Part shown: positions 1 to 64,000 of the stretch, in pieces
Layout of the letters: each line of letters starts with the position of its first letter
Position numbering within the stretch: position 1 is the stretch's first letter
Source of the DNA: Fasciola hepatica
Lineage: Eukaryota; Platyhelminthes; Trematoda; Plagiorchiida; Fasciolidae
DNA: 64,000 nt
Assembly (NCBI GenBank): GCA_948099385.1
Contig: CANUEZ040000140.1
Location: 1,054,001-1,118,000 of the forward strand
Direction of reading: 5' to 3'
The notes under the pieces: generated by a model
Database searches by the model: none
What the model was told of the DNA's origin: nothing
Seen by the model: the letters and a program-made list of their open reading frames with translations, nothing else
Translations under genes and position numbers: made by a program

Positions 1-963
1 GATAATTGAACCTACTTGCCATAAAAAGTTAGTTTATACAAAAAAAAAACATTTCGGTCACCACATATGACTGATTTGATGGACTGTTCAGAATCGATTC
101 CTAATGTTGTCCACGTCGATCATTTTACTAAGGTAAAACCTCATCCCTGAATTGTCTCATGGAACAGATCCGGTCGGATATTCACGCGGAAGACGACAAA
201 GGTCTATGATGCACAGACATATTGCGCATGGAGGCTGAACGTGACCACTGCATCAAGTTGATGTTTGTCACTTTGGTGTTTCAGTATGTGTGAAAAAAGT
301 ATCTGCTAAATATTTTTGACATCCTCAGGTACGTTAACGACTCGCATAAGGTTATGAGTGCCTTACGAATACTCGACGTCCTCTGTCTGCTAGCCAAAAT
401 AACCGAAGACGTACTTCTGGGAACGGAACTCCCGTTTAAACACGCTCTACGAGAACAGTTACCGGTTACATGCCGTATCGGTAGGACAGATTACTTGGTT
501 CTCGAGCCGAAGCCACCACCCTCTCACACCTACTACAAAATCGAACACGTTGTTGAAAAAAGGACACCATTCTATCAAAACTGGGGCTCTAGTAAGTGAT
601 GATCCTGAGGTGTCGTGGGTGACACCTGTTTTTCTTGGGGGAAGGCAATTTTATGGCAATACCGGATTCAAGGCCGCTGCTCATTCATGAATGCGCCACT
701 ACTCTATTACTATATTCATTATCTCTCTTTCGAGCCTGAATGTTGCCATCGGCGATGCTCAAGACTGTCCATATCCCAATGTCTTTTATCCTCTCTCCTT
801 TGATTCATAACTATCTGTCCCCGGGACTCTCTGTGCCCAGAATGACTATAGACTTTTGCCTAATACACGCTCTCTGAAGGTGTCTGTGTTCTTCCTGGGT
901 GTGAGCTGCCAGTGGACGGTGTTGGACGTCGGCTCAGTGTTTGTCTATATACTAATACCGAGT
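1..963. other. unassigned sequence
   Basis: No recognisable gene or element. An 81-codon open frame at 354-599 (+) has no motif I recognise and is short enough to be chance. The segment just below 964 should hold more of the minus-strand LINE described next, but I cannot follow the protein similarity there. Confidence 0.4.
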
Positions 964-1778
964 CTATCCCGGGTTCATTTCAAATCGATTGTCACCGCGA
1001 CTATCCGCCCAGATCCGCCTTGCCCACCACAATACTTTTTTAGGTACGCCGTTCCTCAACAAACATCCCTGCGGAGCAGCCCTGTTAGCTGAACCAAAGG
1101 CCGCTCTGATATCCAGGAATACGGCAATGGTCGGCTTTTTGTAAGTATACCGATGCTCCAACAACTGACGGAGAGTGAATATCTGATCAATGCAGCCTCG
1201 GCCACAGCGAAATTTTGCCTGCTCCTCTGAGTGATGACAGTCTATAAAGAACAGACGGCAAAATCTTCGACGTAATCTGGATTAGGCTGATTCCTCTATG
1301 ATTGTCACAAATAGTTCGTGATCCTTTCTTGAAGACAAGGGACTACGATCAATCCAATCCATAGGAACTTCCTCCTTTTATCATACGTTAGAAAACATAT
1401 GCGTGAGCTCTTTCACCATATTATATCCTGTTCTTTGGATACAGCTGGTGTTAAACCGTCTGGGCCTGGGGCTTTGTGGCGCTTGAGAAGTGCAAGTTTA
1501 CCACAAATTTCAGCTTCACTGGACGGATCTACGGACACAGACCGCTGGACGCTAAGATCATCAACAGGTATGGCATTCTGCGCAGAAGGCTAGTTGAACT
1601 GCAAATTGGAGTGTTCATCCCATCTTTCTACGCCCCGATAAAGACCATGGATGGGCATTCTGTCGGCTTCGCGAACTGTCTCCATGTTGGCTAACAACGC
1701 AAATAGAACTTGAATTTCTGATACAAATCGTACGAATCCGGCTGTAGTTAAACGACTATTGGTCATAATAAATGTCAA
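964..1778 (-). mobile_element. LINE (non-LTR) reverse transcriptase remnant
   Basis: Minus-strand translation shows, in order, the LINE linker and the first reverse-transcriptase blocks. These are a WDEHSNLQFN segment near 1600-1620, KRHKAPGPDG near 1455-1485, CDNHRGISLIQITSKIL near 1265-1315, RCGRGCIDQIFTLRQ near 1160-1205 and FLDIRAAFG (motif A) near 1095-1125. The blocks lie in different frames and are separated by stop codons, so the copy is dead. The first catalytic Asp of motif A is present, but the usual Asp after AAF is Gly. Similarity stops near 964, before the YADD motif, so the copy is truncated. The family (endonuclease plus RT, RTE/CR1-like) is inferred from these blocks. Confidence 0.85.
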
Positions 1779-2813
1779 TATGGGAGGACTGATTTGTCAA
1801 CCAGCAAGAAAACCAAACGGCACTGACTCGGAGCAAACAACCGAGAATTGACATATACAGCCTAATAGTACCTAGTTTTTTTTCTCCAGCTTATGTGGGA
1901 GTGCCATGAAAGAGACAGTTCCATTAGTCACAGAAATCCGTCGTACTTGGGGGCGGGACTGGTAGTGCTGAATAGGACGCTCGGGGTGGTGGAAAACAAT
2001 AAACCCAATAAACCATGCGAAGTTGTACAGGGTCAGAGCTGAGGGGTTCAAGCAGTTTCAGATAGACTCATGCATGAAAATAGCTTGATTTCGAGTCGGA
2101 GTGCATTACTGTTAATGTTATAAATAATAAACCGACAACTGTGATTAAATCCACCTTGCATCAGAACATTCACTAGAATAATCTGAAAAAGAACCAATAG
2201 ACTGAATCTGAACTCGCCTGTTTGATGTAAAACGGAATGATTTCATGGATCTAAGTCTTCGTCCGTCCAAAGACCTTGACGTGAATTCTCATGGCGGTTG
2301 ACCACAATCAGCTGTCACACGGCTCATTACCACCTATTGAGACTTTATATATAACTGGCTCACCACTGCACGTCTCGGGGTCGTGATTGCCGGTTAGCAA
2401 TGGTGAGGCAGTTTGCTTCCGAGGCTATGTGGTATGCCCCCACCCACAGTACTCAAGAAAAAACATAGAATAACTATGTAGATTATAGGAAGCTGAATGA
2501 GACGCCCCAAGACCTAGCTAGGTGAACGTGTTCTAACTTAGATCGGAAATTCATTATTCATTATTTCTCTGTTTCGTCCACTGATCAAAATCCGGCTAAT
2601 ACAAAACTATTTATTAAAATGCACAATAACGTGAAGTTGGAGCTCAACGGAGATAATAACAGGAGTAATGACAATGCGGAAAAAGCTAAGCACGCTGGTA
2701 GCAAGGTATGGAATACTGAACAAACCATCAGTTGATAACCACTAAAAGTAACGAGAATAGTGATAGATTCACCGTGCAAATGGTCTTCCAGGTAGCTCAA
2801 AAGTCAAGACACC

Positions 2814-2815
<2 letters not shown>
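1779..2815. other. unassigned sequence
   Basis: AT-rich, no open frame with recognisable similarity, no RNA gene seen. Confidence 0.4.

Positions 2816-2869
<54 letters not shown>
2816..2869. repeat. (TA)n microsatellite
   Basis: About 54 bp of uninterrupted alternating T and A. Open frames through it (Tyr-Ile repeats) are artefacts of the dinucleotide. Confidence 0.98.
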
Positions 2870-2871
<2 letters not shown>

Positions 2872-5800
2872 GGAAATGACAAAATAAATGTTTATTTTTG
2901 AGTGCCGTTCGTCACTGAACATAGATCGTTTACCAAAAAACACCTGATGAACAGACCTTGTACCGAGGTACATATGCAGGCAGAGCAATGACAGCATTAT
3001 ACGTTGGACAGTATTCGATCTGACTTTCATTGAAAAGCATCGACCCATAAACGCAAGTGGAGTCCGGAAATAAGCAATGCAGATAATACGACTTCTGATT
3101 ATTGTGCGTCAATCTATGCAGGACTTTGTCGTACAGAAGTAAACCTAGTTGGTAAACGGTTCAACGGACTTCCGCGTCACTACTACCGTTTTCACGACGG
3201 AACCTCATGTGGTTCTCCACCCTATAACCAAGAGTTAAATTAACAGTTCATCCCCATATAATCATGGACCCGTCGATCTACCGGTGACCTACTGGCCTTC
3301 GCCTCATGTACTTGACCAGCAATGAGCCATGGCAACGGAGAAACACACGGTGTCTCTGGATATATCAAGTTTCGGACGGTGTCTGGACCGAAGGTCTGCT
3401 GTATAAACTGTTTGTGTTCAAGTTTTTCCTGATCATTCCTTCGGGGATATCAAATTTTCATACTAGCTTGACCATACTTTCCCGAAGTGATGTGCAAAAT
3501 CGGACGTAAATGCTGGTATTTCCCAAGCTTCTGTACTTTCGAACGCCATCTTCCCACCCTTCATCAACAACCTGTTATTCACTATTTACAATCGGATTTA
3601 CACTTTCTCCCATAAACTTGCTCTCTCAGCTAAGTATTTCGACAGTGTTTCCCTTTTCTGCTCTTTAGGCATCTTGGCTTGCCTGTTGCACAGAGCGCAA
3701 GGTTGGTCCCTTAGTCTTCGACATAAACTTCCTTACTCCTGTTCACCTGTTATAAAGCACAAAGCTAAAATACTGCAGTCCCGTGTGGAACGGTGTTCAC
3801 TAACCTTGATCCTTTCTCGACCGGGTTCAATGCACGATCATCCGCTTGATAGACGGCTCGTTTTCAACATCCAGCCTGAAGTCGCTAGCCCACCGCCGAA
3901 CAGTCGTTTTTTGTCCCTACTCTACCGCATTTATCTTGAATTTTATTCTCCCGAACTGCCATGCGTTTTTCTCCTTCCCTAAACACAGACAGCCAGTCAC
4001 CAGTGTCAGATCTCTGCTCCCAGGGGTGAAACTTCAATATTACAACCTTCTCTCCTTCCTTCTTCAGACTGCTAAATTTTGAGGAACCTTCCTTTTCTTT
4101 TTTCGCCCGCCTATGACCGCCACTTTCGAAAAGAAGACCCCAAGTGAATGCTCATCTCCAGTTCCTCTCACATTACAATCCCAAACTAGAAGGTTTCTCT
4201 CTTTAAACCGTTATTCACTTTGCAACAGAAACTGGAAAGGGTAAACAAAACACGCTTATTCATAGGAAAGCGACAAACCAAAATTAAAACGAAAGTGACA
4301 CAACGCGGACATGTATAAGCGGTTATCTGGGAGTCATTCTGAATTAAACGTATAAGAATGAGTAGCAGTTCAACGGACACAACCCAGCAAACTTTAGTTG
4401 ATTCCACCGTCTAGTTGAACAATTTGTTCGCTCGTAGCCTTAATAATTCCTCAACCCCACAGTTGACAGAATTCGACGCGATCCCACTACTCGACAAATA
4501 GGAATTCGACTGATGCGTGGTCGTTTATCCATTTAAGGGGCATTACTACGTGCGCACCGATAAGCTTGACCTTATTTGTTCCTTACTTCAAGCCCTGTGT
4601 CTGTTGTTCACAGCCTGACTATGTGCTTATATGTTCAATGCACCTCGCGTATTTAAGCACACACAAGGCTGCTCCATTTAGTCGCACAGAAAGGTCCCTA
4701 TCGAGTGAGCAAACAGAGCGTCACAACCAAAGTCTAAATGCGCCCAGTAGACCCCTACCCTACTATGCTCTGCTCTGATCCCGGGACGGTAGTACAGTGA
4801 TAAGCTGGCATTAGACGCGATTTGCATCACCAGACTTTGGACAGGTTCAACAAGAGTCTGATAAGCGTGAGGATAGTAGAAAAAAGCAGCCTAGGAAGAT
4901 AGAGATCAAAGTAATGTACACAAATAATTGGAGATTCGGGTGGGGAAATGAGAACGGCATCTGTTCGAGTGGCACAATAAATGATCAACCGAAGGCTTTA
5001 TTGACTGAAAATCACAAGCAGAGGGACAATGCTGATAGCAACTAATAACGATGACATTCGTTGAACTAAAAACCTTAGAGAATGCCAACTTTATCATCGA
5101 AAGATGAACAAAACTGTTTAAATATCAACATTCGTTAATAAAAATTGAATCGAATTCATTGATTCAGACAAGCATCGTGAAGCGGGATTAAATGAGGAAC
5201 TCTGCATCCGGAACCCAAATGCGAAACGGGCAATGTCTGTGGGTTATACATCACACTACCACACTATATTAGAACCGTACTGTTGTCCTGATCTATTATT
5301 TCGCATAAAATAGTTTGGTATATTATCACAGGTTCTCTTGTCGTTTAGTAGCCAATGACGGTCGTGTAGCCAACAAGACCTAGGGTAAAGCATCTAAGCC
5401 CTTCCGACACATCCACACCACAAAAGGTCGCAGCACGGGCAAGCTTTTGCTCCCAGCCATTGGGCTTGGTATCTTTGAATCACGTGAACGGCTGAATGTT
5501 CGTCACAGAATCAATCTCCACCACTACCACTTTCCAAGTCACTAGTTGAATGAATACATCATAATCCGCAGAAATTCCGGCAGAGGGGAATTGAGACAAT
5601 CGACCTAAACGAACAGGTGAATACAGATTCACATCGCAAGCAGAAGGAAGTCAGTGATGAAGACCGAAGAATATTTGTTCTAAGTATAAGAGAAGATGAC
5701 AAGTTAAATCTTTTCCTACCATAATGCGATTCACATTAAAACCTGTAGAGCCATCGAAAACGGAACAGAGAGTCAAGCCTACGAAGAGAATTCGAGAAAC

Positions 5801-7067
5801 GCAAATTTTACGGTGAATCTGCTGTGGAACTGTGCTTACTGGTAGAGGGGAATTCTGAGATTCCTTTTGAGTGGTTACATCACAAAGAAACCATGTATTC
5901 ATCCAATCGAGTGAAACAGGACCGATATCAAAGAGAAACGAACTCAACAGGCGATGCAATTACAGGAGCATGGTAGATCTGTGTTAGGTTTCTACATAGA
6001 TGAAATCAATTACAACCCATGGTGCTCGCGTACACGAGGGCGATTAACGAAAGGGAAACAGCGCTTCGGGATTTAGACATGAAACAAAGATGTGAACCTA
6101 AATTTTGTTGCTCTGAGATGGGTATGTCGCATTATGGATGTCACCCCAAAATGTACACTGATTTTCTGGCAGTGTTCCTCGAAAGTGGCAATTGAACAAC
6201 CAAAAACTAATACAGCATTTTTTTCGACGATGCTCCAGTTCACCGAACGGGCGGGTCAAATAATGCTGGCAACCGGACATGCTGTTAGACATCTTCCGCC
6301 TAAAAGTTTATTTCTAATCTGACCGAGGAGGTGTCGAATCACTTCTGATCTGATTCACAGCATTCCGGAAGGTCACACCATCAAAAAACAGATTCGAGAT
6401 GTTCGTGCAGTTATCCGAACAAGCAATAGGTCGGATTTCGCCCGCTTTATGTGGTGCATTTGACAGACACAATTTCACCCTTACCAAACCTTACAAAAAT
6501 CACTAGGATTTTTAAATCTATAGTCCTTTGTTGGTTGATGCGATAGTTTTTTTAAATAAATTATCTAAAGATTTTTCTCACAGTTTCTGCGCGCGCGAAT
6601 TAGTGACTCGAACAAGGCTACTGAAACCACAGACTAACACGATGTGACCTTGTGCAATATGGCTATGTCGGGAAGATTTGGTAAGTGTACCCTAAGCCGC
6701 TGCCGCTAAATAACTGTCAGTGGCTGCTAAACGATCGCCATAAGTTACCAAATGGCAGGAAAATTTCTAGTTGTCTACGGCAGAAACTGTGCTATAGGAC
6801 CACTACGGCTTGAAGCATGTAAACCAGTTGGTAGGGTTCAATTTGGCTCCTATGTTTTACCAGTTCAAAGCCAAAATCGGTAACCAGAAAACGGTTACGA
6901 ATAGGTTGGTAGTGACAATAAAGTAGATTTTGCTAAAGTGGACGAGAGATAGGACCAGCTAATCTTATTCGCCTAGATGTGAAATATTTTAAATGCCGTG
7001 AAAATGCTTAGATAACCATTTGGATTTTGTGGTGGTATACCATTATTGCTTTGTTTGTAATGATAAT

Positions 7068-7075
<8 letters not shown>
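2870..7075. other. unassigned sequence
   Basis: Only short unrelated open frames (longest about 102 codons, at 3674-3982 + and 5651-5959 -). None has a domain, a splice context or composition that I can support as coding. No structured RNA was noticed. Confidence 0.4.

Positions 7076-7128
<53 letters not shown>
7076..7128. repeat. (TA)n microsatellite
   Basis: About 53 bp of perfect TA dinucleotide, the second of three long TA tracts in the window. Confidence 0.98.
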
Positions 7129-7129
<1 letters not shown>

Positions 7130-7307
7130 CCCTTAAACAACATGACCTACAGCGTGTGTGCACATCAAGGTCGAGGAAGTTCAACGTTTACCAATGTACT
7201 GAAACCATCTTACAAAAGACTCACTTAAAAAAAGGTAAATGGCGATAAAGATTTGGGGACATAAGCTGCATTTATAATGAAAATTCCTGACTCAGTTCTG
7301 TCTAGAA

Positions 7308-7330
7308 CATGGGTCTCCAAACTTTTGATG
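7308..7330 (-). repeat. candidate hAT terminal inverted repeat (3' end)
   Basis: The plus strand reads CATGGGTCTCCAAACTTTTG. This matches the general form of hAT ends (CAGNGGTnCTCAAACTTT-like) and lies beyond the transposase C-terminus, as expected. The opposite end was not located. Confidence 0.4.
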
Positions 7331-8469
7331 TTCCACATCCCTAATTTTTTAAATTCTTTTCCGGCAATTCCCAAAGCAGATACTAGAAAAAACGAAAACA
7401 AGGTTGTATAAACAAATTTAACGCCTTTTTTCTGTTTACTGGATAAGAGTTTCTCAAATCGTATCAGTTTGTTGTTGATAGCAATTCGTGTATCTGCTTG
7501 TGCACCCTAGCGATTTTTGATTGATAAAAGAGCATTAAATCCGGACTCGAATAAGTGTGTTGTTGCAAATGGAATGAGCACAGTTAGTGGTTTTCACTAA
7601 GTTCTGGATACAATATAGTTCGAAAATATTAGTCTAAAAAAGCAATCCAAGAACATGATTTGTGTGCAGTTCTAAAAGATCTTCTCCAGTTCTTCATCAT
7701 CCGAAATATTATCCAGATTGTGAGACTGAGTTTATAATCTGTCTCCGAGGTTTTCCGTTCTCCTTACTCGAAACACTCTCCAAATGGCTTTGATAATGCT
7801 TGCAAATGATCCATGAGTTCTTCACATACACTTGGAATTAGAGACTTATTGTTACCAACAATTTCTTTGACTGATGGAAAACTAGGAACACTACCTCTTC
7901 TAACTCGTCCACACGAAAGATGTAACTTTGAAACTATTTACCTTCTCGCAACATGATATCTTCACATTTTTCCTTCGGATAGACACATTCACGTCATTCA
8001 TTCGAGTGAAGATATCATGCAAACAGGCTAACATCAGGTTGATTTTTCGTAATTCTATTGCTCATATCAGATCCTGTTGATTTCGAAATCTTTAACTTCT
8101 TCACTGTTCAAAAAAACGTGCTACAGCATTCCCACATGACAGTCAGCGGACTTATGCACGGAAAACCGGAACCAGATGTTCGTTTGCAGATTTTTCACAA
8201 AACCATTTGAGGAGGTAGTGGTTTAGAGCGCGACCCCTAGTCCAGTTGCTGGTCTTCACTGAAGTGTCAAGTACTCTTTTCATCTTTAGAGGTATGTTTC
8301 TGCTGCCAAAGCATGTCGGCTAAGGAAACAGTAGTTACCTTGTAAGTGCAGAATCTCTTGTTTCATCAGTGCAAAAAATCCTGATTTATCTCCTACCACA
8401 GCAGGAGCACCGTCAGTACACCAATAATTTGTACGCCCAAGTTGCACTTAGCAAGAAGGTCTTCAGACA

Positions 8470-8859
8470 CTAGGAAAAATCTTTTCTCACTGTATTTGCT
8501 CTCATATTTTCACAGAACATGAAATATTCTATTGTGGCACCATCATGGAAATACCACACCAATACAACGACCTGACTGCAATTTACAACATCAGTTGTTT
8601 CACCCAAATGGGGAGAGATTCTTAGGAAAATTGCTCCAATATCAGAAATAACTTCATCCAAAGCGTCGAAACCCAAATCACTAATTCGACTATGAATAAC
8701 ATTATCTGAAGACGGCGCTAATATGAGCTCATTCGATTCTTCTTTTCCCAAAACAATTGCTGCAATTTCTAATGCATACGGTTTTAACAAATCTGCAACT
8801 GTATTGGGTTTCTTGCATTTGGCTATTTTATACGCTACGTGGTATGAAGCCATCAGCAA
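8470..8859 (-). pseudogene. hAT/ZBED-like transposase fragment
   Basis: The longest intact piece, 129 codons, of the decayed transposase above. It covers the region between the BED finger and the first half of the RNase-H-like fold. The acidic residues expected in the first catalytic block would be around SDIGAIFLRISPHLGETTDV; the usual FALQLDEST-type motif reads LRISPHLGETTD, so the catalytic Asp-Glu context is altered. The frame ends at a stop where the family continues with the TDGAPA block (8357-8420) in another frame. Not functional as it stands. Confidence 0.75.
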
Positions 8860-9663
8860 CGGCCTTTCAGTTGGTATATTATCTAATTTTCGAAGAACTG
8901 CTAGACTCTTTTAGCTTTCCAAACTATAACCTGCAAAATCTGCACCACCATGTCGGTTTATGGAATTTTCCAGCATTTTAGACGGCTTTCGAAAACAGAG
9001 CACCACAAAATATACCGTGGGGTTTTTGCACTTCCTCAATGGTTCCGGTGTAAGTGAAACCAAACTTCACATAACCATTATCTTATTTCTTTCTCTTTGA
9101 AGTCATGAAGGGTTAGGCTAGTAACATGAAGAAATTTCTTTTCGATATATATCATCTTAGGCATTTACATACACAGTACTGTGCATCTCTAGATAACAGT
9201 GAGTGTGTAAAAACGTGACTATTTTTCACCGCTACTGCTCATGAAACATGACAAGTTCAGATATAACTGAAAGTCTATTTGGCACATTTAAAAGTAAGGA
9301 ATGGATAGCTGCGTGAACATATCGAGTCGACTTTCACTCCATACGAAAGACAACAGGTGTTTCATGCACCGCAACACTGACTGAACGATGCGCCATGTTT
9401 CACTATGATAAACTGTGCGGTTTCTATGTTTGAATCGGTAAGGTTTCAGCGGACGTTCGTTAGACTTCGGGTATTTTGTCTGTGAATCATGTATGACAGT
9501 AATTTAGTAACAAAATGGGAAAGTGAATTGACGTGGGATAAACGAGTATTTTATGTTTCCAACAGTGTACCGAACTATGTTGGGTGAAAATCCAAAGAGC
9601 GCTAATACAAATACATCGACAGATCGATACAGCCCAATGGACAGGAATAACCAAAGAACTCAC

Positions 9664-10121
9664 AAGCGAGGACAATACAACTGGTGAGGACCATGTGGAA
9701 GAGGCCGATGAAAAACGATCGTCATAGTTTGTGAACGATTCTGACGGTAAGAATCCGGACATGATATTGTTAGTCGGTAGAAGCGTGCCGAAAGGGCATT
9801 CGGGATTAGACGAACACGAATCAGATGACATAGGACAGATCGGTGCACCATCGAATCGACCGACCACATCAGTCATGTCATACAGGGTAGAAGCAACAGC
9901 ACTGGTACCGTAGGGCAAGAATAAATGTGTGGGCGATACGTCGGGAACAAAACGTTCCGGCGAAAGCGGTGGAATTCGATTCTCAGCGTTCACAAACGAG
10001 TCGGTGGTGTCCTGTGGCCAACTGGCCGCCTGGAGATGAGCTTTCGCGCAGGAACGAAAAGTATCCACGTTCATGGATAATTTGTAAATAGGATTGTGGG
10101 AAGGATGACGCGGCATATTAA
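9664..10121 (-). CDS. candidate coding exon, serine/proline-rich protein
   Basis: The minus strand stays open for about 250 codons through 9487-10242, the longest open frame in the window outside known elements. Inside it is a possible exon. It begins after ...CTAACTCAACAG (branch-point-like CTAAC plus AG acceptor, intron side 10122 upward) and ends before GTGAGT (intron starts at 9663), a perfect donor hexamer. The 458-bp exon enters with two codon bases and leaves in phase 0. The product is Ser/Pro-rich and low in charge (for example PPLSPERF, SSASSTWSSP), like the disordered part of a transcription factor or adaptor. No domain recognised. Its entry phase fits the exit phase of the exon at 55824-56034. 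The acceptor has a weak pyrimidine tract and the frame stays open upstream, so a longer exon or chance openness is possible. Confidence 0.35.
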
Positions 10122-12244
10122 CTGTTGAGTTAGTCGTAGTGCATAGCCAGGAAACACTACCGCTACAGCTACCGCTACGAGAATAACACAAGAAATCCGA
10201 CCGTATACTTGAGATGAAGAGTTGCACAGTGGTGAAGAACACTCGTGAATCGAGTTAATTATACACAATCCTTGGCAGAATATCAGTTCTATTCACATAC
10301 GATCAGATAAACCCAATCAGTCAGACACAGCGTCGCGAAACTCTATGCTGTCGGAAGCCGGAGCTAGCGCGTCTTAGAGAATGACTGCGACTGCACGTTT
10401 ATCGCTCGACATTGCTCGAACGACAAGACAAGCGGATTCCGAAAAGCAGGTACTATACACGCGCATACGTATTTGTGTAAAATAGGCGCGTGCGAGAGGG
10501 GCGTGCGTCCGTAGCCATGTACTGCTTGTGTATGATTATGTCCGCAAGCATGCGGTTGATGGCATTTTCCCATTCAGTGTGACAATGGCGCTTGTCGCGG
10601 CTAACACGCCGCGTGCGTTGGGCACAAGCGGACAGGCGGGTGAGCGTAAGTGTGCGCGCACCTACCAACCTGATAGGCCAACGACTGACGGCTAACAGGA
10701 TGGTACGGATTGGCAGTCACGTTCTGGACCTACGCAGGCCTACAGATCGCACTATCCTGTTGGACGCACATTGCTTCATAGGCCCCAACCAAAACTACAG
10801 CCCCCTCCAGTTCAACAAACACCACTGGTTGAATGAAAAGCAACTGGCAAGGCGATGATTGGTATCTACCCCGGCATAACTAAATAAAGGGGACAGTGAT
10901 TGCACGTGATGCTACGATCAGAATCCAACTGATAAGGTGTAAACGAATGTAGTAATAAAGAAGTACAGATTGCAAGAAGCAACAAACCACGTTTTTTCTC
11001 TGAGGTACCGACAGGTATGCCTAATAACTCCGAAGTCTTGTTGTATTTTCGGCAAACAGAGGCTCAGTGTCGCAAACCACCACGTCATGGTTTTGGACTG
11101 CGCAAGGCGATAATGAAGTGTGCTATCAAAACACAAAATAAAGTAAAACGATAGTTCTTGTAGAAAATGCGGTTCACAGTATTTCCAAAACATCGATACT
11201 GATGCTTTATAACCAGTAGGAGGTAACAAAGAAACTAATAACGGAGAAGATTTAATAGTATAGGCTGCCAATCAAGTAGATCCGATAACTACACGGAAAC
11301 CCTTGTGTATGGGGGTTCCAAAAAATATCACTGTCGTGAGCTAAACGGCGGTAACTATTATGCAAACAATTACACTAATCCTGAAAAGGCAAAGGTTGCC
11401 AAAACAGGGTTAGAGGGTTGTACAAACCAAGAACGATGAATCCGGCGGCTACAGTGGTTAGGGGTTGATTTAATGCGGAGGGGGAGAGAAACTAACGGTA
11501 GACTGAACAAAAAAACGTGGAAACCGAACAACAATCGATGGTTATAAGTACCTTACAATAAAGTGCATCACATTTTCTACTCCGCAAATCGTAATATGAA
11601 TATTCAGGGTTTTTTATTTGTGCTGTGTTCGTGGAACAGCTGTGAGTCAACGTATGGGTCAATGAGAAGCCATGTGAACACAAACAACGAGAAAGAGGTA
11701 TTACTAATCCGAATGATTCGTAATTGCTTGTTGACTTCACATTGATCCATTTTTGGGGAGCGTTAATCAAACACGTGTGCACATGGAAGCAAGCATTTGC
11801 ACTGAACATAAAAATAGAAGTGTATGTTTTTTTCCTACTGTGAGAAAACACTAGGACAAACGATGTGTAAATTCGCGTTGTTTATCAACGAAGCGAACTG
11901 TTACTTGGTAAATGCTTGAGCGACCAACTGTCAAGAATGCAACGAGCTTCGACGGGGTGTTGCTGTTAGTTCTGACGAAATGCGAATGTTTCGCGGTTCA
12001 ACTGCACAGTCTGATTGGTAGAATGAGAAAGCTGGTGAGGGCACATGCCAGGTTCGCTAGAAATTCTCGAATGCGGCAATCAGACGTTTCTTTGTGCACT
12101 CAACTGTCTATTCATGGTTTTATTTGCTTTTCTTGTTGGTAATTCACGTTTCTACTGTCATATGTTAAGAGGGAAAAATAACGGTGCATGTTTCACAGAA
12201 GTGAGCAGAAGACCAGTTATAACTGATGACCACCTCGACATGGT
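10122..12244. other. unassigned sequence
   Basis: Contains a locally GC-richer stretch at about 10360-10700 and AT-rich DNA afterwards. Open frames of 117 codons (10918-11271 -) and 119 codons (11492-11851 -) have no recognisable domain. Nothing supported. Confidence 0.4.
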
Positions 12245-12340
12245 CTGAGAGGGTTTGTTAAATTTCGTTGGTTAAGTGTCCTTTGGACTCCACCTGTCAC
12301 GCACAAACCCCAGGACATTCGACCAATCCTGAACTCGGAA

Positions 12341-12385
12341 GCACCAGACTTAAGTTTCGCTCTCGCTAGAGCTCTTCATTGGTGC
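12341..12385 (-). ncRNA. type I hammerhead ribozyme-like motif, one core base altered
   Basis: Stem I: GCACCA pairs perfectly with TGGTGC (6 bp). The next seven bases, ATGAAGA, stand where the core CUGANGA belongs; only C3 (here A) disagrees, since position 7 is free. Stem II: GCTCT pairs with AGAGC around an AGCG loop, with the required G-C closing pair. Then GAAA, followed by a two-base-pair stem III (AC/GT) with a TTAA loop and the cleavage triplet GUC, directly before the 3' strand of stem I. Such a short stem III is typical of the minimal hammerheads of schistosome Sm-alpha and Penelope-like elements. C3 pairs with G8 in the active core, so this copy is probably inactive or very slow. 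Confidence 0.7.
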
Positions 12386-12405
12386 ATATACTCTGGCGCA
12401 CCCAC

Positions 12406-12456
12406 GGTTTGAACCCGGGCCTCTTCATCTCGAAGGCGTGTGTTGCCACTGAGCCA
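12406..12456 (-). promoter_or_regulatory. internal RNA polymerase III promoter (box A and box B)
   Basis: Box A lies at 12446-12456 and box B at 12406-12416, read on the minus strand. Both match the tRNA-type consensus closely and sit at normal spacing. The tRNA fold itself is imperfect (poor D-arm pairing), so this is a SINE head or tRNA pseudogene and not a tRNA gene. Confidence 0.6.
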
Positions 12457-12690
12457 CCCCGCTCCCGTCCAGGCTGACCCGAATCAGCAAGTTAAATTTG
12501 TTCAGACGTTGTGTCGAAAAGCATAATCACCGAAATCCCCTAACTACAACGTTTTCCAAAGAGTAAACCAAGATCGGACCTTGAAGATTTCCCATCACCA
12601 CACTATCAATCTATTTATGGATTTTTCCTTTGAAACGGATATTCACTGTGCATAAAAGAATGAGGTCCTTGATGTATCCAACAGGGATGG

Positions 12691-13640
12691 GTGAATGAAA
12701 GTTATGCGGGAAAATCACAAATAATCTACTGTCTCATGAAGAGGGCAAACTCATTCTTGGGAATGATCGGAAGAAAAGTCCATGATAATGTGTCTCAGTT
12801 TTCTTTTTACAGACGATATGCTAATATCCTAATCTTTTCGAATGAGGGACGTTTTATTCTTTTGTTAACAGCCTAAACTCTATTCACTCTAATATATCTG
12901 ACAAACAGCCTACTCTTCTTAAATATTCTAATAACCAAACGTCCGGATGGAACTTGGCAACGTAGTATTGACCGTAACGCAACTTGAGAAAAACGCTATT
13001 TACCATTATCCAGCTCCGCACCAGTGGTTAAAAAACGTGGACTAAGTCAAATTAGCCTCAACAGAGCGCAGAAGATCTGTACCAAGGATCAAGTGCAAAA
13101 TGAGGAGTTCATAAAAAGAACATTGCCGGCCAATGGTTGTCCCGAATAGCTCATCGAACGACACCGAAAGCCCAGAAATGAAGGCGAAAAACCAATTACG
13201 GTCGAGAAGATGCACCATTGCGTCTGTTACAGAAGATCAAGGGATTAGGCTTTAAAAATCAGTCAGACAGTGCTGCTGACCTTAATATCTCACATGTTGT
13301 CAATCAGTTCACTTGAAGTTGCGGTGAAGTACACACTGGCACAACGGATCGCTGTTTGGTTCAACAAGTCTCGGAACACATACTCAAATGGCTATTAATA
13401 TCAGTGACACAACTCAATGTGGCCACAAAGTGTGACTTCAATTCTCCAGCTTCTTCGGTTGTAAAACATCGCACTGCATCAGGTCACAAAATTGACCTGA
13501 TCCACTCTATCAGAGAGCAATCCCAAACCTGAGCTGCTGGCATCCTGTAAGGCGATGCCTATCACGATGCGTCAGTCGACGCCTTGTGTACAAAAATATT
13601 TATTTGCCTTGGCATCAACCGGACAGATCTCTCTCCCCGT
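12691..13640 (+). mobile_element. Penelope-like retroelement remnant (RT end plus GIY-YIG-like endonuclease)
   Basis: Plus-strand translation shows the last RT blocks of a Penelope-like element. FYRRYANILIFSNEG (12810-12850) stands where the catalytic FxRYVDD motif belongs; both Asp are lost. A thumb/linker segment follows with SAPVVKKRGLSQISLNRAQK and ICTKDQ near 13010-13095 and ERHRKPRNEGEKPITVEK near 13155-13210. Next comes a GIY-YIG-like part, CGEVHTGTTDRCL then QQVSEHILKWL (13320-13400), and KHRTASGHKIDL near 13465-13500. The C-terminal tail LLASCKAMPITMRQSTPCV lies near 13535-13590. In the family the second Tyr of the GIY-YIG core appears as YIG; here it reads HTG. Several frameshifts and stops. 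The 5' part of the element was not recognised. Confidence 0.75.
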
Positions 13641-14149
13641 GCCCAACGGAGCTCTCAACCCAGCCCATTCGACCGTATTATTTTTCTTGTTTTATAACAG
13701 ATAAACTAATGTGTTTACGTAAGCAATAGACAAGAGTAAACGAAACGCTTGAATTTCGAGACTTGTCTTCTTCTTGTTTCCATGAACCACTGGACATGGT
13801 GAAGCCTAACAGAGGACACACGAATGATTCGACGGCAAAAAGACGATGGGGGAGTAGAAAGTAAAGCAGAATTATGTTACGCAGTATCAATCACAGCTGA
13901 CTTATAGATCGCTACTGAAATCCACGTTCTCAAATTCAATTTCCACGGCCAACCTTAGACAATTTCTAGTTGAAAAACCGTTATGCTTGTACACTGTCGT
14001 CCCGATCGATCATATTGATAGGAAATACCACGGCAATACAAGCTACGTTCAGTCGAGTCCAAACGACCACTAACCACACATTGAGTTCAGCGGTTTGGCT
14101 GCTATCTCTCAGCGGCAACCTTACTCGGAAATAATAGAAAAAATAATGA
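13641..14149. other. unassigned sequence
   Basis: No recognisable element between the Penelope-like remnant and the next LINE. Only a 70-codon minus-strand frame without features. Confidence 0.4.
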
Positions 14150-15255
14150 TATGAAGAGAGTAATAAAAGAACTACAAACGGTCTGGCCACCCCTTAGTCA
14201 TCTCTCAACCACCACCTGCATCAACGAAAAATGCATGCCGAGTAATCCTGACCGGGCCACAAAGGCCCAGTCCACTACTAGGGGTGACCGGCAACCGGAC
14301 TCTGAAACTTGGAATGGTGAACAACATTGGGTCTCAATAGGTCAGGTGTGGCAACCAACCGGACGACAATAGAACACTGTCTACCACCAGAGTAGCATGT
14401 GATGGCGGGGATTCCGACCTCCGAGGTGGTAATTAAACGCTCTAAACCACTCGACCGTCATCAGTCTCAGCCATCTTCCACTGCTGAGCTGAAGTGTTTT
14501 ATCAAATGATTTTGTTCGTGAACCTACGACTCTTCGCCAAACTTCAGCATTTCTTATACGGTGTTCCCACCAGATTCGAGTAATACTACGAAGACATCGG
14601 TGTTCAAATACCGACAATCTTTGTGTATTCTTCACCCTCAGCGGCCATGTTTCTGAACCATACAGAAGCAGTGGCCTGACGGCTGCAGAGTACACTCGAC
14701 CCTTGATAGATAGACGGATGTCATGTGAACCCCATGGATGACTCAGTTTGGCGAATGCCAAACGAGCCTTCTGTATACGCACAGACGCCTCATCCGATAT
14801 CCGACCACCGAGTGAAATGCAGTTTCCCAGATAACAAAACTCATCCACTCGGTCTATAGTCCCCCTAATACCGAAAGGTTTGGTGTCGGACCAATGCAAC
14901 AGCATCTTGCACCTTGAAGATGCAAAACGCATGCCAAACATTACTACGCAGTCCGTCAAGCTGTCTAGAAAAGCTTACAATTCACCTGAACCTTCGCTTA
15001 GAAGAACTGTGTCGTCCGCATATTCAAGGCGCAGCACTTTTCCGCCGGAAAAATTTCAATACCATTAGCTTCATATGGCAAAAAGGCGGTCTCTAGGACC
15101 ATATGAGTCACAAAATTAGAAAGAAAAGGAGACAGGGTGTCTGTGGAGTTTATGTGAATCCCATCGAAAGAGTTCAAATATAACGATGTGATCTGCATAC
15201 AAGCGCATTCGAGATAACTGAACATAAAATTCGTGTACACAACAGACAATCTCAC
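14150..15255 (-). mobile_element. LINE 3' part (RT palm to C-terminus), interrupted by a SINE
   Basis: Minus strand: SPFLSNF near 15110-15130, NGIEIFPAEK then (frame change) LEYADDTVLL near 15000-15040, MRFASSRCKMLLHW near 14890-14930, FCYLGNCISLGGRISDEA near 14785-14840, LSHPWGSHDIRLSIKGRVY near 14690-14745, LLLYGSETWPLRVKN near 14635-14680, and RSITRIWWEHRIRNAEVW near 14540-14590. YADD is intact, but a stop codon lies a few codons after it. After GRWLRL the element is cut by the SINE at 14257-14464 and resumes below it with RHAFFVDAGGG and a segment resembling KGG. From 14528 to 15037 it is about 99% identical to 61470-61978, with clear divergence on both sides (see findings). Confidence 0.85.
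14257..14464 (-). mobile_element. tRNA-derived SINE, copy 1 (nested in LINE)
   Basis: Minus strand: box A (GGTCGAGTGG, 14447-14456) and box B-like sequence (GGTCGGAATCC, 14409-14419), followed by a roughly 150-nt tail. Tail and head align with the elements at 60677-60895 and, for part of the tail, 20305-20396, so this is an interspersed family. The copy lies inside the LINE 3' region in the same orientation. The LINE protein similarity continues on both sides. No clean target duplication seen. Confidence 0.75.
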
Positions 15256-16341
15256 TCACCGACTTACTCCCCCATCGCTTTCGTCACTTTATTTACTACT
15301 GATTCTTATAACTTCCCTACCGAATATCTCTTCCTATGGGGCAACTGTACAGCTTGCTACTCAACTAGCGGACTAACCAACAAGGGGGTCCAAACCGAGT
15401 CCTTCAACCCTGCGTCAATCCACGAGATAACGAGTAATTTTCATAGGAGTTTGAGGAACTCGACTCACAAAAAGCGTCACAAAACCATGTAGCAATTTCG
15501 GGTTTATAAACCACAGAAGAATTGTCTTTTGAGTCCACAGGGCTTTTTGGTGAGGAACGGTAAGTTGGAATTGCGTTGTCAATCAATATGGTAACAGTCT
15601 AACTACATGCTACAGTTCCTGATTGTTCAAGATAAACCTTCAATTTGTGATCTTACAACTTACTGGAAAGCCATTCAACCCAAAGTCTACTTAAAGATCG
15701 ATTGAAGTTACCAAGATGAAGTTACATGAGTGCGTTCAATGAAGTTCATGAATATTAGGTTTAATGGGTCATCAATAAACCACAACTTGCGAAGTTTGGA
15801 GAGTGAAACGTCCTTCACCTATAAAAGATTCTAAAAAAATAAAACAATCCCGAACAAGCTATCATTTTTTTTGAAACACGTTAAAGAAATCATGTTAGTC
15901 GCGAGACAACAACGTTGGTTTTTGTTTTCAGGGATGATATGAAACTGTGACCAGTGCATGACATGATACACCTAAATCCACTTAGGGAACCGTGGAGACA
16001 AGCAATTGTTCCCTTTCGGAACGTCAACGATTGGAATGGAGCCAAACGCGCCCCCCATCATCCATAACGACTGTGAATTCATTTCGATTCAAACCTAATG
16101 AATGGGTCTATTACAACCCTCATGACTATCAGGTTAAGACGCATTTGTATGCATGTGCACTGGGAGGGGGGAGGGGCAACCAAAATTTACTAGAAACAGT
16201 CCATTAGAGAGCGAGTAACGGTTACACACGGCAACACTACAACTTCGAAGTGGAGCAAGAAAAATTCGATTACAAATGGATGCAAACATTTACGTCTGAG
16301 TTTGCAAGCGCACCACGGCGAACACGTATCAAGCGTGCGCG

Positions 16342-16385
<44 letters not shown>

Positions 16386-19300
16386 TATGCAGCATTATGC
16401 TGTCCGCGACTTCACCATACTGTTGCGCACCATACTACGACATATCACATCCACGAAAGCATCGAGAATGAGGGAAAGCAAGGAAATTTCCGATAACGTG
16501 CTTATACTTGTGACCAGACGAGTTGGGAAAATCTTATTTCTTTCTCAGATGCGAGTTGGCCATTAGTCTGGCAAGTGGTGGCAACAAACTTCGAATCTTA
16601 CGGTCATGACTCACTGATGTACAAAAGCAAACTCAATTAGCTCAAAACATGGTACGAATAATAGTAAGGAAATTGATACAAATCATGGGGGAAATAAAGT
16701 TAAAACAGTCGGGGATTTATGTGACCACGTGCAGGATAACAACAGTTCCGCGCACGAAGTCTCGAAATCGCTTCAAGCCTAACTTTGATTAGGAAACTGT
16801 TCTGAAAAACCGTTGTTCACTCAGAACCCAAGGCTCGCAAAGAAACCTCGCCTAAACATGCACCGAGATTGTGCAGAGTCACTGGCAGTCGATATTCCGG
16901 ATGTTGTTCACAATAACACAACTACATATAACGCATATAACATACCCAGACCAATCCAATAGTTTTAGCTTGAAAAATAGACAATCGTTAAGTGATTGTG
17001 GCGCTTTCAGGCGCTATTTACCAAAACAAGGCCCAACAGGAAAATCCAAGATCATTGATGATGGACAAACAGTAAAAGTATTTAAACTGACCACAATAAG
17101 TGGGTAATCGGTAAGAATACCAAGTTGTCATTTTTAATGGTCAGGGATTTCACCTTATCATCCCTTGCCATGAATTTAACAAACCTATGCGTATTACAGT
17201 TAATCTTCAATCAAGCGGAAACAGTAAACCAAGGCGATCAATCACACAAATACTAGCGACACGAACCAGCACAGCCTGTTTGGGCTCAGTAACCGATTCG
17301 TGGACGAATTTCGAGTATCTAATAGGCTAAGCCCTACCTCAACACGGCTGACCAGGCGTTCAAGAAAAGTCCGAGCAATGCTATACACACAGGGGTGTTC
17401 AAATACATGTTAATTTCGTGTTTTAAAGTAGCAGCAATCAGATTCCTCAGCCGTACACAAGACGGCTAGCTCATTTGTTCTGGCGTACTATTATACGGTT
17501 AAACGCCACGCTTAAGCCATTTAGATCGAATGTGATTTAACACTCAAGACTACAACTATCGGTTATTTCTGGCATTGTGCTGAAGGCATGGTTGCAACAT
17601 TACTCGCGATTTGAAATGAGAGAAAAAAAGTGTAGCGGCATTTACCTAGTCAGAATTTGGTGGCACGGTCTAGGGTCGCAAATAACAGTAAACCAGTGTA
17701 TCAATGATTGCGCCGCTAATCCCTATCGCAATTTATCTTCTTACATCTTCTATTTCTATTATTTTTTCTACTCGAGTTTGCGAAACGACAGAAACAAAAA
17801 GTGCCCTAATGTGCGACTGATGATCATCTACATCTACGGTGATTATATTTCATGCGGAGAAAACAGATGATTCCAGCAGCTACATATCATAACAAACACC
17901 TTCCCCAAAAAGCGAAACCCCATGAGATCACAGATGAAATTTACCTCGGAAACAGCATCTTTGACCATCGTACTTCCAGAGACAGAGGTTAACGACGACG
18001 CTGTGAAAGCGGTTGCTGTAAATGGGAGGATCGCACATTTGAAAAGAAAATACCCTGAAGCATCATGTTCCTCTTACACAGATAACAACAATGAAAAGAC
18101 GAAGACAATGAACATTTCATTTACTTTCCTCGGTCGCTAAAACATGACGATGATTCGTTAAATGGGACCAACAGTGAAAACATGTTTTTGATAGTTGAGT
18201 TAGTCATTTATACATATACGGTGATACATACACGGACAGAGTAGAATAAATCTTGGCTCAAATAGTGTCCAAGTACAGCCTGGAAAGATTCTTCGCACCG
18301 AATTACTCAGTAGTGGACTGCACAAGACAAACTTCGGCAAGGAATCCAACAGAACACATAGCGCAGCAGATAATCGGATCGACCTGATCCAGTCGTTGAA
18401 AGTGCGACTAAACAACCGCAATACAAAGCTGTTAGCACTGACCGTATGCATGCTGATCAAGTCATAATCCTTCACCCCAACCCTTGCTATGAACAGGAAA
18501 GTATTACAAACTATCTGCTTTTATTGGCATTTTCCACACAATTCCGCATTTATTATTGGTTCCACCTACCACGAACGTTTTCCACTGTTCGTCCCATGGA
18601 CCGATGTATTCTATACTGGTGATGGAAGAAGGCAAACGGGATGCTAGCATCTCACGATTTATGTCTTTGTTCAGTCCTGTTTCAGTCAGTCGACCAAAAA
18701 TAACTAAAACTGAAGCATAGAAAGTCAACATACCAAAAGAAGTGAAAAACTAGCCCGAACAACACGAGTGGGCCAGTAATCGCAACACTCAATTACGTCT
18801 CCAAACAGCAAGTAGCGGATCATGTAGACTTGACACACCCTTCACGGTGGAGTTTAACGGCCAAATTCCCAGAGGAAGAGCAGAGCTGCAGGCTACCGGG
18901 CGTGTCCTCCGGTTGCAGACAGAGAAACAGCCACCAGCATGATGGTTAATCGCGAATAAGTTGAGTTCAGGCTCGCCGAATAAACGGTCTTTAGCGAGCA
19001 GCGGCAGTGCTCCAGTTTGTGATGGGTTTTCGATCCAACGAGCGCCACCTTTTGAAAGGCCCCATATATTTGAGGACAGTACTGTGACGAGGCGAATGCG
19101 TTCTGCCACCAAATATGGTCAATGCTCCTTGTCGTGCCGCACATCCAGTAAGGTAATTCAGGAATCACATGAACTATTATCGGTAACCGGCTCGTCCGGA
19201 GCATTCATGTTCTGTTACCGTCCCACTAACTCTGAAGAAGACGATTCGTCCTTCGAATCACCTCGATTTATTGGCTCAGAACACACTGTTTATATAGGAA

Positions 19301-19649
19301 CAAAGAATCAGTGTCATCAATCTTTGCAACACAGATTAATTGGTTCGAACTTGTATTGGGAAACCTCTCTTTTGATTGGTTGACCGGTGATACGACCAGC
19401 TACCACCAGACGCGAATCTTTCCTCCGCTTATCGATCCGCTGTCCTGTCGATCGTGAACGTGTTGGCCTAAACCATAACCTGGATACTGGACAGGTGTCG
19501 AATTACTCTGGTAGCGCGACTAGGCCGTCTATCGAACGATGCGTCAGACCATAACCGCACCGTTCCCGCTGCAGTTCCATCGGCATAAGTCAAAGCCCAA
19601 TTCCTGTTCCCCATATCACGACTGATATCCGAAGGCCCCATAACCCAAA
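15256..19649. other. unassigned sequence
   Basis: No recognisable element apart from the CA tract. Two weak coding hints only. On the minus strand at about 18504-18731 a 75-codon frame has an AG acceptor after ...GACTGAAACAG and a GTAGGT donor. On the plus strand at 18961-19383 a Ser-rich 140-codon frame is open. Neither has a known domain. Confidence 0.35.
16345..16383. repeat. (CA)n microsatellite
   Basis: About 39 bp of perfect CA dinucleotide, preceded by GTGCGCGCG (alternating purine-pyrimidine, potentially Z-forming). Confidence 0.98.
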
Positions 19650-21265
19650 AAAACGTCAGCCGATACAGTACGACGCTAAAAGCGCGAACGCTGCCGCGCA
19701 TGCAGTAACAGACAGGCTTGGCCGGTACACTCAAGAATCTTGCCACCGATTTGCGTTGTATACAAGAAACTCGCATTCAGAACTTCAGCTCGATCATACA
19801 ATTGACGCTCCCTTCCAACTCCTTTTCAAGGTCTTACCTACATTCTCTTGGGGACCGTGATGCTTCAGCATCGGGTCAGGCGGGCGTCGGTGTAGCCTTG
19901 AAGACTAAAACCGAAGCAGCAGTGATAGACTGGATTTCAGTCGACAATCGGTAGTACGCAAGCTGGGTCTCAAAACCGGTCGTGGAGGTATCGGCCAAAT
20001 CTTCACCCCCCGACAGCTGCTTGAGAACTGCCATGCCTTCTAGAGATCAACGACAATCGCGTTCCCAGACATTCGCGTTGACTTCGACTGTCGATCGGAC
20101 TGCATTGTGAGATTGTTTGTTGAGAAATAAAGAACCTGGGAGGCGTATAGCAATTCTCAAAGAACTGTACCGTTATATCTCAAGTCAGGTTAGGGCATAC
20201 GGTTAGCTTACACTAGCCTTGGCTGTTTCCACTGCTGTTCGACGCCCGGACAACCTACCATCGCTTCTGCCCTTTTTATTATTACATGCTTGAGCATGAG
20301 TGCAGTGCCACAAAATCTCACTGCATTATTAAGGATAACCGGCAACCGGACCCAGAGACTTGGAGTGGAGAACCACATAAGATCTCGAGTGGGTCCTGTT
20401 TTATCCTGCAAGGTACCTCAACAACCCATCACTAGTGTCTGATGAACTCAAAAACGCTTTGTCTTAACTCCCCTTGATATAATCATTTGTTATCACTGGT
20501 CGAACTAAGTATTTTATCATCAGTTATTCGAATGTACAACGAGTTTATCCAACCGATAACGTTCCGATGGGCACAGTGCTGAAAATCCATCTCTCGGGAT
20601 GAATAAAGCCACAATTTGAATTGACCTGAGTACGACAAGGTTGCCCCACAGTCCCATTTTTCAATTTTGGCATACAGGATGGTCCCCAGATTACCTTATT
20701 CGTTCTTCTAGACGGTGAAGTTTAACTCCACCCAAGGGACAGAATTTCGACTTAGAATATACCGGTGATATCGTCTTGCTGGGTATTAGCACACAAGCAA
20801 TGTAACATATTCTGTAGCACCTGGCGACTGACATATTCAGATATGGTGTGCACTTTGCGCTTGCCAAATGCAAAGTGGTTTAAAAGACTAGCAGGAGCCT
20901 GTGCCTTCTTCCATCCTTTCTGGTGAACAGCTATAACTAGTCAATAAATTTAAGTACCTTGGAGCCGCACTGCGGCTCGATGTGGCGTGGAGGAATAACA
21001 AAGGCTAGAACCTGCATCACTTTCGGCATTACGACAACATCCGGGTCCGCTCCGCGCTTCGAACGTTCGGCGAATTTCTGCATTCGACCATCGGTCTACG
21101 GAGCATTGCCCACGTTTAGTGGGAATATCATGTGAGCAACTACTCGGTTCGTCATCATGTTGGGTGTGAATAGCCGTTCCATGACGGAAATAATCATTCC
21201 ACACGGCCTCTGGTGGATTGGACACGTTCTATGCCTGCCTACGTGTGATGATTTTGTGTCTTACT
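19650..21265 (+). mobile_element. LINE remnant with internal deletion and SINE piece
   Basis: Endonuclease N-terminus: GLAGTLKNLATDLRCIQETR near 19715-19775 (the catalytic Glu of the QET motif is present), and SGQAGVGVAL then VIDWISVDNR to 19954. The text then jumps directly to RT: GRGGIGQIFTPRQLLE near 19980-20025 and TTIAFPDIRVDFD near 20050-20090 (motif A Asp kept). The endonuclease C-terminal half and the RT linker are therefore missing. After a foreign insert (SINE piece at 20305-20396) RT resumes with VRQGCPTVPFFNFGI near 20633-20678, LEYTGDIVLLG near 20753-20785 (YADD changed to YTGD, first Asp lost), FRYGVHFALAKCKV near 20836-20876, NKFKYLG near 20945-20962, and LWWIGHVLCLPT near 21205-21240. 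Stops and frameshifts throughout. Confidence 0.8.
20305..20396 (-). mobile_element. tRNA-derived SINE, truncated copy (tail only)
   Basis: Aligns with the 3' tail of the SINEs at 14257 and 60677 (shared blocks GGATAACCGG, CAACCGGACC, GAGACTTGGAGTG, read on the plus strand). The tRNA-like head with boxes A and B is absent. Lies antisense inside the LINE at 19650-21265. Confidence 0.6.
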
Positions 21266-21299
21266 CGCATGCTTTACGAGAATTTCAGTTTACCCTCCA

Positions 21300-21405
21300 A
21301 TTATCATTCATGCATTTCCATACACGACCAACCACGTCGTGTGCGTAAGCCTTATCTTACTGCAATTGCAGATAATGACTATTGCAGTGCGAATGCAGCA
21401 CGCAC
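21300..21405. repeat. left flanking copy of a ~100-bp repeat
   Basis: Aligns in direct orientation, by eye about three quarters identical, with 54577-54675 on the other side of the tandem array. Shared anchors are ATTATC..TCATG, CA.GACCAAC / CACAACCAAC, CGTGTG, CTTA.TGCAAT and GCAGTGCG. Its identity is unknown. Confidence 0.55.
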
Positions 21406-21551
21406 ACGAACCACCTTTACATCATACACAGCGATTGGAAAATTTGTGTGCACCAATAACACTGTGCATGAACCAATAACTGCGTACATATGTTAACCCG
21501 TACACATTGCGCGAGTACACTGGAAGGGGTATATCCCACAGCATCAAAGGC
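21406..21551. other. spacer between flanking repeat and tandem array
   Basis: Unique sequence. Similarity to the array begins exactly at 21552 (CCGTGGTAGAGG); the base before it already differs from all other unit junctions. Confidence 0.6.
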
Positions 21552-24500
21552 CCGTGGTAGAGGCTGCAGGGACCAGATTTTTACACTACGTTGAACGCAG
21601 GAACATCGCTACAAGTTCCAGCAGCCAACAGTAGCCTATTTCATCGGCTTTCACGTCGCTTTCGATTAGGCTAACCGGGAATGTCTGGGCGATAATGGAA
21701 TCCGATAAAGTCGAGGCTTCTGAGAGGATACTATTTGCCCACTAGGACGCGAGTCCATATAGATGGTGAAGAGGCCTCCGAGTTCACACTTACTGCTGGC
21801 GGCCGACAGGGCTATCTTCTTTCGTTAGTGCTATTTAACTACACGATCGACTGGATAACGAGACAGACATTGACGGACCATCCCGGTATTCCACTGAGTC
21901 AGGAGATGTACACCTCGGATCTGGAGTTCCCGAATGACATTGTCGTGCTAACGGACTCCCTACCACGCTTTAACCAGTCTTTGACCCAATCAGTTTCTTC
22001 TCCAAGTCCATCAGGCTAGAAGTAAACAGTTAATGTCAACTTGCCCAGGGCCATCAGCTCAGCAGTTGTCCATCAGTGATCGAGTACGTCCCATTATTCA
22101 AGTATCTAGACTCTACGCTGCTTCCAAACGGTCAGGCGAAGGATGAAGTATTACTCCGGGTAGACAACGCCAGGAAAGCGTTTCTCCGGCTACGACGGGC
22201 GCTGCGGACCCGTAGTGAAACCAACCTTAGGATTACGATGTGTATCTACCGCGATATACGCCCCGTACTCAGCTACGGCTGTGAAACCTGGCTACTGAGA
22301 GCCGAGGATACTAGAAAACTGGAGGTGCTTGGTCACTGGTGCATGCGACGTATTATGCGAGTAAATCGGCGCAACAGAGTACCCAAAGATAAGATTAGGA
22401 GACAGTGCTGTGAAATTGACGAACTCCTAAACTTCGTCCAATGTCGTCGACTGCGGTGGGTGGGTCATATCTTACGTTGACCCCAGACGGAATTAGCCAA
22501 ACAAACATTCCGCCCTGAAACCTGTCCCGGGTGACGTTTTCGCCTTGGTGGCCAGTTCAAAACTTGGATCAACACTGTCGAGAAGGATGTAGAGCGTCTA
22601 GGCTTACGGTCGGTCTATGGTTCCCGCCAGTGGAAAAAAAGATTGCGATTTGCCCCGCACTCTCTTTCAACCGCTGCGCGTGGTCAGCTATGATATTCAT
22701 GAAGTCGACTCATCCTCTAGCAGGAGACAGTCGCAAAAAAGTAAAGAAAGTAAGCTTTATTTTCGCTGCAACTGTCTTGAAGTTAAAATCAACAGCTACA
22801 GGTTTTTAACGTTGAAGGAATTGGTCAAGGGTTTGACCACTTTCTTGACGAGCAATCGAGAGAACGTGTCGGGCAAAAATCTGATTATTGGGTTTCGGTG
22901 GTAGAACCGAAGTATGCACATTCGGTGATATGTTTGTAAACCGAGGGCAAAACTAGATTACTAAGAACGGAAAGAAGACATATTGCGAGATGCAAGCATT
23001 CCGTTCACTCTTGTCGATCGCGTACGTGAAACGTGTCAGTTTATATGATACGGTGCATAGAATACACAGTGGAAAAATGTTTGTCACAAAGAATACAGCA
23101 ATGCGTTTGGAGTCTGTGGCTGATGCCAGGGAAGGCAGATTGTTTGCAGTGACTGTTTCTGTGCACAAACCGAGGGGAGTTTTCTGTCTGAGGCATTTGA
23201 AGGCAGCGGAGCACTGGCCTGAAGGCTGCAGAGTACGCTCAACCCTAGATAGACAGACGGATGTTATGTGGACGCCATGGATGACTCAGTTGACGGATCG
23301 ACCTTCGAAACGCATCAGTGCGATTCTTGATAATATTGGTTCCCAAGAGAACAGAGCGGAGTTGGCTAAGCGATTTGAGGCTACTGCAAGTCCTTGCTAA
23401 CCCGGCATTTCTGGGCCACTGCGATAAAACCAATAACGGCTTTCTGCGCCGGGAGCCTTGATGTTACGAAGGCCGGCGCCGCCTAATATGACTTCGGATA
23501 AGCTGGCGATATCCACTTGATAGTGGGTAGTATGCACTTATTCGCTGTCTGACTTCGAATGTCGGTAAGAGTTCTCACGTTCCAACATCTTATAGTGTCT
23601 TTAGGAGGTAAAAAGACCCAGTTCGCATTCTTGACAACACTGCCACTGAGATAGCACAGGATCACTGCTTCCCGGAGATGTCGTAGCATGGATAATAGAG
23701 CTTGTAGGAAACAGTCATGAAGTTTCATAAGTGTTTGATACGAGAGACGGCCCCAGCGTCACTCGGCTTTTTTCGAGGGTGCACCTCTGGCCTTTGCCTA
23801 ACCAAGTGCGGACTGCAAGGCAGAACTGTGTTGATGCATTTTTGTCGTTGGCTCTCTAAGAGCTCGTTCACCATTCGATTTAACTGAATCCAACCCAGTG
23901 ATCCATGCAGCCCTATTAGTTAGACAGATTTCCATCACAGCCGCTGAACTGTACAGTGAATCTCGTGTATTCATTCAGGGGTAACTGCCTTCGCATGCCG
24001 AACACCTCACCGAGGTTTTTGGACCTTGGTTACCCTCAACCTGGCCTAGGCCGCCTGTCGAGCGGTTTTCCGGGGTGTAGCAGCTGATGCATGATTCGCA
24101 TTCGTGGAGCCATAGGTGGGAGTTGGGTACCTGGTGGAGACGAGATGGAAGATACCCCAAGGGCACTTCAGTTTGCCAACTCAGAGATGCTACTCCAATC
24201 AGATACCCCATACACCCCATTATTGCGTTTTGACTAGAGGTGTGCACGGCGATTATGCTGAAAGTTTCCTTTCTTAACACAAACACTACACACAGCTTCT
24301 CGTACTGAGCGTTCAGCTTACCCACAGAAATAGCAAGATAAGTTGCTCACAGTCGAGGCTACATCCTCCGAGATTAGCGTTTGGAGTTTGATAAATTTAA
24401 AAGATTTTGTTACTTTTGATACGAAGCACAAAATGTATCACGGTTGTGTGATAAAGACTGTGCGAGCTAGTTAAAGTTACCTGGCGAGTTGAAGCTTTGT

Positions 24501-24606
24501 TTTGAGATCGAGTTGTTTACTTTGCAATAACTTTCGATCAATCACATTGGACACCAGACCACGAATGAATTCGTCGGAGTTTACTTCATAACCAAGGGGG
24601 TTCCCG
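21552..24606. repeat. array unit 1
   Basis: 3055 bp. Lacks the 12 bp CGGTTATCCGAT present in all others near offset 160; the flanking TCCGAT suggests slippage or deletion between 6-bp direct repeats. Private bases: CTGGCTACTG (Leu instead of Pro in the RT frame), GGCGCCGCC, and ATTAGGCT. RT pieces at 21735-22019 and 22076-22480 (+), endonuclease piece at 23483-23728 (-). The A7 form of the frameshift tract. Confidence 0.97.
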
Positions 24607-25760
24607 CCGTGGTAGAGGCTGCAGGGACCAGATTTTTACACTACGTTGAACGCAGGAACATCGCTACAAGTTCCAGCAGCCAACAGTAGCCTATTTCATC
24701 GGCTTTCACGTCGCTTTCGATTAAGCTAACCGGGAATGTCTGGGCGATAATGGAATCCGATCGGTTATCCGATAAAGTCGAGGCTTCTGAGAGGATACTA
24801 TTTGCCCACTAGGACGCGAGTCCATATAGATGGTGAAGAGGCCTCCGAGTTCACACTTACTGCTGGCGGCCGACAGGGCTATCTTCTTTCGTTAGTGCTA
24901 TTTAACTACACGATCGACTGGATAACGAGACAGACATTGACGGACCATCCCGGTATTCCACTGAGTCAGGAGATGTACACCTCGGATCTGGAGTTCCCGA
25001 ATGACATTGTCGTGCTAACGGACTCCCTACCACGCTTTAACCAGTCTTTGACCCAATCAGTTTCTTCTCCAAGTCCATCAGGCTAGAAGTAAACAGTTAA
25101 TGTCAACTTGCCCAGGGCCATCAGCTCAGCAGTTGTCCATCAGTGATCGAGTACGTCCCATTATTCAAGTATCTAGACTCTACGCTGCTTCCAAACGGTC
25201 AGGCGAAGGATGAAGTATTACTCCGGGTAGACAACGCCAGGAAAGCGTTTCTCCGGCTACGACGGGCGCTGCGGACCCGTAGTGAAACCAACCTTAGGAT
25301 TACGATGTGTATCTACCGCGATATACGCCCCGTACTCAGCTACGGCTGTGAAACCTGGCCACTGAGAGCCGAGGATACTAGAAAACTGGAGGTGCTTGGT
25401 CACTGGTGCATGCGACGTATTATGCGAGTAAATCGGCGCAACAGAGTACCCAAAGATAAGATTAGGAGACAGTGCTGTGAAATTGACGAACTCCTAAACT
25501 TCGTCCAATGTCGTCGACTGCGGTGGGTGGGTCATATCTTACGTTGACCCCAGACGGAATTAGCCAAACAAACATTCCGCCCTGAAACCTGTCCCGGGTG
25601 ACGTTTTCGCCTTGGTGGCCAGTTCAAAACTTGGATCAACACTGTCGAGAAGGATGTAGAGCGTCTAGGCTTACGGTCGGTCTATGGTTCCCGCCAGTGG
25701 AAAAAAAGATTGCGATTTGCCCCGCACTCTCTTTCAACCGCTGCGCGTGGTCAGCTATGA
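24566..25760 (+). pseudogene. LINE reverse transcriptase, 3' half, in array unit (reference: unit 2)
   Basis: Translation gives RGRGCRDQIFTLR, then a stop, then YFIGFHVAFD (motif A; the catalytic Asp between F-I and F is Gly), then RTRVHIDGEEASEFTLTAGG and RQGYLLSLVLFNYTIDWI (motif B region, 24805-24930), and TSDLEFPNDIVVLTD where YADD belongs (FPND: first Asp lost). A second open piece (25143-25547) carries FKYLDSTLLPNGQ, RPVLSYGCETWPLRAED and RRLRWVGHILR. The C-terminal tail TWINTVEKDVERLGLRSVYG and RQWKKRLRFAPHSLSTAARG ends at TGA 25760. The A7 tract keeps this tail in frame; the A6 form in units 4, 5, 6 and 8 does not. Upstream, NQGGSRRG just before 24607 is the start of the same block (compare NQAGFRPG in relatives), so the RT runs across the arbitrary unit border. 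Similar copies occur at the same offset in every unit. Confidence 0.9.
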
Positions 25761-26278
25761 TATTCATGAAGTCGACTCATCCTCTAGCAGGAGACAGTCG
25801 CAAAAAAGTAAAGAAAGTAAGCTTTATTTTCGCTGCAACTGTCTTGAAGTTAAAATCAACAGCTACAGGTTTTTAACGTTGAAGGAATTGGTCAAGGGTT
25901 TGACCACTTTCTTGACGAGCAATCGAGAGAACGTGTCGGGCAAAAATCTGATTATTGGGTTTCGGTGGTAGAACCGAAGTATGCACATTCGGTGATATGT
26001 TTGTAAACCGAGGGCAAAACTAGATTACTAAGAACGGAAAGAAGACATATTGCGAGATGCAAGCATTCCGTTCACTCTTGTCGATCGCGTACGTGAAACG
26101 TGTCAGTTTATATGATACGGTGCATAGAATACACAGTGGAAAAATGTTTGTCACAAAGAATACAGCAATGCGTTTGGAGTCTGTGGCTGATGCCAGGGAA
26201 GGCAGATTGTTTGCAGTGACTGTTTCTGTGCACAAACCGAGGGGAGTTTTCTGTCTGAGGCATTTGAAGGCAGCGGAG

Positions 26279-26795
26279 CACTGGCCTGAAGGCTGCAGAG
26301 TACGCTCAACCCTAGATAGACAGACGGATGTTATGTGGACGCCATGGATGACTCAGTTGACGGATCGACCTTCGAAACGCATCAGTGCGATTCTTGATAA
26401 TATTGGTTCCCAAGAGAACAGAGCGGAGTTGGCTAAGCGATTTGAGGCTACTGCAAGTCCTTGCTAACCCGGCATTTCTGGGCCACTGCGATAAAACCAA
26501 TAACGGCTTTCTGCGCCGGGAGCCTTGATGTTACGAAGGCCGGCACCGCCTAATATGACTTCGGATAAGCTGGCGATATCCACTTGATAGTGGGTAGTAT
26601 GCACTTATTCGCTGTCTGACTTCGAATGTCGGTAAGAGTTCTCACGTTCCAACATCTTATAGTGTCTTTAGGAGGTAAAAAGACCCAGTTCGCATTCTTG
26701 ACAACACTGCCACTGAGATAGCACAGGATCACTGCTTCCCGGAGATGTCGTAGCATGGATAATAGAGCTTGTAGGAAACAGTCATGAAGTTTCAT
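26279..26795 (-). pseudogene. LINE endonuclease N-terminus fused to RT C-terminal scrap, in array unit (reference: unit 2)
   Basis: Minus strand, reading left from 26795: an open piece ends with IRCWNVRTLTDIRSQ, which is the usual start of an apurinic-type endonuclease (C/F-NVRTL). After a frameshift comes QVDIASLSEVILGGAG (the catalytic Glu of SEV is kept), RYWFYRSGPEMPG, SNRLANSALFSWEPILSR and IALMRFEGRSVN. The text then switches without a gap to LSHPWRPHNIRLSI and SAAFRPVL (26279-26357), which belong to the far C-terminal RT region of the same class of LINE. About 2 kb of coding sequence is thus missing between the two parts. It faces the plus-strand RT of the same unit. Confidence 0.8.
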
Positions 26796-27041
26796 AAGTG
26801 TTTGATACGAGAGACGGCCCCAGCGTCACTCGGCTTTTTTCGAGGGTGCACCTCTGGCCTTTGCCTAACCAAGTGCGGACTGCAAGGCAGAACTGTGTTG
26901 ATGCATTTTTGTCGTTGGCTCTCTAAGAGCTCGTTCACCATTCGATTTAACTGAATCCAACCCAGTGATCCATGCAGCCCTATTAGTTAGACAGATTTCC
27001 ATCACAGCCGCTGAACTGTACAGTGAATCTCGTGTATTCAT

Positions 27042-27392
27042 TCAGGGGTAACTGCCTTCGCATGCCGAACACCTCACCGAGGTTTTTGGACCTTGGTTAC
27101 CCTCAACCTGGCCTAGGCCGCCTGTCGAGCGGTTTTCCGGGGTGTAGCAGCTGATGCATGATTCGCATTCGTGGAGCCATAGGTGGGAGTTGGGTACCTG
27201 GTGGAGACGAGATGGAAGATACCCCAAGGGCACTTCAGTTTGCCAACTCAGAGATGCTACTCCAATCAGATACCCCATACACCCCATTATTGCGTTTTGA
27301 CTAGAGGTGTGCACGGCGATTATGCTGAAAGTTTCCTTTCTTAACACAAACACTACACACAGCTTCTCGTACTGAGCGTTCAGCTTACCCAC
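27042..27392 (-). other. upstream (5' UTR-like) part of the minus-strand LINE, in array unit (reference: unit 2)
   Basis: A 116-codon open frame and its surroundings lie upstream of the endonuclease. Non-LTR elements have a long leader there. No domain is visible, and the openness is not strong evidence because all copies are near-identical. I read it as leader sequence, not as a gene. Confidence 0.45.
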
Positions 27393-27673
27393 AGAAATAG
27401 CAAGATAAGTTGCTCACAGTCGAGGCTACATCCTCCGAGATTAGCGTTTGGAGTTTGATAAATTTAAAAGATTTTGTTACTTTTGATACGAAGCACAAAA
27501 TGTATCACGGTTGTGTGATAAAGACTGTGCGAGCTAGTTAAAGTTACCTGGCGAGTTGAAGCTTTGTTTTGAGATCGAGTTGTTTACTTTGCAATAACTT
27601 TCGATCAATCACATTGGACACCAGACCACGAATGAATTCGTCGGAGTTTACTTCATAACCAAGGGGGTTCCCG

Positions 27674-30600
27674 CCGTGGTAGAGGCTGCAGGGACCAGAT
27701 TTTTACACTACGTTGAACGCAGGAACATCGCTACAAGTTCCAGCAGCCAACAGTAGCCTATTTCATCGGCTTTCACGTCGCTTTCGATTAAGCTAACCGG
27801 GAATGTCTGGGCGATAATGGAATCCGATCGGTTATCCGATAAAGTCGAGGCTTCTGAGAGGATACTATTTGCCCACTAGGACGCGAGTCCATATAGATGG
27901 TGAAGAGGCCTCCGAGTTCACACTTACTGCTGGCGGCCGACAGGGCTATCTTCTTTCGTTAGTGCTATTTAACTACACGATCGACTGGATAACGAGACAG
28001 ACATTGACGGACCATCCCGGTATTCCACTGAGTCAGGAGATGTACACCTCGGATCTGGAGTTCCCGAATGACATTGTCGTGCTAACGGACTCCCTACCAC
28101 GCTTTAACCAGTCTTTGACCCAATCAGTTTCTTCTCCAAGTCCATCAGGCTAGAAGTAAACAGTTAATGTCAACTTGCCCAGGGCCATCAGCTCAGCAGT
28201 TGTCCATCAGTGATCGAGTACGTCCCATTATTCAAGTATCTAGACTCTACGCTGCTTCCAAACGGTCAGGCGAAGGATGAAGTATTACTCCGGGTAGACA
28301 ACGCCAGGAAAGCGTTTCTCCGGCTACGACGGGCGCTGCGGACCCGTAGTGAAACCAACCTTAGGATTACGATGTGTATCTACCGCGATATACGCCCCGT
28401 ACTCAGCTACGGCTGTGAAACCTGGCCACTGAGAGCCGAGGATACTAGAAAACTGGAGGTGCTTGGTCACTGGTGCATGCGACGTATTATGCGAGTAAAT
28501 CGGCGCAACAGAGTACCCAAAGATAAGATTAGGAGACAGTGCTGTGAAATTGACGAACTCCTAAACTTCGTCCAATGTCGTCGACTGCGGTGGGTGGGTC
28601 ATATCTTACGTTGACCCCAGACGGAATTAGCCAAACAAACATTCCGCCCTGAAACCTGTCCCGGGTGACGTTTTCGCCTTGGTGGCCAGTTCAAAACTTG
28701 GATCAACACTGTCGAGAAGGATGTAGAGCGTCTAGGCTTACGGTCGGTCTATGGTTCCCGCCAGTGGAAAAAAAGATTGCGATTTGCCCCGCACTCTCTT
28801 TCAACCGCTGCGCGTGGTCAGCTATGATATTCATGAAGTCGACTCATCCTCTAGCAGGAGACAGTCGCAAAAAAGTAAAGAAAGTAAGCTTTATTTTCGC
28901 TGCAACTGTCTTGAAGTTAAAATCAACAGCTACAGGTTTTTAACGTTGAAGGAATTGGTCAAGGGTTTGACCACTTTCTTGACGAGCAATCGAGAGAACG
29001 TGTCGGGCAAAAATCTGATTATTGGGTTTCGGTGGTAGAACCGAAGTATGCACATTCGGTGATATGTTTGTAAACCGAGGGCAAAACTAGATTACTAAGA
29101 ACGGAAAGAAGACATATTGCGAGATGCAAGCATTCCGTTCACTCTTGTCGATCGCGTACGTGAAACGTGTCAGTTTATATGATACGGTGCATAGAATACA
29201 CAGTGGAAAAATGTTTGTCACAAAGAATACAGCAATGCGTTTGGAGTCTGTGGCTGATGCCAGGGAAGGCAGATTGTTTGCAGTGACTGTTTCTGTGCAC
29301 AAACCGAGGGGAGTTTTCTGTCTGAGGCATTTGAAGGCAGCGGAGCACTGGCCTGAAGGCTGCAGAGTACGCTCAACCCTAGATAGACAGACGGATGTTA
29401 TGTGGACGCCATGGATGACTCAGTTGACGGATCGACCTTCGAAACGCATCAGTGCGATTCTTGATAATATTGGTTCCCAAGAGAACAGAGCGGAGTTGGC
29501 TAAGCGATTTGAGGCTACTGCAAGTCCTTGCTAACCCGGCATTTCTGGGCCACTGCGATAAAACCAATAACGGCTTTCTGCGCCGGGAGCCTTGATGTTA
29601 CGAAGGCCGGCACCGCCTAATATGACTTCGGATAAGCTGGCGATATCCACTTGATAGTGGGTAGTATGCACTTATTCGCTGTCTGACTTCGAATGTCGGT
29701 AAGAGTTCTCACGTTCCAACATCTTATAGTGTCTTTAGGAGGTAAAAAGACCCAGTTCGCATTCTTGACAACACTGCCACTGAGATAGCACAGGATCACT
29801 GCTTCCCGGAGATGTCGTAGCATGGATAATAGAGCTTGTAGGAAACAGTCATGAAGTTTCATAAGTGTTTGATACGAGAGACGGCCCCAGCGTCACTCGG
29901 CTTTTTTCGAGGGTGCACCTCTGGCCTTTGCCTAACCAAGTGCGGACTGCAAGGCAGAACTGTGTTGATGCATTTTTGTCGTTGGCTCTCTAAGAGCTCG
30001 TTCACCATTCGATTTAACTGAATCCAACCCAGTGATCCATGCAGCCCTATTAGTTAGACAGATTTCCATCACAGCCGCTGAACTGTACAGTGAATCTCGT
30101 GTATTCATTCAGGGGTAACTGCCTTCGCATGCCGAACACCTCACCGAGGTTTTTGGACCTTGGTTACCCTCAACCTGGCCTAGGCCGCCTGTCGAGCGGT
30201 TTTCCGGGGTGTAGCAGCTGATGCATGATTCGCATTCGTGGAGCCATAGGTGGGAGTTGGGTACCTGGTGGAGACGAGATGGAAGATACCCCAAGGGCAC
30301 TTCAGTTTGCCAACTCAGAGATGCTACTCCAATCAGATACCCCATACACCCCATTATTGCGTTTTGACTAGAGGTGTGCACGGCGATTATGCTGAAAGTT
30401 TCCTTTCTTAACACAAACACTACACACAGCTTCTCGTACTGAGCGTTCAGCTTACCCACAGAAATAGCAAGATAAGTTGCTCACAGTCGAGGCTACATCC
30501 TCCGAGATTAGCGTTTGGAGTTTGATAAATTTAAAAGATTTTGTTACTTTTGATACGAAGCACAAAATGTATCACGGTTGTGTGATAAAGACTGTGCGAG

Positions 30601-30740
30601 CTAGTTAAAGTTACCTGGCGAGTTGAAGCTTTGTTTTGAGATCGAGTTGTTTACTTTGCAATAACTTTCGATCAATCACATTGGACACCAGACCACGAAT
30701 GAATTCGTCGGAGTTTACTTCATAACCAAGGGGGTTCCCG
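27674..30740. repeat. array unit 3
   Basis: 3067 bp. I saw no difference from unit 2. RT pieces 27869-28153 and 28210-28614 (+), endonuclease piece 29617-29862 (-). Confidence 0.97.
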
Positions 30741-33700
30741 CCGTGGTAGAGGCTGCAGGGACCAGATTTTTACACTACGTTGAACGCAGGAACATCGCTA
30801 CAAGTTCCAGCAGCCAACAGTAGCCTATTTCATCGGCTTTCACGTCGCTTTCGATTAAGCTAACCGGGAATGTCTGGGCGATAATGGAATCCGATCGGTT
30901 ATCCGATAAAGTCGAGGCTTCTGAGAGGATACTATTTGCCCACTAGGACGCGAGTCCATATAGATGGTGAAGAGGCCTCCGAGTTCACACTTACTGCTGG
31001 CGGCCGACAGGGCTATCTTCTTTCGTTAGTGCTATTTAACTACACGATCGACTGGATAACGAGACAGACATTGACGGACCATCCCGGTATTCCACTGAGT
31101 CAGGAGATGTACACCTCGGATCTGGAGTTCCCGAATGACATTGTCGTGCTAACGGACTCCCTACCACGCTTTAACCAGTCTTTGACCCAATCAGTTTCTT
31201 CTCCAAGTCCATCAGGCTAGAAGTAAACAGTTAATGTCAACTTGCCCAGGGCCATCAGCTCAGCAGTTGTCCATCAGTGATCGAGTACGTCCCATTATTC
31301 AAGTATCTAGACTCTACGCTGCTTCCAAACGGTCAGGCGAAGGATGAAGTATTACTCCGGGTAGACAACGCCAGGAAAGCGTTTCTCCGGCTACGACGGG
31401 CGCTGCGGACCCGTAGTGAAACCAACCTTAGGATTACGATGTGTATCTACCGCGATATACGCCCCGTACTCAGCTACGGCTGTGAAACCTGGCCACTGAG
31501 AGCCGAGGATACTAGAAAACTGGAGGTGCTTGGTCACTGGTGCATGCGACGTATTATGCGAGTAAATCGGCGCAACAGAGTACCCAAAGATAAGATTAGG
31601 AGACAGTGCTGTGAAATTGACGAACTCCTAAACTTCGTCCAATGTCGTCGACTGCGGTGGGTGGGTCATATCTTACGTTGACCCCAGACGGAATTAGCCA
31701 AACAAACATTCCGCCCTGAAACCTGTCCCGGGTGACGTTTTCGCCTTGGTGGCCAGTTCAAAACTTGGATCAACACTGTCGAGAAGGATGTAGAGCGTCT
31801 AGGCTTACGGTCGGTCTATGGTTCCCGCCAGTGGAAAAAAGATTGCGATTTGCCCCGCACTCTCTTTCAACCGCTGCGCGTGGTCAGCTATGATATTCAT
31901 GAAGTCGACTCATCCTCTAGCAGGAGACAGTCGCAAAAAAGTAAAGAAAGTAAGCTTTATTTTCGCTGCAACTGTCTTGAAGTTAAAATCAACAGCTACA
32001 GGTTTTTAACGTTGAAGGAATTGGTCAAGGGTTTGACCACTTTCTTGACGAGCAATCGAGAGAACGTGTCGGGCAAAAATCTGATTCTTGGGTTTCGGTG
32101 GTAGAACCGAAGTATGCACATTCGGTGATATGTTTGTAAACCGAGGGCAAAACTAGATTACTAAGAACGGAAAGAAGACATATTGCGAGATGCAAGCATT
32201 CCGTTCACTCTTGTCGATCGCGTACGTGAAACGTGTCAGTTTATATGATACGGTGCATAGAATACACAGTGGAAAAATGTTTGTCACAAAGAATACAGCA
32301 ATGCGTTTGGAGTCTGTGGCTGATGCCAGGGAAGGCAGATTGTTTGCAGTGACTGTTTCTGTGCACAAACCGAGGGGAGTTTTCTGTCTGAGGCATTTGA
32401 AGGCAGCGGAGCACTGGCCTGAAGGCTGCAGAGTACGCTCAACCCTAGATAGACAGACGGATGTTATGTGGACGCCATGGATGACTCAGTTGACGGATCG
32501 ACCTTCGAAACGCATCAGTGCGATTCTTGATAATATTGGTTCCCAAGAGAACAGAGCGGAGTTGGCTAAGCGATTTGAGGCTACTGCAAGTCCTTGCTAA
32601 CCCGGCATTTCTGGGCCACTGCGATAAAACCAATAACGGCTTTCTGCGCCGGGAGCCTTGATGTTACGAAGGCCGGCACCGCCTAATATGACTTCGGATA
32701 AGCTGGCGATATCCACTTGATAGTGGGTAGTATGCACTTATTCGCTGTCTGACTTCGAATGTCGGTAAGAGTTCTCACGTTCCAACATCTTATAGTGTCT
32801 TTAGGAGGTAAAAAGACCCAGTTCGCATTCTTGACAACACTGCCACTGAGATAGCACAGGATCACTGCTTCCCGGAGATGTCGTAGCATGGATAATAGAG
32901 CTTGTAGGAAACAGTCATGAAGTTTCATAAGTGTTTGATACGAGAGACGGCCCCAGCGTCACTCGGCTTTTTTCGAGGGTGCACCTCTGGCCTTTGCCTA
33001 ACCAAGTGCGGACTGCAAGGCAGAACTGTGTTGATGCATTTTTGTCGTTGGCTCTCTAAGAGCTCGTTCACCATTCGATTTAACTGAATCCAACCCAGTG
33101 ATCCATGCAGCCCTATTAGTTAGACAGATTTCCATCACAGCCGCTGAACTGTACAGTGAATCTCGTGTATTCATTCAGGGGTAACTGCCTTCGCATGCCG
33201 AACACCTCACCGAGGTTTTTGGACCTTGGTTACCCTCAACCTGGCCTAGGCCGCCTGTCGAGCGGTTTTCCGGGGTGTAGCAGCTGATGCATGATTCGCA
33301 TTCGTGGAGCCATAGGTGGGAGTTGGGTACCTGGTGGAGACGAGATGGAAGATACCCCAAGGGCACTTCAGTTTGCCAACTCAGAGATGCTACTCCAATC
33401 AGATACCCCATACACCCCATTATTGCGTTTTGACTAGAGGTGTGCACGGCGATTATGCTGAAAGTTTCCTTTCTTAACACAAACACTACACACAGCTTCT
33501 CGTACTGAGCGTTCAGCTTACCCACAGAAATAGCAAGATAAGTTGCTCACAGTCGAGGCTACATCCTCCGAGATTAGCGTTTGGAGTTTGATAAATTTAA
33601 AAGATTTTGTTACTTTTGATACGAAGCACAAAATGTATCACGGTTGTGTGATAAAGACTGTGCGAGCTAGTTAAAGTTACCTGGCGAGTTGAAGCTTTGT

Positions 33701-33806
33701 TTTGAGATCGAGTTGTTTACTTTGCAATAACTTTCGATCAATCACATTGGACACCAGACCACGAATGAATTCGTCGGAGTTTACTTCATAACCAAGGGGG
33801 TTCCCG
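30741..33806. repeat. array unit 4
   Basis: 3066 bp. Carries the linked pair A6 (one A lost from the A7 tract near 31836) and ATTCTTGGG (near 32085). The lost base breaks the final RT codons. RT pieces 30936-31220 and 31277-31681 (+), endonuclease piece 32683-32928 (-). Confidence 0.97.
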
Positions 33807-36800
33807 CCGTGGTAGAGGCTGCAGGGACCAGATTTTTACACTACGTTGAACGCAGGAACATCGCTACAAGTTCCAGCAGCCAACAGTAGCCTATTTCATC
33901 GGCTTTCACGTCGCTTTCGATTAAGCTAACCGGGAATGTCTGGGCGATAATGGAATCCGATCGGTTATCCGATAAAGTCGAGGCTTCTGAGAGGATACTA
34001 TTTGCCCACTAGGACGCGAGTCCATATAGATGGTGAAGAGGCCTCCGAGTTCACACTTACTGCTGGCGGCCGACAGGGCTATCTTCTTTCGTTAGTGCTA
34101 TTTAACTACACGATCGACTGGATAACGAGACAGACATTGACGGACCATCCCGGTATTCCACTGAGTCAGGAGATGTACACCTCGGATCTGGAGTTCCCGA
34201 ATGACATTGTCGTGCTAACGGACTCCCTACCACGCTTTAACCAGTCTTTGACCCAATCAGTTTCTTCTCCAAGTCCATCAGGCTAGAAGTAAACAGTTAA
34301 TGTCAACTTGCCCAGGGCCATCAGCTCAGCAGTTGTCCATCAGTGATCGAGTACGTCCCATTATTCAAGTATCTAGACTCTACGCTGCTTCCAAACGGTC
34401 AGGCGAAGGATGAAGTATTACTCCGGGTAGACAACGCCAGGAAAGCGTTTCTCCGGCTACGACGGGCGCTGCGGACCCGTAGTGAAACCAACCTTAGGAT
34501 TACGATGTGTATCTACCGCGATATACGCCCCGTACTCAGCTACGGCTGTGAAACCTGGCCACTGAGAGCCGAGGATACTAGAAAACTGGAGGTGCTTGGT
34601 CACTGGTGCATGCGACGTATTATGCGAGTAAATCGGCGCAACAGAGTACCCAAAGATAAGATTAGGAGACAGTGCTGTGAAATTGACGAACTCCTAAACT
34701 TCGTCCAATGTCGTCGACTGCGGTGGGTGGGTCATATCTTACGTTGACCCCAGACGGAATTAGCCAAACAAACATTCCGCCCTGAAACCTGTCCCGGGTG
34801 ACGTTTTCGCCTTGGTGGCCAGTTCAAAACTTGGATCAACACTGTCGAGAAGGATGTAGAGCGTCTAGGCTTACGGTCGGTCTATGGTTCCCGCCAGTGG
34901 AAAAAAGATTGCGATTTGCCCCGCACTCTCTTTCAACCGCTGCGCGTGGTCAGCTATGATATTCATGAAGTCGACTCATCCTCTAGCAGGAGACAGTCGC
35001 AAAAAAGTAAAGAAAGTAAGCTTTATTTTCGCTGCAACTGTCTTGAAGTTAAAATCAACAGCTACAGGTTTTTAACGTTGAAGGAATTGGTCAAGGGTTT
35101 GACCACTTTCTTGACGAGCAATCGAGAGAACGTGTCGGGCAAAAATCTGATTCTTGGGTTTCGGTGGTAGAACCGAAGTATGCACATTCGGTGATATGTT
35201 TGTAAACCGAGGGCAAAACTAGATTACTAAGAACGGAAAGAAGACATATTGCGAGATGCAAGCATTCCGTTCACTCTTGTCGATCGCGTACGTGAAACGT
35301 GTCAGTTTATATGATACGGTGCATAGAATACACAGTGGAAAAATGTTTGTCACAAAGAATACAGCAATGCGTTTGGAGTCTGTGGCTGATGCCAGGGAAG
35401 GCAGATTGTTTGCAGTGACTGTTTCTGTGCACAAACCGAGGGGAGTTTTCTGTCTGAGGCATTTGAAGGCAGCGGAGCACTGGCCTGAAGGCTGCAGAGT
35501 ACGCTCAACCCTAGATAGACAGACGGATGTTATGTGGACGCCATGGATGACTCAGTTGACGGATCGACCTTCGAAACGCATCAGTGCGATTCTTGATAAT
35601 ATTGGTTCCCAAGAGAACAGAGCGGAGTTGGCTAAGCGATTTGAGGCTACTGCAAGTCCTTGCTAACCCGGCATTTCTGGGCCACTGCGATAAAACCAAT
35701 AACGGCTTTCTGCGCCGGGAGCCTTGATGTTACGAAGGCCGGCACCGCCTAATATGACTTCGGATAAGCTGGCGATATCCACTTGATAGTGGGTAGTATG
35801 CACTTATTCGCTGTCTGACTTCGAATGTCGGTAAGAGTTCTCACGTTCCAACATCTTATAGTGTCTTTAGGAGGTAAAAAGACCCAGTTCGCATTCTTGA
35901 CAACACTGCCACTGAGATAGCACAGGATCACTGCTTCCCGGAGATGTCGTAGCATGGATAATAGAGCTTGTAGGAAACAGTCATGAAGTTTCATAAGTGT
36001 TTGATACGAGAGACGGCCCCAGCGTCACTCGGCTTTTTTCGAGGGTGCACCTCTGGCCTTTGCCTAACCAAGTGCGGACTGCAAGGCAGAACTGTGTTGA
36101 TGCATTTTTGTCGTTGGCTCTCTAAGAGCTCGTTCACCATTCGATTTAACTGAATCCAACCCAGTGATCCATGCAGCCCTATTAGTTAGACAGATTTCCA
36201 TCACAGCCGCTGAACTGTACAGTGAATCTCGTGTATTCATTCAGGGGTAACTGCCTTCGCATGCCGAACACCTCACCGAGGTTTTTGGACCTTGGTTACC
36301 CTCAACCTGGCCTAGGCCGCCTGTCGAGCGGTTTTCCGGGGTGTAGCAGCTGATGCATGATTCGCATTCGTGGAGCCATAGGTGGGAGTTGGGTACCTGG
36401 TGGAGACGAGATGGAAGATACCCCAAGGGCACTTCAGTTTGCCAACTCAGAGATGCTACTCCAATCAGATACCCCATACACCCCATTATTGCGTTTTGAC
36501 TAGAGGTGTGCACGGCGATTATGCTGAAAGTTTCCTTTCTTAACACAAACACTACACACAGCTTCTCGTACTGAGCGTTCAGCTTACCCACAGAAATAGC
36601 AAGATAAGTTGCTCACAGTCGAGGCTACATCCTCCGAGATTAGCGTTTGGAGTTTGATAAATTTAAAAGATTTTGTTACTTTTGATACGAAGCACAAAAT
36701 GTATCACGGTTGTGTGATAAAGACTGTGCGAGCTAGTTAAAGTTACCTGGCGAGTTGAAGCTTTGTTTTGAGATCGAGTTGTTTACTTTGCAATAACTTT

Positions 36801-36872
36801 CGATCAATCACATTGGACACCAGACCACGAATGAATTCGTCGGAGTTTACTTCATAACCAAGGGGGTTCCCG
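33807..36872. repeat. array unit 5
   Basis: 3066 bp, same allele set as unit 4 (A6 plus ATTCTTGGG). RT pieces 34002-34286 and 34343-34747 (+), endonuclease piece 35749-35994 (-). Confidence 0.97.
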
Positions 36873-39786
36873 CCGTGGTAGAGGCTGCAGGGACCAGATT
36901 TTTACACTACGTTGAACGCAGGAACATCGCTACAAGTTCCAGCAGCCAACAGTAGCCTATTTCATCGGCTTTCACGTCGCTTTCGATTAAGCTAACCGGG
37001 AATGTCTGGGCGATAATGGAATCCGATCGGTTATCCGATAAAGTCGAGGCTTCTGAGAGGATACTATTTGCCCACTAGGACGCGAGTCCATATAGATGGT
37101 GAAGAGGCCTCCGAGTTCACACTTACTGCTGGCGGCCGACAGGGCTATCTTCTTTCGTTAGTGCTATTTAACTACACGATCGACTGGATAACGAGACAGA
37201 CATTGACGGACCATCCCGGTATTCCACTGAGTCAGGAGATGTACACCTCGGATCTGGAGTTCCCGAATGACATTGTCGTGCTAACGGACTCCCTACCACG
37301 CTTTAACCAGTCTTTGACCCAATCAGTTTCTTCTCCAAGTCCATCAGGCTAGAAGTAAACAGTTAATGTCAACTTGCCCAGGGCCATCAGCTCAGCAGTT
37401 GTCCATCAGTGATCGAGTACGTCCCATTATTCAAGTATCTAGACTCTACGCTGCTTCCAAACGGTCAGGCGAAGGATGAAGTATTACTCCGGGTAGACAA
37501 CGCCAGGAAAGCGTTTCTCCGGCTACGACGGGCGCTGCGGACCCGTAGTGAAACCAACCTTAGGATTACGATGTGTATCTACCGCGATATACGCCCCGTA
37601 CTCAGCTACGGCTGTGAAACCTGGCCACTGAGAGCCGAGGATACTAGAAAACTGGAGGTGCTTGGTCACTGGTGCATGCGACGTATTATGCGAGTAAATC
37701 GGCGCAACAGAGTACCCAAAGATAAGATTAGGAGACAGTGCTGTGAAATTGACGAACTCCTAAACTTCGTCCAATGTCGTCGACTGCGGTGGGTGGGTCA
37801 TATCTTACGTTGACCCCAGACGGAATTAGCCAAACAAACATTCCGCCCTGAAACCTGTCCCGGGTGACGTTTTCGCCTTGGTGGCCAGTTCAAAACTTGG
37901 ATCAACACTGTCGAGAAGGATGTAGAGCGTCTAGGCTTACGGTCGGTCTATGGTTCCCGCCAGTGGAAAAAAGATTGCGATTTGCCCCGCACTCTCTTTC
38001 AACCGCTGCGCGTGGTCAGCTATGATATTCATGAAGTCGACTCATCCTCTAGCAGGAGACAGTCGCAAAAAAGTAAAGAAAGTAAGCTTTATTTTCGCTG
38101 CAACTGTCTTGAAGTTAAAATCAACAGCTACAGGTTTTTAACGTTGAAGGAATTGGTCAAGGGTTTGACCACTTTCTTGACGAGCAATCGAGAGAACGTG
38201 TCGGGCAAAAATCTGATTCTTGGGTTTCGGTGGTAGAACCGAAGTATGCACATTCGGTGATATGTTTGTAAACCGAGGGCAAAACTAGATTACTAAGAAC
38301 GGAAAGAAGACATATTGCGAGATGCAAGCATTCCGTTCACTCTTGTCGATCGCGTACGTGAAACGTGTCAGTTTATATGATACGGTGCATAGAATACACA
38401 GTGGAAAAATGTTTGTCACAAAGAATACAGCAATGCGTTTGGAGTCTGTGGCTGATGCCAGGGAAGGCAGATTGTTTGCAGTGACTGTTTCTGTGCACAA
38501 ACCGAGGGGAGTTTTCTGTCTGAGGCATTTGAAGGCAGCGGAGCACTGGCCTGAAGGCTGCAGAGTACGCTCAACCCTAGATAGACAGACGGATGTTATG
38601 TGGACGCCATGGATGACTCAGTTGACGGATCGACCTTCGAAACGCATCAGTGCGATTCTTGATAATATTGGTTCCCAAGAGAACAGAGCGGAGTTGGCTA
38701 AGCGATTTGAGGCTACTGCAAGTCCTTGCTAACCCGGCATTTCTGGGCCACTGCGATAAAACCAATAACGGCTTTCTGCGCCGGGAGCCTTGATGTTACG
38801 AAGGCCGGCACCGCCTAATATGACTTCGGATAAGCTGGCGATATCCACTTCCCGGAGATGTCGTAGCATGGATAATAGAGCTTGTAGGAAACAGTCATGA
38901 AGTTTCATAAGTGTTTGATACGAGAGACGGCCCCAGCGTCACTCGGCTTTTTTCGAGGGTGCACCTCTGGCCTTTGCCTAACCAAGTGCGGACTGCAAGG
39001 CAGAACTGTGTTGATGCATTTTTGTCGTTGGCTCTCTAAGAGCTCGTTCACCATTCGATTTAACTGAATCCAACCCAGTGATCCATGCAGCCCTATTAGT
39101 TAGACAGATTTCCATCACAGCCGCTGAACTGTACAGTGAATCTCGTGTATTCATTCAGGGGTAACTGCCTTCGCATGCCGAACACCTCACCGAGGTTTTT
39201 GGACCTTGGTTACCCTCAACCTGGCCTAGGCCGCCTGTCGAGCGGTTTTCCGGGGTGTAGCAGCTGATGCATGATTCGCATTCGTGGAGCCATAGGTGGG
39301 AGTTGGGTACCTGGTGGAGACGAGATGGAAGATACCCCAAGGGCACTTCAGTTTGCCAACTCAGAGATGCTACTCCAATCAGATACCCCATACACCCCAT
39401 TATTGCGTTTTGACTAGAGGTGTGCACGGCGATTATGCTGAAAGTTTCCTTTCTTAACACAAACACTACACACAGCTTCTCGTACTGAGCGTTCAGCTTA
39501 CCCACAGAAATAGCAAGATAAGTTGCTCACAGTCGAGGCTACATCCTCCGAGATTAGCGTTTGGAGTTTGATAAATTTAAAAGATTTTGTTACTTTTGAT
39601 ACGAAGCACAAAATGTATCACGGTTGTGTGATAAAGACTGTGCGAGCTAGTTAAAGTTACCTGGCGAGTTGAAGCTTTGTTTTGAGATCGAGTTGTTTAC
39701 TTTGCAATAACTTTCGATCAATCACATTGGACACCAGACCACGAATGAATTCGTCGGAGTTTACTTCATAACCAAGGGGGTTCCCG
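36873..39786. repeat. array unit 6 (152-bp deletion)
   Basis: 2914 bp. A6 plus ATTCTTGGG as in units 4-5. A 152-bp deletion with its junction near 38850 joins GATATCCACTT to CCCGGAGATG; CTT occurs at both ends, so it is a 3-bp microhomology deletion. It removes the endonuclease start (the WNVRT block). RT pieces 37068-37352 and 37409-37813 (+). Confidence 0.97.
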
Positions 39787-42700
39787 CCGTGGTAGAGGCT
39801 GCAGGGACCAGATTTTTACACTACGTTGAACGCAGGAACATCGCTACAAGTTCCAGCAGCCAACAGTAGCCTATTTCATCGGCTTTCACGTCGCTTTCGA
39901 TTAAGCTAACCGGGAATGTCTGGGCGATAATGGAATCCGATCGGTTATCCGATAAAGTCGAGGCTTCTGAGAGGATACTATTTGCCCACTAGGACGCGAG
40001 TCCATATAGATGGTGAAGAGGCCTCCGAGTTCACACTTACTGCTGGCGGCCGACAGGGCTATCTTCTTTCGTTAGTGCTATTTAACTACACGATCGACTG
40101 GATAACGAGACAGACATTGACGGACCATCCCGGTATTCCACTGAGTCAGGAGATGTACACCTCGGATCTGGAGTTCCCGAATGACATTGTCGTGCTAACG
40201 GACTCCCTACCACGCTTTAACCAGTCTTTGACCCAATCAGTTTCTTCTCCAAGTCCATCAGGCTAGAAGTAAACAGTTAATGTCAACTTGCCCAGGGCCA
40301 TCAGCTCAGCAGTTGTCCATCAGTGATCGAGTACGTCCCATTATTCAAGTATCTAGACTCTACGCTGCTTCCAAACGGTCAGGCGAAGGATGAAGTATTA
40401 CTCCGGGTAGACAACGCCAGGAAAGCGTTTCTCCGGCTACGACGGGCGTTGCGGACCCGTAGTGAAACCAACCTTAGGATTACGATGTGTATCTACCGCG
40501 ATATACGCCCCGTACTCAGCTACGGCTGTGAAACCTGGCCACTGAGAGCCGAGGATACTAGAAAACTGGAGGTGCTTGGTCACTGGTGCATGCGACGTAT
40601 TATGCGAGTAAATCGGCGCAACAGAGTACCCAAAGATAAGATTAGGAGACAGTGCTGTGAAATTGACGAACTCCTAAACTTCGTCCAATGTCGTCGACTG
40701 CGGTGGGTGGGTCATATCTTACGTTGACCCCAGACGGAATTAGCCAAACAAACATTCCGCCCTGAAACCTGTCCCGGGTGACGTTTTCGCCTTGGTGGCC
40801 AGTTCAAAACTTGGATCAACACTGTCGAGAAGGATGTAGAGCGTCTAGGCTTACGGTCGGTCTATGGTTCCCGCCAGTGGAAAAAAAGATTGCGATTTGC
40901 CCCGCACTCTCTTTCAACCGCTGCGCGTGGTCAGCTATGATATTCATGAAGTCGACTCATCCTCTAGCAGGAGACAGTCGCAAAAAAGTAAAGAAAGTAA
41001 GCTTTATTTTCGCTGCAACTGTCTTGAAGTTAAAATCAACAGCTACAGGTTTTTAACGTTGAAGGAATTGGTCAAGGGTTTGACCACTTTCTTGACGAGC
41101 AATCGAGAGAACGTGTCGGGCAAAAATCTGATTATTGGGTTTCGGTGGTAGAACCGAAGTATGCACATTCGGTGATATGTTTGTAAACCGAGGGCAAAAC
41201 TAGATTACTAAGAACGGAAAGAAGACATATTGCGAGATGCAAGCATTCCGTTCACTCTTGTCGATCGCGTACGTGAAACGTGTCAGTTTATATGATACGG
41301 TGCATAGAATACACAGTGGAAAAATGTTTGTCACAAAGAATACAGCAATGCGTTTGGAGTCTGTGGCTGATGCCAGGGAAGGCAGATTGTTTGCAGTGAC
41401 TGTTTCTGTGCACAAACCGAGGGGAGTTTTCTGTCTGAGGCATTTGAAGGCAGCGGAGCACTGGCCTGAAGGCTGCAGAGTACGCTCAACCCTAGATAGA
41501 CAGACGGATGTTATGTGGACGCCATGGATGACTCAGTTGACGGATCGACCTTCGAAACGCATCAGTGCGATTCTTGATAATATTGGTTCCCAAGAGAACA
41601 GAGCGGAGTTGGCTAAGCGATTTGAGGCTACTGCAAGTCCTTGCTAACCCGGCATTTCTGGGCCACTGCGATAAAACCAATAACGGCTTTCTGCGCCGGG
41701 AGCCTTGATGTTACGAAGGCCGGCACCGCCTAATATGACTTCGGATAAGCTGGCGATATCCACTTGATAGTGGGTAGTATGCACTTATTCGCTGTCTGAC
41801 TTCGAATGTCGGTAAGAGTTCTCACGTTCCAACATCTTATAGTGTCTTTAGGAGGTAAAAAGACCCAGTTCGCATTCTTGACAACACTGCCACTGAGATA
41901 GCACAGGATCACTGCTTCCCGGAGATGTCGTAGCATGGATAATAGAGCTTGTAGGAAACAGTCATGAAGTTTCATAAGTGTTTGATACGAGAGACGGCCC
42001 CAGCGTCACTCGGCTTTTTTCGAGGGTGCACCTCTGGCCTTTGCCTAACCAAGTGCGGACTGCAAGGCAGAACTGTGTTGATGCATTTTTGTCGTTGGCT
42101 CTCTAAGAGCTCGTTCACCATTCGATTTAACTGAATCCAACCCAGTGATCCATGCAGCCCTATTAGTTAGACAGATTTCCATCACAGCCGCTGAACTGTA
42201 CAGTGAATCTCGTGTATTCATTCAGGGGTAACTGCCTTCGCATGCCGAACACCTCACCGAGGTTTTTGGACCTTGGTTACCCTCAACCTGGCCTAGGCCG
42301 CCTGTCGAGCGGTTTTCCGGGGTGTAGCAGCTGATGCATGATTCGCATTCGTGGAGCCATAGGTGGGAGTTGGGTACCTGGTGGAGACGAGATGGAAGAT
42401 ACCCCAAGGGCACTTCAGTTTGCCAACTCAGAGATGCTACTCCAATCAGATACCCCATACACCCCATTATTGCGTTTTGACTAGAGGTGTGCACGGCGAT
42501 TATGCTGAAAGTTTCCTTTCTTAACACAAACACTACACACAGCTTCTCGTACTGAGCGTTCAGCTTACCCACAGAAATAGCAAGATAAGTTGCTCACAGT
42601 CGAGGCTACATCCTCCGAGATTAGCGTTTGGAGTTTGATAAATTTAAAAGATTTTGTTACTTTTGATACGAAGCACAAAATGTATCACGGTTGTGTGATA

Positions 42701-42853
42701 AAGACTGTGCGAGCTAGTTAAAGTTACCTGGCGAGTTGAAGCTTTGTTTTGAGATCGAGTTGTTTACTTTGCAATAACTTTCGATCAATCACATTGGACA
42801 CCAGACCACGAATGAATTCGTCGGAGTTTACTTCATAACCAAGGGGGTTCCCG
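39787..42853. repeat. array unit 7
   Basis: 3067 bp. First unit with GCGTTGCGG instead of GCGCTGCGG (near 40448); returns to A7 and ATTATTGGG. RT pieces 39982-40266 and 40323-40727 (+), endonuclease piece 41730-41975 (-). Confidence 0.97.
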
Positions 42854-45800
42854 CCGTGGTAGAGGCTGCAGGGACCAGATTTTTACACTACGTTGAACGC
42901 AGGAACATCGCTACAAGTTCCAGCAGCCAACAGTAGCCTATTTCATCGGCTTTCACGTCGCTTTCGATTAAGCTAACCGGGAATGTCTGGGCGATAATGG
43001 AATCCGATCGGTTATCCGATAAAGTCGAGGCTTCTGAGAGGATACTATTTGCCCACTAGGACGCGAGTCCATATAGATGGTGAAGAGGCCTCCGAGTTCA
43101 CACTTACTGCTGGCGGCCGACAGGGCTATCTTCTTTCGTTAGTGCTATTTAACTACACGATCGACTGGATAACGAGACAGACATTGACGGACCATCCCGG
43201 TATTCCACTGAGTCAGGAGATGTACACCTCGGATCTGGAGTTCCCGAATGACATTGTCGTGCTAACGGACTCCCTACCACGCTTTAACCAGTCTTTGACC
43301 CAATCAGTTTCTTCTCCAAGTCCATCAGGCTAGAAGTAAATAGTTAATGTCAACTTGCCCAGGGCCATCAGCTCAGCAGTTGTCCATCAGTGATCGAGTA
43401 CGTCCCATTATTCAAGTATCTAGACTCTACGCTGCTTCCAAACGGTCAGGCGAAGGATGAAGTATTACTCCGGGTAGACAACGCCAGGAAAGCGTTTCTC
43501 CGGCTACGACGGGCGTTGCGGACCCGTAGTGAAACCAACCTTAGGATTACGATGTGTATCTACCGCGATATACGCCCCGTACTCAGCTACGGCTGTGAAA
43601 CCTGGCCACTGAGAGCCGAGGATACTAGAAAACTGGAGGTGCTTGGTCACTGGTGCATGCGACGTATTATGCGAGTAAATCGGCGCAACAGAGTACCCAA
43701 AGATAAGATTAGGAGACAGTGCTGTGAAATTGACGAACTCCTAAACTTCGTCCAATGTCGTCGACTGCGGTGGGTGGGTCATATCTTACGTTGACCCCAG
43801 ACGGAATTAGCCAAACAAACATTCCGCCCTGAAACCTGTCCCGGGTGACGTTTTCGCCTTGGTGGCCAGTTCAAAACTTGGATCAACACTGTCGAGAAGG
43901 ATGTAGAGCGTCTAGGCTTACGGTCGGTCTATGGTTCCCGCCAGTGGAAAAAAGATTGCGATTTGCCCCGCACTCTCTTTCAACCGCTGCGCGTGGTCAG
44001 CTATGATATTCATGAAGTCGACTCATCCTCTAGCAGGAGACAGTCGCAAAAAAGTAAAGAAAGTAAGCTTTATTTTCGCTGCAACTGTCTTGAAGTTAAA
44101 ATCAACAGCTACAGGTTTTTAACGTTGAAGGAATTGGTCAAGGGTTTGACCACTTTCTTGACGAGCAATCGAGAGAACGTGTCGGGCAAAAATCTGATTC
44201 TTGGGTTTCGGTGGTAGAACCGAAGTATGCACATTCGGTGATATGTTTGTAAACCGAGGGCAAAACTAGATTACTAAGAACGGAAAGAAGACATATTGCG
44301 AGATGCAAGCATTCCGTTCACTCTTGTCGATCGCGTACGTGAAACGTGTCAGTTTATATGATACGGTGCATAGAATACACAGTGGAAAAATGTTTGTCAC
44401 AAAGAATACAGCAATGCGTTTGGAGTCTGTGGCTGATGCCAGGGAAGGCAGATTGTTTGCAGTGACTGTTTCTGTGCACAAACCGAGGGGAGTTTTCTGT
44501 CTGAGGCATTTGAAGGCAGCGGAGCACTGGCCTGAAGGCTGCAGAGTACGCTCAACCCTAGATAGACAGACGGATGTTATGTGGACGCCATGGATGACTC
44601 AGTTGACGGATCGACCTTCGAAACGCATCAGTGCGATTCTTGATAATATTGGTTCCCAAGAGAACAGAGCGGAGTTGGCTAAGCGATTTGAGGCTACTGC
44701 AAGTCCTTGCTAACCCGGCATTTCTGGGCCACTGCGATAAAACCAATAACGGCTTTCTGCGCCGGGAGCCTTGATGTTACGAAGGCCGGCACCGCCTAAT
44801 ATGACTTCGGATAAGCTGGCGATATCCACTTGATAGTGGGTAGTATGCACTTATTCGCTGTCTGACTTCGAATGTCGGTAAGAGTTCTCACGTTCCAACA
44901 TCTTATAGTGTCTTTAGGAGGTAAAAAGACCCAGTTCGCATTCTTGACAACACTGCCACTGAGATAGCACAGGATCACTGCTTCCCGGAGATGTCGTAGC
45001 ATGGATAATAGAGCTTGTAGGAAACAGTCATGAAGTTTCATAAGTGTTTGATACGAGAGACGGCCCCAGCGTCACTCGGCTTTTTTCGAGGGTGCACCTC
45101 TGGCCTTTGCCTAACCAAGTGCGGACTGCAAGGCAGAACTGTGTTGATGCATTTTTGTCGTTGGCTCTCTAAGAGCTCGTTCACCATTCGATTTAACTGA
45201 ATCCAACCCAGTGATCCATGCAGCCCTATTAGTTAAACAGATTTCCATCACAGCCGCTGAACTGTACAGTGAATCTCGTGTATTCATTCAGGGGTAACTG
45301 CCTTCGCATGCCGAACACCTCACCGAGGTTTTTGGACCTTGGTTACCCTCAACCTGGCCTAGGCCGCCTGTCGAGCGGTTTTCCGGGGTGTAGCAGCTGA
45401 TGCATGATTCGCATTCGTGGAGCCATAGGTGGGAGTTGGGTACCTGGTGGAGACGAGATGGAAGATACCCCAAGGGCACTTCAGTTTGCCAACTCAGAGA
45501 TGCTACTCCAATCAGATACCCCATACACCCCATTATTGCGTTTTGACTAGAGGTGTGCACGGCGATTATGCTGAAAGTTTCCTTTCTTAACACAAACACT
45601 ACACACAGCTTCTCGTACTGAGCGTTCAGCTTACCCACAGAAATAGCAAGATAAGTTGCTCACAGTCGAGGCTACATCCTCCGAGATTAGCGTTTGGAGT
45701 TTGATAAATTTAAAAGATTTTGTTACTTTTGATACGAAGCACAAAATGTATCACGGTTGTGTGATAAAGACTGTGCGAGCTAGTTAAAGTTACCTGGCGA

Positions 45801-45919
45801 GTTGAAGCTTTGTTTTGAGATCGAGTTGTTTACTTTGCAATAACTTTCGATCAATCACATTGGACACCAGACCACGAATGAATTCGTCGGAGTTTACTTC
45901 ATAACCAAGGGGGTTCCCG
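42854..45919. repeat. array unit 8 (mosaic)
   Basis: 3066 bp. The left part carries the right-hand-group alleles GCGTTGCGG and TAAATAG; the right part carries A6 plus ATTCTTGGG otherwise found only in units 4-6. Private base GTTAAACAG near 45235. RT pieces 43049-43333 and 43390-43794 (+), endonuclease piece 44796-45041 (-). Confidence 0.97.
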
Positions 45920-48900
45920 CCGTGGTAGAGGCTGCAGGGACCAGATTTTTACACTACGTTGAACGCAGGAACATCGCTACAAGTTCCAGCAGCCAACAGT
46001 AGCCTATTTCATCGGCTTTCACGTCGCTTTCGATTAAGCTAACCGGGAATGTCTGGGCGATAATGGAATCCGATCGGTTATCCGATAAAGTCGAGGCTTC
46101 TGAGAGGATACTATTTGCCCACTAGGACGCGAGTCCATATAGATGGTGAAGAGGCCTCCGAGTTCACACTTACTGCTGGCGGCCGACAGGGCTATCTTCT
46201 TTCGTTAGTGCTATTTAACTACACGATCGACTGGATAACGAGACAGACATTGACGGACCATCCCGGTATTCCACTGAGTCAGGAGATGTACACCTCGGAT
46301 CTGGAGTTCCCGAATGACATTGTCGTGCTAACGGACTCCCTACCACGCTTTAACCAGTCTTTGACCCAATCAGTTTCTTCTCCAAGTCCATCAGGCTAGA
46401 AGTAAATAGTTAATGTCAACTTGCCCAGGGCCATCAGCTCAGCAGTTGTCCATCAGTGATCGAGTACGTCCCATTATTCAAGTATCTAGACTCTACGCTG
46501 CTTCCAAACGGTCAGGCGAAGGATGAAGTATTACTCCGGGTAGACAACGCCAGGAAAGCGTTTCTCCGGCTACGACGGGCGTTGCGGACCCGTAGTGAAA
46601 CCAACCTTAGGATTACGATGTGTATCTACCGCGATATACGCCCCGTACTCAGCTACGGCTGTGAAACCTGGCCACTGAGAGCCGAGGATACTAGAAAACT
46701 GGAGGTGCTTGGTCACTGGTGCATGCGACGTATTATGCGAGTAAATCGGCGCAACAGAGTACCCAAAGATAAGATTAGGAGACAGTGCTGTGAAATTGAC
46801 GAACTCCTAAACTTCGTCCAATGTCGTCGACTGCGGTGGGTGGGTCATATCTTACGTTGACCCCAGACGGAATTAGCCAAACAAACATTCCGCCCTGAAA
46901 CCTGTCCCGGGTGACGTTTTCGCCTTGGTGGCCAGTTCAAAACTTGGATCAACACTGTCGAGAAGGATGTAGAGCGTCTAGGCTTACGGTCGGTCTATGG
47001 TTCCCGCCAGTGGAAAAAAAGATTGCGATTTGCCCCGCACTCTCTTTCAACCGCTGCGCGTGGTCAGCTATGATATTCATGAAGTCGACTCATCCTCTAG
47101 CAGGAGACAGTCGCAAAAAAGTAAAGAAAGTAAGCTTTATTTTCGCTGCAACTGTCTTGAAGTTAAAATCAACAGCTACAGGTTTTTAACGTTGAAGGAA
47201 TTGGTCAAGGGTTTGACCACTTTCTTGACGAGCAATCGAGAGAATGTGTCGGGCAAAAATCTGATTATTGGGTTTCGGTGGTAGAACCGAGGTATGCACA
47301 TTCGGTGATATGTTTGTAAACCGAGGGCAAAACTAGATTACTAAGAACGGAAAGAAGACATATTGCGAGATGCAAGCATTCCGTTCACTCTTGTCGATCG
47401 CGTACGTGAAACGTGTCAGTTTATATGATACGGTGCATAGAATACACAGTGGAAAAATGTTTGTCACAAAGAATACAGCAATGCGTTTGGAGTCTGTGGC
47501 TGATGCCAGGGAAGGCAGATTGTTTGCAGTGACTGTTTCTGTGCACAAACCGAGGGGAGTTTTCTGTCTGAGGCATTTGAAGGCAGCGGAGCACTGGCCT
47601 GAAGGCTGCAGAGTACGCTCAACCCTAGATAGACAGACGGATGTTATGTGGACGCCATGGATGACTCAGTTGACGGATCGACCTTCGAAACGCATCAGTG
47701 CGATTCTTGATAATATTGGTTCCCAAGAGAACAGAGCGGAGTTGGCTAAGCGATTTGAGGCTACTGCAAGTCCTTGCTAACCCGGCATTTCTGGGCCACT
47801 GCGATAAAACCAATAACGGCTTTCTGCGCCGGGAGCCTTGATGTTACGAAGGCCGGCACCGCCTAATATGACTTCGGATAAGCTGGCGATATCCACTTGA
47901 TAGTGGGTAGTATGCACTTATTCGCTGTCTGACTTCGAATGTCGGTAAGAGTTCTCACGTTCCAACATCTTATAGTGTCTTTAGGAGGTAAAAAGACCCA
48001 GTTCGCATTCTTGACAACACTGCCACTGAGATAGCACAGGATCACTGCTTCCCGGAGATGTCGTAGCATGGATAATAGAGCTTGTAGGAAACAGTCATGA
48101 AGTTTCATAAGTGTTTGATACGAGAGACGGCCCCAGCGTCACTCGGCTTTTTTCGAGGGTGCACCTCTGGCCTTTGCCTAACCAAGTGCGGACTGCAAGG
48201 CAGAACTGTGTTGATGCATTTTTGTCGTTGGCTCTCTAAGAGCTCGTTCACCATTCGATTTAACTGAATCCAACCCAGTGATCCATGCAGCCCTATTAGT
48301 TAGACAGATTTCCATCACAGCCGCTGAACTGTACAGTGAATCTCGTGTATTCATTCAGGGGTAACTGCCTTCGCATGCCGAACACCTCACCGAGGTTTTT
48401 GGACCTTGGTTACCCTCAACCTGGCCTAGGCCGCCTGTCGAGCGGTTTTCCGGGGTGTAGCAGCTGATGCATGATTCGCATTCGTGGAGCCATAGGTGGG
48501 AGTTGGGTACCTGGTGGAGACGAGATGGAAGATACCCCAAGGGCACTTCAGTTTGCCAACTCAGAGATGCTACTCCAATCAGATACCCCATACACCCCAT
48601 TATTGCGTTTTGACTAGAGGTGTGCACGGCGATTATGCTGAAAGTTTCCTTTCTTAACACAAACACTACACACAGCTTCTCGTACTGAGCGTTCAGCTTA
48701 CCCACAGAAATAGCAAGATAAGTTGCTCACAGTCGAGGCTACATCCTCCGAGATTAGCGTTTGGAGTTTGATAAATTTAAAAGATTTTGTTACTTTTGAT
48801 ACGAAGCACAAAATGTATCACGGTTGTGTGATAAAGACTGTGCGAGCTAGTTAAAGTTACCTGGCGAGTTGAAGCTTTGTTTTGAGATCGAGTTGTTTAC

Positions 48901-48986
48901 TTTGCAATAACTTTCGACCAATCACATTGGACACCAGACCACGAATGAATTCGTCGGAGTTTACTTCATAACCAAGGGGGTTCCCG
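45920..48986. repeat. array unit 9
   Basis: 3067 bp. TAAATAG shared with unit 8; AATGTG (near 47245), CCGAGGTATG (near 47290) and CGACCAATC (near 48918) mark the right-hand group. A7. RT pieces 46115-46399 and 46456-46860 (+), endonuclease piece 47863-48108 (-). Confidence 0.97.
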
Positions 48987-51900
48987 CCGTGGTAGAGGCT
49001 GCAGGGACCAGATTTTTACACTACGTTGAACGCAGGAACATCGCTACAAGTTCCAGCAGCCAACAGTAGCCTATTTCATCGGCTTTCACGTCGCTTTCGA
49101 TTAAGCTAACCGGGAATGTCTGGGCGATAATGGAATCCGATCGGTTATCCGATAAAGTCGAGGCTTCTGAGAGGATACTATTTGCCCACTAGGACGCGAG
49201 TCCATATAGATGGTGAAGAGGCCTCCGAGTTCACACTTACTGCTGGCGGCCGACAGGGCTATCTTCTTTCGTTAGTGCTATTTAACTACACGATCGACTG
49301 GATAACGAGACAGACATTGACGGACCATCCCGGTATTCCACTGAGTCAGGAGATGTACACCTCGGATCTGGAGTTCCCGAATGACATTGTCGTGCTAACG
49401 GACTCCCTACCACGCTTTAACCAGTCTTTGACCCAATCAGTTTCTTCTCCAAGTCCATCAGGCTAGAAGTAAACAGTTAATGTCAACTTGCCCAGGGCCA
49501 TCAGCTCAGCAGTTGTCCATCAGTGATCGAGTACGTCCCATTATTCAAGTATCTAGACTCTACGCTGCTTCCAAACGGTCAGGCGAAGGATGAAGTATTA
49601 CTCCGGGTAGACAACGCCAGGAAAGCGTTTCTCCGGCTACGACGGGCGTTGCGGACCCGTAGTGAAACCAACCTTAGGATTACGATGTGTATCTACCGCG
49701 ATATACGCCCCGTACTCAGCTACGGCTGTGAAACCTGGCCACTGAGAGCCGAGGATACTAGAAAACTGGAGGTGCTTGGTCACTGGTGCATGCGACGTAT
49801 TATGCGAGTAAATCGGCGCAACAGAGTACCCAAAGATAAGATTAGGAGACAGTGCTGTGAAATTGACGAACTCCTAAACTTCGTCCAATGTCGTCGACTG
49901 CGGTGGGTGGGTCATATCTTACGTTGACCCCAGACGGAATTAGCCAAACAAACATTCCGCCCTGAAACCTGTCCCGGGTGACGTTTTCGCCTTGGTGGCC
50001 AGTTCAAAACTTGGATCAACACTGTCGAGAAGGATGTAGAGCGTCTAGGCTTACGGTCGGTCTATGGTTCCCGCCAGTGGAAAAAAAGATTGCGATTTGC
50101 CCCGCACTCTCTTTCAACCGCTGCGCGTGGTCAGCTATGATATTCATGAAGTCGACTCATCCTCTAGCAGGAGACAGTCGCAAAAAAGTAAAGAAAGTAA
50201 GCTTTATTTTCGCTGCAACTGTCTTGAAGTTAAAATCAACAGCTACAGGTTTTTAACGTTGAAGGAATTGGTCAAGGGTTTGACCACTTTCTTGACGAGC
50301 AATCGAGAGAATGTGTCGGGCAAAAATCTGATTATTGGGTTTCGGTGGTAGAACCGAGGTATGCACATTCGGTGATATGTTTGTAAACCGAGGGCAAAAC
50401 TAGATTACTAAGAACGGAAAGAAGACATATTGCGAGATGCAAGCATTCCGTTCACTCTTGTCGATCGCGTACGTGAAACGTGTCAGTTTATATGATACGG
50501 TGCATAGAATACACAGTGGAAAAATGTTTGTCACAAAGAATACAGCAATGCGTTTGGAGTCTGTGGCTGATGCCAGGGAAGGCAGATTGTTTGCAGTGAC
50601 TGTTTCTGTGCACAAACCGAGGGGAGTTTTCTGTCTGAGGCATTTGAAGGCAGCGGAGCACTGGCCTGAAGGCTGCAGAGTACGCTCAACCCTAGATAGA
50701 CAGACGGATGTTATGTGGACGCCATGGATGACTCAGTTGACGGATCGACCTTCGAAACGCATCAGTGCGATTCTTGATAATATTGGTTCCCAAGAGAACA
50801 GAGCGGAGTTGGCTAAGCGATTTGAGGCTACTGCAAGTCCTTGCTAACCCGGCATTTCTGGGCCACTGCGATAAAACCAATAACGGCTTTCTGCGCCGGG
50901 AGCCTTGATGTTACGAAGGCCGGCACCGCCTAATATGACTTCGGATAAGCTGGCGATATCCACTTGATAGTGGGTAGTATGCACTTATTCGCTGTCTGAC
51001 TTCGAATGTCGGTAAGAGTTCTCACGTTCCAACATCTTATAGTGTCTTTAGGAGGTAAAAAGACCCAGTTCGCATTCTTGACAACACTGCCACTGAGATA
51101 GCACAGGATCACTGCTTCCCGGAGATGTCGTAGCATGGATAATAGAGCTTGTAGGAAACAGTCATGAAGTTTCATAAGTGTTTGATACGAGAGACGGCCC
51201 CAGCGTCACTCGGCTTTTTTCGAGGGTGCACCTCTGGCCTTTGCCTAACCAAGTGCGGACTGCAAGGCAGAACTGTGTTGATGCATTTTTGTCGTTGGCT
51301 CTCTAAGAGCTCGTTCACCATTCGATTTAACTGAATCCAACCCAGTGATCCATGCAGCCCTATTAGTTAGACAGATTTCCATCACAGCCGCTGAACTGTA
51401 CAGTGAATCTCGTGTATTCATTCAGGGGTAACTGCCTTCGCATGCCGAACACCTCACCGAGGTTTTTGGACCTTGGTTACCCTCAACCTGGCCTAGGCCG
51501 CCTGTCGAGCGGTTTTCCGGGGTGTAGCAGCTGATGCATGATTCGCATTCGTGGAGCCATAGGTGGGAGTTGGGTACCTGGTGGAGACGAGATGGAAGAT
51601 ACCCCAAGGGCACTTCAGTTTGCCAACTCAGAGATGCTACTCCAATCAGATACCCCATACACCCCATTATTGCGTTTTGACTAGAGGTGTGCACGGCGAT
51701 TATGCTGAAAGTTTCCTTTCTTAACACAAACACTACACACAGCTTCTCGTACTGAGCGTTCAGCTTACCCACAGAAATAGCAAGATAAGTTGCTCACAGT
51801 CGAGGCTACATCCTCCGAGATTAGCGTTTGGAGTTTGATAAATTTAAAAGATTTTGTTACTTTTGATACGAAGCACAAAATGTATCACGGTTGTGTGATA

Positions 51901-52053
51901 AAGACTGTGCGAGCTAGTTAAAGTTACCTGGCGAGTTGAAGCTTTGTTTTGAGATCGAGTTGTTTACTTTGCAATAACTTTCGACCAATCACATTGGACA
52001 CCAGACCACGAATGAATTCGTCGGAGTTTACTTCATAACCAAGGGGGTTCCCG
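48987..52053. repeat. array unit 10
   Basis: 3067 bp. As unit 9 but TAAACAG. RT pieces 49182-49466 and 49523-49927 (+), endonuclease piece 50930-51175 (-). Confidence 0.97.
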
Positions 52054-54446
52054 CCGTGGTAGAGGCTGCAGGGACCAGATTTTTACACTACGTTGAACGC
52101 AGGAACATCGCTACAAGTTCCAGCAGCCAACAGTAGCCTATTTCATCGGCTTTCACGTCGCTTTCGATTAAGCTAACCGGGAATGTCTGGGCGATAATGG
52201 AATCCGATCGGTTATCCGATAAAGTCGAGGCTTCTGAGAGGATACTATTTGCCCACTAGGACGCGAGTCCATATAGATGGTGAAGAGGCCTCCGAGTTCA
52301 CACTTACTGCTGGCGGCCGACAGGGCTATCTTCTTTCGTTAGTGCTATTTAACTACACGATCGACTGGATAACGAGACAGACATTGACGGACCATCCCGG
52401 TATTCCACTGAGTCAGGAGATGTACACCTCGGATCTGGAGTTCCCGAATGACATTGTCGTGCTAACGGACTCCCTACCACGCTTTAACCAGTCTTTGACC
52501 CAATCAGTTTCTTCTCCAAGTCCATCAGGCTAGAAGTAAACAGTTAATGTCAACTTGCCCAGGGCCATCAGCTCAGCAGTTGTCCATCAGTGATCGAGTA
52601 CGTCCCATTATTCAAGTATCTAGACTCTACGCTGCTTCCAAACGGTCAGGCGAAGGATGAAGTATTACTCCGGGTAGACAACGCCAGGAAAGCGTTTCTC
52701 CGGCTACGACGGGCGTTGCGGACCCGTAGTGAAACCAACCTTAGGATTACGATGTGTATCTACCGCGATATACGCCCCGTACTCAGCTACGGCTGTGAAA
52801 CCTGGCCACTGAGAGCCGAGGATACTAGAAAACTGGAGGTGCTTGGTCACTGGTGCATGCGACGTATTATGCGAGTAAATCGGCGCAACAGAGTACCCAA
52901 AGATAAGATTAGGAGACAGTGCTGTGAAATTGACGAACTCCTAAACTTCGTCCAATGTCGTCGACTGCGGTGGGTGGGTCATATCTTACGTTGACCCCAG
53001 ACGGAATTAGCCAAACAAACATTCCGCCCTGAAACCTGTCCCGGGTGACGTTTTCGCCTTGGTGGCCAGTTCAAAACTTGGATCAACACTGTCGAGAAGG
53101 ATGTAGAGCGTCTAGGCTTACGGTCGGTCTATGGTTCCCGCCAGTGGAAAAAAAGATTGCGATTTGCCCCGCACTCTCTTTCAACCGCTGCGCGTGGTCA
53201 GCTATGATATTCATGAAGTCGACTCATCCTCTAGCAGGAGACAGTCGCAAAAAAGTAAAGAAAGTAAGCTTTATTTTCGCTGCAACTGTCTTGAAGTTAA
53301 AATCAACAGCTACAGGTTTTTAACGTTGAAGGAATTGGTCAAGGGTTTGACCACTTTCTTGACGAGCAATCGAGAGAATGTGTCGGGCAAAAATCTGATT
53401 ATTGGGTTTCGGTGGTAGAACCGAGGTATGCACATTCGGTGATATGTTTGTAAACCGAGGGCAAAACTAGATTACTAAGAACGGAAAGAAGACATATTGC
53501 GAGATGCAAGCATTCCGTTCACTCTTGTCGATCGCGTACGTGAAACGTGTCAGTTTATATGATACGGTGCATAGAATACACAGTGGAAAAATGTTTGTCA
53601 CAAAGAATACAGCAATGCGTTTGGAGTCTGTGGCTGATGCCAGGGAAGGCAGATTGTTTGCAGTGACTGTTTCTGTGCACAAACCGAGGGGAGTTTTCTG
53701 TCTGAGGCATTTGAAGGCAGCGGAGCACTGGCCTGAAGGCTGCAGAGTACGCTCAACCCTAGATAGACAGACGGATGTTATGTGGACGCCATGGATGACT
53801 CAGTTGACGGATCGACCTTCGAAACGCATCAGTGCGATTCTTGATAATATTGGTTCCCAAGAGAACAGAGCGGAGTTGGCTAAGCGATTTGAGGCTACTG
53901 CAAGTCCTTGATAACCCGGCATTTCTGGGCCACTGCGATAAAACCAATAACGGCTTTCTGCGCCGGCACCGCCTAATATGACTTCGGATAAGCTGGCGAT
54001 ATCCACTTGATAGTGGGTAGTATGCACTTATTCGCTGTCTGACTTCGAATGTCGGTAAGAGTTCTCACGTTCCAACATCTTATAGTGTCTTTAGGAGGTA
54101 AAAAGACCCAGTTCGCATTCTTGACAACACTGCCACTGAGATAGCACAGGATCACTGCTTCCCGGAGATGTCGTAGCATGGATAATAGAGCTTGTAGGAA
54201 ACAGTCATGAAGTTTCATAAGTGTTTGATACGAGAGACGGCCCCAGCGTCACTCGGCTTTTTTCGAGGGTGCACCTCTGGCCTTTGCCTAACCAAGTGCG
54301 GACTGCAAGGCAGAACTGTGTTGATGCATTTTTGTCGTTGGCTCTCTAAGAGCTCGTTCACCATTCGATTTAACTGAATCCAACCCAGTGATCCATGCAG
54401 CCCTATTAGTTAGACAGATTTCCACCACAGCCGCTGAACTGTACAG
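52054..54446. repeat. array unit 11 (truncated last copy)
   Basis: 2393 bp, ending at offset about 2416. A 24-bp deletion near 53966 lies between two GCCGG repeats. It also has CTTGATAACC and TCCACCACAG as private changes. RT pieces 52249-52533 and 52590-52994 (+), endonuclease piece 53973-54218 (-). Together with unit 1 this is the most divergent copy. Confidence 0.97.
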
Positions 54447-54478
54447 ATAGATAGATTAGATAGACAGATAGATAGATA
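54445..54478. repeat. imperfect (GATA)n tract at array right edge
   Basis: AGATAGATAGATTAGATAG then ACAGATAGATAGATA directly follows the last array base. The array ends in ACAG, one base short of an AGAT motif, so the breakpoint may have been driven by the tract. Confidence 0.9.
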
Positions 54479-54576
54479 AAGGGAGAAGAATACGTAGTGA
54501 TTTTGTCATACCTGCAAGCTACACGTGAAGTCTTGTTTGGGATCAATAACTGTTCACTTGTTCAGTGCACAGTTCG

Positions 54577-54675
54577 ATTATCGTCCATGTATTTCGATGC
54601 ACAACCAACTGGATCGTGTGTTTATGACTCATCTTAGTGCAATCCTGAATAATTATCGCAGTGCGCACGCGAACG
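54577..54675. repeat. right flanking copy of the ~100-bp repeat
   Basis: Same orientation as 21300-21405. The similarity is also visible in translation (CISMHNQ..RV versus CISIHDQ..RV), which could mean an old coding element, but I do not recognise it. Confidence 0.55.
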
Positions 54676-55823
54676 ACATAGGGATAATGCAACTGAGAGG
54701 AAGACAAGGCGGATACTTACTAACTGATTTAGTCCAAGCTTCGAGACTCACTTGGACAGTATGTTTACTTTCCGCAATGGGCTAGTTAACATGAAAGAGA
54801 GACGCTCAAAGACCGCGCTGCTGGCAAAGACAAAAACTTCAGTTGAAGTACATCCGCAGAGGAGCCCATGGCAAAAAGGATAAGACCCGTTACGGGACCA
54901 ACTAACTCGTCACAGTCAAATTCAATCTTCATCAGGCATACACACTCTCTCGCGCGTGTTGAACTTTGATTCCATATTTATGCAATTCACCTCATCAAGT
55001 GCACTAGCAGGGAACAAACTGTTTCCTGTGATACAACAGTGTGTGGGGACAATTATGTTCCGAAAAGTACCACCCTTCTAGAAAGGTTGATCGGTTGTCC
55101 AAATATAAACGGGCACAACGCGAGCACGCGCACAAAGTTGTAAACAGGCAAATGCACACGATTCGATTAGATGTACGGAAATATACGGCGCACATGCATA
55201 TCTATTTCAGAAATGCACGAACTGTTCGAACAAGTGGTCGTGCACCTATACGCGACAACAGCGTCAGCATCCGGGAGGTCCATATGGGATTTGCATACAA
55301 GTTCAACGATGCAACGATTAGTAGATGCGATGCGGTATGAACAAGTACGATCAGGGATGCGCAATTTAGCGTGCGGTCCGTGTGACCACTGTGGTCTGTG
55401 GTAGACGGAGTTTGACGGCGCAAGCTCGGTCCGCGCAAAGCTTGATATTGTTCAACAGCTGTTCCATTTTTGTTCAATCCATAACCGGATGGGGGATAGC
55501 CGGAAAAGACCAATGGATGATCCAGAAAAAATACCGGCCCACGTGCGCAAAACACGTTGGTCCGGGGGCTCCCAAACAGATGAACCGACAGGAGCTCAAC
55601 AAAAATTTGTGCCCATGTGACCTGGATACACAGACGCAACACCACAAATAATCTAGGAGTCAACCCGACACAAATACATGGATATTGAGAAAAACCACCA
55701 AAGGATCGAAGTACCGTTGCTTATCGATATACGGTGGATTGTCCAACCCTTACGATGTCCAGCTATTAACGACGAGCGAATAGAGGAGTAATAAGGTGAA
55801 AAAAAACCGAGGTTTGTGCTCAC
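54676..55823. other. unassigned sequence (probable intron)
   Basis: No recognisable element. A 153-codon minus-strand frame at 55202-55663 has no domain and starts without a convincing splice acceptor. If the exon at 55824-56034 is real, this is intron sequence downstream of it. Confidence 0.35.
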
Positions 55824-56034
55824 CAGATCCGCTGTGTGTAGAGCTGGTGTTGGATGACCGATACGCAGCGCTAACTCCCGGGGTCAATGAAGGATTTAAA
55901 GAGGAGAGCATCGGATACCATGGGTTTGTGGACGGCACGGAATTGCTAGAAAGTGTATCCGAATCAAATCCGTAGTAGCCGCCGCCACTAATCGCATCCA
56001 GTTGTGGAAGCAAGCTGTTCGTCGTTGGTGGAAG
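55824..56034 (-). CDS. candidate internal coding exon, serine-rich protein
   Basis: Minus strand: acceptor CATTTTGTCTTATAG (good pyrimidine run) directly before 56034, and donor G|GTGAGC (intron begins at 55823). The 211 bp between are fully open in one frame, starting in phase 0 and leaving one codon base. The product begins LPPTTNSLLPQLDAISGGG and continues YYGFDSDTLSSNSVP, NPWYPMLSSLNPSLTPGV, SNTSSTHSGS. It is rich in Ser, Pro, Asn and aromatic residues, like the unstructured region of a transcription factor. No domain recognised. The exit phase fits the entry phase of 9664-10121 (joining would create Val). Confidence rests on the paired splice signals and composition. Confidence 0.45.
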
Positions 56035-56322
56035 CTATAAGACAAAATGCAGGACGACGGATCATGTCACCCAGCCACTGAAGACACTGAACATGTACAC
56101 GACGATGATAATGATCTGCTTACCGAGGTCATATCCGATCGCGACCCTACAAGGAAAAAGGGAGAGGTGAAACATGTAAGGCGTGGTGAGAAAAACGGGA
56201 TTATTGCCTAGCGAAATGTATCCTCGCATAAGACAGTCTACACAGAACGTCTGGCGTGCTCTCAATAGCGATTGCTCTAAGCAAACCAATTGCCAATAAG
56301 TACAGCGAAGGATAGTGACAAA

Positions 56323-56386
<64 letters not shown>

Positions 56387-58699
56387 TGTCAAAATTTCCC
56401 TTTATCGTAACTCTTCAAATTAATCTATCGCCAACATATAAGGTCGCATCCTGGGGAATAAATTCCCCATCTTACTCAAATTGGGGCTATCAGCAGGAAA
56501 TTCTAAAAATTGAGTCATGATAATTTTTCTCTGTAAAAACTGATAGTAAAAAGATGTATGCATCCGTGACTATGAGATATAGTTTCATGGGAGACATTAA
56601 AAGGCAGTTTTCATAGAAGTATGTCTGATTTGACAGACAGGGAATTTTCCCTTTTCGAAGCTGGTAAACTCTACATTGTTTAGTACATCATTCATAACGC
56701 CCTACCAACAAGGTTGGTCGTGATTTTTTGCAGTCCATATCAATCTGCAACCTCAAAGACAATAAAATGGGCTTTCCCGGAAAATTCATATTTGTAAGCC
56801 CCCTGAGTCTCATCACAGTTCATGCGAAGGAAATCAGCGGCCAAAACGACTTACGATGCGATTCCAATATTTTCGCATTTGCAAGAATACTGGCCTCTGA
56901 TCGGCCGAAAGCTAAGGCAACTTACTTTTCTCCGCTCTTGTTTGAAGTGGCGCATGGGAATTTGCCATCAAATCTCCTCAATTACATACTGAATGTTATC
57001 TACTTTTATCCCAGTGTAGTTAACATCATTATTCAGAACGGATGTTCATTTTCTGCACACCAGATCTTGTTATAACACCATTTTTTGCAAGAATTATGCG
57101 AAAGTACATGTTGTTATTCGCAAGAACAGGAAATACATTTACCACAGGAAAAAGTTCTAAACGGGCTCGCACGACATCATCCGTCACCTCTTTAATGAAA
57201 CATCGGAGTTATCCGGTGTTTATTAAATCTTTCTCCAACGTAGCGAAAAGGAAAAGAATATTTAACGGACCGCGCTCAGGTGACTTCGAAATACAGGTAA
57301 CTCATTTCGAAATTTCTCCTCCGGTGAGGCTTTGATTTAGGGTGAGTTGGCTGCTCAACCGTTGAACAACACAGTATGTTCGGTTCGGTTTCGTTGTTTT
57401 CTGTTAGGTAGACAGTTCAGATAAAAGAAATGCTTCTAGTGGGACCAGCATTTATTTGTCAATGACGAAAACCAGCTTTGGTGAATTTTACCTACATCGG
57501 TTCAACAATGAGCCGCACTCAACATTTAACTGGTTTCGGATTTCTGCTCTACGGGAAAGTTGGCAAGAAACGGGCATTTCGAGCAGCCTTGTCGTGCTTC
57601 ACTGGAGACGAAAAAAGGGTGCAAAATCTGACCGTGGGCTTCAACCTGATCGGAGGTGTGACGGTACAAGTATTTCAGGGCCGGCACAAATCTCGGTTGT
57701 ACCGTTCCTCAACAGAGAGTGCCATAGTGGAGACCTATCGACAGAGTCAAAGGCCACGTGATTGTCTAGAAACATTGTTTGTGGGCCTTTGGAAAGCGTA
57801 CCGGTGTTCTAACTGTCGGAGAGGTGCCGGTCGAACGACCGAGCTGGAGTCCTGGGTGCGAGTCTCTTGAAAATTAACATCACGCGACTGTACATTGAAT
57901 TGGTCGCTACACTGAAAAGAGCATACGAGGCCCATCTGAAGTTCTGCTAGATCGAACAGACAACAAATGTTTGGAGTGCCAAAGCTTAATCGTCACGGTG
58001 ATCACTGTTTCGCTCAGTTGCGCACAAACTCGAAACTACTTTGCAAGCAAGAAGTTCCGTGATAAAACATTTCCGTAGAACAGCATATTGGTCGATCGCA
58101 TAGATATCGGCCGACAGTGGTGCTGAAAAATTCAGCAATGATACATTTTGGTCTATGAGTCGGCACAGATACCGCTGTATGTGTGATTTTAACCAAACAC
58201 TGTCCCCGGAGCACCGATTTCGAACAACCACCCTGAACCGCTACATACAAATGATGACCAATCTTAATTGCGCGCAGAACTTTAAGTACGGGTATCAAAT
58301 CTCCAGGACTTCTGATATCCAAAAAATTCGCTCGCCAATTCTGATACTATTCCGATCGCAACGAGACTGTGCCTGGGCGAGTTTTCGTAGCTTGTGAGAC
58401 ACTACGACCCAGTCAGCCACGCGGGATAGCTCATCCTGACTTTGAGATTCAACAACATCAGAGATGTCAATATACAGAAGTAAAATGAAGTTCAGTGACG
58501 AAATCCCAATAAAAATTTACAATGCAACAGAATCGATTCTGCACACTACTACGTACGGAATATGTACAACAACTTCTCGAGTTTTCATGAGTGCGGGGGC
58601 TCTATTTAGCAAGGACTTCGAATACTCAGTCAAAAAATTTGGCTCAAGATTGAAGTCACATGACTAAGTTACAACGACGAAACCGCATCTTTACGTGAT
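56035..58699. other. unassigned sequence with a TA tract
   Basis: Apart from the TA microsatellite, no recognisable element. Open frames of 97-130 codons on the plus strand (56728-57075, 57042-57335, 57478-57870) lack known domains. A box B-like GGTGCGAGTCTC sits near 57857, but no matching box A was found. Confidence 0.35.
56325..56385. repeat. (TA)n microsatellite
   Basis: About 61 bp of perfect TA dinucleotide, the longest of the three TA tracts. Confidence 0.98.
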
Positions 58700-59384
58700 G
58701 TAATGGATTGAATGCCTTCATGGCCCAACGAGCTAGGCAGGACGGCTTCCTTAAGCCAGGGATACAATCATGCCTGACAGGTCAAATGGGTACAGGCCAG
58801 ACCAGTTGATGGGCAACATCTGGTTCTAACTACTATGCCCTGAAGGGGATACTCCACCGAACAAACACAGAGAAACAGTATTTCGGTCTAAAAAACCCCA
58901 TTAGATGGACGTAGCAGTGGAGTACCTGGGGTTTCTCTCGACGGTGGGAGGAGTAATCGCAGTTCCTTGGGCACCTATCGCCCGCATGAGTTGGGCAGTC
59001 CTAGTCCAAAAGACGCTGCCCCGTTCAGGTTCCGCTCGCTCCACTGGGTGCATGGGGCCAGAACTGATCCCGAAATCAGGATCGATACTAAAGCGCCAGG
59101 AAAGACAAGACAGATCATCGGCAACAACCAGCTCTCACGTGACAGACCAGAAGTTCCTTTACGAGTTCTTCGGTCACTTCCCCGTGCTGGGTTAACACCC
59201 CATTGCCTTTTGGATGAGACTTTTGAGTCTAAGGCTCCGGTTAGGGTCCTCAAAGAAAAACCCCTTCTGCGGTGTGGACAGCTGTGAAGTATGATATGCC
59301 GAAAAACCTCCAGCGGGGAACATTTCTTATCTCGCTGCTCTTCACCCTTCGCATCCCAGTTCTGAATAGATACGAGACCCCATA

Positions 59385-60360
59385 ATGAGTCGTGACTGTG
59401 AACTTCGAACTCTCAATGAGGGTAGCAAATTAGAGATAGGGAAAGAAAGAGAATCCATTCTTCGACCCAAGCATCCTCTTCACTTAGCTTCTTTCAACGT
59501 CCGCACACCTTGCCAAACGGGGCAACAGGCTGCCCTAGTTAGAACTCTTGAAACAATTAAAATAGATCTGTGTAGTGTTTCCGAAACATGCATACGAGAC
59601 CCAACTTCAGTGTTAATACTTCGCTCCCCAAGTACAAACTCGGCTTTTCGTTTCAATCTTCGTGTGTCGGGTGATTCGGTGTCTACTGCTCGTGGTCAGG
59701 CTGGCGTTGGCATTGCTCTGAGCGTGCATTGCTCGAATGGATCCCAGTCAGCAGCCGTCTGTGTGCAGTTCGGTTGAATGGTTCTGTGCATGTCAACAGC
59801 ACTGGACTGAAGCGCCGATGCCTGTTAGTCGTTTCTGTGTACGCCCCAACTGACTAGCTCTCCTGAGACTAAAGACGAACTCTACCAGGATTTGTCTCAA
59901 TTGCTCCGTAGCGTGAGCTCTGCGAACATCATGGTTGTTGCTTGTGATTTCAATGCTCAAGTCGGAAGCCTAGACGAGACGAAGAGGAATATGGCAGGCT
60001 GATATTGCGTTTCAGCCGATGGAACTGATAACGGTGATCGACTCATTCAACTATGTTCCGACCATAGACTATTCCTAGCGAGTACAAATTTCTCGCACAA
60101 AAAACGGCATCGACTAACCTGGCGTCCTCCCGTGCCTTCACAGCGTTGAGCTCAGATCGACCATATTGCTATCGGTTACCGCTGACGCGGATCAATTCAA
60201 GACTGTCGATCATTTTGGTCCACGTCTGTAGACACTGGTCACGTTCTTGTCTGCGCGCGCCTTTCAGCCTACGTCTTGTCGGTGGCCGGAATAACACCAA
60301 AAGCAACCGCGCCCCGCAGTCGCTACTGGACGACAATCAACGATCTGCTTTCCAGGTAGA
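59385..60360 (+). pseudogene. LINE apurinic-type endonuclease domain, inactive
   Basis: Starts at ATG 59385. LASFNVRTPCQTGQQAALVR near 59486-59545, CSVSETC (catalytic Glu kept) near 59572-59592, RGQAGVGIAL near 59690-59720; the first frame ends at 59777. The domain goes on in other frames with LLVVSVYAPTD near 59823-59855, VVACDFNAQVG (GDFN-type motif, Gly to Cys) near 59935-59968, DNGDRLIQLCSDHRLFLAST near 60028-60090, RHRLTWRPP near 60107-60134, IDHIAI near 60155-60175, and DTGHVLV near 60231-60252, where DSDHxLV is normal. The catalytic Asp of the SDH motif is thus Gly. Enzymatically dead on two counts: broken frame and lost catalytic residue. Confidence 0.8.
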
Positions 60361-60676
60361 ATCATCCACCAGGTTATCGATGCAGTCAAACGCCTAGGAT
60401 TGAGAACCGCAATGGACAGAGACCCAGGAGGCCCTATTTTAGGCCGCTACTGCTGCCCAGACATACCAAGAAACGGATATCTGCATCCTCAGTTGCACTG
60501 TTAGATGCACGCAGATCAACTCTTCTGGATTCCAGATACGATGAGGCACGGAGATAAATTGAATGCCAATTGAAACAACCGTGAGCGGTGGTGGATTGCG
60601 AAGTGTAGGGAGATGGGAAAAGCAAGGCGATTGGCAACAGCCGCGACCTTTTCCGTCTAGTCAGAAATACCGGTCT

Positions 60677-60895
60677 ACAAAGGCCCACTGTACTATTAGG
60701 GATAACTGGTAACCAGACCCTGAGAATTAGAGTGTAGAACCACGTAAGGTCTCAATAAGTCACGTGTGGTAACGACCCGGAAAACGGCAGATTACTGTCT
60801 AGCACCAAAGTAACCCGTGATGGCGGGGATACGAACCTTTGACCCCGAGTTGGTAATCAAATGTCCTAAACCACTCGACCACCACTGTGATGGGA
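60677..60895 (-). mobile_element. tRNA-derived SINE, copy 2 (antisense inside LINE)
   Basis: Minus strand: box A GGTCGAGTGG (60871-60881) and a good box B GGTTCGTATCC (60827-60837), followed by the family tail (TGGTTACCAGTTATCCC-like to ACAAAGGCCC, plus-strand reading starts near 60677). It is the best preserved head of the family in this window. The LINE flanks do not join smoothly across it, so either the LINE had a deletion there or part was lost on insertion. Confidence 0.75.
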
Positions 60896-60904
60896 GGGGC
60901 AACA

Positions 60905-62322
60905 AGTCTCGAAGAGTTGGTGTGAATCGGTGTTTGTACCGATATACAAGAAGGGTGGCAGGTGCTCCTGTGAATATTATAAGGGAATAAGTTTGGTTAG
61001 CATCACATCTAAGCTGCTCGCTGGGTTTATTCCACACCGCTTATTACCTGTTAGAAAACACTGCTGGCGAGAGAATCAGGCTAGATTTAGACCTGGTCGC
61101 GGTTGCGTTGATCAGATCTTCGCTCTGCGACAAATTTAAGAATAAAGGCACACCTCTCATAGGCTCACTATCTCCGTTTTTCCTGAGCTTAAAGCGGCTT
61201 TTGTCTCAGTCGACCGAACAGTTCTCTGGGGCTGCCTCTTGTTGAAGAATGTATCAGAAAAATTCATTTCCATCATAAAGTCCGCTTTCATGAACAGCTG
61301 AAGCCGGTGCTTACGGTGCTCTTTCATCCGAGTTCACCACGAAAAGTGGTGTACGTCAGGGTTGCTTCCTTTCTTCTTTTCTCATTAACTTTGTGATTGA
61401 TATAGTCCCGGAGATCGAACATTTGTCATGGGGAGATAGTGGTATTGAACTTTTCCAGGGGCGAAAAAAGTGCTGCGCCTTGAATATGCGGACGACACAG
61501 TTCTTCTAAATGAAGGTTCAGGTGAATTGTAAGCTTTTCTAGACAGCTTGACGGACTGCGTAGTAATGTTTGGCATGCGTTTTGCATCTTAAAGGTGCAA
61601 GATGCTGTTGCATTGGTCCGACACCAAACCTTTCGGTATTAGGGGACTATAGACCGAGTGGATGAGTTTTGTTATCTGGGAAACTGCATTTCACTCGGTG
61701 GTCGGATATCGGATGAGGCGTCTGTGCGTATACAGAAGGCTCGTTTGGCATTCGCCAAACTGAGTCATCCATGGGGTTCACATGGCATCCGTCTATCTAT
61801 CAAGGGTCGAGTGTACTCTGCAGCCGTCAGGCCACTGCTTCTGTATGGTTCAGAAACATGGCCGCTGAGGGTGAAGAATACACAAAGATTGTCGGTATTT
61901 GAACACCGATGTCTTCGTAGTATTACTCGAATCTGGTGGGAACACCGTATAAGAAATGCTGAAGTTTGGCGAAGAGTCTTGGATTCACGAACCAAATCAT
62001 CAGATGAAGTATTCAAGTTCAGTTCACTAGGCAAAGATGGCTAGGGCATTTGTTACGCGTGTTCCATGACAAAATCTTTCGGTGCGCAATGTTCGCTGAG
62101 GCGGGTAACGGTTGGAAAATGAGTAAGGTTGGCTAGTCCATGACATGGAAGGAAGGTATAACAAACCTAACCTGTGGACCTGGCCATGTGGGGCGCGTTA
62201 GACTTCTTGGGTCGGGTCTTAAAGACCCTCCCACTTAGTGGTTATATACGTTAGAGGAAATGGCTAGCTGCCTTGATCAGTGGCGCTCTTGTATCCACAA
62301 ACTTACTCTATCGACTTCATAA
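60905..62322 (+). pseudogene. LINE reverse transcriptase domain, inactive
   Basis: WCESVFVPIYKKGGRCSCEY and KGISLVSITSKLLAGFI (60922-61035), ARFRPGRGCVDQIFALRQI (61081-61137), VFPELKAAFVSVDRT near 61175-61215 (motif A, catalytic Asp replaced by Glu), LEYADDTVLLNEG near 61477-61515 (motif C intact), MRFAS..RCKMLLHW near 61575-61620, FCYLGNCISLGGRISDEA near 61667-61720, LLLYGSETWPLRVKN near 61835-61880, and RSITRIWWEHRIRNAEVW near 61915-61968. The C-terminal tail with SMTWKEG-like and LASCLDQWRSCIHKL-like remains ends near 62322. A TAA closely follows YADD, as in the copy at 14150-15255. Several frames are needed to read it. Confidence 0.85.
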
Positions 62323-62330
62323 CGGTAGTT

Positions 62331-63941
62331 TTAGTTCCTTTACTGCTTCTTCAATATTCCTGTCCTTTCTCATGGTTTTCAACTGAGGCTGTCGCAAGGA
62401 GATAGAAACCAAAGCCATCGTACATAGCGCATGGTTAATGGTTGTCTCAAATGAACTGAACTGAGTTACAACTGGACTAATCGCAAGAGACGGCTTCATG
62501 TATCCGGGCAGTTGTGCAGCAAGTAATTGTAGACCATGGCGAGAATTAAAAGTGTGCATAACAAAGGCTCGAGTAGCGTGCGGTAAACTGAAACACTCGT
62601 GGCGTTTCTGTGATATTTCATCGAAACCAAGCTGCCGTGTCTACTGCAATTCAATTTGATCAGCTTCTTATTACCAATGTAAGACTTGAAATTCGCACAC
62701 CGAAAATGTTCGCCGGTTTGAAGCTTTCGACGAACACGATGAAAGAAGCCAGAAAATAGCAGGATGGAGTGATACTGTAAGTAACGCTGAGGGAGCTAGT
62801 ATCTGACAGTGAGTGAATGAGTTGTTATGTAATGGAATAAAGTAGAGTTAGCTGGTTTCCCATGTGCCACCTATGGCAGGAAACCGTTTGCCGTATCGGT
62901 CACTGTACTCATTCTCTGCATTTGGATGATTGAAAACAAGTGGAGGTTAACAGAAAATTAAAAAAGACACAAGTGTGAGAACAAAGTAGGAAAAGATGTT
63001 CTTCGCTCTTCTTATTGGAAACTGAAAGATCCTTTCACCAATTGGCTCGAGAAACTATCGAAATTCAGCATCTCAACTATCCAGAGCTTCCCAGTGGTTC
63101 TATTTGATCTGGATATGGCATGCGCTTTATCTTGACGTCAATCATGTTAAGCTTAATGGGTTGCATTTCTAAATTTTTGTGCTGTAATCGTGGCAATTAG
63201 GGAGTTGGTCAATAAAGGTCAACCCGGAATCTTCCGACTCAACCGGATGAACGATGTAATCACTTATCCTCGCATCATTATGTCGGGCTGAAGCCGACGC
63301 TCAAGACCCGTTCAACACTGACCCTGAGTCGTCACACACCTATACGCCATTCAGTGTGACGCTGATAGTTCATCACTTGAAGTGATTCTCGGTGTGCGTC
63401 AAGCTTATCTGATTACCCTATCAGGTAAAAAATCATTTCTATGTTTGTTAGGTCACAAGAAGCTGTCGTGATATCGGTCCGGACAGTGTGTTTCAGTACC
63501 ATACGCTCATACCATTTGGTCAGGTGCTTCGATCAAAATACCGCATACTGTGCCTGTAAGGCAGCTAGCTCAATGGCTAGTAAACTACGGAAAATACAGT
63601 AGAAACGCCGGATTAAATGCATGACTAGTGACTGCTCGAACCTAACTAATTGACAAAACAGAATGCGATTTCCGAGGTGAACACTAGTTAACGGTAGCAC
63701 ACATGCGAAAAACCACGAAAAGGTAAAAGACAGTTATGAAAATAGTACACAATAAATGTATTCAAAAAAATGGCCACATGTAAACTAATTCACAGTTAAC
63801 TTTTGACACTGAATCCTGTTGTAGCGGGCGTATGCTCGATGAAAGAGAAAATAAGGGAAATGAAGCAAAACATCATAAGAGACAATAAAAAAGTAACATG
63901 ATCACACTCGAATGGTGTAGCAAGAAATAATGATGTCGTAC
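62331..63941. other. unassigned sequence (probable intron)
   Basis: No convincing element. A short GVRQ-like string near 63395-63410 hints at another RT scrap but is too short to claim. If the exon at 63942 is real, this is intron downstream of it. Confidence 0.35.
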
Positions 63942-64000
63942 CTGAAACAGACGGACTCGAGGTAGGTGCTGAACCAGACGCCGGAAACGAGACCGGGTTG
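63942..64000 (-). CDS. candidate partial exon at window edge
   Basis: Minus strand: sequence from the window end stays open in all three frames up to CAG|GTACGA, a strong donor (intron begins at 63941). The frame giving NPVSFPASGSAPTSSPSVS is Ser/Pro-rich like the other two candidate exons and exits with one extra base. That phase does not join directly to the exon at 55824-56034 (which needs phase 0), so another exon in between, or another frame, would be required. Weak because only 59 bp are visible. Confidence 0.25.

Follow-up and report, generated by a model that had tools for sequence, protein, structure and literature searches.

The genome of Fasciola hepatica harbors thousands of copies of a 451-bp repeat unit in which pol III-type promoter boxes precede a type I hammerhead ribozyme motif, and copies of this hammerhead element are inserted singly, in tandem arrays or as two inverted arms placed head to head. 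Since its insertion signature matches that of Penelope-like elements (PLEs), we conclude that it is probably a pol III-type retrozyme family mobilised by Penelope-like machinery, with self-cleavage, a circular RNA and the protein partner as predicted components of this account.

The window, i.e., the whole 64-kb stretch of DNA analysed, lies on contig C140 of the genome searched (656 contigs; 1,499,821,164 bases, 1.5 Gb) and carries a type I hammerhead motif at 12341 to 12385 on the minus strand, detected by pattern and by a relaxed Rfam match. Read from 12385 to 12341, the motif presents stem I (GCACCA/TGGTGC), stem II (GCTCT/AGAGC), a short stem III and the GTC triplet, with GAAA at 12355 to 12358 and C17 of GUC at 12347; from the hammerhead fold, the cut is predicted between 12347 and 12346. 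The core (12373 to 12379) reads ATGAAGA, where position 3 (12379) is A and nearly all other copies seen have C. In this regard, a sequence-only reading of the window had described three stems, GAAA and GUC on this strand, and a core departing from CUGANGA at C3 alone, and both descriptions were borne out. In the covariance-model check that it proposed, RF02275 (Hammerhead_HH9) matched 12338 to 12388 under relaxed filters, at 25.4 bits (E-values of 0.00038 for 451 bases searched and 0.054 for the whole window), but fell below its gathering score of 52, and no Rfam family reached its gathering score in the whole 64-kb window. Moreover, the full three-stem fold of the short hammerhead segment was not the minimum-free-energy fold, and the segment was no more stable than shuffles. 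The motif is part of a decayed single-arm copy of the element, at about 12251 to 12509 on the minus strand (blastn against the 451-bp unit, and alignments), which corresponds to unit positions of about 16 to 278 with 83% identity to the young unit, and either end may reach slightly further. This copy is old, with a changed catalytic base, and is predicted to be a dead or weak copy of the element.

At the genome level, a 241-base query returned 2,950 first-look candidates, and the 40 that were scored gave at least 43 matches, whereas a ribozyme pattern that accepted any base at position 3 and tolerated at most two mismatches found 4,915 places (2,280 plus 2,635), against no match of the reversed control in the whole genome. 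Furthermore, RF00163 (Hammerhead_1) gave 20 matches above its gathering score (15 of them in one array) in five of the eight related loci scanned, with none at that score in L002, L022 and L027. These results bear on the idea that the window motif is a chance resemblance, which the sub-threshold Rfam score of the window copy would favor. A one-mismatch hammerhead pattern requiring all stems had 12341 to 12385 as its sole match in the window, and it matched four times in 943 simulated 64-kb windows with the dinucleotide composition of the real one. On the basis of the simulated windows and of the existence of the family, a chance origin was rejected, and we assign it practically no probability.

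Position 3 of the core was C in 97 and T in three of the 100 pattern places listed, which were mismatch-free and from the first contigs, and it was C in all 50 copies aligned besides the window copy, many of these being tandem neighbours. Across the whole genome, 53 exact matches, including the window copy, had another base: T in 31, A in 13 and G in 9. The prediction of the sequence-only reading that the window copy is damaged at C3, to be checked against other genomic copies, was therefore upheld, as C predominates in them. A loose reading of the core in the fetched loci yielded 97 matches, of which four (L069, L072, L090, and L102) were chance-like and were set aside; the canonical core was found in 83 of the remaining 93 element reads, the other 10 being three CTGATGG (a core read by both arms of locus L008 in the 51-copy alignment), three GAAG, two with T at position 3, one CTGATAA and the window copy. 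With a stricter core pattern, which missed the window copy and the two T3 copies, 71 of 77 reads were canonical. Among 32 arms chosen by similarity, the hammerhead segment (unit 136–196) was the least variable of the six main unit segments, with a mean minority per column of 0.019 against 0.044–0.078 in the others. The sequence-only reading had named a lack of compensatory stem changes as refuting; in this set, none of 16 stem pairs was altered on both sides, and 97.0% of 399 stem cells were paired, no better than shuffles, but the copies were young, alike and likewise chosen by similarity, which keeps this result from being decisive. Type I hammerheads are defined by a core of CUGANGA and GAAA, three stems and a UH cut site; the family has this core and these stems, and self-cleavage is predicted for it.

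The unit was defined from tandem copies on contig C63 and has box A at 67, box B at 111, the hammerhead at 136–190 with the predicted cut after 180, and a hairpin (CGCAA-GTAA-TTGCG) at 287–300, which is also paired in the computed fold; folds of the element RNA were no more stable than shuffles. In the window copy, the box A-like element GGTGGCTCAGTGG (12446 to 12458) and the box B-like element GGGTTCAAACC (12406 to 12416), both on the minus strand, presumably fit the A-box and B-box consensus, respectively, and lie on the same strand as the hammerhead, 59–111 bases upstream of the predicted cut. Thus, a pol III-headed hammerhead repeat family, as the sequence-only reading had supposed, does exist in this genome, with thousands of copies, RF00163 matches and boxes A and B that, in the window, precede the motif on one strand (12458–12446 and 12416–12406). 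Its further claim of a tRNA head stood as regards the internal boxes A and B; as regards tRNA identity, ARAGORN called no tRNA gene in the window or in eight related loci, and the Rfam tRNA family did not match the 451-bp unit, for which only mascRNA (tRNA-like) was returned, at 24.0 bits and below its gathering score. Because of the lack of an ARAGORN call, the head is regarded as tRNA-like only. Separately, an Rfam tRNA match of 39.6 bits was observed on the minus strand at L022:197–269, a stretch that is not part of the hammerhead element found there.

Regarding insertion structure, the unit was mapped on a sample of 64 loci, the family numbering several thousand copies. The similarity search with the window copy supplied 24 of them (L002–L028, leaving out L013 and L028 as duplicates and L026 as the C63 array), and the pattern list supplied the other 40 (L068–L107, first contigs of the perfect-match list). 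Head-to-head pairs were defined as arms no more than 60 bases apart, and 3' ends were classed as short (unit 230–280) or long (unit 290–325). Under these definitions, the 64 loci contained 37 head-to-head pairs, four of them clipped by the locus end, and 30 other arms. The 33 unclipped pairs comprised 30 with one short and one long end, none with two short and none with two long ends, and three (L024, L083, and L089) in which one end was long and the other outside both ranges. L095 and L099 duplicate other pairs, as does the second L081 pair; with these left out, 27 of the 30 independent pairs were short plus long (about 266 and 308) and the other three were long plus out-of-range. In arms with at least 98% identity, short ends fell at 266–273 and long ends at 308–317. 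Array insertions behaved likewise, with one short and one long end in each of the three whose two ends were retrieved as separate loci (L071/L072, L077/L078 and L079/L080) and in the C43 array. Beyond the 60-base limit lay L074, with one long and one short end, and L082, in which both ends were short and the arms stood 238 bases apart; if L082 is a single insertion, it counts against the short-plus-long rule. The 30 other arms, some of which are array ends or remnants of broken pairs, had 25 short and 5 long ends. At L081 (C13:2319500–2323300) the pair is present twice as a palindrome, with about 2.1 kb between; an inverted duplication at this place or an artefact of the assembly may account for this.

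Short target-site duplications (TSDs) were seen: a stretch of at least 8 bases was common to the two outer flanks in 21 of the 30 independent pairs, compared with 31 of 870 cross-pairs. In the other nine pairs fewer than 8 bases were shared, and the longest chance cross-pair match was 13; in a mixed set of 24 loci, at least 9 flank bases were shared in 12, against 4 of 552 cross-pairs. Among the places listed, neighbours within 1 kb occurred 11 times in minus-plus order and never in plus-minus order. The distance from arm end to arm start was –7 to +5 bases in 32 of the 33 unclipped pairs and 55 in L006. Of 97 cDNA 5' ends, a count from which short arms may have escaped, none fell at the ribozyme cut; they were spread round the unit, the nearest at 176 and then 211, and thus give no sign of the cut RNA as template.

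Pol III boxes, TSDs and thousands of dispersed copies would also be expected of a conventional tRNA-type SINE mobilised by a LINE, its pairs being twin-priming products or nested insertions, and RTE-type LINE fragments are plentiful in the window. Indeed, a degenerate RTE-type reading frame gave 153 protein matches; among the 120 listed, the named ones came from flukes (Schistosoma, Heterobilharzia, Fasciola, Clonorchis, Opisthorchis, and Echinostoma), and the best RTE-type match had 69% identity over 36% of the query. As additional observations, the window contains, at 21700–53900, a tandem array of eleven 3,067-bp units (one spacing of 2,914), which have 99–100% identity over the compared stretches and include fragments of an RTE-type reverse transcriptase frame, and two inverted RTE-type reverse transcriptase pieces (14484–15041 and 61466–62022), 96–98% alike and about 46 kb apart. 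Twin priming leaves one 3' tail, whereas in the pairs each arm has an outward-facing 3' end of its own, one being short and the other long, and a single TSD usually encloses both. Besides, the query from the window had no other substantial match within the window, LINE fragments included, and the sole reverse-transcriptase element examined that follows the short-plus-long rule is Penelope-like. In view of this, we consider mobilisation by a LINE very unlikely, and Penelope-like mobilisation the better reading of the insertions.

The Penelope-like element in question belongs to the same genome. A profile search with PF01541 (GIY-YIG) gave at least 90 matches, with 150 of 302 candidates scored; the GIY-YIG open frames reached 869 amino acids, several stood in tandem with a spacing of 2,751–2,755 bases, and one Penelope-like reading frame carried both RVT_1 and GIY-YIG. 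One period of this element was mapped on 41 loci (L037–L067 and L108–L117), with no listed match in L042 and L116. All six scorable independent pairs (L041, L047, L048, L054, L057, and L062; L055 repeats L054) combined a short end (274–284) with a long one (341–355), while L051 and the two C8 loci, both of which appear twice in the list, stood outside the scorable set; the ends of the other unclipped arms were short in 17 cases, long in 7 and neither in 3. Regarding sequence, blastn between the hammerhead element and the Penelope-like element in 30 loci gave no match over 25 bases, the score of a sensitive local alignment of the two was reached by 118 of 200 shuffles, and 10 further Penelope-like loci had matches of 11 to 23 bases only, the best of which (E 0.016) lay outside the Penelope-like copy. 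A minimal hammerhead-like motif also occurs in the Penelope-like element, with the core TTGAAAA (e.g., L067:670–730), found in 8 of the 10 further loci (the other two had no motif) and in most full motifs elsewhere, with L049 (CTGAAAA) and L041 (TTGATAT) as exceptions. In this core, U3 replaces C3 and A8 replaces G8, which may represent a paired exchange.

According to the sections of the literature consulted, copies of Penelope-like elements stand in tandem or in head-to-head inverted orientation, have short TSDs and optionally carry a short tail at the 3' end of one inverted pLTR (PMC3846280). A PLE protein cleaved and extended both target strands in vitro, and the PLE tail, which corresponds to the segment between two reverse-transcription start sites, is considered unique to PLEs (PMC11167929). 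In the hammerhead element, too, head-to-head arms usually lie inside one TSD, with the tail on one arm. A variant of this reading retains Penelope-like mobilisation and derives the pairs from self-priming on an antisense template instead of two nicks, as proposed for head-to-head repeats with palindromes in bdelloid elements (PMC3846280, in part). However, the arms are usually unlike in both 5' extent and 3' end and yet meet closely, which is expected of two separate cDNAs that were joined, and extension of both strands in vitro (PMC11167929) also speaks against self-priming; we hold it to be unlikely, and two separately primed cDNAs remain our preferred reading.

Under the two-nick reading, tandem copies would be transcribed by pol III, or by read-through, into multimeric RNA; arms exceeding one unit in length occur and, in the circular unit, TTTT is absent from the sense strand, so multimeric pol III transcripts are allowed. 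The ribozyme would then cut the multimeric RNA, and ligation may circularise the product. Since 451 bp is too short to encode a reverse transcriptase/GIY-YIG protein, the element is taken as non-autonomous, and a Penelope-like GIY-YIG/reverse transcriptase protein would nick both target strands and prime one cDNA per nick, one starting at the short site (about 266) and the other at the long site (about 308), which flank the hairpin; the two cDNA 5' ends would finally be joined head to head. The hammerhead element might thus stand to the Penelope-like element as Alu stands to L1. We also lean, with some reserve, towards a more specific proposal, a Penelope-dependent SINE with obligate asymmetry, in which the two strands use different RNA starts across the hairpin. 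The accessible part of PMC11167929 reports no difference in start site between the two strands, and one start of each kind per double insertion is a sharper statement than that account.

The growth of the arrays admits another view. The C63 array (C63:13673357–13702742; L026, L029, L031, and L032) reaches the contig end, spans 29,386 bases and contains 64 full units, of which units 50, 56 and 62 carry the variant A97G, and units 16 and 21 the variant A333G; besides, C10 has 15 places on one strand with 454-bp spacing (as listed by pattern search), and contig C3 has, among the places listed, five plus two at 452 bp and six plus two at 451 bp. Head-to-tail satellites often grow by unequal exchange, and long arrays built at the DNA level, with no circular RNA template, would explain why both variants recur; indeed, the six-unit period of A97G points to some DNA-level amplification. 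On the other hand, 58 of the 64 C63 units are identical to the consensus, and the array ends examined lie at the usual short and long sites, three arrays and the C43 array having a TSD. Unequal exchange as the source of the long arrays is hence a substantial possibility, to which we give somewhat less credence than to a circular RNA template.

Among known systems, Sm-alpha has a layout with a pol III-type tRNA-like head, and we take the outer GGA/UCC helix and the small bulge of the unit to resemble its ribozyme. Like Sm-alpha and Sj-alpha of Schistosoma, the hammerhead element has a digenean host, a type I hammerhead and thousands of copies. For Sm-alpha, a copy number above 10,000 has been estimated, and 2,342 of 2,368 tRNA-Gln-TTG-like loci were classed as SINE (PMC2770079, as excerpted); likewise, a tRNA in schistosome repeats was noted by the authors who described retrozymes (PMC4918200, as excerpted). 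The likeness, compared by description, is one of layout only, and the hammerhead element differs in its 451-bp unit, the missing tRNA call and the tail rule, of which the literature consulted in part makes no mention for Sm-alpha. More broadly, no description of a two-ended tail in a hammerhead SINE was found in the mostly open-access literature consulted, including the available part of PMC8490949.

Metazoan non-LTR retrozymes, according to excerpts of PMC7229834, likewise have type I hammerheads and short tandem repeats, from dimers to long arrays. The 451-bp tandem period of the hammerhead element and its type I motif agree with the repeat size given for retrozymes (about 150–450 bp), whereas its G+C content of 51.7% exceeds the value of under 50% described for the known metazoan ones, and the pol III-type head sets it apart from them. 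Tandem and inverted insertions, a one-arm tail and a short TSD are likewise reported for PLEs with pLTR hammerheads (PMC3846280 and PMC11167929, both in part). In contrast to PLEs, the hammerhead element is far too short for a reverse transcriptase or an endonuclease, it has only short matches to the local Penelope-like family, which counts against a tie between the two, and it has a stem III, while the minimal type is described for PLEs in the consulted section of PMC7761336.

PLEs have been regarded as a strong candidate mobiliser of metazoan retrozymes from shared traits and coexistence (PMC7229834, in the part consulted), whereas the Penelope tie of the hammerhead element is an insertion signature. 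With a signature called unique to PLEs in 27 of 30 pairs, the candidate-mobiliser proposal for retrozymes becomes a testable link. Furthermore, the short-plus-long rule bears on why one arm has a tail, which the literature consulted in part calls optional without giving any such rule, and thousands of natural insertion products in F. hepatica are usable for working out Penelope-like integration.
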